From Chitinophagaceae bacterium (lineage in GTDB: Bacteria > Bacteroidota > Bacteroidia > Chitinophagales > Chitinophagaceae), in the NCBI GenBank assembly GCA_017882265.1, contig JADGPW010000037.1:1-54051 (forward strand): 54,051 nucleotides of DNA, given 5' to 3'. The notes beneath the pieces were generated by a model. The model saw nothing but the letters and a program-made list of their open reading frames with translations, did no database searches and was not told where the DNA came from. Positions 1 to 54,051 of this stretch are shown here, piece after piece. Position numbers and translations under genes: made by a program. Within the stretch, counting starts at the first letter, position 1. Each line of letters starts with the position of its first letter.

Positions 1-279
1 AGGTGTGACCTCGAATTTTCCTGTACGGGCCCTTTCTACATCAGGATGCTCATTGATATTGGGAAAATAACGCTGCCAATGTGGTTCTTCGGGCGGAGGC
101 ACCAGGAAGGCCATAACGAGGAACACAAATACTTCAGACAAAAGACCTAAAGTGATCATTTCATCGGCATTAGGCCAGTGACGAATTTTAAATAATGCTC
201 CCAGGATAACTACGGCAGCAAAAAAGGCAAAAATGAAGTTCAGCACTACTTGGCCTTTTTGTTTTTTAAAGAACAGCAT
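1..279 (-). CDS. gldL: Gliding motility / type IX secretion protein GldL (N-terminal part)
   Basis: The first 93 codons are in the window; the gene runs off the left edge. The protein starts MLFFKKQKGQVVLNF, followed by a hydrophobic helix (about residues 12-28), a short loop with FKIRHWPNADEM and a second hydrophobic helix (about 40-60), then a charged periplasmic or cytosolic stretch rich in proline (PPPEEPHWQRYFP). This two-helix start with the K-x-x-H-W-P loop is typical of GldL, the inner-membrane motor protein that works with GldM to power type IX secretion and gliding. It lies 114 bp downstream of gldK on the same strand, the conserved gldK-gldL-gldM-gldN order, so gldM and gldN should follow outside the window. 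The identification rests on sequence pattern plus synteny. Confidence 0.88.
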   Translation of the reverse strand, partial: MLFFKKQKGQVVLNFIFAFFAAVVILGALFKIRHWPNADEMITLGLLSEVFVFLVMAFLVPPPEEPHWQRYFPNINEHPDVERARTGKFEVTP

Positions 280-393
280 AAAGGGTTTGTTTTACAGGTT
301 ATTTAAATTTTACAAAATAAATGAAGGGTTAGTTTTGAAAAAGCGTTTTCATAAAAAGAAGTTGCAAAAAAGATTTAACTACCGGGTAATATA

Positions 394-1707
394 TTATTTG
401 CGACGACCTTTTGTAGGAGCTGCGGGCAAATCAATTACACAACGGAAACCTATATATGATTTGGTAGAATCCTGGTACTCATATGTGCTGGTACCTGTTT
501 GCAGATAATAGCCAACATCTTTCCAACTTCCGCCGCGAATGATCTTGCGCTTCATCAGAGGGGGATCATCATCCTTGGCATTCCACCGAACATCAGGGTT
601 CATATCGTGCTGGAAATTATTACGACCTTCATAATAGATGGAAGAGGTCCACTCCGCCACATTACCAGCCATACAGTACAGACCGTAATCATTGGGCCAG
701 TAGGCGTCTGCACGAACAGTATAAAAGCCGCCGTCTTCAGGATAGTTTCCACGGCCTGGTTTAAAATTAGCCATTAAACATCCTTTTTTATTTCTCAGGT
801 AATAATTACCCCAGGGGAACATGGATTGAGAACGACCACCCCGAGCGGCATATTCCCACTGCGCTTCCGTAGGCAGGCGAAAATCAGATTCCTGAGTTCT
901 TTTATGCGCATCAAGCCAGGCGTTCAGGTAGTGCGTTCTCCACTCACAAAAAGCATTGGCCTGCTTCCAATTGACCCCTACTACGGGGTAGTTGCCAAAA
1001 GCCGGGTGAGAAAAATATCTTTTAGTCATCGGCTCATTATACGAATAGGAGAAATCACGGATCCAGCATAGTGTATCCGGGTATATCTGCACATCTTTTT
1101 TTACAATAAATGCAGAACGGGGTTTGCCGGCGTTCGCTCTCTGAGCAGCTTCTTTAAGGTCAAAAACTTCAGAATGAAAAACGATCTTGGTAGGATCAAT
1201 TTCTTTTTTGCCAAATATCCTGTCATCTGGAGGCAGGATAATATCGGTAGCGGCAAGTTCTTCCATTATTTTAGGATCTCCCCATTTCATGGTTTTCATC
1301 TTCACCCAGTCGATATATTCATTGCCATCCTTGCCTGTCTTCACGTAATTCATCTTGCGGGCTACCACAGAATCGCGAACCCAGAAGACAAATTGGCGAT
1401 ATTCATTGTTGGTAATTTCAGTAGCATCCATCCAGAAACCGCTGATAGAAACGGACCGGTTACGGGCGCTGAAAGCATAAGCGGGATCCTCATCACTGGG
1501 ACCCATATGGAATGTTCCCTGGGGAATATAAACCATACCCGGGGGCTTTGGAAGAACATACCTTGTTCCAGGAGCCACACCATGCACTTGTCCATCATTC
1601 GGCAGAGTACTACCGCCTTTGTTCTTTTTACCCAGTATTCCGCAACCAGCCATTGATAACAGGCAGGTGGCTGCGAGCAGGGTGTAGTAAAGGTTTCTCA
1701 TTCTCAT
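394..1707 (-). CDS. gldK: T9SS/gliding lipoprotein GldK (formylglycine-generating-enzyme fold)
   Basis: This 437-residue lipoprotein has a signal peptide ending in SMAGC, so the mature N-terminus is Cys22. From about residue 57 (MVYIPQGTFHMG) to the C-terminus (IIRGGSWKD, YIGFRCVID) it has the FGE-sulfatase/SUMF1 fold; large insertions follow the N-terminal third. GldK forms, with GldN, the periplasmic ring of the type IX secretion machinery under the outer membrane. The open frame extends to a TTG at 1728, but a perfect TAnnTTTG promoter box overlaps that codon, so the ATG at 1707 (MRMRN) is the likely start; the ATG at 1701 is an alternative. It is followed by gldL. GldJ has the same fold, but the partner gldL makes GldK the better call. 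Confidence 0.9.
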   Translation of the reverse strand: MRMRNLYYTLLAATCLLSMAGCGILGKKNKGGSTLPNDGQVHGVAPGTRYVLPKPPGMVYIPQGTFHMGPSDEDPAYAFSARNRSVSISGFWMDATEITNNEYRQFVFWVRDSVVARKMNYVKTGKDGNEYIDWVKMKTMKWGDPKIMEELAATDIILPPDDRIFGKKEIDPTKIVFHSEVFDLKEAAQRANAGKPRSAFIVKKDVQIYPDTLCWIRDFSYSYNEPMTKRYFSHPAFGNYPVVGVNWKQANAFCEWRTHYLNAWLDAHKRTQESDFRLPTEAQWEYAARGGRSQSMFPWGNYYLRNKKGCLMANFKPGRGNYPEDGGFYTVRADAYWPNDYGLYCMAGNVAEWTSSIYYEGRNNFQHDMNPDVRWNAKDDDPPLMKRKIIRGGSWKDVGYYLQTGTSTYEYQDSTKSYIGFRCVIDLPAAPTKGRRK

Positions 1708-1725
1708 ACACTTAGGGGTATTGGG

Positions 1726-1733
1726 CAAATATA
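1726..1733 (-). promoter_or_regulatory. Bacteroidota -7 promoter box upstream of gldK
   Basis: On the minus strand the bases read TATATTTG, a perfect match to the Bacteroidota -7 consensus TAnnTTTG. The box ends 18 bases before the ATG at 1707, giving a short leader. A TTG triplet lies 23 bases further upstream, slightly more than the usual spacing to the -33 element, so the -33 element is uncertain. Confidence 0.5.
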
Positions 1734-1854
1734 ATGTTTTGAGTTGTTCTCTGACACAAGGTTAATATTTATTTTTTTTAAACCAAAGGGTCTTTTACAG
1801 GGTAAAATTTCAAACGGTGTCTAAGTCAGTTTTATTGTATTAAAACAAAATTAA

Positions 1855-4071
1855 TTACCGGTTTCCAGGGTTGTTTATCAGTGATATAAGCTCTTTTGCT
1901 GAAATTACGGGCGGATGGCAAGTGTTATTACGGCAAAGGTAAAATAATGCCTTATTTATGATTGGCTTGTTAGTAAGTAATGGAAAACCCGGATTAGCCT
2001 CTCCCGAAACCATTAAAACCCGGTGGGGAATGTATTGTTGAAGAAGCTCTTTATGAAGCTTAAAAAGATAAGCTCCAACAAGGGTAATTTCATGGGTCCC
2101 TGTTATCATTTCCTGCAATAGGCAGACCCAATTTCCAAATGAAGTTGGATAACGTGCGATGGCATTCCCCATTGACGAAACCATTTCCATGCTTCTTTTC
2201 TTCCAGTCATTTTTATCAAGCAAAATTGAAAGACGATACAGGTTATAGGCCATGACTGAATTACCGGATGGTACTGCTCCATCATACATCTCTTTTTTCC
2301 GGATAATAACATCGAGTTGACCTATCGGTGTATAAAAAAAGAATCCTGCCTGCCTCCCGGGTTCTCCGGATGAAGACTCAGTTTCTGTTTCACTGAATTG
2401 TTTCATTACAAATGCTGTTATCCTTTTTGCTTTAAGTAACCATTCGTGATCTCCGGTTATTTCCTGCAGATGAAGAAGCGCTTCTATTAAGAATGCATAA
2501 TCATCTAAAAAGGCGGGGAACTTTGCTGTGCCATTTTTCCAGGTATGATGAAATTCATTCGGGTTTTTAGTAGCTAGCCTTTCCAGCATGAATTGCATAT
2601 TTTTTATTGCCAATTGCCTGTACCTTTCATGGCCTGTTGCAGCGAAAGCCTTGCTGCAGGCGGTGTTCATCAATGCATTCCAACTGAGAATGATTTTATC
2701 ATCAAGAGGGGGGCGGATCCTTTTTTCACGTTGTTCCAATAATTTTTGTCTTCCGTTTTTCAATATTTTTTTTAGTTCGCCGACGGTGATATTTTTTCCC
2801 ACCGCAAAATTGTCAAATGATTTTTTTACTCGAAGAATATTTTTTTCTTCCCAATTTCCAAATAGAGTTACCTCGTAATATTCACAAAAAATATCGGCAT
2901 CTTTCCCTACTATCTTTTTTACTTCTTCCATCTCCCATACATAAAATTTTCCTTCTACGCCTTCGCTATCGGCATCCAATGATGCATAAAACCCCATTTG
3001 AGAGTCCATTAGTTCGGATGCAATAAAATGCATCGTTTCCTCAATAACTTCTTTATAACGTTCCTTCTTTGTCAACTGGTAGGCTTCGCTTAAAACGGAA
3101 ATAAGCAATGCATTATCATAGAGCATTTTTTCAAAGTGTGGCGCCAGCCATTCTGTATCGGTCGAATAACGGGAAAAGCCTCCACCCACCTGGTCGTAGA
3201 TCCCACCTTCGATCATTTTGTCAAGACTTAATAAGGCCTGTTTTAGTGCCTCACCCCCAAACCCCCTCTCCTGGCGGAGAGGGGGCTTCGAAGACTCTGA
3301 CATTTCGGGCGTGTTTTGGGAGTAGGAATATCTTAATAAGTAAAGGATAGAAAATGTTTGAGGGAATTTGGGGGCTTTGCCAAAACCACCCCATTCCTTA
3401 TCAGCCGATTTCATGATATTTTGAAAAGCTTCGTCCGTTTTTTCATGGGCAAATATCTCTTCTCCTGTAAGTTTTTGAATTCCAAAAGCATTGGATTGTA
3501 CCAGGTGTTCAGTAAGATTTTCGGCCTGGGCATCTATTTCATGTCTTCTCTCCGTAAACGCTTTGGCAACGCCCAGTATGGTTTCGTGCCATGACGGCCG
3601 GTTAAAAGCCTTTTTAGGGGGGAAATAAGTGCCTCCATAAAAGGGTTTTCCGTCTGGTGTTAAAAAAACATTCAGCGGCCATCCACCACTTCCTGTCATG
3701 GCCTGCAAGGCATCCATGTAAATATGATCCAGGTCGGGTCTTTCTTCCCGGTCGATCTTGATATTGATGAAATGCTCATTCATGATCGCTGCCGTAGATT
3801 CGAGTTCAAAACTTTCCCTTTCCATGACATGGCACCAGTGGCAAGCCGAATAACCAATACTGACCAGAATGGGTTTGTTTTCCTGCTTTGCTATAGCCAG
3901 TGCCTTATCTCCCCAGGGATACCAGTTTACAGGATTATGGGCATGCTGCAGAAGGTAAGGGCTGGTTTCGTGAATAAGCTGATTGTTGTGTTTGTGCATC
4001 AGGAAAATAATTACAGCCTCTAAGTTCGTTGAATTGAAGTTCTTCCAGGGCTTAAAGCCGGTGATTTCCAT
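1855..4071 (-). CDS. DUF255 thioredoxin-fold protein (YyaL / SPATA20 family)
   Basis: This 738-residue protein carries the conserved family start near residue 31 ([20 protein letters not shown]) and a thioredoxin-like CHWC motif (Cys77 and Cys80), followed by a long helical (alpha/alpha)6-barrel-like region similar to N-acyl-glucosamine epimerase folds. The family's role is not firmly known; a redox function linked to a sugar-binding-like barrel has been suggested. The ATG at 4071 has a good AAGGAG Shine-Dalgarno 5 bases away, unusual here, while family similarity begins near the ATG at 3999; both starts are possible. A 24-bp perfect palindrome is inserted in frame around 3262-3285 and adds residues including [14 protein letters not shown], a low-complexity insert not expected in the family. 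Confidence 0.85.
3262..3285. repeat. Palindromic element inserted in frame in the DUF255 gene
   Basis: A 10-bp perfect inverted repeat, CCCCCTCTCC and GGAGAGGGGG, is separated by TGGC. The surrounding C- and G-rich bases differ from the AT-rich flanks. The reading frame stays open across it. Palindromes of this pattern are dispersed in many Bacteroidota genomes; I saw no second copy in this window. Confidence 0.6.
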
Positions 4072-4253
4072 GTGTTCTCCTTTACTGGTCCTTCAGTCAA
4101 ACCTGTTATTTTCCCTTGAAACGTACGAGTCTGACTAAAGGATCACTGAAAGATCACATATGGCTGAAACATGGGAACTCATTAAGGGGTTAGGATGGGC
4201 CGGTTATTACAAATGTGTCAGAAGCCCCTCAGGCGTCAGACATCCCGGGGAAA

Positions 4254-5054
4254 TTATTTCTTTTTAAGAGATGCTGAAAGGAATTGTTCCAGGGCAGCCG
4301 CCATACTGGTCGCTTGCGGTAAGGGCGCTTTGATCTCCAGTTTAAGCCCGGCCTCAACCACGGCTTTTGAAGTATTGCTGCCAAAAGCCCCAATCACGGT
4401 ACCGTTTTGTTTGTATTTGGGAACATTATCAAAAAGACTTCTTACACCACTGGGAGTAAAAAAACAGATCACATCATATTCCTGTTTTGTCAGGATCTCT
4501 TTTACGTTGGTACTTTGCGTGCGGTACATGAAAGCCAGCACGAACTCGCAACTATTTGCTTTTAACCAATTCACGATCTCGTTGTCCTGCTGGTTCTCCG
4601 AACATACATACAGGAATTTCTCATTTCCTTTATGTTTGTTGATCACGTCGAACATGCTTTTGTTAGTGCCGTCGGCGCCATAAAAGACCTTCCGCTTCCT
4701 ATAAAGTATGAATTTTTGGAGATAGAGCGCTACCGCTTCTGTAATACAGAAATACTTGGTATCCTGTGAAACACTGACCTTCATTTCTTCACAGGTGCGG
4801 AAGAAATGATCGATCGCATTCCGGCTGGTAAAAATAACCCCGGTATAATGCTGTATCTCAATTTTTTGTTTGCGGAAATCCCTGGCTGGTATGCCTTCCA
4901 GGCGAATAAAAGCATGAAAATCCAGTTCCACGTTGTATTTCCTGGAAAGCTCAAAATACGGCGACTTTTCGCTTTCAGGTTTTGGTTGGGTAATCAGGAT
5001 CTTCTGTATCGCTTTGGCCTGAACGTTGGCCTTGTTAACCCCATTTTTTATCAT
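4254..5054 (-). CDS. hemD: Uroporphyrinogen-III synthase
   Basis: This 266-residue protein has the HemD layout: an N-terminal KILITQPKPE segment, a first domain with the GVIFTSRNAIDHFF motif, a second domain with FLYVCSENQQ and YDVICFFTPSGVRSLF, and a C-terminal GTVIGAFGSNTSKAVVEAGL. The enzyme closes and inverts ring D of hydroxymethylbilane to give uroporphyrinogen III, the tetrapyrrole precursor for heme and cobalamin. The ATG at 5054 is chosen over a TTG at 5081, which lies only 2 bases after the stop of the upstream DUF4271 gene. The pair hemD-DUF4271 is a recurring Bacteroidota arrangement. HemD sequences are poorly conserved, so the call rests on motif spacing and neighbour. Confidence 0.85.
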   Translation of the reverse strand: MIKNGVNKANVQAKAIQKILITQPKPESEKSPYFELSRKYNVELDFHAFIRLEGIPARDFRKQKIEIQHYTGVIFTSRNAIDHFFRTCEEMKVSVSQDTKYFCITEAVALYLQKFILYRKRKVFYGADGTNKSMFDVINKHKGNEKFLYVCSENQQDNEIVNWLKANSCEFVLAFMYRTQSTNVKEILTKQEYDVICFFTPSGVRSLFDNVPKYKQNGTVIGAFGSNTSKAVVEAGLKLEIKAPLPQATSMAAALEQFLSASLKKK

Positions 5055-5083
5055 GTTCGGTTCGGCTAAAGTTGGCGGCAAAG

Positions 5084-6034
5084 TTAAGTAGTTTGTCTGA
5101 AAAACAACAACAAACCCTTGTAAATCAGCAAAAGGGGGGCAATTTCAAAAGCAAGAAAGTATAAAAAGAAATGAAAGGGATTGACCTTGACCAGATTACG
5201 AACAGCCAGAAAGGTTAAAATAAACCTGTAGATCAGTAAACCTGCGATCAGACACCAGGAAAGTGTAAGGCCAAGTGAATAGACATTTCCCTGTGAAAAG
5301 GCCAGAATAACAAGAAAGGGTAATAAAAGGATTCCGATCATTTTATTCACCACAAAAACGATAAAAATACAGCCATTAGCTGCCTCCTCCATGTTAAATA
5401 GCCAGCCTGAAATTTTCAACCCTACAAATTTGAAAAAATAGATAGCGGAGAGTCCGATACAACAATACAGAAACATCAGCCAGAAATTATTAACAGGGTT
5501 CAGGTCATAATGCTTTAATATAAAAGTAATATACAATCCGGCACAGATAACAAAAAAACCATTTAGTAATAAAGAAGGCAATGGTGTTTGAATGAGTTGC
5601 TCCCTGATCTGTCTTTGTTTGATAGTTGTGCGAAAAAAAAGACGGAAGAGGTCGCTGAAATATTTTGGAAAGGTTTGTCGCATAAAAGCAAAAAACAACA
5701 ATAAAAAGATAAGCAGGTAGAATAACAATTCCTTGCCGGCGAATGGTGTAATGGCCACACGGGGTATGCCTGGCATCCCGGATACGGGAACGAGCATAAG
5801 GTGCCTTGGTGTGTCTTTATGTTCCGGTGGCCTTGTATGAATCGAATCAGCTTTTTGTGTGGCCACTGAATCGGAAATTTTTATTACATGTATAGAATCT
5901 TTTGTTTGCCGGGTCGTATCTAATCGGATGGATGAATCAATGGGTGTGACTATGGTTGAGTCTCTTGTCAATTGCGCCATACCAGTACTGGCCGCCAGAA
6001 GAGAAAATATAAAAAGGAAAAGAGAACGATTCAA
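5084..6034 (-). CDS. DUF4271 membrane protein
   Basis: This 316-residue protein begins with a signal peptide (MNRSLFLFIFSLLAASTGMA), then a Ser/Thr/Asp-rich stretch (about 20-80), then about seven hydrophobic helices between residues 100 and 310. The pattern and its place immediately before hemD fit the DUF4271 family of Bacteroidota. Its function is unknown; a link to heme synthesis or membrane quality control is only suggested by synteny. The start is a TTG at 6034: the in-frame stop upstream leaves no earlier ATG and the next ATG would remove the signal peptide. Confidence 0.75.
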   Translation of the reverse strand: MNRSLFLFIFSLLAASTGMAQLTRDSTIVTPIDSSIRLDTTRQTKDSIHVIKISDSVATQKADSIHTRPPEHKDTPRHLMLVPVSGMPGIPRVAITPFAGKELLFYLLIFLLLFFAFMRQTFPKYFSDLFRLFFRTTIKQRQIREQLIQTPLPSLLLNGFFVICAGLYITFILKHYDLNPVNNFWLMFLYCCIGLSAIYFFKFVGLKISGWLFNMEEAANGCIFIVFVVNKMIGILLLPFLVILAFSQGNVYSLGLTLSWCLIAGLLIYRFILTFLAVRNLVKVNPFHFFLYFLAFEIAPLLLIYKGLLLFFRQTT

Positions 6035-6371
6035 TGCAGCAAATTATATTGTAAAAATATTGAAGTACCAGCCAGCAAAAAAAAGAATGAAATTCACGTA
6101 GCGTCCTGGTTTTCCAGGTTATTCACGTAAAGACGCCACACTTGACGAACCCCGCTCTCAGCAGGGTAAAGAGGTTTCATTTGGACTTCGAATCTTTGCA
6201 TCGTTGCGTGAAATCAAAAATAGAACACTACCGAAATTAACGCAGTTATCAGTTTGAGGTTGTACGCAGGGACCGGGGAGAATGGTGGTGATGATAACCA
6301 AATATTTTATATGCCGAGGTTGTGATCCCTGCCTGAGCCATTTCAAATTGAAACGATAATAATAACTATTA
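6035..6371. other. Non-coding stretch with degenerate intergenic repeats
   Basis: No gene is seen in these 337 bases. The sequence holds related oppositely oriented segments: TTCACGTAAAGACGC near 6121 and TTTGCATCGTTGCGTGAA near 6194, plus a near-copy TTCACGTAGCGTC at 6092. This resembles the CTTTGCGTCTTTGCGTGAA type of dispersed intergenic repeat found in Bacteroidota. The 13-mer AGAACACTACCGA at 6222-6234 recurs at 27084-27096. Confidence 0.4.
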
Positions 6372-8174
6372 TCAGAAGTAATTGACGAATCCTATATGGA
6401 TCTTGGACTGGCGGAGGTTAAACTGTGTATCATTTCTTTTCCCGACTGCCCAGGCCAGGTTAAAAATACCGGCTTTGGTTTCAAACGCCAGACCCAATCC
6501 CGTACCAAAATAGGTGTAATTTATGTTGTTGTGTTGGCTGTTGTTGGCGCCCCATCCTCCATCTGCCAATACATAAAAAAAGGAGTTTTGACCAACTAAA
6601 TAATGATATTCCACGGTAGCGATAGCATACTGGGAAAGATATTGGCTCTCCTCATCAAAGCCGCGCAGCAGTTTATAGCCACCTAACTGGAATAATTCGT
6701 TTCGAAAGGTATTCCCGCTTTGAAAAAGTCCAGCATTGATGGCTGTTTTGACTGTACTTCTTTGTTTGCCCAGCGGAAAATATTTTGTGGCAGTTCCCCT
6801 GAACCGAAATTGGTAGGTTTTTAATTTCACCGTATCGTATAAACTACCAAAATCAAATAAAGGATCTGAGGGATCCTTTAGATCCAGAACCTGGTTGTTT
6901 TTTTCCAGGTTCTTGGTACCAATGGATGTAATGATATGGATCTCGTTTCCTTTTTTAGGATTAAGCCGGTAATCGGTATTATTGAATTCATAATCGACTC
7001 CCACATTAAAGGAACTCACATCGGCGACATCGGGCAGCTTGCGGGTTTGCAGTACGAGGGCCGCGTCGATCCCTCCTTGGTTCACAATTGTCTGGAGCCG
7101 CTGAATAAATAGTTTACCTGACTGGTTAGTGTTTAATGTATACTGGGCGCCCAGTTGAAAATTCACATTCAGAAAACTGCTGTCTTTCCGAAACATGTCA
7201 AAGGAAAAATCAAGGCCCAGGGGCGAATTAAAAAGATAGGGATGCTGATAGATCAGGCTCAATCGCGGCGATTTTACCTGGACCTGTTGCCAGTTCAACC
7301 CGATGGTTTCGCCTGAGCCCAGGGCATTTTTTAAAAGAATATTCGCTTCGCCCGTGATCAATATTTTCTTGCTGGATAACTGATCATTGTTGGGAAGGAA
7401 CCCGATCAAAATGTTTACCTGGCTGCTGCGCTTTTGTTTCAGGTACATATTCAGTACTGAGCCGGTCCCTAACAGGGTAAGATCAGCAGGCCGGTCTTCT
7501 TCCAAATAGGTAAGCTCTTTCATTTTTTTACTAATGCGGAGTAATTTCTCTTTGCTGTAAATACTTCCTTTAGGCAGATCAAGGTAGCGTTGCAGGTAAC
7601 TATTAGAGATCTTTGCGTTGCCAAAAACCCGGATACTGTCAATTTTATAAAGCGGGCCTTTATCCACTTTCAGAAGAGCAGAAACCTTGTCTTTATCAAG
7701 CGTTAAACTATCAAGCCGGATTCTGGCAAAAGGGTAACCATTATTTTCCAGGTGATCCAGTATTCTTTCTTCCCAATTATGCACCTGTGCAAAATCCATT
7801 GGCTTATCTGTAAACAATTTCTCCCGCCACCCCACCGCATCGAGTATGGCTTTATCTACATGCCGGTCATCCAGTATAGCCCAGTGATAGGCTTCGCCTA
7901 CATATAAGACAATGCGTGCAAAAGAAGAATCATAGTGGAGGCTGTCGATCGAAGCGGTCACATACCCTTTTGATAGCAGGTAACCCGGAAGTTTATTGAC
8001 ATAATCAATACAGGCAGAGCCGGTGGCAAAATCGGTTTGCAAACCTATTTTGGATAGCTGGACAGGGTCCTTATCGACCCCACGGATATAAAGGGTGTAT
8101 TTATTTTGCGCCGATGCATAAATACCATGCAACAAAAGAACAAGAACCGATATTTGCAGTCTGAATTTTCTCAC
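6372..8174 (-). CDS. Omp85/BamA-superfamily outer-membrane protein
   Basis: This 600-residue protein has a signal peptide (about residues 1-22, ending YASAQ). The N-terminal half (about 25-235) contains POTRA-like alpha/beta repeats, for example the segment around ENNGYPFARIRLDSL and the GPLYKIDSIRVFGNAKIS repeat. The C-terminal half (about 250-600) is a surface-antigen beta-barrel with LGGYKLLRGFDEE, the region where family members carry the conserved G-x-x-x-x-R-G-F/Y motif, and it ends in an aromatic residue (VNYF). It is shorter than BamA (about 800 residues), so a TamA- or FhaC-like role in outer-membrane insertion or secretion is possible. The start is a GTG at 8174, the first to retain the full signal peptide. 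It is transcribed away from hemW. Confidence 0.8.
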   Translation of the reverse strand: MRKFRLQISVLVLLLHGIYASAQNKYTLYIRGVDKDPVQLSKIGLQTDFATGSACIDYVNKLPGYLLSKGYVTASIDSLHYDSSFARIVLYVGEAYHWAILDDRHVDKAILDAVGWREKLFTDKPMDFAQVHNWEERILDHLENNGYPFARIRLDSLTLDKDKVSALLKVDKGPLYKIDSIRVFGNAKISNSYLQRYLDLPKGSIYSKEKLLRISKKMKELTYLEEDRPADLTLLGTGSVLNMYLKQKRSSQVNILIGFLPNNDQLSSKKILITGEANILLKNALGSGETIGLNWQQVQVKSPRLSLIYQHPYLFNSPLGLDFSFDMFRKDSSFLNVNFQLGAQYTLNTNQSGKLFIQRLQTIVNQGGIDAALVLQTRKLPDVADVSSFNVGVDYEFNNTDYRLNPKKGNEIHIITSIGTKNLEKNNQVLDLKDPSDPLFDFGSLYDTVKLKTYQFRFRGTATKYFPLGKQRSTVKTAINAGLFQSGNTFRNELFQLGGYKLLRGFDEESQYLSQYAIATVEYHYLVGQNSFFYVLADGGWGANNSQHNNINYTYFGTGLGLAFETKAGIFNLAWAVGKRNDTQFNLRQSKIHIGFVNYF

Positions 8175-8384
8175 CGGGAAGCGGTATATTTTTTTGTCGG
8201 TAAGAAGGGAAGACGGAAAGCAATTATTGAAAGGAAAACTTTCCGCCTTATTTTCTTCCCGGTTTTAAATATAAACATTCAGTAAAATTATTCATTAAAT
8301 CCCAAACAGTTTGACTGGTGTTTACATTCATATTCTTTTTTGCGAACAGGATAACCGTCAGGAAATACCCTCCTGTTTAAGCTA

Positions 8385-8465
8385 ATGGCTGGCCTATACA
8401 TACATATTCCGTTTTGCAGACAGGTTCACCTGCCGGAAATAACATTTCATTTTATTTTTTTATAA
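8385..8465 (+). other. 26-codon ORF mimicking the hemW start, coupled to hemW
   Basis: An ATG at 8385 opens a 26-codon frame whose first 13 residues, MAGLYIHIPFCRQ, nearly copy the HemW start MSGIYVHIPFCRQ encoded 80 bases later. 32 of 40 aligned bases match and many differences are at third codon positions. The frame then leaves the HemW pattern and ends with TAA at 8463-8465, overlapping the hemW ATG as TAATG. It may be the diverged relic of a second hemW start or a functional leader that couples translation. The first explanation is favoured by homology, the second by the overlap. No expression evidence exists. Confidence 0.5.
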
Positions 8466-9574
8466 TGTCAGGGATCTACGTACATATTCCTTTTTGCAGG
8501 CAGGCCTGCTATTATTGTAATTTTCATTTCGCCACTTCATTGCATTTCAAAGATGAAATGGTAGCAGCATTGGTATGCGAAATTGAATACCAAAAAGATT
8601 ACCTCGCATCCGAAAATGTAGAGACCATTTATTTTGGAGGTGGAACTCCAAGCCTTTGTACGAAAGAGGAGCTGAGCCGGATGATGGAGAAGATCCGGGA
8701 GTGTTATATCATAACTCCCGGTGCCGAAATAAGTCTCGAAGTAAACCCGGATGATATCACCGAAGAAAAATTACTGGATTGGAAAGATCTCGGTATTAAC
8801 CGGCTTAGCATCGGTATCCAGAGTTTTTTTAACGAGGATCTTGAATGGATGAACCGTGCGCATTCTGAACAGCAGGCAATTGACAATTTGCAATTAGCAA
8901 GAAAACATTTTGATAATATCAGCATTGACCTTATCTATGGAACACCATCGCTGACCAACGAAAAATGGAAGCATAATGTGGATACAGCTATTTCTATGAA
9001 CATCCCCCATCTCTCCTGTTATGCATTGACCGTTGAACCCAGGACCCCTTTATATAAAATGATCCGGACAGGCCGGTCTCCGGATATAAACCCGGAAAAA
9101 CAATCCGGTCAGTTTTTATTATTAATGGAATGGCTCGGAAATGCCGGCTATGAGCATTATGAGATCTCTAATTTCTCACAACCGGGCCGACGCAGCCGTC
9201 ATAACTCCTCCTATTGGCAAGGAAAAAAATACCTGGGGATCGGCCCATCGGCCCATTCATTTAACGGGATAAGCCGGCAATGGAATATTGCTAACAATGC
9301 CATGTACACGGCATCGATCGGTAAAGCCGTCATTCCCTTTGAAAAAGAAGAGTTAACAGCTGTTCAAAAACTGAATGAATTTATTATGGTCTCCCTTCGA
9401 ACGATAGAGGGATTGGACCTTGATAAACTGGAAGAAGACAGGTTGAATAAGCTGTTGACTTCAAGCCGGAAATTTACTGACACCGGTTTAATGAAATTGG
9501 AGGGCCATTCACTGGTGCTGACCAAAGAAGGGAAATTACTGGCAGACGGGATTACAGCCACACTATTCTTTTAA
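8465..9574 (+). CDS. hemW: Radical SAM family heme chaperone HemW
   Basis: This 369-residue protein starts MSGIYVHIPFCRQACYYCNF: Cys11, Cys15 and Cys18 make the radical-SAM CxxxCxxC site, followed by N-F as in HemW rather than the fourth Cys of HemN. Downstream are YFGGGTPS (SAM-binding GGGTP), EISLEVNPDD, RLSIGIQSF, DLIYGTPS and the heme-associated SRHNSSYWQGKKYLGIGPSAHS block, then the C-terminal HemN-like domain. HemW binds heme and delivers it to respiratory proteins; it is often mis-annotated as coproporphyrinogen III oxidase. The ATG at 8465 is chosen because the family begins there; the 8414 ATG would add 17 unrelated residues. The stop shares TTAA with the convergent next gene. Confidence 0.93.
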   Translation: MSGIYVHIPFCRQACYYCNFHFATSLHFKDEMVAALVCEIEYQKDYLASENVETIYFGGGTPSLCTKEELSRMMEKIRECYIITPGAEISLEVNPDDITEEKLLDWKDLGINRLSIGIQSFFNEDLEWMNRAHSEQQAIDNLQLARKHFDNISIDLIYGTPSLTNEKWKHNVDTAISMNIPHLSCYALTVEPRTPLYKMIRTGRSPDINPEKQSGQFLLLMEWLGNAGYEHYEISNFSQPGRRSRHNSSYWQGKKYLGIGPSAHSFNGISRQWNIANNAMYTASIGKAVIPFEKEELTAVQKLNEFIMVSLRTIEGLDLDKLEEDRLNKLLTSSRKFTDTGLMKLEGHSLVLTKEGKLLADGITATLFF

Positions 9575-9777
9575 GCGTTACTTAACCACTGGATGATAAT
9601 ATTCAGGGCACAACCCAATGCCACCAGCGATGTGAGAATAAAATTAAACCATTTAATGGGGTGAGGTTTTGTACTGCCTTCTTTTTTACCTTCCTTCCAT
9701 TTGTTAAATTCAAGTACATTTATTACAATAAGAATGACAGCCGCTATTAAAAAAACCACCTGGAAAAACCTGATCAT
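9571..9777 (-). CDS. Small two-helix membrane protein
   Basis: This 68-residue protein has two hydrophobic helices, about residues 3-22 (FFQVVFLIAAVILIVINVL) and 44-63 (FNFILTSLVALGCALNIIIQ), joined by a lysine-rich loop (NKWKEGKKEGSTKPHP). Both features argue for a real small membrane protein rather than a shadow, and it has an ATG start. The family is not recognised. It is convergent with hemW, the two stop codons overlapping in TTAA. Function unknown. Confidence 0.6.
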   Translation of the reverse strand: MIRFFQVVFLIAAVILIVINVLEFNKWKEGKKEGSTKPHPIKWFNFILTSLVALGCALNIIIQWLSNA

Positions 9778-10020
9778 AGGCCATTCATTTAATGCCCATG
9801 AAGTTAAAGATTTACCAGCACCTGCTAAAGCTTATTTAAAAATAATTATGGCTTCAGATGATGTTGTTTCCAATACCCGTAAAGTTGCCGGGTGATAAGG
9901 CAGAGCACCATGATCAGAATGGCGGCGGGTGCGAATCCCTGATACGAAAGAGGCATAGGGTATAATTATAAATGATCAAATCACGTACCCGGTATTTCTC
10001 CGGGATCTAACGCTCACTTT

Positions 10021-11058
10021 TCAGACCATTACTTGTTCTATACGTTTAAAGCCCTCTGCGGGTTTAACATCTGCCCACAGTATTTTATAGACCGTTTCCG
10101 CTATGGGAATCGCTGCATCCACTAATTTATTTATATCATAAATACACCTGGAGGCATTATACCCCTCAGCGACCATGTTCATTTCCCCCTGGATTTCCTT
10201 TACCGTGTGGCCCTTACCGATCATGTTGCCAAATCTCCGGTTCCGGCTGTATAATGAATAACAGGTGACCAGCAAGTCGCCGAGGTAAACAGATGCCGCA
10301 TAATTGGGGGTTTTACGATGGGTGATTGGATCTTCCCCTTCATGTTCACCCACAGTAATATGTTTGGCGCCAAATTTTCTCAAAAATCCTGCCATTTCAT
10401 CCGCTGCATTAGCTATATAAACACTCAAAAAATTGTCTCCATAATCAAGGCCATGGGCAATGCCGGCACCCAGGGCATAAATGTTCTTTAACACTGCCGC
10501 ATATTGCACACCCAGTATATCATGGTTGACGATCGTGTTGATATAGGGAGTTATAAAATGGGAGGCTATCTGGGATGCCCTGTTAATGTCTCGTCCTGAA
10601 AAAGTGAGGTAAGAAAGTTTTTCAGTCGCTACTTCTTCTGCATGGCAGGGGCCCAGCACTGCAAAATAATCATCAAGGGGAATATTGAATTGTCGCTGCA
10701 AATAATCATTCAACAGGATATTCTTATCTGGCAACAATCCTTTAATGGCAGAGACAATTTTTTTCCCTTTCCAGGCACCTTGATTTACCGGCGCCAGGCT
10801 TTCCTCCACATAGGCTGAAGGAACTGCGATAACCAGAACATCTGATTTTTCAATCACTTCGGTGATATCGGTTGACATCGAAAGAAGGGAGACATCAAAC
10901 CTGGCCGCACTTAAATAAGTCGGATTATTTCCGTGTTCCCGTATATGTCTAATAATGCCGGGATTTCGAATCCACCAGTGGATAGCGTGTTTCCTGTCCG
11001 TCAAAATTTTTGCCAGCGCCGTTGCCCAACTGCCGCCGCCGATGATACCAAATGTCAT
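10021..11058 (-). CDS. gpsA: Glycerol-3-phosphate dehydrogenase (NAD(P)+)
   Basis: This 345-residue protein starts MTFGIIGGGSWATALAKIL, the GxGxxxA dinucleotide-binding loop of the NAD-dependent glycerol-3-phosphate dehydrogenase family. The substrate domain contains the LGPCHAEEVA, VLKNIYALGAGIAHGLDYGDN (catalytic lysine in VLKN) and RNRRFGNMIGKG motifs. The enzyme reduces dihydroxyacetone phosphate to sn-glycerol-3-phosphate for phospholipid synthesis. Length is normal for the family. It lies alone between a small membrane protein and the unknown gene at 11161, separated from the latter by 102 bases. The CCCGG(7)CCGGG hairpin at 9988-10004 could be its terminator but lacks a T run. Confidence 0.95.
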   Translation of the reverse strand: MTFGIIGGGSWATALAKILTDRKHAIHWWIRNPGIIRHIREHGNNPTYLSAARFDVSLLSMSTDITEVIEKSDVLVIAVPSAYVEESLAPVNQGAWKGKKIVSAIKGLLPDKNILLNDYLQRQFNIPLDDYFAVLGPCHAEEVATEKLSYLTFSGRDINRASQIASHFITPYINTIVNHDILGVQYAAVLKNIYALGAGIAHGLDYGDNFLSVYIANAADEMAGFLRKFGAKHITVGEHEGEDPITHRKTPNYAASVYLGDLLVTCYSLYSRNRRFGNMIGKGHTVKEIQGEMNMVAEGYNASRCIYDINKLVDAAIPIAETVYKILWADVKPAEGFKRIEQVMV

Positions 11059-11160
11059 ACACCATCTTTATAAACGAAAATAATGAATTGGGTAAGGAGT
11101 CTGTAACTATAGCTTAAAAGCTCCGGCAAATTGTAGTAAGCCCCTTCAACTATTGAGAAT

Positions 11161-11787
11161 CTATAATGCCTGCTCCATTAAGGAAGCAATAGTTATGAAG
11201 TCGTTGGCATCGGTTGAAGCTTTCATGCCCATTGAGTAGGCTCTGGGCAGGGTAGCAATAGTTAAAACAGAGCCGGTATCAGCAGGTTCCAGTTGTACAT
11301 ACCGTTCCATTTTCAATCCACCACCTACATCAGATTTAACCCGGGCAAATTTTTCGGCCAGTTTAAGCAGTTCTTTGTTATTATTAAGTTTAGCTATGGC
11401 AGCGGCATCTCCTGTAAATTTGGAAGACCCGAATACTTTAGGCCCTTCCATGGACACAACACCACCTACCGTTTTGTTGATTGGCGTTATAAAAGCAATA
11501 CTTCCCACATGGCAGCCGATTCCCATTTTGTTAATCATCATAACAATATGTACCGGACGGGGGTTTGTAATATTAAATACGAGGTTACATAACACTTTTT
11601 CTTTCCCTCCAAAAACGGCGACAGAAAGGCCTTTGGCAAATGACGCGACTAGGTTTTCTACGGGAGCATCGGCCAGGCTAACGGAATACTCCAGGGGCGT
11701 ATTGAGTCCTAAATCCTGGCGAAGTATTTCTTCTACCTTAGGTCCTATTTTATCAATGTCCTGGGTAGAATAAGCTAGGTTGTTCAT
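11161..11787 (-). CDS. Conserved-looking protein of unknown function
   Basis: This 208-residue soluble protein has no signal peptide and no hydrophobic helix. Visible segments include LNTPLEYSVSLADAP, FGGKEKVLCNLVFNITNPRP, GIGCHVGSIAFITPINKTVGG, FTGDAAAIAKLNNNKEL and LATLPRAYSMGMKASTDAND. I do not recognise the family. The regular alternation of strands and helices, normal codon use and an ATG start make it a genuine gene. It lies between gpsA and the efflux adaptor gene on the same strand, 65 bases after the latter's stop, so it may be cotranscribed with the efflux genes. Function unknown. Confidence 0.7.
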   Translation of the reverse strand: MNNLAYSTQDIDKIGPKVEEILRQDLGLNTPLEYSVSLADAPVENLVASFAKGLSVAVFGGKEKVLCNLVFNITNPRPVHIVMMINKMGIGCHVGSIAFITPINKTVGGVVSMEGPKVFGSSKFTGDAAAIAKLNNNKELLKLAEKFARVKSDVGGGLKMERYVQLEPADTGSVLTIATLPRAYSMGMKASTDANDFITIASLMEQAL

Positions 11788-11852
11788 GATTTTCTTTTTT
11801 ATTGATTAGAAAATAGATAAATATTTCCCAGGTCTTATTCACGCGTAACTTT

Positions 11853-13202
11853 TTACTTCTCAAATAATTTATCCTTGGGAACCACTTTTACTTTCATACC
11901 ATCTTTCAATGTTTTGCTGATGGATGTGTAGGGATCTGTCACCACCTCGTCCCCGGAATTTATCCCACTGAGAATTTGAATATAATTCATATCCTGTATA
12001 CCCGATCTCACCACTGATTTTTTAACGGTACCGTCTTTCTGTAAAACAAACACGACTTCTTCCAGTTCATCGTCAGAAGAATTTTTTGAGTCATTAATAT
12101 CTTCGCCTTTGTTTTTTTCCTCTTCCTTCTTTTTATCCGCCATGCTTTTATCACTGCCTTTTACTCTTGCATTGACTGCACCGATCGGAACAGCCAGTAC
12201 ATCATCGATCCTTTTCGTTTTAATATCGGCGCTGGCATTCATTCCGGGACGGAAAGGAAAGGTTTTATTGCCAAGATCCCGGTAAGACGCCGTGTCCAGC
12301 CTGATCCTGACTTCGTAATTAGTAACATCATTGGAAGTAGCAACAGGAGAAGTGCTCTTGGTGCTGCTGGCGATCTTAGTGACCACCCCTTTGAATTTTC
12401 TGTTATTATAAGCATCTACTTCTACATCAGCGGAATCTCCGATATTAATTTTTACGATATCATTCTCACCCACATCCACCCTTACTTCCAGGACAGACAT
12501 ATCTGACACGGTCATCATTTCGGTACCCACGTTAAAACTATTACCCGCGACACTTTCCCCTTTTTTAACTTTCAACGATGAGATCACTCCATCCATCGGA
12601 GACACAATGGTAGCACGACTCAGATCTTTATTGGCCCGGGTAAGACCCGTTTGCGTGGATTGAACACCGGCTTTCAGACTCTTAATATTTGCCTCAGCCG
12701 CCGTGTAATTGGCCTGGGCCGAACGATAGGTGACCTCGTATTGTTCCAGTTCAGCTTTGCTGATCACTTTCTGATCATATAATGTTTTGTTCCTGTCAAG
12801 TGTTTGTTTAGCCAGCACCAGATTGGCTCTTAAAGATTCAAGGGACGCTACACTATTATCAACTATGGCCACTGATTGGTTCACCTTTGAAGCAGCTTCA
12901 TCCCTTTGCAGGGCATATATATCCGCATAAATCCTGGCCAATATTTTCCCCTTTTTTACACTATCTCCTTCTTCCACGTACAATTCAGTGATCTGCCCGG
13001 CAATATCGGGACTGATCTTCACTTCCACTTCCGGGTAGATCTTCCCGCTGGCATTCACTGTTTCAATAATGGTACGTTTTGCAGCTTTTTCCGTCGCTAC
13101 CTTTTCGGTTTTATTACCACCGCCACCCATTACTTTATAAACAATATACGCCCCGGCCAATACACCCAGAATGATCAATCCCCATTTCAATTTTTTATTC
13201 AT
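11853..13202 (-). CDS. HlyD/MacA-like efflux adaptor (membrane fusion protein)
   Basis: This 449-residue protein has an N-terminal membrane anchor (about residues 6-24, WGLIILGVLAGAYIVYKVM), a barrel-sandwich lipoyl-like region (YVEEGDSVKKGKILARI), a coiled-coil hairpin (about 100-200, with two long heptad-rich arms), the second lipoyl half (SPMDGVISSLKVKKGESV), and a beta-barrel domain (about 235-340). A lysine- and glutamate-rich loop (about 360-385) is an insertion. It bridges an inner-membrane pump to the TolC-like protein encoded 98 bases upstream. The substrate cannot be told. A MacB-type ATPase permease or RND pump would be expected next, but the following gene is the unknown protein at 11161. 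Confidence 0.88.
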   Translation of the reverse strand: MNKKLKWGLIILGVLAGAYIVYKVMGGGGNKTEKVATEKAAKRTIIETVNASGKIYPEVEVKISPDIAGQITELYVEEGDSVKKGKILARIYADIYALQRDEAASKVNQSVAIVDNSVASLESLRANLVLAKQTLDRNKTLYDQKVISKAELEQYEVTYRSAQANYTAAEANIKSLKAGVQSTQTGLTRANKDLSRATIVSPMDGVISSLKVKKGESVAGNSFNVGTEMMTVSDMSVLEVRVDVGENDIVKINIGDSADVEVDAYNNRKFKGVVTKIASSTKSTSPVATSNDVTNYEVRIRLDTASYRDLGNKTFPFRPGMNASADIKTKRIDDVLAVPIGAVNARVKGSDKSMADKKKEEEKNKGEDINDSKNSSDDELEEVVFVLQKDGTVKKSVVRSGIQDMNYIQILSGINSGDEVVTDPYTSISKTLKDGMKVKVVPKDKLFEK

Positions 13203-13300
13203 CTGCGATCTGATTTAATATTTTTCCGTTCAACTTCTTTATTTGCCTACTCCTTTTCTTCCTGCAGCCTCTAAGTAACTTTTAACTATTTATCTTTTAT

Positions 13301-14752
13301 CTACAATTTTAATCCCTGTCCTTTATAAAATTCCAGCAGTTTCATTTTAAACACGTAATCATACTGTGAATACAATAGCTGGCTTTCTGCCAGGGCGAGA
13401 TTTCCCTGTGTGGTGATCAGGTCATAGGTGGATAACAGTCCCAGGTCATATCTTTTGGTAGCATAATCATAAGCTTTGCGGGAGAACTCCACGGCTTTCC
13501 TGTTGGCATTGAATTTCTGCATAGCCGATACAGCGTCATTATAGGCCGTATAAATATCCTGTTTGAGGGTAAAACTATTCTTTTCCTGCTGCAATTCATA
13601 TTGCTTTACATTGAGTTTCGAACGTTGCCAGGCCGTACGCAGGCTACCACCATTTAAGATGGGAACGCTTATCGTTAACCCAACGGATTGGCGAAAATTC
13701 TGATTCAATTGATTAAAATATCCGATTTTCCCAAAAGTATAAATATCAAATGGCGATAATGGAAATACCTGGTAAGGTGTACCCCCCACCGTAACAGAAC
13801 CGATAGCCGTATTCAGTTGCGTTTTGGATTTGATCTCCATTGCCTTGTTGTTAAACGTGCTGCCCAGGCTGCCGAATAGTGAAAAGGTCGGATACATAGC
13901 ACCCCTTGACACCTCCACCATTTTCTTCGCAGATAAAATATTCAACTGATCCACTTTTTGCTGAGGCATATTTGCTGTAGCAAGCAAATAGACGGCATCG
14001 GGCTGCAGGTTAGCAAGACTTTCGACAGGTATCAGTTCAACCGCAGGTGCAACGATGTCAAACGGAGCGGCAGGATCTATATTCAAAAGCGCCTTCATTT
14101 GCAACAATGATTGCAGGGCCGCCGTTCCCGCGCTGATAAGACTGGAACTGTCACTTTCATATAATGATTCCAGGTTGACGGCATTTAATTCGGGAAGTTT
14201 TCCGGCATCTACCTGCTTACGTGTACTTTCCAGTTGCGATCTTGTCTGGGCAAGCTTTGATTTGGCAAGGTTTATCTGTTCCCTGGCCAGCAATACCTGC
14301 AAATAGGCCACGGCCACATTCAATGCTACATCATTTTTGGCTTTTTCTACGCCCGCTTCGGTAGCTTTTACATTCAGGTCCCTGGCTTCGATCGTATTTT
14401 TTTTGGTGAACCAGTTAAATAGATCCGCACCAGCCTGGAGTGAATAATTATTGAATACATAGCCGGTCGTGATCAGGCTGAAAGTTGTCGGGTCCTGGTT
14501 GCGGCCGGCGCTGTATCCCAAACTGTTGCTAAAGGTGGCACTCGGGTATTGTCCCCATTTGCTTTGTTGCCAGTCAAGCTGGGCAAAACGAATCTGCAGG
14601 TCAGCCTGTCTTACAGAAATATTATTTTTCAGTGCATACTCAACACATTTCGGGAGATCCCATTTTTCTACCGGACCCGTCGGTATAGATTGGGCAAAAG
14701 AAACAATTCCGTGCAACAGGAGGATGCCCAGTTTTATACATCGTGTCATCAT
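13301..14752 (-). CDS. TolC-family outer-membrane efflux protein
   Basis: This 483-residue protein has a signal peptide (about 1-20, ending VSFAQ) followed by two repeats of the outer-membrane efflux domain: CVEYALKNNISVRQADL...LAREQINLAKSKLAQT and, in the C-terminal half, VPILNGGSLRTAWQRSKLN...YDLGLLSTYDLITTQ. These form the 12-strand barrel with the long periplasmic alpha tunnel. It lies directly upstream of the adaptor gene. A TATTTTTG -7-like box (14757-14764) ends only four bases before the ATG at 14752; if it is active the message would be nearly leaderless. Two consecutive ATG codons occur at the start. Confidence 0.9.
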   Translation of the reverse strand: MMTRCIKLGILLLHGIVSFAQSIPTGPVEKWDLPKCVEYALKNNISVRQADLQIRFAQLDWQQSKWGQYPSATFSNSLGYSAGRNQDPTTFSLITTGYVFNNYSLQAGADLFNWFTKKNTIEARDLNVKATEAGVEKAKNDVALNVAVAYLQVLLAREQINLAKSKLAQTRSQLESTRKQVDAGKLPELNAVNLESLYESDSSSLISAGTAALQSLLQMKALLNIDPAAPFDIVAPAVELIPVESLANLQPDAVYLLATANMPQQKVDQLNILSAKKMVEVSRGAMYPTFSLFGSLGSTFNNKAMEIKSKTQLNTAIGSVTVGGTPYQVFPLSPFDIYTFGKIGYFNQLNQNFRQSVGLTISVPILNGGSLRTAWQRSKLNVKQYELQQEKNSFTLKQDIYTAYNDAVSAMQKFNANRKAVEFSRKAYDYATKRYDLGLLSTYDLITTQGNLALAESQLLYSQYDYVFKMKLLEFYKGQGLKL

Positions 14753-14866
14753 GGGGCAAAAATAAGCATGGATTTTGGGATTGCCGGGATTTAACGGATT
14801 ACCTGAGAAGAATCAGTTTTTGGAAACCTGATCAATTTTGAAGAATAAATTCAATCTGATTTTTTG

Positions 14867-16042
14867 TCAGATTTCCCTCAAAGCAACCTCCAAGTCGGCA
14901 ATAATATAGGACGGATCTTCCAGCCCCACATACATTCTCACGTAGCGATGCTCTTTATTGGCCGGATCAAAATCCTTCGGATGGATACCGGCGCATTTGG
15001 GAATCACAAGACTTTCATGCCCACCCCAGCTTACGGCCATCATTATATGCTGCAGCGACTCGCAGAATTTTACGATGGATTCCATTTTATCTGTATTCAT
15101 CACAAAAGTAAACAGACCGCCTGCACCTTTCATTTGTTGTTGCGCTAATTCATATTGGGGAAAGGTTTCATCAAGAGGGAAAAGGACCCCTTCTATTTTG
15201 GGATGCTGTTTAAGGAAATTGACAACTTCGATAGCGGACTGGCTGATCCGGTGCAAACGAACAGGTAAGGTCCTTAATCCCCGTATTAATAACCACGCAT
15301 TGAAGGGCTGAATGCCACTGCCAATATTAAGGTATTCACTGTCGAATATTTTTTTCATCATGGCATGGGTCCCGCTAAGCACTCCACCCAGGGTGTCGCT
15401 ATGACCCCCGATATACTTGGTCGCGGTTTGCATCGCCATATCCATACCCATCTCGATCGGCCTTTGATAGATCGGGGAACAATAACTGTTATCAATGAGC
15501 GTAATAATGTTTTTTGACCTGGCCAATGCGCCAACTGCTTTTATATCCTGCAAAGCAAAATCCCAACTATTGGGTGATTCGAGATAATAGAGAACCGTGT
15601 TGGATCGGGCGGCATTTTTCCAGTTGTCTATTTGAGTTCCGTCAATATAGGTAGTTGTGATACCAAACCGGGGTAATACCACATCAAACATCTTTTGCGC
15701 CCAGGTATACGGTGCTTTTACGGAAACAATATGGTCGCCTGATTTAACATTAGCGAATACACCGGCAAAGATGGCCGCTGCCCCGTTATTAAAAACCAGG
15801 CAATCCTCCGCCCCGTCCAGGGCCGCCAGCTTTTTACGTAGAATATCAACGGTAGGATTCAAACCACGGCTGTATAGGTAGCCTCCCATTTCATCTTCAA
15901 AAGCTTTCCCCAGGTCATCCACTTTCTTAAATACGAAATTGCTGGTCTGAATAATGGGAGGTGAGACGGCATTGAAATAATTTTCCCTGTCTTCGGCCAG
16001 CTCATTTATGATTTGGGAAATGTCCATATTATTCATTTTCAT
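14867..16042 (-). CDS. PLP-dependent Cys/Met-metabolism enzyme
   Basis: This 391-residue fold-type I PLP enzyme has the Cys/Met-metabolism signature: LDGAEDCLVFNNGAAAI, the IDNSYCSP segment with Asp184 that contacts the pyridine nitrogen, and the SATKYIGGHSD-type motif (TATKYIGGHSDTLGG) with Lys209 as the PLP lysine. The C-terminal VSWGGHESL is typical of cystathionine gamma-synthase, cystathionine beta/gamma-lyase and methionine gamma-lyase. Which reaction is catalysed cannot be settled. The ATG at 16042 overlaps the stop of the upstream permease gene by 14 bases, so the two are almost certainly translated from one message and the enzyme may break down or convert the imported amino acid. Confidence 0.88.
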   Translation of the reverse strand: MKMNNMDISQIINELAEDRENYFNAVSPPIIQTSNFVFKKVDDLGKAFEDEMGGYLYSRGLNPTVDILRKKLAALDGAEDCLVFNNGAAAIFAGVFANVKSGDHIVSVKAPYTWAQKMFDVVLPRFGITTTYIDGTQIDNWKNAARSNTVLYYLESPNSWDFALQDIKAVGALARSKNIITLIDNSYCSPIYQRPIEMGMDMAMQTATKYIGGHSDTLGGVLSGTHAMMKKIFDSEYLNIGSGIQPFNAWLLIRGLRTLPVRLHRISQSAIEVVNFLKQHPKIEGVLFPLDETFPQYELAQQQMKGAGGLFTFVMNTDKMESIVKFCESLQHIMMAVSWGGHESLVIPKCAGIHPKDFDPANKEHRYVRMYVGLEDPSYIIADLEVALREI

Positions 16043-17396
16043 GCACAGAAGGTTTAAATCCTTTTACCAGGAAATAGAGAAGTATGAAACCTGCCATTAC
16101 ACCTAATCCTATCAACGATAATTTCGTCTGGTTGACAAGCAGGCTGATGGCTACAAAAGTATATGCGGATATAAAAATGATGGGAAGTAAAGGATACCAT
16201 TTCATACTATATATACCGGTGCCATCCAGGTGAGCTGTTCGTTTCCGGATGATGAAAATGCTTCCGGCAGAAAGCGCCATACCAAAACAATCCAGGAAAA
16301 TAGTAAAGCTGAGAAGTGTATCAAATTTTTTTGCCCAGAAAACAATGATTATAGCAAGACCGGCAAAAAGAGTTAAAGCAAGTGTCAGTGCACCGCGATT
16401 ATTTCTTTTTTGAAAAACAGCAGGTAAAATCTTATCCTCACTCATCGCCACCATAACCCTGGGGTTGCTCAATAATAAAACATTGATATAGGCTAGTACA
16501 CTGAGGAATAAAAGTATGGATAGGATTCTTTCTGCATTCACACCGAAAATTTTTGATGCCATTATTGCAGCGATATTGGGGGCTGGTTTCAGGCTTTCCA
16601 ACTTTAAGTTTTCAAAGCCAATTACATGCACATAGGCATAATTGATCATCAGGTATAAAGTAATGATTATAAAAATGCCCATAAAAATCCCCCGGGGTAT
16701 ATTTTTGTTTGGTCTATCAACCTCCGAGCCGAAGTTGATCGTTTGCTGGTAACCCCCATATGTAAAGCTGACAGCTACCAGGCCAATACCAAATGCTTTT
16801 ATGTATTCCAGGAAACCAGGATTCATGGTTGAACTAATCAAATGGGATGTATGGTTAGTATTAGTAGCAAAGAATAAAGGCGTAATGAGTAAAAGAATAA
16901 GGGTTATTTTGATAACCGTTAATACACTTTGCGTTTTAGCGCTAAGCCGCAGACCCAGCATATTTACTCCGTAAAAAAGCACGATGGCTGCCAACGCGAT
17001 GCCTATATGTACGGTTTGTATATAACCGGCATCCTGCGCGCCGGGTATAATGACACCGGTTATATATTCACTCCCAACCAGGGCTACGGCGGCACCGGAA
17101 GCTGCATTGGAAACAAGGATGATACAATTGATCGCAAAGGCAATAGACGGATGGTATGCATAAGAAAAGACTTTATAGTACCCACCCATTACCGGCAACC
17201 TGGAACCGATCTCGGCATAGGTCAATGCCCCGCATAATGCCACCAATCCACCGGCCAGCCAGGCAACAAAAAAAATGAACGGTGTAGGAGAGGCTGCAGC
17301 CACATTGGCCGGTGTACGGAAAATTCCCATGCCAATAACAAGACTGACAACGATCATAGTAAAGTCAAACAATCCTAATTTGTTTCTTCCAGTCAT
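16029..17396 (-). CDS. APC-family amino-acid permease
   Basis: This 455-residue protein has twelve predicted hydrophobic helices. The N-terminal motif LFDFTMIVVSLVIGMGIF with G-x-G-I-F is the substrate-binding unwound part of helix 1 in the APC superfamily, and the first half continues with LAGGLVALCGALTYAEIGSRLPVMGG. It moves amino acids across the inner membrane, perhaps as an exchanger of the LAT type (FTYGGYQQTINFGSEVDRPNKNIPRG). The ATG at 17396 (MTGRNK) is chosen because it sits at the family start; an ATG at 17420 would add eight residues. It is divergent from the TonB receptor, with only about 55 bases between their starts, and overlaps the PLP-enzyme gene. Confidence 0.88.
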   Translation of the reverse strand: MTGRNKLGLFDFTMIVVSLVIGMGIFRTPANVAAASPTPFIFFVAWLAGGLVALCGALTYAEIGSRLPVMGGYYKVFSYAYHPSIAFAINCIILVSNAASGAAVALVGSEYITGVIIPGAQDAGYIQTVHIGIALAAIVLFYGVNMLGLRLSAKTQSVLTVIKITLILLLITPLFFATNTNHTSHLISSTMNPGFLEYIKAFGIGLVAVSFTYGGYQQTINFGSEVDRPNKNIPRGIFMGIFIIITLYLMINYAYVHVIGFENLKLESLKPAPNIAAIMASKIFGVNAERILSILLFLSVLAYINVLLLSNPRVMVAMSEDKILPAVFQKRNNRGALTLALTLFAGLAIIIVFWAKKFDTLLSFTIFLDCFGMALSAGSIFIIRKRTAHLDGTGIYSMKWYPLLPIIFISAYTFVAISLLVNQTKLSLIGLGVMAGFILLYFLVKGFKPSVHENE

Positions 17397-17399
17397 AGT

Positions 17400-17430
17400 T
17401 TGAAGATAGCAAAAAAACATTCTATCTTTA
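17400..17430 (+). promoter_or_regulatory. Putative Bacteroidota promoter of the TonB-receptor gene
   Basis: A TTG at 17400-17402 is followed after 20 bases by TATCTTTA at 17423-17430, one base off the TAnnTTTG -7 consensus. Spacing to the -33 element is right. The expected start site is about 17437, just upstream of the ATG at 17455. It overlaps the start region of the divergent permease gene. Confidence 0.4.
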
Positions 17431-17454
17431 CCTTACTGACCCAAGCCAATGTTT

Positions 17455-19533
17455 ATGAAAAAATCCTTTCCCGGCATCCTTGTATGCATTTGCATACCTG
17501 TGCTTTGTCTATCTCAATCCGAATCTCCGGATTCATCAAAAGTTCTCGGCGAGGTTGTTATTAAGGCATTTGAACAAAATAAGCGCTTGAAGGAAATAAC
17601 AGCTGCAGTGAATTATATTAGCCAGGCACAACTTGATCGGTTTAATAATACTTCCATTTTACCGGCATTCAATACCACCCCCGGTGCAAGGATGGAGGAA
17701 CGTTCACCCGGCAGTTACCGTATGAATATCAGGGGCAGCACCCTTCGTTCACCCTTTGGTGTAAGAAATGTAAAAATTTACTGGGATGATCTACCGCTTA
17801 CTGATCCTGGCGGCAATACTTACCTGAATCAACTTGCCTATTATAATTTCAACTCCATTGAAATTATTAAAGGTCCTGGTAGCAGTTTATACGGGTCAGG
17901 ATCAGGAGGTGTTATTCTTATCAACAGCCTTACTGATAATTGGACACAAGGGGCCGACGCTAACTACATTACTGGTAGTTATAACTTACAAAATATTAAT
18001 GCGCAGGTAAGATTAGGCCAGGAAGACCATCGAAACCTGTTTAGTTATACTCACCAAACAAGCGATGGTTACCGTGACCATACCCGTATGCGCCGGGACG
18101 TTGTAAACTGGCAAACCAGCATCAAAGCAAATGAAAGACAGGAATTAAAAGCTGCAGTACTATATGGAGACCTTTATTACCAGACACCCGGTGGATTAAC
18201 CCAATCAGAATATGCCGCTAATCCCCGTGCCGCAAGACCTAAATCCGGAACATTGCCTAGTGCTGATCAGGCGCAGGCAGCCATTTTTCAAAAAACATTC
18301 CTTGCCGGTATCAGTAATACATATTACATCAGTAATAACTGGCAAAATACTTCAGTCGTGTATGGAGCGTTTACGCAGTTCAAAAATCCAACTTTCCGTT
18401 CCTATGAATGGAGAACCGAGCCTCATTTTGGTGGACGAACCACTTTTAAATGGAACAGAATCACCCCAATCGGCCAGTTGCAACTTCTTTTTGGAACTGA
18501 GGCTCAAAAAGGGTTTTTCAATACAAAATCATTTCTTAACGTCAATGGAAACCCAGGCACCCTGCAAACGGATGACGATCTGAACAACTGGACCTATTTC
18601 ATATTTGCACAAGCCAGTCTTCAATTAAAAAAGAACTGGAATATTACTACAGGTGCCAGTATCAACCGTTCCTCTATAACCATTACCCGGCTTTCCACGC
18701 CCGGTTTTGTTCCGGTTAAAACAACCTTCAGCAATCAATTAGCACCTAGAATTGCCCTGTCAAAAAAAATCACCAGTGCTATTTGGTTATATGCCAGTGT
18801 AGCGAAGGGGTTTTCTCCACCTACTGTCGCCGAGCTTTTCCCGGGTACTGTAGCTATCAATACATCGCTACAACCGGAGCAGGGTACCAATTATGAAGCG
18901 GGCATTAAAAGCAGCTGTTTAAAAGAAAGATTATACCTTGAAGTAAATGCTTTTACTTACCGGCTTAGCAATGCCATTGTGGTAAGAAAAGATGCGAGTA
19001 ATGCGAATTATTACGTCAATGCAGGAGCTACACGGCAACGGGGCATTGAAGCACAAACCTCATATAATTTTTTTGTTAGCCCTCATCATTTTATCACTGC
19101 TGCCCGGGTACAGTTAAGTTATACTCACGATGATTTTCATTATTCAGATTTCAAACAAGGTACAGCAGATTATTCAGGCAACAGGTTACCAAGTGTGCCG
19201 CCCAATGTTGTGGCAGGAAGTTTTGATTTACAAACTAAACCTGGGCTTTATACAGCTTTTACATATCTCTACAACGATCCGATCGCACTGAATGATGCTA
19301 ATACTTTTTATGCTTCGCCTTTCCACCTGCTGGGTGGAAAGTTGGGGTGGAAAAGAGTCATGCATAAAAAATACAGCTTTAATTTATTTGTCGGTGCTGA
19401 CAACCTGTTTAATGTAAACTACAGCCTGGGAAATGATATTAATGCAACCGGGGACCGTTATTTTAATGCAGCTCCCGGGAGAAGTTATTACGCAGGGATA
19501 GCTTTCCAGTGGATCAGGCCTCCGAAAATGTAA
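17455..19533 (+). CDS. TonB-dependent outer-membrane receptor
   Basis: This 692-residue protein has a signal peptide (MKKSFPGILVCICIPVLCLS), an N-terminal TonB-box-like VLGEVVIKAF, a plug domain (about residues 30-160: NTTPGARMEERSPGSYRMNIRG, the D-G/D-D segment WDDLPLTDPGG, IEIIKGPGSSLYGSG) and a C-terminal 22-strand barrel with FSPPTVAELFPG and the terminal GRSYYAGIAFQWIR. Such receptors move siderophores, heme, metals or nutrients across the outer membrane with TonB energy; the layout looks like the siderophore/iron type, but the ligand is unknown. No carboxypeptidase-like N-terminal domain is present, so it is not a SusC. The ATG at 17449 is an alternative start. It is divergent from the permease. 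Confidence 0.88.
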   Translation: MKKSFPGILVCICIPVLCLSQSESPDSSKVLGEVVIKAFEQNKRLKEITAAVNYISQAQLDRFNNTSILPAFNTTPGARMEERSPGSYRMNIRGSTLRSPFGVRNVKIYWDDLPLTDPGGNTYLNQLAYYNFNSIEIIKGPGSSLYGSGSGGVILINSLTDNWTQGADANYITGSYNLQNINAQVRLGQEDHRNLFSYTHQTSDGYRDHTRMRRDVVNWQTSIKANERQELKAAVLYGDLYYQTPGGLTQSEYAANPRAARPKSGTLPSADQAQAAIFQKTFLAGISNTYYISNNWQNTSVVYGAFTQFKNPTFRSYEWRTEPHFGGRTTFKWNRITPIGQLQLLFGTEAQKGFFNTKSFLNVNGNPGTLQTDDDLNNWTYFIFAQASLQLKKNWNITTGASINRSSITITRLSTPGFVPVKTTFSNQLAPRIALSKKITSAIWLYASVAKGFSPPTVAELFPGTVAINTSLQPEQGTNYEAGIKSSCLKERLYLEVNAFTYRLSNAIVVRKDASNANYYVNAGATRQRGIEAQTSYNFFVSPHHFITAARVQLSYTHDDFHYSDFKQGTADYSGNRLPSVPPNVVAGSFDLQTKPGLYTAFTYLYNDPIALNDANTFYASPFHLLGGKLGWKRVMHKKYSFNLFVGADNLFNVNYSLGNDINATGDRYFNAAPGRSYYAGIAFQWIRPPKM

Positions 19534-19670
19534 CCTGCTTCTTTTACTATAATTTCTTTATACTCAACTTTAGAAAGGGGCCCCTGTATTTCTGCTCCGA
19601 TCATATTTTTCATCCGGTTATTGATAGTTGAATTATTGAATAAACACAAAGTGAAAATAAAAATAAAAAA

Positions 19671-19693
19671 AGACTGTCCTTTTGGGACAGTCT
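19671..19693 (-). terminator. Rho-independent terminator of the lipoprotein gene
   Basis: A 9-bp perfect stem, AGACTGTCC and GGACAGTCT, encloses a five-base loop. On the minus strand it is followed by a run of T (the plus strand shows AAATAAAAAAA before the stem), as in an intrinsic terminator. It lies 10 bases after the stop codon of the gene at 19704. Confidence 0.8.
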
Positions 19694-19703
19694 CGTTAAA
19701 CGA

Positions 19704-20108
19704 TCAATTCACCACTTTGATCGATACAGAGGCCGAATCGACACCTCGTGTACACGGTCCGGTATCGCCTCCACCATGATGCCAGCAACTGTCTAATGAT
19801 AGATGCGTAGAATCATATTCTATATTTCTTGCTCTCACTCCTATAGTATAAACGCCGGCCCGGTTGAATGTAAAGTAATTGACGGTCTTTGTGGTGATGG
19901 CATAAGCCTCCGTGACAGCGGTGGAAGGTGAAACGGTCCAGCTACTCGCATTTTTGCCAGAACTCAACTGTACCGAAACAGTTTGACCTACGACCGCCTG
20001 TGTGGTGGAAGGAGTCAGGGAAATTTGTGTAGCAGAATCATTCGCTTTCTGACAGGCCACCAGGTTCATGATAGCAATAACAGGGACAATCAATACTTTT
20101 CTTTTCAT
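19704..20108 (-). CDS. Small secreted lipoprotein with Ig-like domain
   Basis: This 134-residue protein starts with a lipoprotein signal peptide whose lipobox is LVAC (Cys19). The mature part looks like a single PKD/Ig-like beta-sandwich: repeated short strands QISLTPSTTQAVVGQTVSVQLSS, YFTFNRAGVYTIGVRARN and VDSASVSIKVVN. A Cys- and His-rich insert, DSCWHHGGGDTGPCTRG, lies near residue 106 and could bind metal. It is exported and anchored in the outer or inner membrane. No family is recognised; the terminator follows directly. It may belong to the operon of the upstream sigma/anti-sigma genes, but a 267-base gap separates them. Confidence 0.7.
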   Translation of the reverse strand: MKRKVLIVPVIAIMNLVACQKANDSATQISLTPSTTQAVVGQTVSVQLSSGKNASSWTVSPSTAVTEAYAITTKTVNYFTFNRAGVYTIGVRARNIEYDSTHLSLDSCWHHGGGDTGPCTRGVDSASVSIKVVN

Positions 20109-20151
20109 GTTACATTTTTTAGTTTAATAAATCAGGAAGGGAAATTTCAGA

Positions 20152-20253
20152 TTAAAGAACGGGCAGAATATTAGCCTTGGAAAATCCTCTTATCCAAATG
20201 AACAGTACTGAAATTAAGAGCACCGGTACGGAATTAAAAAATATCTTTTTCAT
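20152..20253 (-). CDS. Possible 33-residue membrane peptide
   Basis: In the gap between the lipoprotein and the barrel gene the minus strand holds a 33-codon frame with ATG start, MKKIFFNSVPVLLISVLFIW and then IRGFSKANILPVL. It looks like a single hydrophobic helix with a lysine-rich start, as in small membrane peptides. Its short length means chance cannot be ruled out, and no homologue can be named. Confidence 0.3.
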   Translation of the reverse strand: MKKIFFNSVPVLLISVLFIWIRGFSKANILPVL

Positions 20254-20375
20254 AATAATAGTTTTAAGGGATACCAAAAGATTTTATTCAATACTGCTTT
20301 TATAAACTTTTATGGACGCCTGTAATAAAGAGATGTATCCACAAATAAATTTGGTTGGGTTCATTTAAAAAAAGT

Positions 20376-22079
20376 TCACAATTTAATTTTCAACCCGGCT
20401 GCTACTGAAAAATAATTGGACCGCGTTTTAACAGATGCCCCTTTATTTATGGATGTTAATCCAAACTGGCCGGAAGGCATAATCGTCAATGCGATTTTTT
20501 TATTCAAACGATACTCAGTCTTTATACCAGCCTGTGTGGAGAAATAGGTCGATTTCAGGGCCTGCGTATTACCTGAAGCAGAAGTCTCACTGGCGGTTCC
20601 TTTTCCAAAAACAGTAGTGGTTTTACCTTTTAGTAAAATATTTGCCTGTCCACCTGCCAAAGCGGAAATGGAAAACTTCCCCGGGGAGATTTTGTATTCG
20701 AATTCCAAAGGAACCCCCATATACATTAGCGTGTTCCGGGTATCATCAACCATCAGGCTGTCACCGGCACTGGGATTTTGTGCATTTTCCGGCAATAGGA
20801 AACTGTAACCCGATGAACAGTCAAGGCGAAAACTAATATTCCCATTATTGTCCCGGTCCGCAAAAATAAGTTTAGAGCCAATTTTCGAAGAAGTGATCGT
20901 ATAATTCATCCCTGATTGTACAGACCATTTTTTATTCAACCCGTAATTCAGCTTTACACCGCCTGTATAAGACAAATTATGGCGCTCACTATGTTTAATA
21001 GCGTTATGGTCATCAATATGGTTACCTCCGCCACCTGCCCGGTGCGGCATATCATTTTCAAGACTATTCCAGACCATATTGGGAGAGAACAGGAATAAAA
21101 GAGAAAGCCCCGGTTTGCCCGAATTGATCTTTGTTATCTTTTTGGAAGAGGGTGAGCTTTGTTTGGCTGTTGCCTTCATGCCATAAATATCCTGTCGATT
21201 ACTCTTGGTATTTGTATTGAAGGCCGTATCCGTGCCGGGAATAGTTCCTGCAATCTTCGATAGTGCTGACAACCCACTGTTCTTTTCATCAATAACAGCC
21301 GCAGACTGACCCTTTTTTTCATTTACTATCGGCGAAGAAGGAACATTTTGTTTCGCCACTTCTTCTTTGCTGTTTGGTAATACATTATTTTTAGATACAT
21401 TATCTCCCGTAACCGGATGTAAAGTCAAATTGTTTGCAGCATTCTTGTTTTCAGGGATTTTTTTAATTTTTTTTGCATCGGTTAAATCAGCAGTCTGTAT
21501 CCCATGTAAATCCGACCCCTGGATATTTTGATTGGTTTTATTTTTTGCAGACCCCGTCACAGTATCCTTTTTAATAGTTTCTTCGATCCTTGTATCTTTT
21601 TGTGAATTCAATTTCTTTTCCTTTTGCACGGCTACGGTACTTATATCTACATTTTCTTTTTGATTTTTTATACCCCTATCCTGCCTTACCGGCAAAGGAA
21701 TTGTCTCTTCTCCAGGTAAAGCATGTGAATTTTCATTTTGTGTTGTCAGGTTTCCGGTTCCCTCATTATCAGGTTGAAGATTTACATTTTTATTTCCTGC
21801 ATTCTTATTCTGATTCACATCTTCTGTTCTACTATTTCCGGCCACGTCACTCTTAAAATGACGGCTGGTGATGATTTCATAAAGCAATATCCCGGTAATT
21901 AGCAGGATCAGGATAAGGGCAGCTCTTTTAATATTTTCATACTTCTTTTTATATATAACTGCACTCTTCTTATCCAACCCGGCCTCAATCTTATCCCAGA
22001 CTTTTTTGGGCGGATATTCCGTATGCTCCTCAATGTTGTCGAAAAATAATTTATCAATATCATGTAAAGGTTCACTCAT
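20376..22079 (-). CDS. Anti-sigma-like protein fused to an outer-membrane beta-barrel
   Basis: This 567-residue protein has a short cytoplasmic N-terminus (SEPLHDIDKLFFDNIEEHTEY, PPKKVWDKIEAGL), one transmembrane helix at about 52-71 (RAALILILLITGILLYEII), a long Asn/Lys/Ser-rich disordered region (about 75-320), and a C-terminal beta-barrel domain (about 325-567: LSLLFLFSPNMVWNSL, KWSVQSGMNYTITSS, LMYMGVPLEFEYKI, FSVAAGLKIKL) of the outer-membrane porin-like family. The start lies 6 bases after the stop of the upstream ECF sigma gene, so the protein is presumably its anti-sigma partner. Its linker is long enough to cross the periplasm. This architecture is seen in Bacteroidota; its mechanism is inferred, not shown. 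Confidence 0.75.
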   Translation of the reverse strand: MSEPLHDIDKLFFDNIEEHTEYPPKKVWDKIEAGLDKKSAVIYKKKYENIKRAALILILLITGILLYEIITSRHFKSDVAGNSRTEDVNQNKNAGNKNVNLQPDNEGTGNLTTQNENSHALPGEETIPLPVRQDRGIKNQKENVDISTVAVQKEKKLNSQKDTRIEETIKKDTVTGSAKNKTNQNIQGSDLHGIQTADLTDAKKIKKIPENKNAANNLTLHPVTGDNVSKNNVLPNSKEEVAKQNVPSSPIVNEKKGQSAAVIDEKNSGLSALSKIAGTIPGTDTAFNTNTKSNRQDIYGMKATAKQSSPSSKKITKINSGKPGLSLLFLFSPNMVWNSLENDMPHRAGGGGNHIDDHNAIKHSERHNLSYTGGVKLNYGLNKKWSVQSGMNYTITSSKIGSKLIFADRDNNGNISFRLDCSSGYSFLLPENAQNPSAGDSLMVDDTRNTLMYMGVPLEFEYKISPGKFSISALAGGQANILLKGKTTTVFGKGTASETSASGNTQALKSTYFSTQAGIKTEYRLNKKIALTIMPSGQFGLTSINKGASVKTRSNYFSVAAGLKIKL

Positions 22080-22085
22080 AATAAA

Positions 22086-22625
22086 CTATTTTGCAATAAG
22101 TGTTTCTTTGTTTATATATTTCTTTAAAAGCGTTCTTGCATCAGATAGATTTGACTTGGAAGTGCCTTCAGAGATGCCAAGTATTTCAGCTATTTCCCTG
22201 TGTTTATAACCTTCGAATACATATAAGTTGAATACCATTTTGTAGGCCGGGGGTAATAACATGATTATTTGAAGCAGGTCCTTGGAACTAACCCTTTCTT
22301 CGATGCTGTCCGGTAAAACAAATTCATTTTCATAAGATTCAATATTCAGAACCGAGGTCAGCTGGCGTTTACTCCTTAACTTCTGTAAGGCGCAATTCAC
22401 CATGATCTTCCTGATCCATCCTTCCAGGGAACCTTCCTCCTTGAATTGGTGTAGAAACTGAAAAGTTTTCAAAAATCCCTCCTGCAGAATCTCTTCTGCC
22501 TCTTCCCTGTTCCTGGAATAGCGCAGGCAAACGACAAACATTTTTGGTGCAAACATGGCATATAAAGCCGACTGGGAATGACGGTCCCCGGCAATACAAT
22601 TCTTAATAAGATTTGCTTCAATCAA
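22086..22625 (-). CDS. ECF (sigma-70 family) RNA polymerase sigma factor
   Basis: This 179-residue protein contains region 2 (ALYAMFAPKMFVVCLRYSRNREEAEEILQEGFLKTFQFL) and region 4 (LPPAYKMVFNLYVFEGYKHREIAEILGISEGTSKSNLSDARTLL) of ECF sigma factors. It would direct RNA polymerase to a regulon, and with the protein encoded next forms a sigma/anti-sigma pair. The start codon is a TTG at 22625: the frame is closed by a stop a few codons upstream with no ATG in between, and region 2 requires this start. A TTG start is a common way to keep sigma levels low. Confidence 0.9.
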   Translation of the reverse strand: MIEANLIKNCIAGDRHSQSALYAMFAPKMFVVCLRYSRNREEAEEILQEGFLKTFQFLHQFKEEGSLEGWIRKIMVNCALQKLRSKRQLTSVLNIESYENEFVLPDSIEERVSSKDLLQIIMLLPPAYKMVFNLYVFEGYKHREIAEILGISEGTSKSNLSDARTLLKKYINKETLIAK

Positions 22626-23135
22626 GTAAACAGTGGCTTTATCATATTAACAGATGGGACCGCCAGCCTTTTTGGTTGGGTGTGACATCATCTAAAGTTA
22701 TTTTAAATAGAACGCTTTTTTGACCTTGATCTATATTTCCGGAAGCACTATCGGGGATTTAGCCAGGCCGCTTCATAAAACAAATAGTTGCCAGGATGGT
22801 CCTCTAACCATTGAATTTGAATTGTTTATTTATTAAACCGCAGCACATAAGATAATGATCCCACTGCAGCCATTTTGATTAAATCCTGAGTAAAAAATGG
22901 CTTCTTGCCTTGTTATCCTTTCAACAAACAATGGTGTTCGTTTGAGTAGATGTTTTCCTGCTGTTCTTTGGTATCGAACCCTTTGGTACGACTGTAAGGA
23001 TCAGCGACCTGGCAATAAAGATCTCCTTATCAATTAAATCCATGCAACTATAAGCAAGCCCTGTCAAAACAGGGCTTGCTACCAGGCCAATAATTTCCGG
23101 AAAAACGTAATACCATCCACGTAAGATCCAATTGA
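22626..23135. other. 510-base non-coding stretch with hairpin
   Basis: No convincing gene is seen. A 25-codon minus-strand frame near 22760-22835 encodes QIQWLEDHPGNYLFYEAAW, which looks protein-like and may be a gene remnant. A second hairpin pair, GCCATTTT and AAAATGGC, flanks positions 22870-22905. The strong hairpin at 23053-23080 is listed separately. Confidence 0.35.
23053..23080 (-). terminator. Terminator-like hairpin after the PepSY-like lipoprotein gene
   Basis: AGCAAGCCCTGT and ACAGGGCTTGCT form a perfect 12-bp stem with a 4-base loop (CAAA). It lies 56 bases past the stop codon at 23136 on the minus strand. The stem is strong but no T run follows it, so it may stop or protect the message rather than be a classical intrinsic terminator. 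Confidence 0.5.
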
Positions 23136-24053
23136 TCACCAGATGGTCTTTGCCGAAACAAAATTACCTGACGCGTCAAACCTCACGGCATATTTGGTAT
23201 TGTTGGCATTGATGATCACCACATATCCCTGTAGCACATTGTTTCTGTAGACAGCAAAGGCTTTATCGAAAACATAATTAGAATAAGTCGTGTCTAAATA
23301 ACTCAACGCCCCTGCCGGTAAAGCACTTTGAGCAATACCTATACAGTTTCCCGGAGGGGCCGGAAGTGTAACTCTTTTTACAAAATTTCCATTGCTGTTA
23401 AAGACAGTTGCAAACAGGCCATTGTTCCTGGAAATAACCACAATACTGCTGTCATGATTATTCCTGAACACTTTCACTAATGTATCTTGCGGGTAATTGG
23501 AATTCATATAAGTGGTAATAGCCGGGGGCAATGCAGTGATGGCTATCGTATCTCTTTGTAAGCCATCCCGGTCACAAAAACGCCCGCCATCATGCCAGCC
23601 AGGGCCGTCGATATCCCCTTTCTCACGCTGCTCAAGTACTTTTATAAAGTTGCCACTGCTATCAAACAGAACGGCTACCGGCTTGTCATTAAAATAGAAG
23701 ATGACAACATAGGCAGTTGTTATTCCTGCATTATTTGTTATTGCAAAAGCCCTGTTAAAAGTGTAACCGGTATAATTATTCGTGAGGTAGGAAGTCGTCG
23801 CAGCAGGCAAATTGGATTCACTGATCGAAACCCGCTGGCCTCTTGCAGGGCAAGGCTGTATCACATAAACTGAATCAGAAGTAGTAGCGGTTGTTGATGT
23901 CCGGCCGGCGCTGGCGGCTACTGCAATGACTGGAGATGTCGTAGTTCCTGATAATGTTGTGGACAGGGAATTCTCTTTTTGACATGCGTTAAGCCCCATG
24001 ATGACCGGTATAAGCAAATAGATAGCGCTTACGGATTTTAGTCTCGTAATCAT
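23136..24053 (-). CDS. Lipoprotein with three PepSY-like repeats
   Basis: This 305-residue protein has a lipoprotein signal peptide (lipobox LNAC, Cys24) and then three repeats of about 75 residues. Each repeat has a Leu-Pro-Ala-x2-x-Tyr start (LPAATTSYLTNNYTGYTFNR; LPPAITTYMNSNYPQDT; LPAGALSYLDTTYSNYVFDK), a central strand such as AYVVIFYFNDKPVAVLFDS or YVVIINANNTKYAVRFDA, and a closing x-G-N-F-V/I. This is the PepSY-like (DUF2874) fold, often repeated in Bacteroidota periplasmic or surface proteins. The function is not known; an inhibitor- or ligand-binding role has been proposed for the family. Between repeats 1 and 2 lies a charged spacer (QREKGDIDGPGWHDGGRFCDRDG). Confidence 0.75.
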   Translation of the reverse strand: MITRLKSVSAIYLLIPVIMGLNACQKENSLSTTLSGTTTSPVIAVAASAGRTSTTATTSDSVYVIQPCPARGQRVSISESNLPAATTSYLTNNYTGYTFNRAFAITNNAGITTAYVVIFYFNDKPVAVLFDSSGNFIKVLEQREKGDIDGPGWHDGGRFCDRDGLQRDTIAITALPPAITTYMNSNYPQDTLVKVFRNNHDSSIVVISRNNGLFATVFNSNGNFVKRVTLPAPPGNCIGIAQSALPAGALSYLDTTYSNYVFDKAFAVYRNNVLQGYVVIINANNTKYAVRFDASGNFVSAKTIW

Positions 24054-24519
24054 AACGTAAAATTTAATAGTTTGAAAAAAGGATTAAAGAAGAGAAGGTT
24101 CGTTCGGGTTTTAAAATTGCTTCATGGCCTGGTTATATTTCCCTATGATGTTTTTTATTTCAAAAAGTTTAATGGGATTAAATTTCTTCACTGAAATTGT
24201 GAAAGAAATGATCTTCATCATTTTTTCACTCGCGAATAAAACTTATATAACTATCGCATACAAGTAGCCTGGCTAAAGAAGTAACTGTTAATTTCCGTCT
24301 TAAAATGGATCTCTCTTTATAGTTGGCACAATATAACTTCGATGTATGCGTTCAAATTTATCTGGAGAAAGTATTTCTAATACATTATTAAGCGACATCT
24401 GTGTCAGCGGGGGTCTCGTCCTTTTTCTGTAATGATATCTAAAAAATTTGCTGGGATAAAGCTATTGTTATCGCTTACCGGATCACCGATTGGCAAAGAC
24501 ACCACCTTTAATAATCTTT
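24054..24519. other. Non-coding stretch before the TonB-receptor fragment
   Basis: These 466 AT-rich bases show no gene that I can support. They precede the broken TonB-receptor tail and may hold decayed parts of it. Confidence 0.3.
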
Positions 24520-24807
24520 ATACCGAAACATGTCATCAATTTAAAGGACGGTTACCAGGCAACTACCACCTTTTATGCAGGTATAAAGCTGCATATGGTA
24601 AGCAAAAGAGAAGAATTTAATTACGGCACATCTCCTTTCACCATAAAAAGATATACCATTATGGATGTATATGGAGAATACAAATTCACGAAGAAATTCA
24701 AAGCATTTGTTGATCTGAAGAATATCACCAATAAAAGGTATTTCGATATACTGGGTTATAATTCAAAGAAATTCAACTTTACAACCGGTGTAAATTTCCT
24801 GTTGTAG
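24520..24807 (+). pseudogene. C-terminal fragment of a TonB-dependent receptor
   Basis: The last 95 codons of this frame read like the end of a TonB-receptor barrel: IPKHVINLKDGYQ, GIKLHMVSKREEFNYGTSPF, YTIMDVYGEYKFTKKFKAF, VDLKNITNKRYFDILGY and the terminal FNFTTGVNFLL. The upstream several hundred codons, plug and most of the barrel are missing. No ATG-led complete frame is present, so this is a remnant of a deleted gene. Confidence 0.7.
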
Positions 24808-24900
24808 GGCAGTTCGTTATCTTTGCCAACATTACCTGATTCTGACCAGGTAGTTGCGTATTGCCGGTTGGTTTGAAAGTTAACCCCGGGCAATGAGTCA

Positions 24901-24972
24901 GGCCTCGTCGTACAATGGATAGTATAAGAGTTTCCGAAGCTCCAGATACAGGTTCGATTCCTGTCGAGGCTA
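24901..24972 (+). tRNA. trnR: tRNA-Arg (anticodon CCG)
   Basis: The 72 bases fold as a cloverleaf: acceptor stem GGCCTCG with CGAGGCT (one G-U pair at the end), a D stem GTAC with GTAT (one G-U), an anticodon arm AGAGT-TTCCGAA-GCTCC with the anticodon CCG, a four-base variable loop, and the T arm ACAGG-TTCGATT-CCTGT. The discriminator is A. The first pair of the anticodon stem is an A-C mismatch, and no CCA end is encoded. A frame reading VASTGIEPVS across it on the opposite strand is the typical false protein that arises from tRNA genes. Confidence 0.85.
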
Positions 24973-25016
24973 CTTTAGGCCACACTAACAACACTTAACG
25001 GGAAGTAACAAGAATT

Positions 25017-25052
25017 GAAACCCTTACCAAATTAAAGACTGGTAAGGGTTTC
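25017..25052. terminator. Hairpin between tRNA-Arg and the T9SS fragment (bidirectional terminator?)
   Basis: A 13-bp perfect stem, GAAACCCTTACCA and TGGTAAGGGTTTC, with a 10-base loop, lies 45 bases after the tRNA. No T run follows on the plus strand; the minus strand continues AATTCTTGTT. It may end transcription from both sides. Confidence 0.5.
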
Positions 25053-25136
25053 AGCGTTATTGGACAAAGTTCGATTAGGGAAGCTCTCCACGGCCTCCCC
25101 TGCAACCAAAACGATCGCGCATGAGAAAATATTTAT

Positions 25137-25505
25137 TTAATACTTGATTACCCTGGCTGAATATCTGTTTTGTCCATCATTATAATAGACGACATAGATA
25201 CCAGCTCCCCATGTCCTTGTATCAATGGTCGCCAAACTGCCACTTAATTGTAATTTCTTAACCATTCTGCCGGTGGCATCAAAGACATTCACCTCGCCAT
25301 TTAATATACCGATACCATTAAGATTGATGTAAAGTGTCCCATTAACAGGGTTTGGATAAACCTGCAGGCCCTGTATATGAAAATTGAGTGTTGCCCAGTC
25401 GGAAATTGTACCGCCAGGACAAACACTGCGAACATGGAAATAATAGGGAGACCTGTCTTTAATTGGAGAAAAAAGAGGAAAGTAAAGGCATGCACCCGCG
25501 ATCAA
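25137..25505 (-). pseudogene. C-terminal T9SS-sorting-domain fragment
   Basis: The frame ends with the type A sorting domain of type IX-secreted proteins: LQVYPNPVNGTLYINL, GEVNVFDATGRMVKKLQLSG, IDTRTWGAGIYVVYY and the closing RYSARVIKY. Before it is the end of a fibronectin-III-like domain (YYFHVRSVCPGGTISDWATL). Everything before this, including signal peptide and functional domains, is missing, and residues 1-15 look unrelated. It is the remnant of a secreted or surface protein. Confidence 0.65.
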
Positions 25506-25982
25506 CGACTATTGCATATGAAACTCCTTCCGTAATGCGTCAATCGTTATTTGAGCTTTTTGTTTTGCGGAAAGGATGTTTCCAATCTGTACATGGTAAG
25601 CCCATGATGAATGATCAGTTCTACCAAAATGAATGTACTGACCCGATCCAATAGCAATCGGATCGGCACCGATAAAAACAGATAGCTATTCTTCTCTTTC
25701 AACACAATCCCAACTACCTGTCTCATCAAAAAAAAGTCAAACCCAACTCAAAGATTTCTCTCACCCATCTCCACCCAATAGTAGAGCTGTGTAAGACAAT
25801 ATATAGACATGGGTAAGACCTTCTGTGGAGAATTGTGCGGATTGTTGCAAATATTGCGGATTTCGCGGGCAAATTTGGAAAGGGGTTGTTTGCCAATGCA
25901 TATTTGCTTTAACAGTGACACACATCACACCGGTCAATGTGAGTTACTGGAATTTAAATTTTAAACTTTTAAAACAAATAAA
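25506..25982. other. Non-coding stretch upstream of the DUF6266 gene
   Basis: These 477 bases hold no gene I can support. A CCGATCC ... GGATCGG pair near 25643-25668 forms a possible hairpin. Short frames on both strands are likely chance. The 3' part must carry the promoter of the DUF6266 gene, but no clear -7/-33 pair is seen. Confidence 0.35.
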
Positions 25983-26618
25983 ATGGGAAAGATCAATAAA
26001 GGAATAATGGGGGCTTTTAGCGGTAAAGTAGGCCCCGTGATAGGTGGCAGCTGGAAAAACATTGACTATATGCGCAGCCTGCCGATACCAAGTGGATCAA
26101 ATTCGCCACTTCAAAAGAACCAGCGAACTAAGTTTGGCACTGCCAGCAGGTTCCTTACACCGCTGAAAGACCTGCTCAAAACAAGCTACCAGCCAACCAC
26201 CGGCATCATGACAGCACGCAACAGCGCCCTGTCATATATTCTCTATCATGCTGCAACAGGAGCTTATCCGGATATAACACTTAATTACAATCAGGTCAGG
26301 GTGACGCAGGGTTCACTGCATAACGTGAATAGCTGTAACGCTGTCTCCAACATGCCGGGCAAGATCTTCTTTCAATGGAATGATAATAGCGGTAGAGGCA
26401 GCGCGAAGGTTACGGATAAAACAATACTGGTAGCTTATTGCGTAGAAATGCCTCTATGCATATTTAGCCGGGGAGCCACCACACGTAACCAGCTAACAGC
26501 TGAGCTGGATGTTATGCCTTTTAGCGGAAAGACCGTGCACACCTGGCTGGGATTTTATTCAGAAAATGAAAAGGATATTGCTTCGAGTGTGTATGCCGGG
26601 GAGTTGGTAATTCAATAA
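25983..26618 (+). CDS. DUF6266 family protein
   Basis: This 211-residue protein begins MGKINKGIMGAFSGKVGPVIGGSWKNIDYMR, the start typical of DUF6266 proteins of Bacteroidota. The rest has many short beta strands (YPDITLNYNQVRVTQGSL, KIFFQWNDNSGRGSAKVTDKTILVAYC, HTWLGFYSENEKDIASSVYAGELVI). There is no signal peptide. The family's function is unknown. The gene stands alone between gene fragments and a large hairpin, in an area with no housekeeping neighbours, so it may be mobile or accessory. Family assignment rests on the N-terminal pattern. Confidence 0.7.
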   Translation: MGKINKGIMGAFSGKVGPVIGGSWKNIDYMRSLPIPSGSNSPLQKNQRTKFGTASRFLTPLKDLLKTSYQPTTGIMTARNSALSYILYHAATGAYPDITLNYNQVRVTQGSLHNVNSCNAVSNMPGKIFFQWNDNSGRGSAKVTDKTILVAYCVEMPLCIFSRGATTRNQLTAELDVMPFSGKTVHTWLGFYSENEKDIASSVYAGELVIQ

Positions 26619-26760
26619 GGGGCAGCCGGGTGTTTTTTTGATTGTAGAACAGATAAATCATGGCAATCCTGCGGAGCGGGATGTAGAAGTCGTACAAGCA
26701 CTATATTACCGTACACTGTGTACATACATGAACTACTTGGCAACTGTCCGGGCAGTACAG

Positions 26761-26865
26761 AAAAACCCTTCTCCGTAACCGGGCTATACCTTCTATCCAA
26801 AAAGTCCACTACGCAGTGGACTTTTTGGATAGAAGGTAGTGGAGAAGACTGGGAGAAGGGTTTTT
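26761..26865. repeat. Large nested inverted repeat / hairpin element
   Basis: An inner perfect repeat has 24-bp arms (26787-26810 and 26815-26838) around a 4-base loop ACGC. An outer repeat of 14 bp, AAAAACCCTTCTCC at 26761-26774 and GGAGAAGGGTTTTT at 26852-26865, encloses it, ending in a run of T. The whole 105-base unit could fold as one long hairpin with an internal bulge. It may end transcription of the DUF6266 gene or be a MITE or structured-RNA relic. Confidence 0.6.
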
Positions 26866-27189
26866 TTGATCAGGACCTGATGCTACTTTGTGTTAATGCT
26901 TAGTTGTGTCCTATTTTGAAGGATTTATGACGCTTTACCACAGACCTTCATGCCAGTAGGCAGGTTCCATAACTTGTCCCGCCAATGCGGGGAGATTTAT
27001 GACTTCTCCGAAGGAGCTCCTTTGGAGCACAGATTACACAGTTAAACCGGGTAATCTGTGGAATTTGTGGTGAAAAACAAACCAGAACACTACCGAGTCC
27101 TGATGGTTCAAAATTGACCACTACCGAAGCTTTCGGTTTTTATTTGATATCAAAATAATGTTTATCTTCCTATTACAAAAATCAGTATT
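26866..27189. other. Non-coding stretch with dispersed repeat motifs
   Basis: No gene is seen. The text contains CTCC-GGAG pairs (near 27006-27027), an ACAGATTAC ... GTAATCTGT inverted pair (27030-27059) and the 13-mer AGAACACTACCGA (27084-27096) also present at 6222-6234. These look like decayed dispersed intergenic repeats. Confidence 0.4.
27123..27142 (+). terminator. Weak intrinsic-terminator-like hairpin
   Basis: ACCGAA and TTCGGT pair around a three-base loop and are followed by TTTTTATTTG on the plus strand. It resembles an intrinsic terminator but no gene ends just before it, so its target is unclear; a gene-independent origin is possible. Confidence 0.3.
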
Positions 27190-27636
27190 ATGGATAAAGT
27201 ATCAGTTCCCATTCGGAAAGCAAGCACTTTTTTGCTTTTCCCCTGGGGTTTATTCTCCATCATTATCATCCTTGTATTGAACGTGGCTTTAAGCGATAGC
27301 TGGTTCGGTAAAAACTGGAGCTGGATCGCATTGGTGCTGATCATCCCTGCTGCAATACTGGAGAACTTTAAGATCGGCTATACTACCATGCAGATCATGT
27401 TTCTTAAAGTTATTTATTCACTATTTTCCTTTTTAGTTGTAGGTATGGCGTTTGGCGCAGCCCTGGCAGGGTGGCAGTTAGAACGTTTTCAGAAGATCAC
27501 CAATATTGAACGGATAAAACTGCCCTGGTATGTACTCCTGGCCCTTCTTATTATGTTGTTTATTGATATTGCCCAGCTTTTCAGCATGCTTAAAGCTGTG
27601 AAAAGATCGTTTATGCAGTTCGATCCGGACAATTGA
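27190..27636 (+). CDS. Four-helix membrane protein of unknown function
   Basis: This 148-residue protein shows four hydrophobic stretches: about 14-31 (TFLLFPWGLFSIIIILVLNV), 44-58 (WIALVLIIPAAILEN), 70-92 (FLKVIYSLFSFLVVGMAFGAAL) and 113-134 (WYVLLALLIMLFIDIAQLF). The N- and C-termini are charged. I do not recognise the family. The ATG start gives a plausible short cytoplasmic N-terminus, and codon use looks normal. It ends convergently before idi, and the intergenic gap contains a large inverted repeat. Confidence 0.6.
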   Translation: MDKVSVPIRKASTFLLFPWGLFSIIIILVLNVALSDSWFGKNWSWIALVLIIPAAILENFKIGYTTMQIMFLKVIYSLFSFLVVGMAFGAALAGWQLERFQKITNIERIKLPWYVLLALLIMLFIDIAQLFSMLKAVKRSFMQFDPDN

Positions 27637-27642
27637 TCCAGT

Positions 27643-27757
27643 TGAATGCAGAACAGATGAACAAGGAATGCAGAATAATGTAGAAGTTGGTCATTCCTTA
27701 TATTACCAAATTTCCTCTATATTCGTGAAAACTTCCTCTGTTCTGCATTCCTTGTTC
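27643..27757. repeat. Inverted repeat between convergent genes
   Basis: The 17-mer GAACAAGGAATGCAGAA (27659-27675) is perfectly inverted as TTCTGCATTCCTTGTTC (27741-27757). A second copy of GAATGCAGAACAGA (27643-27656) also pairs with the right arm. The spacer is about 65 bases. It sits between the ends of the membrane-protein gene and idi, where a bidirectional termination structure is expected. Confidence 0.55.
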
Positions 27758-27782
27758 TTCCTTTTTGGATTCAATTCCCTTT

Positions 27783-28322
27783 TTATGCCACTTTATCTTT
27801 ATAATGTTCTTTCCACCAGTGGTCCATCCTGGGAAAGGCAAGATGAAACCAGATGGTGTATTTCTGCGGATGCGTTTCCAACGAATCCCGGATGGCCTGC
27901 ATGTCCTTATAGCAAAGATCCATGACCTCTTTTTTATTAAAATTGATCTCCCCTTCATACTCCCCGGCAAATACATGATCAAATTCATGCTCCGTCAGAC
28001 CCCTGTCAATTTTCACATTGTAAATAAAATCAAATATTTTTTCCAGGGGAATATCAACGTTCAGTTCCTCTTTAAGCCTGCGTTGCGCGGCGGCTGGTGT
28101 TTCCTCGCCAGGATTCGGGTGACTACAACAGGCATTCGTCCATAACCCTCCACTATGGTATTTGTTGGTAGCCCTTTGCTGGATCAGCATTTCTCCACGG
28201 CTATTAAAAATAAAAACGCTAAAGGCCCGGTGCAGCAATCCCTTTTTATGCGCTTCCATCTTTTCAAGGAAACCGGTAGGCTTGTCTTCCTCATCTACTA
28301 ATATCACCTGTGTCATATCCAT
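27783..28322 (-). CDS. idi: Isopentenyl-diphosphate delta-isomerase (type 1)
   Basis: This 179-residue Nudix-fold enzyme carries LLHRAFSVFIFNSRGEMLIQQRA, the WTNACCSHPNPGEE motif with the catalytic Cys, the RLKEEL metal-binding segment, and DRGLTEHEFDHVF with catalytic glutamate. It interconverts isopentenyl and dimethylallyl diphosphate, giving the primer for isoprenoids including carotenoids, quinones and undecaprenyl carrier lipid. The stop is 57 bases after the upstream sigma gene, so these are probably cotranscribed. Two ATG codons (28322 and 28316) can start it. Confidence 0.93.
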   Translation of the reverse strand: MDMTQVILVDEEDKPTGFLEKMEAHKKGLLHRAFSVFIFNSRGEMLIQQRATNKYHSGGLWTNACCSHPNPGEETPAAAQRRLKEELNVDIPLEKIFDFIYNVKIDRGLTEHEFDHVFAGEYEGEINFNKKEVMDLCYKDMQAIRDSLETHPQKYTIWFHLAFPRMDHWWKEHYKDKVA

Positions 28323-28379
28323 ATCAGATCAGGTGTAATTGGTTTTTGTTGTACTTGATTTTTCAGGCAAATCAGTTTT

Positions 28380-28880
28380 TTAATACCGGCTGATCTGCTC
28401 TTTCAACAATTTTCTTGCAAAGTGTATCCTGCTTTTGATAGTGCCAAGCGGCTCATTCAGCATTGATGCAATTTCATTGTATTTGTACCCGTCAAAATAC
28501 AATAAAAAAGGGGTTTTGAATATTTCGGGTAATTCCTGGATAGCTTTTTTGATCTCTTTCATGCGCAGTTCACTCTCTGCAGCATTACTGATACTTGCCT
28601 GTTTATAATTGATCAGGTAATCATTAGGAGTAGTATCAAAAATTGTTTTTTGTTTAACTTTTCTTCGGTAATCATTAATAAAAATGTTCCGCATAATTGT
28701 GAACAACCAGGCTTTGATATTGGTGCCAACATTATATTTCTCATGATTGGCTAAGGCTTTATACAATGTTTCCTGGTACAGGTCATTGGCGGCTTCTGTA
28801 TCCCTTGTCAGGTTAATGGCAAAAGGCCTCAGGAAATCTGCATGTCTAAGCAGCATCTCATTGAACTCAAGATCTGACAT
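28380..28880 (-). CDS. ECF sigma factor next to the CarH-like regulator
   Basis: This 166-residue protein has region 2 (FLRPFAINLTRDTEAANDLYQETLYKALANHEKYNVGTNIKAWLFTIMRNIFINDYRR) and region 4 (LPEIFKTPFLLYFDGYKYNEIASMLNEPLGTIKSRIHFARKLL). No anti-sigma gene is beside it. The order CarH-like regulator, sigma, idi resembles the regulatory front of Bacteroidota carotenoid clusters, where MerR/B12 proteins are thought to repress a sigma gene until light releases them. A perfect inverted repeat directly upstream of its start (28882-28923) is a candidate binding site. Function inferred from neighbours. Confidence 0.88.
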   Translation of the reverse strand: MSDLEFNEMLLRHADFLRPFAINLTRDTEAANDLYQETLYKALANHEKYNVGTNIKAWLFTIMRNIFINDYRRKVKQKTIFDTTPNDYLINYKQASISNAAESELRMKEIKKAIQELPEIFKTPFLLYFDGYKYNEIASMLNEPLGTIKSRIHFARKLLKEQISRY

Positions 28881-28881
28881 G

Positions 28882-28923
28882 TTATTTTGTTTAATGATTA
28901 TAGTATAAAATTAAACAAAATAA
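28882..28923 (-). promoter_or_regulatory. Candidate operator: 14+14 bp inverted repeat before the sigma gene
   Basis: TTATTTTGTTTAAT at 28882-28895 and ATTAAACAAAATAA at 28910-28923 are perfect inverse copies, 14 bases each, with a 14-base AT-rich spacer (28896-28909). The repeat begins one base upstream of the sigma-factor ATG (28880) and so covers the likely translation start and promoter region. Spacing suits a dimeric or tetrameric MerR/CarH-type regulator. Binding is not shown; the neighbour at 28986 is the obvious candidate. Confidence 0.5.
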
Positions 28924-28985
28924 TGGTACTAAAAAATTATTTGCCTGTGTTTATTTAACAGCTTAATCAGACCCTCCCAAACTTT

Positions 28986-29864
28986 TTATAGAGAAGACAG
29001 GAATTCCATCACCTCGGCCAGTGATCTTTTGAATTGTATACCGGCAGGGGGTGGTTTTCGGTATTGTTGTGTTAATTGGCCGGAAATGATCGTATTAATA
29101 GTACCCAGTTGTTGCTGCACGTTAAGAAGGAACTTTTCAAAATTAAATTTAGGACAGATGCCGGTTAAATGAATAAATGCGATATCAGGCTTTTTCAAGC
29201 TTACAACGTGTACAACATCTTTTATGGGGATATTGGCGCCAAGATAGATAGTCTTTGCTCCACGGCTTTTAAGCAGGTAACACATAAATAGCAAACCCAG
29301 TTCATGGTGTTCACCTTCGGGTAAAAAAAGAAGAAATGTTTTATCGAGGTGTGTACGCGAAACAGTAGTTTCAATGGCCACAATTAATTTTTGCCGAATG
29401 ATATTAGTTACCAGGTGTTCCTGCGCTGAGTTAATATGACCGGTTTGCCACAGGATGCCGATTTTTTCAAGAAAAGGGAACAGGATCTGGATAACAGTTC
29501 TTTCTATTCCTTTGCTTGCAATATAGTTGGTAACGATCTGTTCGAACTTATCCATATCAAGATCGACCATTTCCTTCACCAGCTCATTAACAATTCGTTC
29601 CTGCACAGCTCCGGCATCATCCAGGGAAAGGATCTTTTCCCTGATCTCGTTCGGCAGCATTCTGTCAATATGCGAGATCTTAAATCCATATTTATTAAGA
29701 AGGGCAATATTAAGGAGGGTTCTTAATTCATCATTAGTATAATAGCGGATGTTTGTGTTTGTCCTTTGCGGCTTCAGGAAATTATACCGCTGCTCCCATA
29801 TACGGATAGTGTGGGCTTTTATTCCGGATAGGTTTTCAAGATCTTTGATCGTAAAATCGTTCAT
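28986..29864 (-). CDS. CarH-like MerR regulator with cobalamin-binding domain
   Basis: This 292-residue protein has an N-terminal MerR helix-turn-helix (about 4-70: FTIKDLENLSGIKAHTIRIWEQRYNFLKPQRT), a four-helix B12-cap (about 85-170) with the W-x9-E-H signature of CarH photoreceptors (Trp139, Glu149, His150), and a C-terminal Rossmann cobalamin domain whose lower-ligand motif reads ExHxxG (Glu185, His187) in place of the classic DxHxxG. Such proteins bind adenosylcobalamin and act as light-released repressors of carotenoid genes. The residue after the Trp is Gln140, where the CarH model protein has the histidine that ligates the cobalt after photolysis, so the light chemistry may differ. 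It precedes the sigma gene by 105 bases. Confidence 0.85.
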   Translation of the reverse strand: MNDFTIKDLENLSGIKAHTIRIWEQRYNFLKPQRTNTNIRYYTNDELRTLLNIALLNKYGFKISHIDRMLPNEIREKILSLDDAGAVQERIVNELVKEMVDLDMDKFEQIVTNYIASKGIERTVIQILFPFLEKIGILWQTGHINSAQEHLVTNIIRQKLIVAIETTVSRTHLDKTFLLFLPEGEHHELGLLFMCYLLKSRGAKTIYLGANIPIKDVVHVVSLKKPDIAFIHLTGICPKFNFEKFLLNVQQQLGTINTIISGQLTQQYRKPPPAGIQFKRSLAEVMEFLSSL

Positions 29865-29905
29865 AGTAGTATTATATACAACCAGGGATAAAATAAGTTC
29901 AGGAC

Positions 29906-30643
29906 CTAAAGCTCTTTATTCCTGATCTTACCCGAATCAATCAATCTTTTTAATGGTGCAGCCAGGATTGGATTATTAAGCGCTTCCAGGTGCCGGGTAT
30001 GGTGCAGATCGGTACCAACCAGATCGTAATACTCTTTCTTAATCAGATATTGCGCCAGCTCCTGTGAAGATTTCCCGTAATAGTTGCTTAAGGAAAGTAT
30101 ATTTAGCTGGAAAAGACACCCGATATCTTTAAGTTCTTCATAAAAGTCTTTGCTATATTCAAGATAAATATAACGTTCCGGATGTGCGATAACAGGTTGA
30201 TAGCCCTGCATCTGCATTTCAAAGAGAATATCTTTAAGGCTCATCGAGGCATGGGCCATTGAAAATTCTACCAGTACCATGTTACCGCTGATCGTCAGCA
30301 AGGGCTCATTGTTTTTTACTAAACCGGCTACATAGTCATCCAGAAAGTATTCAGCAGCAGCATGTATCTCAATAGTCAATCCTCCGGCTTTTACAGCCAT
30401 CCGAAGCTCTTCCAGCTTTTGAAGGATGGCTTCTCTTTTATTCTTATACATATCCCACATAATATGGGGAGTAGTGATAAGCTTTTTGTAACCCAGTGCT
30501 ATCATCCCCCTGATTAGTTCCAGCGACATTTCAATCGTTGGCGAGCCATCATCTATATCCGGAAGCAGGTGTGAATGCATATCGGTGGAAAGCAGGCTAT
30601 AGTCCGGTCGGGAAGGCTTAGGGTTTGAAAATAGCTTGAACAT
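29906..30643 (-). CDS. CpsB/CapC-type PHP-fold tyrosine phosphatase
   Basis: This 245-residue protein has the DMHSHLLPDIDDGS start (metal ligands of the PHP fold), ITTPHIMWDMY, NMVLVEFSMA, PVIAHPERYIYL and DLVGTDLHHTRH metal-ligand segments. It belongs to the manganese-dependent CpsB/YwqE tyrosine phosphatases that dephosphorylate the capsule-controlling tyrosine kinase (Wzc or CpsD). It is the last gene of the exopolysaccharide locus in transcription order. The kinase itself is not in the window. Confidence 0.9.
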   Translation of the reverse strand: MFKLFSNPKPSRPDYSLLSTDMHSHLLPDIDDGSPTIEMSLELIRGMIALGYKKLITTPHIMWDMYKNKREAILQKLEELRMAVKAGGLTIEIHAAAEYFLDDYVAGLVKNNEPLLTISGNMVLVEFSMAHASMSLKDILFEMQMQGYQPVIAHPERYIYLEYSKDFYEELKDIGCLFQLNILSLSNYYGKSSQELAQYLIKKEYYDLVGTDLHHTRHLEALNNPILAAPLKRLIDSGKIRNKEL

Positions 30644-30690
30644 CGATAATGCTATAGTTGGTTTTCGAAATTACAATGAATTTAATTTTG

Positions 30691-31353
30691 TCAGAAACTT
30701 CTTTTAGGCAATGAAGGAAATACTTTATAAACGAGTTTGCTCTTGGGAAAAAAGATATACCAGGCTGTAAGGAACAGGATCATAAAATCGGTATAGAAAT
30801 TCTGGTGCTGCTGGTACCAGATTTCCAGGGCACCTTTAAAAGGCAGTATAATATCCCGGTAACATTCATGAGGGGGTAATTTACTTTGGGTCAGGATCAG
30901 CTCTTCATCGCGGAAAAGGATGGAACCAATACCGGTAAGTCCTGGCTTTGTATTATATATTTTCAACTTCATCGCATCTGAATACCTGTCGAACCCGACT
31001 TTCATCAACGGCCGGGGACCTACAAAAGACATATCGCCAATAAGAATGTTTATAATTTGTGGTAGCTCATTTAATTTACTTTGCCGAAGCAGTTTCCCGA
31101 CCGGTGTAATACGGGGGTCTTTTCTTATCGTTACATCTCCGTGTCCCATATTTGGGCTATTCTTAAGCATCGTCGCAAATTTCAGGATTCTGAATATCCT
31201 GTTTTTATACCCAACCCGGTCCTGGCGGAAAAAAACTTCATGTTCCCCGGTCAGCATCAGTATAAAGATGATAGGAATAAATAATGGAAGCAGGACAATC
31301 AAAGCTGCCAGCGAAAACAGGATATCAAAAAATCTTTTTACCGGTTTGTACAT
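30691..31353 (-). CDS. Initiating sugar-phosphate transferase (PglC/WcaJ family)
   Basis: This 220-residue protein has a short N-terminal hydrophobic segment (about 9-32, FFDILFSLAALIVLLPLFIPIIFIL), then the conserved FFRQDRVGYKNR, FRILKFATM, DPRITPVGKLLRQSKLNELPQ (with the Asp-Arg pair), and GDMSFVGPRPL motifs of the bacterial sugar-transferase family. It is the compact, PglC-like type with no extra helices. It moves a phospho-sugar from UDP-sugar to undecaprenyl phosphate to start the repeat unit. Its neighbours (a PglE-like aminotransferase and PglD-like acyltransferase) suggest an amino-deoxy sugar as substrate. Confidence 0.92.
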   Translation of the reverse strand: MYKPVKRFFDILFSLAALIVLLPLFIPIIFILMLTGEHEVFFRQDRVGYKNRIFRILKFATMLKNSPNMGHGDVTIRKDPRITPVGKLLRQSKLNELPQIINILIGDMSFVGPRPLMKVGFDRYSDAMKLKIYNTKPGLTGIGSILFRDEELILTQSKLPPHECYRDIILPFKGALEIWYQQHQNFYTDFMILFLTAWYIFFPKSKLVYKVFPSLPKRSF

Positions 31354-31394
31354 AAATAGGTTAATAATGTGCGGACTGTAACCGTCCTGTGAAA

Positions 31395-32543
31395 TTATCC
31401 GATAGCTGCTTTGATCTCATTTACTACAATGCCCAGTTCTTCATCGGTGATACTGGTGGAAGAAGGTATGCTAAGACAGGTATTGTATATATAATCTGCA
31501 TTATTTCTTTGCTGCACATATAAACAATCTTTATACATTGGCAGTTTGTTCATGGGCATCCAGAAACGACGGCTGAGTATCTTATTGACATTTAAATGAG
31601 CCAATAACTGATGTTGTTTATCGGTCTGAATGGTAAATAACCAGCCATTTGTGTCCACCTCTTTCAATTCCTGCTGAAAACGTATATCAGCAACACCCTT
31701 TAATTCATTTTTATAAAACGAAACACATTCTTTTTTCCTTTTGATAAAGGAAGGCAACAGTTCCATCTGGCCCACCCCGATAGCGGCCAGTACATTTACC
31801 AGACGATAATTATAACCTATTTCATCATGATAATATTCATCTGGACTTGCTTTGGCTGTGGTGGTTAAATGTTTGGCGTGTTTGGCCAATGCCTCATCAT
31901 CAGTTACGATCACGCCTCCTCCCCCTGTTGAAATAATTTTATTACCATTAAAGCTAAAACAAGCCAGGGGGCTGAAGGTTCCGGCACTTTTCCCCTTATA
32001 AGTAGTCCCCAATGCTTCTGTTGAATCTTCTACGACAGGAAGCGGGTATTTTTTTACAATGGATAGAAAGCGATCCATATCAAACATATTTCCAAGTATA
32101 TGGACCGGCATAATTGCCCCAATGCGGCGACCATCTTTAATATAGATCAGGGAACCATTCCTTTCATCTGTTTCGTTTTCGAGGAATTCTTCTAACAGGT
32201 CAAGGTCCATTTGCCATAAATCGGGGTCGGCATCAATCAACAGGGGTTCAGCGCCCAGGTACTTTATTGAATTGGCAGAGGCTACGAAGGTGAGATTGGA
32301 CAGGATTACATAATCATTTTGTTTTACTCCGCTTAAGAGTAAAGCAATATGTAAAGCTGCCGTACCATTGACCGCGGCAATGCCATACCTGGCACCGACA
32401 AAGGACGCCACCATTTCTTCAAATCGTGTAACATATGTACCTACGGAGGATATCCATCCCGTATCCAAACATTCCTTAACATATTTCCATTCATTTCCCG
32501 CTATATTTGGAACACTTAGCGGAATAAATTTTTCATTACTCAT
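31395..32543 (-). CDS. DegT/LegC-type sugar aminotransferase
   Basis: This 382-residue PLP enzyme has the DegT/DnrJ/EryC1 layout: WKYVKECLDTGWISSVG, VNGTAALHIALLLSG, LPVVEDSTEALGTTYKGKSAGTF (PLP-contacting Asp), and the PLP lysine in ACFSFNGNKIISTGGGGVI, followed by GYNYRLVNVLAAIGVGQME and LSIPSSTSITDEE. It would put an amino group on a 4-keto sugar bound to UDP or CMP precursors, giving amino sugars such as bacillosamine or legionaminic-type precursors. It overlaps the upstream SDR gene by 8 bases. The LegC subfamily match is an inference from the start and length. Confidence 0.9.
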   Translation of the reverse strand: MSNEKFIPLSVPNIAGNEWKYVKECLDTGWISSVGTYVTRFEEMVASFVGARYGIAAVNGTAALHIALLLSGVKQNDYVILSNLTFVASANSIKYLGAEPLLIDADPDLWQMDLDLLEEFLENETDERNGSLIYIKDGRRIGAIMPVHILGNMFDMDRFLSIVKKYPLPVVEDSTEALGTTYKGKSAGTFSPLACFSFNGNKIISTGGGGVIVTDDEALAKHAKHLTTTAKASPDEYYHDEIGYNYRLVNVLAAIGVGQMELLPSFIKRKKECVSFYKNELKGVADIRFQQELKEVDTNGWLFTIQTDKQHQLLAHLNVNKILSRRFWMPMNKLPMYKDCLYVQQRNNADYIYNTCLSIPSSTSITDEELGIVVNEIKAAIG

Positions 32544-33531
32544 ATACTAATTTTCCGGATTCAAGATATTGATTATACCATTCTATTGTTTCCTTAAGCC
32601 CTTCTTTCCAACTCACTTTAGGCAAATAGCCCAGTTGTTTCTTCGCTTTGGTGATATCCGGGCAGCGCCGGGAAACTGACCCCGGATAGGTAGGTGCATT
32701 TTCAAAGGTTCCTGTAAAATCCATCAATTTCCCGGTATAACGAATCAGTTCGTCAATAGAAATTTCCTGTTGCGTACCAATATGATAAATCTCCCCATTG
32801 GTATTTGGTTTTTCCATAGCCAGGACGGTGCCTTCCACGGCATCAGTTATATAACAGAATGCCCGGGTCTGATCATGACCATACACCTTAAACGGTTCTT
32901 CCTTTTTCCTGAAACGAATCACAAGGTGAGGAATAACATGTTTGAAGCCCATGCGCGGGCCATATACATTATGGTAACGAACAATGGTTGTTTCAAAACC
33001 TAATACCCGGGCATAATTCAGGAAACCTGATTCACCAAGCATTTTAGTCACCGCATAAGTAAACCTGGGGTGACCGATGTCCTGGATGCACAAAGGAACT
33101 TCTTCCGGCGTTGGCGTTATATAACCAAAGGCTTCAATAGTCCCTGCATAGCATTCACTGGTGGAAGTAAACAATACTTTGCCTATTTGAGAATGCCGTA
33201 TCCACTCAAGTGTATTATAAATTAAAGCGGTGTTGATCCGGATGATTTCGTGGGGAATAGAATTGGCATTATCAACCCCTACTACAGAAGCCAGCATATA
33301 TACCTGATCATAGCGGGATGCCAGCAGCTTAAAAGTGGCCGTATCGGTAAAATCTCCTTCGATCACTTTAATATGATATTTATTGACCAACCCGGTAAAA
33401 TAGTCATCCTGTTTACCTCTTGCAAAATTATCTGCGATAGTGAGATCGTAATCACGATTCTCAGCAAGGTATTGCGTTATATTCAAACCAATAAAACCCG
33501 CCCCCCCTAATACTAATACATTTTTACGCAT
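32536..33531 (-). CDS. Extended SDR: UDP-sugar epimerase/decarboxylase-like
   Basis: This 331-residue protein starts with VLVLGGAGFIGLNI (GxxGxxG), has the catalytic YAVTK pair (near residue 165), NVYGPRMG, and a C-terminal PGSVSRRCPDITKAKKQLGY motif close to UDP-glucuronate decarboxylases and 4-epimerases. Next to a UDP-sugar dehydrogenase, a role on UDP-glucuronate is a good guess, but UDP-GlcNAc dehydration or other sugars are possible. An ATG at 33531 is chosen over TTG at 33534. It overlaps the aminotransferase gene at its stop and begins 15 bases after the dehydrogenase stop. Confidence 0.8.
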   Translation of the reverse strand: MRKNVLVLGGAGFIGLNITQYLAENRDYDLTIADNFARGKQDDYFTGLVNKYHIKVIEGDFTDTATFKLLASRYDQVYMLASVVGVDNANSIPHEIIRINTALIYNTLEWIRHSQIGKVLFTSTSECYAGTIEAFGYITPTPEEVPLCIQDIGHPRFTYAVTKMLGESGFLNYARVLGFETTIVRYHNVYGPRMGFKHVIPHLVIRFRKKEEPFKVYGHDQTRAFCYITDAVEGTVLAMEKPNTNGEIYHIGTQQEISIDELIRYTGKLMDFTGTFENAPTYPGSVSRRCPDITKAKKQLGYLPKVSWKEGLKETIEWYNQYLESGKLVYE

Positions 33532-33546
33532 CAACTGATTTTTATT

Positions 33547-35064
33547 TTACAGGTCACCACGGCCAATCACTTTTACAGTGTGCTTCACTGATAAAGATCT
33601 TATTTCTTCGTTGGTCAGCACACCAATAGTATCATATATGAAGCAAGGAGCCTGTTGATTCAGTTTTGCTATTAATGCTGCATTATTCCTGTAATTCTTA
33701 TGCCCCGTTGTTATAATGATAAAATCATAGGATTGATCCAGTATTTCCTCAAGCAGCTGGTTTACCCAAACATCTTTTTCTTCCCAATACGTTACATGGG
33801 GGTCATGAAGGGTGATTTCACAACCTGCGTTTTTCAACTGTTCATAAAAGCCCTCCACAGGAGTAAACCGGGTATCCCCCACATCGTTTAGGTAGCTGAC
33901 GCCTAATAATAAAACCTGTTTACCTTTTAAGGATCCTTTATATTGAGTTTGTAAATAGGTAAATGCATATAAAGGCATATTATCATTAATATGCACGCCT
34001 TTCTCGCTCTGGTGGAGTCGTTCTTCGCTGCCAAACAAATTCATTCGTCCCCAACTGGCCAGTAATGGATCTTTTGTCAGGCAATAACCTCCTACTCCCA
34101 AACCCGGCAACATGATATTTTTATGCGTGGGACGCATTCTTATTGCATTGACCACTTCATAAATGTCAACACCGGCTTCTTCGGCAAAACGGCTCCATTC
34201 CACCATAAAAGCAATATTCATGGCCCGGAACGAATTCTCCAGCACCTTGGCCATTTCTGTGGCATTCGTATTTCCCAAACGGGTCAATGGGTATTCATCT
34301 GTTCTGATGACTGTTCGTAAAAAATGTTCGGCGGCATCGGCGCTTTTTTCATCTGTCCCGGCAAAAACCCGGTAAAAGTTCTGAATGGAGTCAATATAGG
34401 TGGGCCCTGGCATGACTCTTTCATACGAATGCGCCACTTTTATTTTCAATGTTGATAAACCTCTTTTATTAAGGCACTCCTCCAGCAAGGGTTTTATCAC
34501 TTTTTGTGAAGTTCCCGGTGGAACTGTCGTTTCTACCAATACGAGAATATCTTCTTTACAATTATCACCAATGGCTTTAATAGCCTTCCGGAATGCAGTA
34601 AGATCTACCTGGTAATCTTCCAGGCCCTTATTACCTGAAGAGAGTTTCTTTACATCCAGGTTAATATCCACCACTACGATATCAGCCTTGCTGTAGGCGT
34701 ACGCATCATAGGTGGCATAATAATTTTTTTTCTGCAAGGCATTCTGGTAATACTCTCCGATCTTCGGATCGCTTGCTATAACCGGAAAAAAACCCTCATT
34801 AATAGAACGGATCTTCCAGTAAGAGCCTTCCACCGGCAGGTCAACCCCAATAACTGCATATTCTTCTGTTAATGCATTGGCCACAACGAGCCCCATGACA
34901 GAGCCTACAAAGCCCAGTCCCTGCACCACCACTACCTTTTTACTCGGGTGCAATCCAATAAACGCATCAATCCCGGCCTGGTCGTCCAGGATGGCAGGAA
35001 TAACATATTCCTTTCCTGTAACAACGCTTTTTGATATTTTCCTGGTGATATTTGACGACATCAT
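33547..35064 (-). CDS. UDP-glucose/GDP-mannose dehydrogenase family protein
   Basis: This 505-residue protein has VVVVQGLGFVGSVMGLVVANAL as the NAD-binding loop, TTVPPGTSQKV, ENSFRAMNIAFMVEWSRFAEEAGVD (lysine/asparagine catalytic helix), the catalytic cysteine in GLGVGGYCLTKDP, and a C-terminal substrate domain (VLLLGVSYLNDVGDTRFTPV). It oxidises the C6 of a nucleotide sugar to a uronic acid in two steps. An N-terminal extension of about 40 residues before the Rossmann fold is longer than usual. Two ATG codons mark the start. The exact substrate (UDP-Glc, UDP-ManNAc or UDP-GlcNAc) is not told by the sequence. Confidence 0.88.
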   Translation of the reverse strand: MMSSNITRKISKSVVTGKEYVIPAILDDQAGIDAFIGLHPSKKVVVVQGLGFVGSVMGLVVANALTEEYAVIGVDLPVEGSYWKIRSINEGFFPVIASDPKIGEYYQNALQKKNYYATYDAYAYSKADIVVVDINLDVKKLSSGNKGLEDYQVDLTAFRKAIKAIGDNCKEDILVLVETTVPPGTSQKVIKPLLEECLNKRGLSTLKIKVAHSYERVMPGPTYIDSIQNFYRVFAGTDEKSADAAEHFLRTVIRTDEYPLTRLGNTNATEMAKVLENSFRAMNIAFMVEWSRFAEEAGVDIYEVVNAIRMRPTHKNIMLPGLGVGGYCLTKDPLLASWGRMNLFGSEERLHQSEKGVHINDNMPLYAFTYLQTQYKGSLKGKQVLLLGVSYLNDVGDTRFTPVEGFYEQLKNAGCEITLHDPHVTYWEEKDVWVNQLLEEILDQSYDFIIITTGHKNYRNNAALIAKLNQQAPCFIYDTIGVLTNEEIRSLSVKHTVKVIGRGDL

Positions 35065-35070
35065 ATATTA

Positions 35071-35745
35071 TTAAGACTGTAACTTAAAAACATGGTTTCC
35101 TATCTTTGTATAGGCCCAGGGTGTTTTATAAGTAGTAGCTTTTATTCTTCTTTCTATTTCTTCCGGCGACATGTCCGGGGAAATATGACATAACTCATCT
35201 AACTCTTTTCTTGTAGTTGGCTTGCGACCCCATTTTTCAGAAGAAGCTGGTAATGGTAGCTCCTGTAAAACTAAGTTCATCAACTCATAAAACATCTCCT
35301 CGATCAGTTGGTAACAATGACGGGTTACACTGTAAACCGTGTCTTCTTTTTTTATAGGAAATCTTTTAACAGCAATAATGGAACCGCTATCGACCCCGGC
35401 ACTCATATAATGACAGGTTACGCCATATTCTGTAGCGCCATCATAAATAGCAAAATTGGTACAGCCGGTTCCCGGGTATTCCGGGCTTCCGGGATGAAAA
35501 TTAATTGCTACATAGGCAGCCTGTGTGAGCAAACTTTGGGGAAGTACCCAGGAAGATATAAAAGAAACCAACAAATCACCCTGCCATTTCAGTACTTCCG
35601 GAGGGAGTTTATCCTTCCTTTCACCTGCAAAAATCAACGATTCCGGAAAATGTTGCTTTATAAAACAAGCAGCCCTTTGGGCAAACTCATTATCTTTTTT
35701 ACTTAAGAACAATACCCGGAAATTCTTAGGGTGGTTTTGTTTCAC
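35071..35745 (-). CDS. Sugar N-formyltransferase (tRNA-Met formyltransferase fold)
   Basis: This 224-residue protein has the hydrolase/transferase core of formyltransferases: FISSWVLP, the NFHPGSPEYPG motif (Asn and His of the catalytic triad) and HYMSAGVDSGSII (the Asp). It lacks the long C-terminal domain of methionyl-tRNA formyltransferase. In the locus it most likely formylates an amino sugar, using 10-formyl-THF. The start is GTG at 35745, with no ATG nearby. It lies 6 bases before the dehydrogenase gene. A second formyltransferase gene lies at 46275. Confidence 0.8.
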   Translation of the reverse strand: MKQNHPKNFRVLFLSKKDNEFAQRAACFIKQHFPESLIFAGERKDKLPPEVLKWQGDLLVSFISSWVLPQSLLTQAAYVAINFHPGSPEYPGTGCTNFAIYDGATEYGVTCHYMSAGVDSGSIIAVKRFPIKKEDTVYSVTRHCYQLIEEMFYELMNLVLQELPLPASSEKWGRKPTTRKELDELCHISPDMSPEEIERRIKATTYKTPWAYTKIGNHVFKLQS

Positions 35746-35997
35746 AACAGATAAATTAGCTACATTTCAAGTGGTTGCGAAGTTATTAAGATTTGCTGAT
35801 ACTCAAACAGGCTTCTATCAAGGGTAGCGGATAATATTGAAGGTCGAAATGATGAAAATGAGTTTCTGAAATGAAGAATTAATGCTCCTTAATAATATGC
35901 CGGGAATGATCAAGGATAATAAGGAACCTTCAACTCTCGATATACCTGGTCTGCCCTCCGGGGGCAGTCGTTCATCTGTTCGATATTCCGTTAGACA

Positions 35998-36660
35998 TTA
36001 CGCAGCGATCAGTTGCTTGCGGGCAGGTTTTTTAACTAATGAGCGGGCAGGATTTCCAATGACAGTTGCATTATCCGGCACATCTTTCACTACCACGGTA
36101 CCGGCACCAATGATGACATTATTACCAATATGGATGCCCTGGCGTATCACAGAATTGGCTCCAATAAATGATCCTTTCCCAATGGTAACATTTCCGCATA
36201 ATACAGCTCCGGGGGCAATATGACAGAAATCCCCGATGATACATTCGTGGTCTATACTGGTTGAGGTATTGCAAATCACTCCTCGTCCAAGTTGCACCAG
36301 CGGATTCAAGGTGGCATTGGCGGCAATCATTATTCCATCGCCCATTTTTACAGACGCGGAAATAACAGCACTTGGGTGTATAGCGTTGATAGGATTGCCA
36401 AGAAACTGGCTCAAATTGTTATGGATTTTTTCCCGGATACCATTATGACCTACACAGGCAAAATAATCAAACTTCTTCAGTCTATTGATGACAGCTGATT
36501 CTTTTCCGAGGTAAATAAGATGATAAGGGTTGAATTCTTTTTCTTCCTGGTCGCAATAGGCAGTGACCAGCCGGCCGGCGCTTAAAAGAATGTCAATAAT
36601 AACATAGGCGTGACCGGAATAACCTACAATAGCCACTGGTTTTTTTAGTGTGGTTTTCAT
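35998..36660 (-). CDS. NeuD/PglD-type sugar O/N-acyltransferase
   Basis: This 220-residue protein begins with a Rossmann-like PVAIVGYSGHAYVIIDILLSAG domain and continues with a left-handed beta-helix of hexapeptide repeats (IHPSAVISASVKMGDGIMIA, GDFCHIAPGAVLCGNVTIG, IHIGNNVIIGAGTVVV). This is the NeuD/PglD family, which acetylates the C4 amino group of UDP-sugars or the sialic-type sugars. With the aminotransferase and initiating transferase downstream it makes a PglC-D-E-like trio for a 4-acetamido or formamido sugar. It starts its own segment after the hairpin terminator at 36912-36932. Repeats ATATCCAA occur just before the start. Confidence 0.88.
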   Translation of the reverse strand: MKTTLKKPVAIVGYSGHAYVIIDILLSAGRLVTAYCDQEEKEFNPYHLIYLGKESAVINRLKKFDYFACVGHNGIREKIHNNLSQFLGNPINAIHPSAVISASVKMGDGIMIAANATLNPLVQLGRGVICNTSTSIDHECIIGDFCHIAPGAVLCGNVTIGKGSFIGANSVIRQGIHIGNNVIIGAGTVVVKDVPDNATVIGNPARSLVKKPARKQLIAA

Positions 36661-36969
36661 CGATTTGGATATTTGGATATTACCCTACAAAATAAACCGG
36701 ATTTATTACTATCCAAAATCCTGGCCGGAAGAAATGGGTAAAATGAGTAATAATACGCTACTAAAAAAAGTAAGTTTCCTATTATGTTGATAGCCCTTGA
36801 GCACCTATTGTATATAAAGGACTCAAAATGAATGTTTTTGCCATTTTTTAGGGTTGTAAAAAGGTCATTTCTTAATTGATTGAAAATTAAACAGTAATAT
36901 ATCAAACAAAATTGCCCGCAAATAGCGGGCAACCCAGAAGAAAAAGTACCATCAATTTAAGCTGTGTTT
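36661..36969. other. 309-base gap between two transcription units of the locus
   Basis: No gene is seen in this gap. A 91-codon frame on the minus strand from 36932 is low in plausibility and overlaps the next gene's start. The terminator at its left-hand end (36912-36932) suggests the methyltransferase gene ends a unit here and the acyltransferase gene begins the next from a promoter in this gap. Confidence 0.4.
36912..36932 (-). terminator. Intrinsic terminator after the methyltransferase gene
   Basis: TTGCCCGC and GCGGGCAA form a perfect 8-bp stem with a 5-base loop. On the minus strand it is followed by TTTTGTTTG. It lies 37 bases beyond the stop at 36970 and likely splits the polysaccharide locus into two transcription units. 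Confidence 0.75.
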
Positions 36970-37599
36970 CTACTTCCTCGCCACAGTCACCATGCCACCC
37001 TGCATCGGAATAATTTCAAGGCTGTTTATTTTACAACCTTGGTGGAGACCGCGAACATCCGCTTCATTGTAATGATAGACCGGACAGGTATAACGGTATC
37101 TCCGTAAAGCCATTCTTAAACCGTTAAGCGGCCAGGATATAACGAAAGCTTTTTTAGTTACAGCATCCATCTTTTGAACTAATGCGCCCGCTTCTTTTAC
37201 ATAATCCAGCACACCGGCGGCTACGGATACATCAAACACCTGCCCCTGGAAGTTATATGTCAAAAAATCTCCGGTAACAAATTCACAACGGTCGCCCACA
37301 CTCTCAGCAGCTGCGTTTTTCCTGGCATATTCATTCATGTTTTCAGCAAAGTCAATACCAAGAAGGTGTGACGCATCGGAATTTTTTAGCCAGGTGACGC
37401 TGTTTACACCCGGGCCGGAACCAATATCCAGGATAGTGCAATGCCCGTATTCTTTGATTGTTTTTAATGCCACAGCTGTCCTGGTATAAACAGCTTTCCG
37501 GAAAAGTTTATCGAATAAAGATGGTTTTTTATAATAATTCGCAAAAAGATCGCTACGAACGTCCCAATACTGTTGCGCCGTGTGAGTTGCTTTTGACAT
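36970..37599 (-). CDS. Class I SAM-dependent methyltransferase
   Basis: This 209-residue protein contains the SAM-binding motif I, TILDIGSGPGVNSVTWL, followed by LLGIDFAENMNEYARKN and CEFVTGDFLTYNFQGQVFDVSVAAGVLDYV. It is a ubiE/COQ5-like Rossmann methyltransferase and probably methylates a polysaccharide or lipid precursor. Substrate unknown. The ATG at 37599 lies inside the end of the deacetylase gene, an overlap of 47 bases. Confidence 0.85.
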   Translation of the reverse strand: MSKATHTAQQYWDVRSDLFANYYKKPSLFDKLFRKAVYTRTAVALKTIKEYGHCTILDIGSGPGVNSVTWLKNSDASHLLGIDFAENMNEYARKNAAAESVGDRCEFVTGDFLTYNFQGQVFDVSVAAGVLDYVKEAGALVQKMDAVTKKAFVISWPLNGLRMALRRYRYTCPVYHYNEADVRGLHQGCKINSLEIIPMQGGMVTVARK

Positions 37600-38464
37600 A
37601 TTCTGCTTTTTTTATACAAGTAATAAATTCATATTGCTGTAATAATGATTTTAATTTATGGCGGATAGAATTTCTGAATAAATTCCACCGCAAATTAATT
37701 AAATGTGTTTTTATCTTCGAATAGGCGATATCAGCCGGGTAATTAGTTGAACAATCAATCCTTTTTGTGTCAAATTCATAGGGATGCATATACAACATTA
37801 CATTTTGCTGGTTCCTGTTCAATTTCCGGAACATGCGATGCAGGAAAAAACCCGGGAAGGCCCGAATATAGCCACCCCCGGCAATAGGAACATTCTTACC
37901 GTATAATTGTACCACCGTCAACGGCAATTCCACTATTTCTTTTCCATTTGGCAGGTTGTACAATGTATCCTCTTTACAAAAATTGGCGATCCCATATCTC
38001 TTTAGCTTAATAGGAAAAATACTGCTGTCATAGGTAAAACCAAGTTCAGCCAGCATCTCCATTATGTATAAATTACTGTTATCGATGGAAAAATAGGGCG
38101 CCCTGTAACCATATATCTGGGTACCAATAATATTGGTCACCAGGTTTTTTGAATCATTGAGATCTTGAAATATCTGGTCCCTGGTAAGTGTTCGCATGTC
38201 AATATGATATTGCCCATGTAACCCTATTTCATGCCCTTCGGCTGCAATTTTTTTTACAAGGTCAGGGCGGTACTGTGCCAGCATACCGAGTATGAAAAAT
38301 GTAGCTTTTTTCCCCGTTTCATCCAGCATCTCCAGCATAATATCCGTTTGCCTGTCAATGGTTATTGCCAGGGGCTTAGTTAATATGCCGGATCGATCCC
38401 TTCCCAATAACTGCCCAAAATCCTCCCAGTCAATTGAAAGTGTAAAAGCATTCTTAGTCTCCAT
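37553..38464 (-). CDS. Polysaccharide deacetylase (DUF3473-type)
   Basis: This 303-residue NodB-fold enzyme has the catalytic D-x-x-D start LSIDWEDFGQLLGR, the HEIGLHGQYHIDMR metal site and the YGYRAPYFSIDN loop. Members of this group are found in exosortase- and capsule-type loci, where they trim acetyl groups from the growing chain. The start could be 38476 or 38464 (METKNAF); the latter gives the shorter overlap with the glycosyltransferase gene. The 3' end overlaps the methyltransferase gene by 47 bases, which is unusually long. Confidence 0.87.
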   Translation of the reverse strand: METKNAFTLSIDWEDFGQLLGRDRSGILTKPLAITIDRQTDIMLEMLDETGKKATFFILGMLAQYRPDLVKKIAAEGHEIGLHGQYHIDMRTLTRDQIFQDLNDSKNLVTNIIGTQIYGYRAPYFSIDNSNLYIMEMLAELGFTYDSSIFPIKLKRYGIANFCKEDTLYNLPNGKEIVELPLTVVQLYGKNVPIAGGGYIRAFPGFFLHRMFRKLNRNQQNVMLYMHPYEFDTKRIDCSTNYPADIAYSKIKTHLINLRWNLFRNSIRHKLKSLLQQYEFITCIKKAEYVKSNSHGATVLGRS

Positions 38465-39587
38465 GGAGGATATCATTTATGGCGTAAAGATATTTTTGTA
38501 TCACTATTTTTTTATCAAATTCCCGGATCATTTTCTCTCTTCCTTTTTTTCCCATTTCCACGCGTCGCGCAGCTGGCAGACTCATCATTTCTTGCATTTT
38601 TTTGGCAAGATCCTTCCCATCTCTCACCTTACATAGCAATCCATTCACTCCGTCTTCCACTATATCACGGCAACCGGTAACATTGGTTGTTATCAAAGGC
38701 CTGGCCATACTGGCAGCTTCCAGTAATACATTATTCATGCCTTCACGATACGAGGGCATGACCACGCAATCCGCATCCGCCATAAATGGTCGTACATCTT
38801 TTTGCTTGTCATGATAAATGATCCATTTTTTTTCAATCCATCCATTCAATTCCTTTCCTGTTACGGTTAGCGATTTTTTGTTTCCGGTCCATAATGGGCC
38901 CACAATATGAAACTCCACACCGGGAATTTGGTTCTTTAAAATGGAAGCCGCCTCGACAAACTCCATTACACCTTTGTCTTTTATCAACCGGCTTACATAT
39001 AAGAAAACAAATTTCCCGTCATTACCCCGTGATGATGGCTGCGGAGCAAATTGCTCATAATTAACCCCGGACCCCGGAACCAACCTGGCTTGTTCCTCTC
39101 TAATATATCCTCTTTCAACAAATGCGTTCAGGTCATCCTGATTAGGGAAAAAAACAAATCTTGTTTTTTTGAGAACCCAGTTATATAACCATCTTGCAAA
39201 TGTGTAGGATAAACTCTTACTTTCAAACAAGGGGCCCGTTCCCGTTATCGTAGAAATGGTGGGAATTTTAAGTCTACCTGTTACCATATTCCCATAAATA
39301 GCCGGGCGGATAGTAAAGGTAAGACAGACATCGGGTTTTACCTGCTTCAATGCTTTTTGCAGCCTTGAATTATATTTCATAGCTGTAAACGGGTTTAAAA
39401 CACTTTTTCCAATATCTTTAAATTGTACAATATTTTCAAGATCTCCTTCTTTGAAAGAATCGTCAACCTCGGTGAGAACCGTCACTTCATAGATGTCCGC
39501 AAGAGCTTTAACCAGGTCATGGCGGATAGAATAAATCCCGAGTTCATGATTTTCAATTATAGCTACCTTATTCTTTCCGGTTCCCAT
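38454..39587 (-). CDS. Glycosyltransferase family 4
   Basis: This 377-residue protein shows the GT4 (GT-B) layout: N-terminal HELGIYSIRHDLVKAL, linker VPGSGVNYEQFAPQ, KFVFLYVSRLIKDKGVMEFVEAA and the C-terminal nucleotide-sugar site DADCVVMPSYREGMNNVLLEAASMARPLI (the E-x7-E motif). It adds a sugar to the lipid-linked repeat. Which sugar is added cannot be deduced. It begins 2 bases after the asparagine synthase gene and overlaps the deacetylase gene at its end. Confidence 0.9.
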   Translation of the reverse strand: MGTGKNKVAIIENHELGIYSIRHDLVKALADIYEVTVLTEVDDSFKEGDLENIVQFKDIGKSVLNPFTAMKYNSRLQKALKQVKPDVCLTFTIRPAIYGNMVTGRLKIPTISTITGTGPLFESKSLSYTFARWLYNWVLKKTRFVFFPNQDDLNAFVERGYIREEQARLVPGSGVNYEQFAPQPSSRGNDGKFVFLYVSRLIKDKGVMEFVEAASILKNQIPGVEFHIVGPLWTGNKKSLTVTGKELNGWIEKKWIIYHDKQKDVRPFMADADCVVMPSYREGMNNVLLEAASMARPLITTNVTGCRDIVEDGVNGLLCKVRDGKDLAKKMQEMMSLPAARRVEMGKKGREKMIREFDKKIVIQKYLYAINDILHGD

Positions 39588-39589
39588 AG

Positions 39590-41431
39590 CTATGGTTTAC
39601 CCAAATAAACTTTCTTATGCCATACTTCGAGTGCAAACACGGTCCAGATCATCTTTGCTCTTTTTTCTTCTCCTGTATTTATTTTTCTGTCCCAGATGTT
39701 TTTGAGAAATACAGGGTCAACAAAATTATTGCTATAAGCACCCTGTGCAAAAATGTAGGATGCGATCAGGTCTTTTAATTCCCCGTCCACCCATTTTTTT
39801 AATGGGATTTCAAAGCCACGTTTAGGCTGATGAATCAGTTCAGGAGGTAAATATTTTTCTGCAAGTTTCCGGAGAATATATTTTGTTTGGGTTCCCTTAA
39901 TTTTATAGGTATCAGGAAGAGTAGGGACATACTCTAATAATTCCCTGCACAATAAAGGGCTTCGTCCTTCCAATGAATGAGCCATGGTGGCAATATCCAT
40001 TTTCACCAGGAGATCCCCCACGAGTATATTATCAAAATCAAGGTTCATAATTTTCTGCAGACCAGTAAGTTTCGAACCTCTTATTTCCTCAAAGTCTTTT
40101 TTAACATGATCAAGACAACCTTTGTCTGCAGTTAAATATTTTTCAAAGCCGTCAAAACTATCAATGGTAGAAGAAAGATAAATGGCCAGGTTATGCTTAC
40201 GGGCGAGGTCGGCCAGCCGGTAGAAATAATTATATTTACTTTTCTTATTATTCGATACAGGCAGTAAAGCATGTATACCGGAGGCCAGGCTTTTTACAAA
40301 GCGGCCGGATGTAAAAAAATCGAATTTGGAAAAAGGAACATACCTGCGGTAACCTCCAAATATTTCATCCCCGCCGTCTCCATTTAAAATTACGGTAAGG
40401 TTCTTTTTTGCGGCCTGGCTAACATAATAACTGGGAATAGCAGAACTGTCAAAAAAAGGTTCCCCGTAATTAACAAGTATTTTCTCTACATCATCAATGA
40501 GGTTAGTAAAGGAGATCTTTATTTCATGATGATCAGTACTGTATTTCTCAGCTACCAGTCTGGCCAGGGGCGCTTCATCATATTCGTCATGAAAGGAAAC
40601 CGTAAAGGTTTTTAATGACGAATTATATTGCTTTGCAATAGCTGTCACCAGTCCGCTGTCAATACCTCCGCTTAAAAAAGAACCGACTTCCAGATCGGAT
40701 GATTCCACCCTGTTCTTTACGGCCTGGTGTAATATTTTATCAATTTTCCCGGTGGCAGTTTGAAAATCATCCAAAGACCTTTGCTGGTAATAATGATGAA
40801 TATTCCACCATTTTGTAAGTGTAACTTCGGGAAGTTCTATTGGAATGTACGCATAACTGCCGGCCGGCAATTCAAAAACATTTTTATAGGGCGTAGCTGA
40901 TTTATAGAAGTAGCCCATCCGCACATATTGGCTGATATGATCCGCATTAATTTCCAGTGGCAATTGATTACGCAGGGCATTCAGTTCACTGGCAAATACA
41001 AATTTGTTTCCATCGGAAAAATAATACAATGGTTTTTTACCGGCCCGGTCCCTGGCTAAAAACAGCTCTTGCTTAGAATGATCATAAATGGCAAGAGCAA
41101 ACATGCCATCGAACTCCTGAAGACACTCCGGACCCAGTTTTTCATAGACCTGTAGTATCGTCTCCGTATCAGAATTTGTTTTACATACGAGTTTATATTT
41201 TTTTCTTATAGCAAGATGATTATAGATCTCACCGTTGAATATGATTGTAAAGGGTCCGTATCGCATCGGTTGTTGTCCGGAAGCAATATCAAGTATGGCT
41301 AGCCTGTGATGGTGGAATTGCAGATTTCCAACCTGACAAGTATTTTGTTCATCGGGTCCCCGATGCCATAGGTCATTTGTGAGTTGGGAAATATTTAGCT
41401 GGTAATTAACGGCGCCGGCAATACCACACAT
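39590..41431 (-). CDS. asnB: AsnB-type amidotransferase (glutamine-hydrolysing)
   Basis: This 613-residue protein begins MCGIAGAV, with Cys2 as the glutaminase nucleophile, LWHRGPDEQ and the ATP-binding SGGIDSGLVTAIA loop, and has GDGGDEIFGGY and the C-terminal RSPLLCRELLEY. It has the full asparagine synthase architecture, an N-terminal Ntn glutaminase and a C-terminal ATP-pyrophosphatase. In polysaccharide loci such enzymes are thought to turn the carboxyl group of uronic acids into amides instead of making asparagine. The window has a second copy at 48000, but they are only moderately similar. The upstream gene is the Wzy-like protein, 6 bases away. Confidence 0.9.
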   Translation of the reverse strand: MCGIAGAVNYQLNISQLTNDLWHRGPDEQNTCQVGNLQFHHHRLAILDIASGQQPMRYGPFTIIFNGEIYNHLAIRKKYKLVCKTNSDTETILQVYEKLGPECLQEFDGMFALAIYDHSKQELFLARDRAGKKPLYYFSDGNKFVFASELNALRNQLPLEINADHISQYVRMGYFYKSATPYKNVFELPAGSYAYIPIELPEVTLTKWWNIHHYYQQRSLDDFQTATGKIDKILHQAVKNRVESSDLEVGSFLSGGIDSGLVTAIAKQYNSSLKTFTVSFHDEYDEAPLARLVAEKYSTDHHEIKISFTNLIDDVEKILVNYGEPFFDSSAIPSYYVSQAAKKNLTVILNGDGGDEIFGGYRRYVPFSKFDFFTSGRFVKSLASGIHALLPVSNNKKSKYNYFYRLADLARKHNLAIYLSSTIDSFDGFEKYLTADKGCLDHVKKDFEEIRGSKLTGLQKIMNLDFDNILVGDLLVKMDIATMAHSLEGRSPLLCRELLEYVPTLPDTYKIKGTQTKYILRKLAEKYLPPELIHQPKRGFEIPLKKWVDGELKDLIASYIFAQGAYSNNFVDPVFLKNIWDRKINTGEEKRAKMIWTVFALEVWHKKVYLGKP

Positions 41432-41437
41432 AAATAA

Positions 41438-42820
41438 CTAGTTAATTCGCTTCAGAAGTCGGTTGAACCAATTTGGAAAACCAAGTGATGTCTTCCGGTA
41501 AAGCAGCATAAGCATAATAAAATAAAAGGGCATGCAGGGTATTTTATACCTTGACAAGGCTCCAAAGTTACTGGTAGAAGCCCCGATAGCAATAGCAAAA
41601 ATGATTGAAAAAACAAAGCACATCAGCATCCTCGGATCGGAAAAAATAAGCCTGAAATAGGTGACTAATCCTCTTTTAAAAAAGAATTTGATAGTTAAAA
41701 ACAGAAAGAAAGCCGATTCAATAGCAGAAAATAAAGCGATAGGTGATGTGATCTCCCATAAAAAAGGCCTGAAAAAAGTAGCCACAATGCTATTAAAAAC
41801 GAGAATAACCGGGTTAGAAGTATTGATCGAAAAATTCGAGCCCAGAGTCGCAGTGGCAGCCAGGTTCTGAATGACCTTACGCTGGTATTCAGTTTTCTGC
41901 AACAGGGTTTCCAGTTTGTAGTCTTTCGCAGCTTCCTGGGATGTAAAATAATTCAGTAAAAAGTATGCAATTAAAAAAGAGAAGATTAATGTCAGGACTG
42001 AAAAAACAGTCCTTAATGTTTTATCCGCAATCAATTTATTTGTTTCTGCAAATAACCAGACGGTTATAGCCAATATAAGAACAAGTAAAATGTATGCTTT
42101 AATATAAAAAAGCAATATCCCACAAATAATGATCCAAGCGATAGATGATTTATAATTTGCCTTTTTAATAAAAATACTATGTGCCCCATATAAAATAAAC
42201 CCAATACAACCAAAACATATAGGATCCTTTAAAAGGCCTGCACTCCAGAAGCCAACACTTGGAAGAAATACTGTAGCTAACGCCAGTTCTTTTAGACAAG
42301 TGGGGTAATAATATCGAAAAGTTTTGAAGATCCTTAAAGCACCAATCATTGCAAAAAAACCAAAGATCAGGTTGATACATAAGTAACTGTTGAAAAAAAG
42401 TATAGCTGGTATTAGGCCCAGTCTTGGTACAAAAAAATTGCTTGGCGACACCATGTAGTTATACGTGTAATCATCGGCGTAATTATCGTAAAGAAAATAA
42501 GGAGCTATCGGATTATTCATATCTAATTTGCTGCTTCCGATAATACGACCCAAATGATCAAAGTCATCATTTACGGCCGTTCTTAGATCCAAAACACCTT
42601 GATAATAAAGCCCGGTATCGCCACCTTTGAAATAAAATTCCGTTACAAGTGTATAGGCCAATACACATATTACTTTAAAATAAAACGCTTTTATATATAT
42701 TTTTCTTACTTCGGGGTCCTGTTTTTTTGCCATGGCCCTTATAATGGCAAATAATATGACCAGGCACAATGGCACGAGAAAAACATCATTAAGAGAAAAA
42801 AACCTGGCTAATAAAATCAT
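41438..42820 (-). CDS. Polytopic membrane protein, possible Wzy-like polymerase
   Basis: This 460-residue protein has about eleven hydrophobic helices. Between the second and third lies a long periplasmic-type loop with FKGGDTGLYYQGVL and VSPSNFFVPRLGL. A second recognisable motif is GFWSAGLLKDPICFG, and the C-terminus has NFGALSRYKIPCMPFYF. Such layout, a polytopic protein with a large loop and motif positions in a sugar-polymer locus, fits an O-antigen/capsule polymerase (Wzy) or GT-C enzyme. No family was recognised with certainty. It starts at an ATG, 53 bases after the methyltransferase gene. Confidence 0.6.
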   Translation of the reverse strand: MILLARFFSLNDVFLVPLCLVILFAIIRAMAKKQDPEVRKIYIKAFYFKVICVLAYTLVTEFYFKGGDTGLYYQGVLDLRTAVNDDFDHLGRIIGSSKLDMNNPIAPYFLYDNYADDYTYNYMVSPSNFFVPRLGLIPAILFFNSYLCINLIFGFFAMIGALRIFKTFRYYYPTCLKELALATVFLPSVGFWSAGLLKDPICFGCIGFILYGAHSIFIKKANYKSSIAWIIICGILLFYIKAYILLVLILAITVWLFAETNKLIADKTLRTVFSVLTLIFSFLIAYFLLNYFTSQEAAKDYKLETLLQKTEYQRKVIQNLAATATLGSNFSINTSNPVILVFNSIVATFFRPFLWEITSPIALFSAIESAFFLFLTIKFFFKRGLVTYFRLIFSDPRMLMCFVFSIIFAIAIGASTSNFGALSRYKIPCMPFYFIMLMLLYRKTSLGFPNWFNRLLKRIN

Positions 42821-42873
42821 TGGAAAAAATTAAGAATGGTAACATCCTCAGGCACTATAAAGCGTTTGATTAA

Positions 42874-43761
42874 CTAGAATTTTTTTCCTATAGCATGCCA
42901 AAAAGGAAGGCGTTTTGAAAAAATGATATCTGTTAATCCGGCTTTCTCCATCATTTTCCTTATTTGTTCCCGGGAGAATCTTTGTTCCAGCGGTGTACCA
43001 AACCGATCAAGGCTATCGTTTCTTATTACATAGAATGATTGTCTTTCATATGCCTGTAAAGGGATGTGGCGTCGTATTTTTTCCCGAACACCTATCAATC
43101 GCAAGAACCTGCATAATAAAACAAAAGGCATATAAAGTAAAATAGCAAGAAAATTACATACACCTCCCTTTAACGTAGCCGGTAATTTTGAAACTCCCAG
43201 TCGGATAAAATTTGACATACAGTAAAATAGTCTAAAATAAAAAGGTCTGTTTTCCAGGTTATAGTACAGGTAAAGTAAAAAAAATCCTCCTTGTCTAATT
43301 TTTTTTACACAATCATTTAATGCTTTGGAAGTATCTGGTATATGATGTAATACTCCTAGCGAATAGCCAAAATCAAAATAATTGTCCGGAAAGGGGATAT
43401 TGTCCGTTGATGCCATCACCAGTTCCACCTTATTATTCGTCCCCAGTAATTCATCTGCAGCATAAATAGCCTTACTGGGGTCTAATCCTACTATTCGCTT
43501 AAACCGCCCTTCCAGGTATTTTATAAACCTCCCGCTACCGCATCCTATGTCGATAACTAAGCTCTCCGCATTTAGCATTTCGTCTGTTACAATATCAAAA
43601 TACATATCACCCGTAACTTTTAGATCTTTTTGATCAAACCCATGAAAGGTTTTCCATTCTTCGCCAAAGGAAGAAACTGTTCTTTGATCAATATTAGCCT
43701 GTGGTATATCAAAACACCGAATAATCCGGTTGGTGGCTTGTATTTCTGTGCTTTTACCCAT
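42874..43761 (-). CDS. Class I SAM-dependent methyltransferase
   Basis: This 295-residue protein carries VIDIGCGSGRFIKYLEGRF (motif I), VGLDPSKAIYAADEL (motif II), DNIPFPDNYFDFGYSLGVLHHI (motif IV) and RQGGFFLLYLYYN. The tail has a hydrophobic segment (about 205-235), suggesting membrane contact. The longest frame starts at 43899, but the first 46 codons look unrelated; ATG at 43761 (MGKSTEIQ) fits. The role in the locus is methylation of a sugar or lipid intermediate. Neighbours: the glycosyltransferase gene before it and the Wzy-like gene after. Confidence 0.83.
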   Translation of the reverse strand: MGKSTEIQATNRIIRCFDIPQANIDQRTVSSFGEEWKTFHGFDQKDLKVTGDMYFDIVTDEMLNAESLVIDIGCGSGRFIKYLEGRFKRIVGLDPSKAIYAADELLGTNNKVELVMASTDNIPFPDNYFDFGYSLGVLHHIPDTSKALNDCVKKIRQGGFFLLYLYYNLENRPFYFRLFYCMSNFIRLGVSKLPATLKGGVCNFLAILLYMPFVLLCRFLRLIGVREKIRRHIPLQAYERQSFYVIRNDSLDRFGTPLEQRFSREQIRKMMEKAGLTDIIFSKRLPFWHAIGKKF

Positions 43762-43931
43762 TATGAAAGAATCAGTTAAATATATATATGCTTGGTTCGT
43801 TTGATTTATCCCCCAAAAAACTATGAAAGTGGTTGGTTTTGTCTTTATTTTATACCTTTGTGTATTCCGCAATATGCTGAATAGTAAAGTATTAATCATC
43901 GTTACATCTGAATTATCTTACATTTATTTAT

Positions 43932-45044
43932 TCAGGTAGCTAGAACTTTTTGAAGAATAGAAAGATATGTTGATTTATTTGCATTAACGGAAAACTGTCT
44001 TTCTACAATTTCCGCTCCTTTTTGACCAAGGCGTTTCCGAAGGGTTTCATCCTCGATCAGTTTCCCTATACAGTCTACCCACTCTTCTTGAGTATTCACC
44101 AGCAAACCATTTATATTATTTTCAATTATTCGAAAATTAGTTCCTATAGCTGTCGCTATAGTAGGAATACCCGCGGCCATGTATTGAAGAGCCTTTAATC
44201 CACTTTTTCCGTATACCCATTTTTCATCAGGTAAAGGATATAATCCAATATCAAATTTGCTTATAATATCAATTTCATATTGTTCTTTCCATGGAAAGGC
44301 CTCAATATCAATTCCATCAATATGAAAAGAATTATCTCCCATAACCATTAATTTAAATTGAATTTTATTTTGTTGAAGGGTTCTGAATACAGGCTCAAGC
44401 AAATAAAGATATTTAGAAGTGCTGTGACTTCCACTCCAACCTAATATAACTTTCCTGCCGTATATAGAATAATCCTGACGCGGCTTGTATTTATTTGTAT
44501 TAATGGTGGATGAAATATCTGTTGTACGTAGGTTGAATTGTCTTACAAACTCGTCGAGATAAGGAGTACATGTAATTACATGATCAGCCTTTTTCATTAG
44601 AAATATCGGTTTATTCCTTCCCTTTAAACCGGAAACAAATGGATTAACACTGCTTTTAACCCCGGGTAAATAAACAAGATCATCAATATCAAAAATAACC
44701 TTTTTACTCAGGATTCTATATAACCATTCAAAAACGGGTGGACCAAAGGGTGTTACCCAAAGAAAAATATATGTCAGATCATACTTTTTCAAAGAGAATA
44801 AAAAAATAAACCTTTTTACATATCCATGAAACGTCCAGAAAGTTTTTTCAAAAAAATATCCTTTTTTATAAATTATGTTTTGAAATCGAACGGACATAAA
44901 TGGTTTTACAGTTACCTCAATTTTATTCGCCCTGAAATAGTCGAAATATTGTTCATATTTGAGACGCTGTCCGGGCGCCATATTTTCAGGATGCGGGCAA
45001 ACAACTACCATTTTATTTCTTTTCATTGTTTCTTGAAAACTCAT
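43932..45044 (-). CDS. Glycosyltransferase, GT-B fold
   Basis: This 370-residue protein has VVVCPHPENMAPGQRLKYEQY at the start, DIDDLVYLP in the N-terminal domain, VILGWSGSHSTSKYL and the C-terminal DIGLYPLPDEKWVYGKSGLKALQYMAAGIPTIAT motif (GT4-like with a K-x-G-x-K substrate site), and ENNINGLLVNTQEEW. Sugar specificity is unknown. The ATG at 45044 is chosen; TTG 45059 would overlap the preceding gene by 14 bases. The bases in this region look more AT-rich than at either end of the locus. Confidence 0.85.
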   Translation of the reverse strand: MSFQETMKRNKMVVVCPHPENMAPGQRLKYEQYFDYFRANKIEVTVKPFMSVRFQNIIYKKGYFFEKTFWTFHGYVKRFIFLFSLKKYDLTYIFLWVTPFGPPVFEWLYRILSKKVIFDIDDLVYLPGVKSSVNPFVSGLKGRNKPIFLMKKADHVITCTPYLDEFVRQFNLRTTDISSTINTNKYKPRQDYSIYGRKVILGWSGSHSTSKYLYLLEPVFRTLQQNKIQFKLMVMGDNSFHIDGIDIEAFPWKEQYEIDIISKFDIGLYPLPDEKWVYGKSGLKALQYMAAGIPTIATAIGTNFRIIENNINGLLVNTQEEWVDCIGKLIEDETLRKRLGQKGAEIVERQFSVNANKSTYLSILQKVLAT

Positions 45045-45045
45045 T

Positions 45046-46275
45046 TCATTTCTGGTCAAATACTTCCTGATAAAATTGTCTGTATTTTTCTATTCCATGG
45101 TCAAGACTGTAAAAATCATATGCCTTGCTCCGGATATCCGCAGGATTTTTACTCAATAATGTTGGTATTGATTTTACTGCCCTCATATATTCGGATTCAC
45201 TAAAATTTTTTAAAACAAACCCACCATCGATTCTGGTGATTATATCCTGTACATCACCAACTCCTGCATTAGTAATAATAGGAATTCCCATAACTAATAC
45301 CTCCCCTAATTTAGTGGGAGAGCTGGATATTTTCGAATACACAGGTTGAATAAACGAAATATTAATATCAGAAGCTTTAGTATATAGTGGCACCTGAATT
45401 CTAGAAGCTTTCACAATATTTACATCTTCATAACGTACATTAAACTTATCAAGTTTTACCAGGATTATGTTAGGATCAGATTGAGTTATGAATAAAAAAA
45501 AAGCATTATTATACTTTTTCTTTATTAAGAAGAATAATGTAAGCATTTCATCCAGCATATACCAGGCCCCCACAGAGCCAAGATAACTAATTATTAAATT
45601 ATCCTGTGGCAGACCTAACATTTTCCGGGCTTCCTTTTTCTGAGAAGCATCAGTTATTGAAAAAAGCTGCATATCTGCGCAACAAGGTATAACACCAATT
45701 GGTACTGAGGAATTATACGCCGGCCAGGTCATCATTTCTTTTCTTCCGGCGACTGTCAGAGAAATTATATAATCAGCATATCTCAAATACTTAGCTTCTT
45801 TTTTCTTATAATACCTGTAAACCTGCCTGAATAAAGGATTAGACAGATTCCAGGCTCCCCCATCTTTCTTTTCATCTGCCCAAAATCCACGCATGTCAAA
45901 AAAGAATTTTATTCTAAATTTTTTCTTTAATAAAAGGCCAATATCGGCAGCCAGGTAACTTCGGCAATGTACCATATCAAATTTGTATTTTCTCTGAAGA
46001 ACCAATGCTTTTAATCTCATTCTTATTGCATCGTAAAACTTCGATATAAACGGAGGCTTAGAAGTAAACCGCATTGGAATCCATATAATACCGGCTGTTG
46101 AAGTAATAGTTTCAATAGTCTTTCTTAATTCGCCATATCTGTTTTTTTTTTCAAAGCTCAATATGGTAAACTTGTACCCATATTGAGATAAACCAACTAA
46201 GTATGGCAATACCTGCGATTGACCGAGTGGATCTGTCATGCCATCATAAGAAATGTATAGAATTTTCTGCCTCAT
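45046..46275 (-). CDS. Glycosyltransferase, GT-B fold
   Basis: This 409-residue protein begins MRQKILYISYDGMTDPLGQSQVLPYL, typical of GT4-like enzymes of Bacteroidota capsule loci. Further motifs are DMVHCRSYLAADIGLLL, FFDMRGFWADEK and the C-terminal SSSPTKLGEVLVMGIPIITNAGVGD (the sugar-nucleotide site). The sugar is unknown. The ATG shares one base with the preceding stop (TAATG), so translation is coupled. Confidence 0.88.
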   Translation of the reverse strand: MRQKILYISYDGMTDPLGQSQVLPYLVGLSQYGYKFTILSFEKKNRYGELRKTIETITSTAGIIWIPMRFTSKPPFISKFYDAIRMRLKALVLQRKYKFDMVHCRSYLAADIGLLLKKKFRIKFFFDMRGFWADEKKDGGAWNLSNPLFRQVYRYYKKKEAKYLRYADYIISLTVAGRKEMMTWPAYNSSVPIGVIPCCADMQLFSITDASQKKEARKMLGLPQDNLIISYLGSVGAWYMLDEMLTLFFLIKKKYNNAFFLFITQSDPNIILVKLDKFNVRYEDVNIVKASRIQVPLYTKASDINISFIQPVYSKISSSPTKLGEVLVMGIPIITNAGVGDVQDIITRIDGGFVLKNFSESEYMRAVKSIPTLLSKNPADIRSKAYDFYSLDHGIEKYRQFYQEVFDQK

Positions 46276-47096
46276 TAGCTTTTACCCTCCTTTACTGAAA
46301 CTGTTTGAGCCGTTGTATTATCAACAAACGAGTTTCTATCATCCCAGTTTCTCAGTAAATCCTTTCGTTTGGCAGCCGTCCACATCTTTGTCAGGAATAA
46401 TTTACCTTTCCCGATCGACTCTTGTGAAACAGAAAGATAGGGAGGTACGGCACCTGACAGATACCCGATAGCCCTGCTATAAAGTTCATGGGCATGTTCC
46501 ATAACCATTTGATGAGCTATAGTCAGATCAGGGGCGGTTTTGATATCTATTTTTTCAGCCATAATGATATTCCCGGAATCGATCCCTGCATTCAGCCACA
46601 TAATCGTATTACCGATAAGATCCCATGTATTATTGGCAATACACCAGTTTGTGCAATTGGGACCACCTTTAACAAATGGCGAAAGCCCTGTATGAAGATT
46701 AATAATGCCTATCCGCGCCGGTATACTAAGCAAAGGTTCTTTGATAAGGGCTGTCCCGGAAACAATGATTAGGTCCGGTTGGATATTTTGTGTAAACTCA
46801 GTTGTTTCCTTACAATTTATACCTGTCACTTTTATCATCGGTACATTCGGCCAGCCAGGAAATTTATTATCATAGTACTTCATGAGGTTTTTCCAGGCAC
46901 TGTAAATCTTCTGAAATCGTATCCGGTCAAGAAAAAAAGCAGGCCATTTTATTAACTTTCTTTTCTTTTTCTTTCCATCACCAGCTTCAATAACAACTCC
47001 CTCTACAGTATAAAGTGTTGCAATTTTATTGGCTAATGCTTTTTGATTTGCTGCATGGCCGCACCATATAAGTATTTTCAGATTGTTCAGACCCAT
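46275..47096 (-). CDS. Sugar formyltransferase (second copy in locus)
   Basis: This 273-residue protein has the formyltransferase core: PDLIIVSGTALIKEP, the IGIINLHTGLSPFVKGG motif (Asn-His) and MWLNAGIDSGNIIM (Asp). The N-terminus resembles a nucleotide- or cofactor-binding Rossmann fold (KILIWCGHAANQKALANKI). It is about 50 residues longer than the enzyme at 35071 and not close to it, so the two likely act on different amino sugars. The gene overlaps the preceding one by 10 bases and is coupled to the next by a shared base. Confidence 0.8.
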   Translation of the reverse strand: MGLNNLKILIWCGHAANQKALANKIATLYTVEGVVIEAGDGKKKKRKLIKWPAFFLDRIRFQKIYSAWKNLMKYYDNKFPGWPNVPMIKVTGINCKETTEFTQNIQPDLIIVSGTALIKEPLLSIPARIGIINLHTGLSPFVKGGPNCTNWCIANNTWDLIGNTIMWLNAGIDSGNIIMAEKIDIKTAPDLTIAHQMVMEHAHELYSRAIGYLSGAVPPYLSVSQESIGKGKLFLTKMWTAAKRKDLLRNWDDRNSFVDNTTAQTVSVKEGKS

Positions 47097-48010
47097 ACCT
47101 CTCTTAAAGAGTTATAAATACCTCTTATTCTCATTTTTACTTTCCACCAGGGCTCCTGGTGCAATTCTACCCTCGGGATCGTCAGCATATCATTCTTTCG
47201 TGTCCTGAAAAATCGCTGGTAAACGGCCATGCCATATTTGTAATCTTTTTCTTTTGCCAGGCGGGTCACCCGCTCATCAAAATTTCCAATAGGGTATGAT
47301 ATGGTTGCTGGCATTTTTCCTGTCATCCTGAATATTGTTTCGGCAGAGATTGCTAATTCATCTGCGATCTCTGATTCATCTTGCAGTGAAGCAAGCATAG
47401 GATGTGTGTGGGAATGAGACCCGATGATAAATCCCGCGGTATTGAGTTGCCGTATATCATTCCAGTTCATCATTTTATTCCTTTCTATTGTAACATCATT
47501 ACATTGATCGAGGATGGATTCCATTATTGCCAGCCGTTGTGGATTAGTTAGCTTCTTGAGCCACGGTTTTATTTCTTTAACCATTTCACCAGAACTATCT
47601 CCCGATCTCAGTGGAAGCAGGCGGAATTTTTCCGGTACAAACTCATACATTAGAGTTAGCTTTTGTTTTCGTGTTTGCCGGAAAACACTATCAATCATAT
47701 ATGTCCAGGTAGGGATGTTCCTGTTAATGCAGTCGGTAACAACATAAAAGGATGCCGGACATTTGTATTTTTGCAAAACCGGTGCCGCCAATTCAATATT
47801 ATCCTTATACCCGTCATCAAACAATACCGTGGCTAACTTCTTTTTAGTTCGATAAGCACCCGGATCATCGAGATAATGCTCCAGCGGAACTACTTGAAAA
47901 TTTTTTGTAAGGTATTGTATGATCGCTGAAAAAAGAGCAGGTTTCATTGGCGGCCACATAGGATCCTTCTCATCACTAACCCGGTGAAATAGATAATTCC
48001 TAATTATCAT
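47087..48010 (-). CDS. Polysaccharide deacetylase
   Basis: This 307-residue NodB-fold protein has the metal-binding Asp motif ATVLFDDGYKDN, the IGSHSHTHPML His pair and ISYPIGNFDERV. The start is chosen at ATG 48010 (MIIRNYLFHRVS) because the preceding residues of the longer frame are unrelated; it overlaps the asparagine synthase gene by 11 bases. It is the second deacetylase of the locus, of a different subtype from that at 37553, and may de-N-acetylate the polymer or its precursor. Confidence 0.88.
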   Translation of the reverse strand: MIIRNYLFHRVSDEKDPMWPPMKPALFSAIIQYLTKNFQVVPLEHYLDDPGAYRTKKKLATVLFDDGYKDNIELAAPVLQKYKCPASFYVVTDCINRNIPTWTYMIDSVFRQTRKQKLTLMYEFVPEKFRLLPLRSGDSSGEMVKEIKPWLKKLTNPQRLAIMESILDQCNDVTIERNKMMNWNDIRQLNTAGFIIGSHSHTHPMLASLQDESEIADELAISAETIFRMTGKMPATISYPIGNFDERVTRLAKEKDYKYGMAVYQRFFRTRKNDMLTIPRVELHQEPWWKVKMRIRGIYNSLREVWV

Positions 48011-49862
48011 TGTTCTCAATATATTTATAATGCCACATCTGGAAGAATATGAGTGACCACAATCTCTTGTCATGAAATTTCTTTCCATTGCGAAACGCAG
48101 TTATATAATGTGCTACCTGTTTTTCATTGAACAAACCCTGCGATTTGATACGTTGCGGGTTTAGCCAATTATCAACCAGGTAGGATAATTCTGTAGACAG
48201 CCAATCACCGATCGGCGCGGGAAATCCCCACTTCTTCCTGTATACTAATTCATCGGGGAGGTAACGTTTTAGCAGTTGCTTCATCAGGTATTTTTGAACA
48301 CCCTCATTAATTTTGAAATGCTGGGGAAGATTAAAACTATATTCCATTATCCTGTAATCAAGATAGGGACATCTTACTTCAAGACTGTTTGCCATAGACG
48401 CTGTATCCATTTTGTACAACAGGTTATACGCCAGGTATTGCTCTATATCAAATAAAGATATTTTTTCAACATCACTCAGCTTCATCTTATCAATCTTCCG
48501 CCAGACATCCTTTATTGAAAGGCTGGTGTCCGAAATATTTAGCAGCGAGCCTATCTCCTTCTCAGAAAACATATATTGTTGCTCTGACCATAAATGCACA
48601 AACAGGTCTTTTGCTGGTAAACCAAATAATCTGGAAGCTCTTTCATACCGGGGTCCCATCTTTTCGAAAACCGTTTTTATGATATGACGCCCAATCCCCG
48701 CATCCATCCGGAATAAATTTTTCACCTTACGGTAAACATTATAATACCCATAACCCATGAATAACTCGTCCCCTCCATCGCCACTCATAGCAACGGTCAC
48801 ACTTCTTCTTGCCACATTGCATACCAGGTAACTTGGAATGGCAGAAGGAACAGCGAAGGGTTCACTATAAAAATCAACTATTTTATCTACGATAGTCATT
48901 GAGCTCTTATCAGAAAGCCGGGTTTCGCTATGATTGGTTTTAAGGATTTTTGCTACTTGTGCGGCGTACCCTGACTCATCATAACCAGCAATATCAAACC
49001 CGATAGTAAATGTATTGACCGGGTTCGTATTTTGCTTCTGGAACAAGGCACATATCAATGAGGAGTCAGTGCCTCCGCTTAAGAACGCTCCAATGGGTAC
49101 ATCGCTGATCTGCCTGTATTTTATGGAAGAAGCTAAAAGGTCTTCAAACTCATCGAGTACATCATCTTCCTTTCTAGCGGTCAAAGGTCTTGAAATTATC
49201 TTTTCTTCAAACAGGTAATAGGGCCTAATCGCGACATTCCCTTTTTCAAGAACCAGGTAATGACCATTGGGTAGTTTATGAAAATTTTCGAAAATACAAT
49301 GTGCATTGGGGATGTATTCCAGGAAAAAATAATCCTGTAAAGCCTCTACATTTATTTTTTTTTGAACAGGAAGCTTTAATATTGCTTTTAACTCTGAAGC
49401 AAAAATAAAATCATCTCCCTTATGATAGTATACAAGCGGCTTTACACCAAAACGATCTCTGACCAGGAAAAGTTTTTCCTCCTTTAGATCCCAGATCGCT
49501 AGCGCGAACATTCCATTAAAATCATTGACACATTCAATACCCTTTTTTGCAAATGCTTCCAGGATGATCTCGGAATCGGATGAAGTGCGGGCTTCAATTT
49601 TGTAAATAGCTGCAAGCTCTTTAAAATTATATACCTCACCGTTAAATATCATCACATAACGGCCGTCATGCGAATAAAAAGGCTGGTTAGCTGCTTCTGA
49701 CAAATCAATAATGCTCAGCCGGCGATGACCAAGACCTACATTGAGAGTAGCATCATAATAAAAACCTTCCGCATCAGGCCCCCGGTGCTGTAAGGCCCGG
49801 GTAATAAGATGAAGATGTTCCTGTTTCAGGTTGGGGGAAATAAATCCTGCTATTCCGCACAT
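48000..49862 (-). CDS. asnB: AsnB-type amidotransferase (second copy)
   Basis: This 620-residue protein starts MCGIAGFI with Cys2 as nucleophile, ALQHRGPDAEGF, and FLSGGTDSSLICALF in the ATP-binding domain, with SGDGGDELFMGY and VRCPYLDYRIMEY. The architecture is that of full-length asparagine synthases, and in this locus it probably amidates a carboxyl group of a sugar or peptide-like substituent. The start at Met-Cys is fixed by function, so the overlap with the transglutaminase-like gene (89 bases) is real unless a sequencing error has lengthened that frame. Confidence 0.9.
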   Translation of the reverse strand: MCGIAGFISPNLKQEHLHLITRALQHRGPDAEGFYYDATLNVGLGHRRLSIIDLSEAANQPFYSHDGRYVMIFNGEVYNFKELAAIYKIEARTSSDSEIILEAFAKKGIECVNDFNGMFALAIWDLKEEKLFLVRDRFGVKPLVYYHKGDDFIFASELKAILKLPVQKKINVEALQDYFFLEYIPNAHCIFENFHKLPNGHYLVLEKGNVAIRPYYLFEEKIISRPLTARKEDDVLDEFEDLLASSIKYRQISDVPIGAFLSGGTDSSLICALFQKQNTNPVNTFTIGFDIAGYDESGYAAQVAKILKTNHSETRLSDKSSMTIVDKIVDFYSEPFAVPSAIPSYLVCNVARRSVTVAMSGDGGDELFMGYGYYNVYRKVKNLFRMDAGIGRHIIKTVFEKMGPRYERASRLFGLPAKDLFVHLWSEQQYMFSEKEIGSLLNISDTSLSIKDVWRKIDKMKLSDVEKISLFDIEQYLAYNLLYKMDTASMANSLEVRCPYLDYRIMEYSFNLPQHFKINEGVQKYLMKQLLKRYLPDELVYRKKWGFPAPIGDWLSTELSYLVDNWLNPQRIKSQGLFNEKQVAHYITAFRNGKKFHDKRLWSLIFFQMWHYKYIENNDN

Positions 49863-50712
49863 GTTTTATCCCGCTTAACTTTAAATACCTGCGCCGCAAC
49901 AATAAGTAGGCTGTAAGAAAAAATAACCAGACCGTATAAGATAAGAATTTGCCCAGTTTCTGGAAAATAATAGCCCGGGGGGCCGGGAATTTGTTTATTT
50001 CTCCATAAGAATAGGTCGGAAATACATCTAATATTTCATTGGATGGATAACGATTATAAGCTTTAAGAAGAATGTCCGGGTGGCTGATCAAAAAGGCAAT
50101 ACCAGGTCTGCCATAACTATTCAGCACATTTACATCAGGTTCCATATTCGTATCATAAAAATGCCAACCCCCATTGTAAAACACTTCAAAACAAAAATGC
50201 CCGGATATTTTTCCCTGAAAAGAAACTTTTCTTGTTTCAAAACCCTTTGATTGCAGCACTTCCATCATTACGATCGATTGCTGGCTACAGGCGCCAAAAG
50301 GATATTTTAGTATGTCATCGGGCACCACCACAGCACCTAATCCAGGTAAGGAAGCTTTTGACATTAGGTATGCCATATAATTATTGCTAAACCCATAATA
50401 GGAATATCCATGGTAAAATCTTTTTCTTACCACTTCGGAAACGATATCGGTGTAATCCCTTGTAATCTCGTCTTCATTATCGGTAAAAACAGACACCAGG
50501 TAAAGACTATCACAGTATTTCTCAAGTTTATCTATGCAATTAAGGCGCAAAAGGGAAGGATCATATTCTTCAATATTATTATAAACCGGTAACTTGCTGT
50601 CAAGTTTTGTCAACGGATTTGAATCACCAAAGGCCTGGAGAATTGTAGCGAGTAAAGTAAAATTGAATAACCCAAATAAAACAACTTGTGCGGAATACAA
50701 GAGCCTCATCAT
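49774..50712 (-). CDS. Transglutaminase-like membrane protein
   Basis: This 312-residue protein has an N-terminal hydrophobic helix (about 5-25), a periplasmic domain, and a second helix near the C-terminus (about 251-269, FLSYTVWLFFLTAYLLLRRRY). The central part reads like a transglutaminase-like cysteine protease fold: GACSQQSIVMMEVLQSKGFETRKV (Cys), GHFCFEVFYNGGWHFYDTNM (His, Asp). Such proteins are found in extracellular polysaccharide loci, though the substrate is unknown. The 3' end extends about 29 codons into the asnB gene, encoding a different tail (RIYFPQPETGTSSSYYPG). It is 167 bases after galE. Confidence 0.7.
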   Translation of the reverse strand: MMRLLYSAQVVLFGLFNFTLLATILQAFGDSNPLTKLDSKLPVYNNIEEYDPSLLRLNCIDKLEKYCDSLYLVSVFTDNEDEITRDYTDIVSEVVRKRFYHGYSYYGFSNNYMAYLMSKASLPGLGAVVVPDDILKYPFGACSQQSIVMMEVLQSKGFETRKVSFQGKISGHFCFEVFYNGGWHFYDTNMEPDVNVLNSYGRPGIAFLISHPDILLKAYNRYPSNEILDVFPTYSYGEINKFPAPRAIIFQKLGKFLSYTVWLFFLTAYLLLRRRYLKLSGIKHVRNSRIYFPQPETGTSSSYYPGLTAPGA

Positions 50713-50879
50713 AGCATTGGTCTTTTAAAGAAATTGGTGAATCCACTACGAAATTGCTATAAAACAGGTTGAAAACAAAGTAACTCATTCAGAATCAAAC
50801 GAAATTGAGCAATTCCCCTTACCTAAAAATGGTGCTTTTTCTATACACTCAGTAATTTTACGATGCTGGCAAAATAAAT

Positions 50880-51899
50880 CTAAGGGGTTTTACTTAAGGC
50901 CAATTCCCATTCCCAGGCTGTTCTCATCATGTCCTCCAGTCCGAAAGCAGGGGTCCAGTTCAGGATCGATTTTGCTTTATCGTTATTCGCGTATACAGCG
51001 ACCACATCTCCCGGCCTTCTTTCATCAATTGAGTAGGCTAATTTCCTTCCTGTTACTTTTTCGAATGCATGGATAGCTTCCAGCACGGTTACTCCAACTC
51101 CGGTACCCAGGTTCATGATTTCACAATTGGTTTTGTTTTTATTGTTAACAAGGTTATCCATCGCTAAAGTATGGGCGTGTGCTATATCACATACGTGAAT
51201 AAAATCCCGGATGCATGTTCCGTCCCTTGTCGGGTAATCATTCCCGTATACTTTTAGCGCCGGCAACTTACCCGCTGCAAATTGAGTAATACCGGGAATA
51301 AGATTGGATGGTCTGCCATAGGGCACCTCACCAATAATCGCAGAAGGATGAGCCCCCACAGGGTTAAAATAGCGTAATAATATGAACCGCATAGCCGAAG
51401 TCGTTGCTATATCTGTGATCATATCCTCCCCCATCTGTTTAGTTCTACCATAAGGTGACTCGGCTTTTTTAAGTATCGTTTCTTCTCTCACAGGAATCGT
51501 ATCTGCATTACCATATACGCTGCAGGATGAAGAAAAAACAAAATTCGGGATGACAAATGTCTCTGCACAACGAAGTATATTGATCTGTGATACGAGGTTA
51601 TTATGAAAATATAATAAAGGAAATTGAACAGACTCTTCCACAGATTTAAACGCGGCGAAATGAATAATGCCATTCACCTCGTGTTTTTCAAATAGTTCAC
51701 AGGTAGCATTATAATCACACAGATCGGTTTGGTAATTGATTATTGGATGGCCCGTGATCTTTTGTACACCTTCCAATATCTGTTTTGAAGAGCGGGAATT
51801 ATTATCTACACAAACCACTTCGTATCCATGCTCCACCAGGTCAACTATCGTATGAGCACCGATATATCCGCAACCTCCCGTTACCAATATTGTATCCAT
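50880..51899 (-). CDS. galE: UDP-glucose 4-epimerase
   Basis: This 339-residue SDR has TGGCGYIGAHTIVDLVEHGYEVVCVDN, the catalytic SPYGRTKQMGE Tyr-x-x-x-Lys pair, RYFNPVGAHPS, and the typical GalE block YGNDYPTRDGTCIRDFIHVCDIAHAH. Length and motifs agree with GalE. It interconverts UDP-glucose and UDP-galactose (or the N-acetyl forms), supplying precursors to the polymer. It precedes the transglutaminase-like gene by 167 bases and follows the other SDR gene by 49 bases. Confidence 0.93.
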   Translation of the reverse strand: MDTILVTGGCGYIGAHTIVDLVEHGYEVVCVDNNSRSSKQILEGVQKITGHPIINYQTDLCDYNATCELFEKHEVNGIIHFAAFKSVEESVQFPLLYFHNNLVSQINILRCAETFVIPNFVFSSSCSVYGNADTIPVREETILKKAESPYGRTKQMGEDMITDIATTSAMRFILLRYFNPVGAHPSAIIGEVPYGRPSNLIPGITQFAAGKLPALKVYGNDYPTRDGTCIRDFIHVCDIAHAHTLAMDNLVNNKNKTNCEIMNLGTGVGVTVLEAIHAFEKVTGRKLAYSIDERRPGDVVAVYANNDKAKSILNWTPAFGLEDMMRTAWEWELALSKTP

Positions 51900-51948
51900 A
51901 AAAATTAAACTTATTTTTAAGTCTGTAAAGTGGGTCTGCGCTCTTTGT

Positions 51949-52863
51949 TTATGGTTTTTGCAGCATTTCTGTCAACCCTGCTTCAAGTGAAATAAAATCC
52001 CTATTTAGCAATTTTTTCATGTTCAGTATATCCGGTTGTCGCCGTGTCATATCTCCTTCCGGCAACGGAGGCAAATAGGTGATTTTTGAATGGGAGCCCG
52101 TAAGCTGTATTACGATTTTTGCAAGATCATGAATAGAATATGCTTCATCATTTCCAATATTCACCACATCATTAACAAATAGATCTTTTTCCATGGCATT
52201 GATACAAGCGGTGGTATTGTCCCTGATATAGCAAAAGGTCCGGGTTTGCGATCCGTCACCGTATAAAGTGATATCCTTGCCCGCAAGGGCTGCATCAATA
52301 AATTTGGATATAACAAAATCAGCGCTTTGTTTGGGACCATAGGTATTGAAAAACCTGAAAATGGTATATTCCAGTCCATATTCCTGGTGGTAGGACCGGC
52401 AAAAAGATTCTCCCACATTTTTTACGACTGCGTATGGTAATCTTGAATTTAATGGCGTGGTTTGCTCGTGCTGTGGGAGCTGGGTAGGTTCACCATATAC
52501 TTCAGACGATGATGAGAAAAACACACGTTTCACACCTGTATTTTTTGAAAGATCCAGTACGTTACGGATTCCTTCGAGATCATTTAGTACTAATACCGGG
52601 TTTTCCAATGTACGTTTAACTCCGACCACTGCGGAATAGTGAAAGACACAGTCAAACCGGAAAGCAAGAAATATCGAAGAAATGTCATTATAGTTATTTA
52701 CATCGCACTTTATAAACCTATACCCGGGATGTAAAGGAAGGTTTTTAGTTTTGCCCGTGAGCAGGCTATCTACCAGTACAATATCATAACTATTTTTTTC
52801 GAGCAACGCATCTGCCAGGGATGACCCGATAAATCCAGCCCCGCCAGTGATTAATATTTTCAT
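51949..52863 (-). CDS. NAD-dependent nucleotide-sugar epimerase/dehydratase
   Basis: This 304-residue extended SDR has ILITGGAGFIGSSLADALL, FFSSSSEVYGEP, LPYAVVKNVGES (Tyr-x-x-x-Lys) and FRFFNTYGPKQS. The C-terminal PEGDMTRRQPDILNMKK motif resembles UDP-glucuronate decarboxylases and related epimerases. It likely modifies a UDP-sugar of the pathway. Whether it decarboxylates, epimerises or dehydrates cannot be told. It is distinct from the SDR at 32536. Confidence 0.83.
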   Translation of the reverse strand: MKILITGGAGFIGSSLADALLEKNSYDIVLVDSLLTGKTKNLPLHPGYRFIKCDVNNYNDISSIFLAFRFDCVFHYSAVVGVKRTLENPVLVLNDLEGIRNVLDLSKNTGVKRVFFSSSSEVYGEPTQLPQHEQTTPLNSRLPYAVVKNVGESFCRSYHQEYGLEYTIFRFFNTYGPKQSADFVISKFIDAALAGKDITLYGDGSQTRTFCYIRDNTTACINAMEKDLFVNDVVNIGNDEAYSIHDLAKIVIQLTGSHSKITYLPPLPEGDMTRRQPDILNMKKLLNRDFISLEAGLTEMLQKP

Positions 52864-52952
52864 ATACCAGAGTGATTATTTGAGATAAACAGTTTTAACA
52901 TTATTTAAATTAGGTTCTTAATAGATTAGAAGGCGACGAAAAATATCCCTCT

Positions 52953-53711
52953 TTATTCTTCCTTTTTGCATACGGCAAAAAGGACAGGACATTCTTTTTT
53001 GATCCGGCTTATATCTGTCTCAAGGATAAAATCTGATTCCATCGGGTATAAAGGATAGCCAAAAAATGATTTCATAATCCCATTTCGCCAGGGGTAGGGA
53101 AGTTTGCGTATCCCAAAGCTCAGGAATAATCTTTCAAATAATTTTCCTGTCTTGTGTCGCAGCGATTTTTTATCATACCTGCTATAGCGCTGTCCAAACA
53201 GCTCTACACGGGGAAAAGATTCAGCCAACAGCTGTTTTAATTCATCGTATGTGAACTCCTGTGTATGGTATGGGTTGTTAATCACTCCCCCGGGACTCGA
53301 AACATCAATGTTGGGCGTGGAAAGGATCAATTGTCCCCCAGGTTCCAGCACCCGGGCAAATTCCCTGATCATTTGCCGGTATGCAACAGTATGCTCGATC
53401 GTTTCAAATGAAACGATCTTGCTGAAATAATGATCAGCAAAACCAGATTGGGTTCCATCCACCACCCTGAATTCGAGATTGCTTTTTTCCCAATGCTGCC
53501 TACATTCATCAATGGCATCGGGCGCTATATCAGCACCGATAACTTTCCCATAAGAAGTGTCGGCCAGGATGGCTGTTCCAAAACCTGTTCCACAGGCAAT
53601 ATCCAGTATAATATCATCCGGGTTAATATAAAAAAGGGCTTGTTTGTAACGATATATATGTTCACCCCACCAGCGGCTGGCAGATTCTATGGCGTGTCTT
53701 TCAACTGACAT
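52953..53711 (-). CDS. Class I SAM-dependent methyltransferase
   Basis: This 252-residue protein has DIILDIACGTGFGTAILADTS (motif I), VIGADIAPDAIDECRQHW (motif II), KIVSFETIEHTVAYRQMIREFARVLEPGGQLILSTPN (motifs III-IV). It is a ubiE-like methyltransferase, probably active on a sugar or lipid of the locus. The ATG at 53711 has normal context. The 5' neighbour is the fragment at 53770, 58 bases away. Confidence 0.87.
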   Translation of the reverse strand: MSVERHAIESASRWWGEHIYRYKQALFYINPDDIILDIACGTGFGTAILADTSYGKVIGADIAPDAIDECRQHWEKSNLEFRVVDGTQSGFADHYFSKIVSFETIEHTVAYRQMIREFARVLEPGGQLILSTPNIDVSSPGGVINNPYHTQEFTYDELKQLLAESFPRVELFGQRYSRYDKKSLRHKTGKLFERLFLSFGIRKLPYPWRNGIMKSFFGYPLYPMESDFILETDISRIKKECPVLFAVCKKEE

Positions 53712-53769
53712 AAACTAATGAACAATTTAACAATGGGGAACCCCGGGTTATGCAATTATAGATATCAGG

Positions 53770-54051
53770 TTATCCGGTTACCCGGCTTATTCTTAAAAAG
53801 GGGAATGTAAAGATCCTTCTACCAAAACTCCGGGCAAAGAAAAATGGGTGGTTAATAAAAGACATCCAAAGATATTTAACAACTCCTTTCCAATACCTGA
53901 CCATGCCGAAACCAATGGCAAGGGAAAGAAAGTAAAAGCATTTGAATTTTTTTTCCTTCCCGGCCGGCAATAAGTTTTTCCTTTTAAGCTCGTAATAAAA
54001 TTTTTCGTTATCAAATATCAGTCCGGGAGTAACTTTATTGGACATGCTTTG
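53770..54051 (-). CDS. C-terminal part of a locus protein (possibly glycosyltransferase)
   Basis: The gene runs off the right edge: the frame stays open to base 54051, and ATG at 54045 may be internal. The visible 93 codons include an ATG followed by SNKVTPGLIFDNEKFYYELKRKN, a basic stretch, and hydrophobic segments FYFLSLAIGFGMVRYW and VKYLWMSFINHPFFFARSFG. Such tails occur at the end of family 2 glycosyltransferases, but the catalytic domain is out of view, so the call is tentative. Confidence 0.4.
   Translation of the reverse strand, partial: QSMSNKVTPGLIFDNEKFYYELKRKNLLPAGKEKKFKCFYFLSLAIGFGMVRYWKGVVKYLWMSFINHPFFFARSFGRRIFTFPFLRISRVTG

Follow-up and report, generated by a model that had tools for sequence, protein, structure and literature searches.

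A long inverted repeat that lies directly before the gene for an ECF sigma factor, and beside the gene for a regulator resembling the B12 photoreceptor CarH, raises the question of what reads it, and whether the sigma factor might be controlled by light. The repeat resides in 54,051 nt of DNA from a member of the Chitinophagaceae (contig JADGPW010000037.1, positions 1 to 54,051), the whole of which is referred to herein as the window. With considerable confidence, the repeat can be proposed as the operator at which the adjacent CarH-type protein acts as a repressor, overlying the core promoter from which sigma is transcribed, such that sigma would be repressed in the dark and released in the light. 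This proposal draws on the conservation of the site, its fixed spacing, a promoter-like box, the joint occurrence of site and carH, and the residues with which the regulator would bind B12.

The inverted repeat and its surroundings

The elements of the locus are as follows.

28882–28923, no strand assigned: operator candidate, a perfect 14+14 inverted repeat, from a repeat search and comparison of related sigma loci
28888–28917, inside the repeat: conserved core TGTTTAA-N16-TTAAACA
28906–28913, minus strand: TAATTTTA, resembling the −7 box TAnnTTTG with one mismatch, its start lying within the upstream arm; position inferred
28948–28960, minus strand: a degenerate element, TGTTAAATAAACA, roughly at the place of the distal copy of the site seen in 40 of 61 loci
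28380–28880, minus strand: gene for the ECF sigma factor (166 aa), the first gene downstream of the operator candidate
28986–29864, minus strand: gene for the CarH-type MerR/B12 regulator (292 aa), with W139-x9-E149-H150 and H187
27783–28322, minus strand: idi, encoding isopentenyl-diphosphate isomerase, 57 bp downstream of sigma

The arms, at 28882–28895 (TTATTTTGTTTAAT) and 28910–28923 (ATTAAACAAAATAA), are each 14 nt long, 100 % complementary and separated by a 14-nt spacer, confirming the sequence-only reading, which had reported such a repeat immediately before the sigma start. It is present as a single copy in the organism's own genome (4.02 Mb, 293 contigs). Within the 105-bp gap that separates carH from sigma, the repeat is 62 bp past the carH stop and leaves 1 bp to the sigma ATG; the CarH-like gene, previously described as one gene away, is in fact its immediate neighbour. 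Sigma and idi likely share one transcript. Directly upstream of carH, and on the same strand (29906–31353), are a CpsB/CapC-type capsule gene and an exopolysaccharide-type sugar-transferase gene.

Arms of this length had been considered improbable by chance at this place, and this holds: a first-order Markov model matched to the AT-rich composition of the 105-bp gap generated 6 such repeats per 400 kb, equivalent to 0.0016 per 105 bp, and one with the make-up of the window generated none in 400 kb. Perfect arms of at least 14 nt with loops of 3–30 nt occur at three places in the window, 28882–28923, 26787–26838 and 25016–25053. The second of these is an intergenic 24-bp perfect repeat with a 4-nt loop, set inside a wider imperfect palindrome, and looks like a strong hairpin or small palindromic element; the third has 14-bp perfect arms and a 10-nt loop.

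Conservation of the site before related sigma genes

The stretches preceding sigma genes were compared for the best 80 of 213 relatives, keeping the best of overlapping matches and accepting sites with at least 12 of the 14 letters of TGTTTAA-N16/17-TTAAACA, a threshold by which arm conservation is partly selected. The site is found in 60 of these 80 loci, as well as in the window, with its left arm 31–42 bp before the ATG in all 60. A second, distal copy is located 54–57 bp further upstream in 40 of the 61 operator-bearing loci; the window holds the proximal copy only. Across the 61 sites, selected at 12/14 or better, left-arm positions 0–5 and right-arm positions 1–5 are invariant, and when gaps of 8–29 were scanned, 102 of 118 inverted pairs had a gap of 16 or 17. 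The repeat thus passed the check proposed alongside its first description, namely conservation before homologous sigma genes, with both spacing and place fixed. As a 14+14 unit it fared less well, as the core of 7+7 bp with its gap of 16/17 is conserved, but the further length of the arms is not conserved as such.

With regard to the promoter, the Bacteroidota −7 box TAnnTTTG is placed at −12 to −5 by start sites mapped in Flavobacterium (PMC9723704). The left arm of the proximal copies runs into this box, exactly in 30/61 and with one mismatch in 29/61, whereas the corresponding values for distal copies are 1/40 and 8/40. Placed by this box, transcription in the window would start near 28901, giving a leader of about 21 nt and a repeat spanning about −22 to +20. 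No clear −33 element was seen at the window sigma promoter. A sigma-70 promoter scan returned a single match, which lies on the opposite strand, compared with an average of 1.4 in shuffled sequence, and is uninformative for this phylum.

Occurrence of the site at other genes

The same site directly precedes crtI in three loci (L117, L131 and L139). Amongst 29 carH loci (L003–L031), 28 harbour a site of at least 13/14 within the locus, the exception being L023. A phylum-wide search for CarH added 26 new loci, all from the same class or nearer, of which 17 have a site of at least 13/14 within the locus; here, the gap is 16 or 17 in 28 of 38 inverted pairs (gaps of 6–39 scanned). Within 150 bp before carH, a site of at least 12/14 is present in 15 of the 29 carH loci; the figure for the named loci is 11 of 55, and for the class-level loci 3 of 26. 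As a yardstick for these values, the 54-kb window holds six places at 12/14 or better, the operator candidate included, none of which precedes its own carH.

Five places were recovered when the organism's own genome was searched for further operators, versus two in the control; a 13/14 site near a PKD-domain gene (L146) and another before a GNAT gene (L147) are not claimed as operators. Matches in six loci with neither a carH nor a sigma match (L124, L125, L127, L135, L140 and L141) lie near other genes or ORFs, and may be due to chance. In one of these (L140:1501–2511), from a genome that has CarH, an exact site of the operator type is found just before a fasciclin-domain gene, which is perhaps another light-controlled gene, or the site one of chance.

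Co-occurrence of the site with carH

For the 80 sigma loci (best 80 of 213), carH and the site occur together in 56, neither is present in 20, the site is found alone in 4, and carH never occurs alone. In each of the four loci with the site alone, the genome encodes a 62–64 % identical carH elsewhere. The site is likewise retained before sigma where carH lies 1.2 kb away (L055) or is inverted (L056). Of 19 operator-less genomes searched, a count that excludes L082, 17 have no CarH match and 2 have distant homologues only. The genome of L054, whose sigma gene is without the site, contains distantly related CarH genes, and close to one of them (L157) is a 14/14 site.

At the level of whole genomes, an exact site was found in 80 of 97 relatives with a CarH match (E < 1 × 10−30) versus 7 of 50 without, and a reversed control pattern was found in 19 of all 147. 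The Fisher test gives p = 4 × 10−16. The weight of the co-occurrence is limited by kinship, as the sigma tree provides only two to three independent operator/carH pairs, too few to reach significance; the two on well-supported branches agree. This tree, in which the operator changes four times and carH three, includes the sigma of L057 unaltered despite its internal stop. The genome table was tallied by hand, and it is not independent of the named loci, as the two sets share match coordinates (G151/G003 and G153/G049). The 17 CarH-bearing relatives lacking an exact site, 12 of which had no locus retrieved, and the 7 that have one without CarH, are counterpoints to a CarH operator.

The interrupted sigma gene of L057 (2307–2804) has no operator before it, and its genome has no CarH match; sigma may decay following the loss of CarH.

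The CarH-type regulator

The window regulator consists of a MerR DNA-binding domain followed by the B12-binding four-helix and Rossmann domains. MerR_1 and B12-binding_2 of Pfam score above their cutoffs, and B12-binding, at 20.8 bits, falls below its cutoff of 32.1. Its best NCBIfam match is the CarH equivalog NF052513, for which it scores 110 bits where the cutoff is 400, and the protein is therefore termed CarH-type rather than a curated equivalog. By sequence, the nearest proteins of solved structure are Thermus CarH/LitR. A structure model built with 30 sequences has a mean pLDDT of 91.8, and its best PDB matches are CarH chains, at 22 % identity and a TM score of 0.58 for the whole chain, rising to as much as 0.82, normalised by target length, when the B12 part is taken by itself.

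Both the W-x9-EH motif and the cobalt-binding histidine are present, as W139, E149, H150 and H187. After removal of duplicate loci, leaving 133, W139 and H187 are found in 91 of 91 orthologues, and E149 and H150 in 90 of 91 each, an orthologue being any CarH of at least 53 % identity by the analyst's own cut. The deviations belong to two operator-bearing loci, with K for E in L047 and R for H in L069. CarH photoreceptors form AdoCbl-dependent oligomers that bind DNA and are undone by light, a behaviour that is predicted for this regulator. A cobalamin adenosyltransferase is encoded in the same genome, and could be the source of the cofactor.

Three distant CarH homologues (34–36 %; L182, L192 and L159) lack the cobalt-binding histidine and have no operator site in their locus, making them possible B12-independent paralogues; L182 and L192 are among the 9 of 26 class-level loci without a site.

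Comparison with known systems

The CarH operators characterised so far are described as direct repeats of 11 bp arranged in tandem, with TnnACA as the half-site (PMC9304148, PMC8156234). The CarH proteins of Thermus thermophilus, Bacillus megaterium and the Myxococcales share with the window regulator the MerR and B12 domains, the fold, the W-x9-EH motif and the cobalt-binding histidine, and, by those accounts, the TnnACA half-site and an operator lying over promoter elements. They differ, by the same accounts, in that their half-sites are tandem and direct, whilst here two are inverted, 24–25 bp apart, and in that the target here is a sigma gene. TAAACA/TGTTTA is found at both arms in 97–100 % of 101 sites, which were selected for TGTTTAA/TTAAACA; as TAAACA fits TnnACA, the half-site is an independent pointer to CarH. 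Hidden tandem 11-bp repeats were not found among the 101 sites, only 4 of which have a further TnnACA in the same orientation 11 or 22 bp away, against a background of 9.5 %.

A parallel in gene content is LitR–LitS of Streptomyces, described in PMC12705666 as a B12 MerR photosensor that promotes transcription of the sigma gene litS in light, with LitS serving carotenoid genes. The window has a comparable layout, in that a B12 photosensor gene adjoins a sigma gene with an operator in front; no carotenoid gene was found in the window, and the likeness drawn is one of genes. Class II LitR proteins of Pseudomonas (PmlR2 and PplR1), said in the extract of PMC9758184 to lack B12 binding, recognise TGTACA-N12-TGTACA. 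They too involve paired TGT/ACA hexamers and two sites, of which one covers −35 and the other lies beyond the start, but their hexamers are 18 bp apart and each is itself a palindrome, compared with 24/25 bp for TGTTTA-N18/19-TAAACA here. The CarA operator of Myxococcus xanthus, according to the passages available from PMC9304148, was first described, much like the present site, as two promoter inverted repeats for two dimers; it was later read as direct repeats, overlaps −35, and serves a protein that needs no B12. Among the papers listed by searches on CarH/LitR in one open-access library, none was found to describe a CarH operator in Bacteroidota. Chryseobacterium lacus is recorded in part of one report (PMC7064467) as having light-induced carotenoids but no car or lit operon genes.

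Interpretation and alternatives

As characterised CarH operators are tandem direct repeats in the extract of PMC9304148, the step taken by the sequence-only reading from a palindrome to a B12 photoreceptor is unsound by itself, and it is the comparison, with conservation in 60 of 80 loci and tracking of carH, that carries the conclusion. In the proposed mechanism, AdoCbl-bound CarH would sit in the dark on two inverted TAAACA half-sites, covering the −7 box and start site and silencing the sigma–idi transcript. Light would break the cobalt–carbon bond, whereupon CarH would let go, and the sigma factor would be made and would switch on its own targets. In this scheme the attachment of CarH to the site, its repressing action, the effects of light and B12 and the set of genes under sigma are predictions from sequence.

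The same protein might instead bind here and activate the sigma promoter in light, as is described for LitR at litS, but this is improbable, given that a protein on the repeat would lie across the −7 box and the start, a place better suited to occlusion of RNA polymerase. Still less probable is that another dimeric regulator binds the palindrome, with carH a mere genomic neighbour. The inverted form, which differs from known CarH operators, would suit such a protein, as would the exact sites in 7 of the 50 relatives in which CarH has no match; this latter rate, however, is near that of the reversed control (19/147), and the site tracks carH even when carH lies elsewhere, has a half-site fitting TnnACA, and also precedes carH and crtI. 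Autoregulation by sigma was set aside, because the palindrome is found before crtI and carH as well, and ECF promoters are asymmetric.

A role as an RNA hairpin in the sigma leader, controlling translation, would account for a repeat that adjoins the ATG and for a stem that folds at −9.9 kcal/mol (z = −2.0, with 7 of 200 shuffles as good). It is nevertheless very unlikely, for the arms are kept as sequence and not as pairs, spacing is fixed, a second copy lies upstream in 40 of 61 loci, and a start within the spacer would leave the upstream arm untranscribed from this promoter.

An operator for the CarH-type repressor would be a concrete and testable candidate for B12-based light sensing in Bacteroidia, with the CarH half-site apparently in a different arrangement and an ECF sigma factor putatively placed under a CarH-type operator. 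It predicts light-controlled genes in these bacteria, and could furnish a promoter part for B12-based optogenetics. More speculatively, and at present rather doubtful, Bacteroidia CarH-type photoreceptors might read TGTTTA-N18/19-TAAACA via a symmetric assembly, in contrast to Thermus CarH, which binds direct repeats; in many Chitinophagaceae two palindromes about 55 bp apart might be bound together over the sigma promoter; and in the lineage of the window a light-controlled sigma might have outlived the carotenoid genes, to serve another light response.

Carotenoid genes and potential sigma targets

Amongst the 60 operator-bearing relatives, crtI is present in 57 loci, and in most loci idi follows sigma by about 2.3–2.5 kb. 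The window differs from most relatives in that idi follows sigma with no crtI–crtB between, and crtI, crtB and crtZ were not found within it. Matches to the crtI family in the organism's own genome are N-terminal fragments, far below cutoff. Phytoene synthase (PF00494) was not found in this genome either, an absence that is unproven as the assembly is 90 % complete; nor was it found in G055, a single-contig relative with a listed completeness of 100 % in which the site, sigma and idi are all present. Photolyase was rejected as a target, there being no PF00875 match in the organism's own genome. In G071, L074 and L103, sigma is close to idi, yet phytoene synthase is encoded elsewhere in the genome. 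The order in L060 is sigma, crtI, crtB, idi, with crtI and crtB named by length and position, and sigma and idi by match; polysaccharide genes are located upstream of the sigma gene at this locus also, but without carH.
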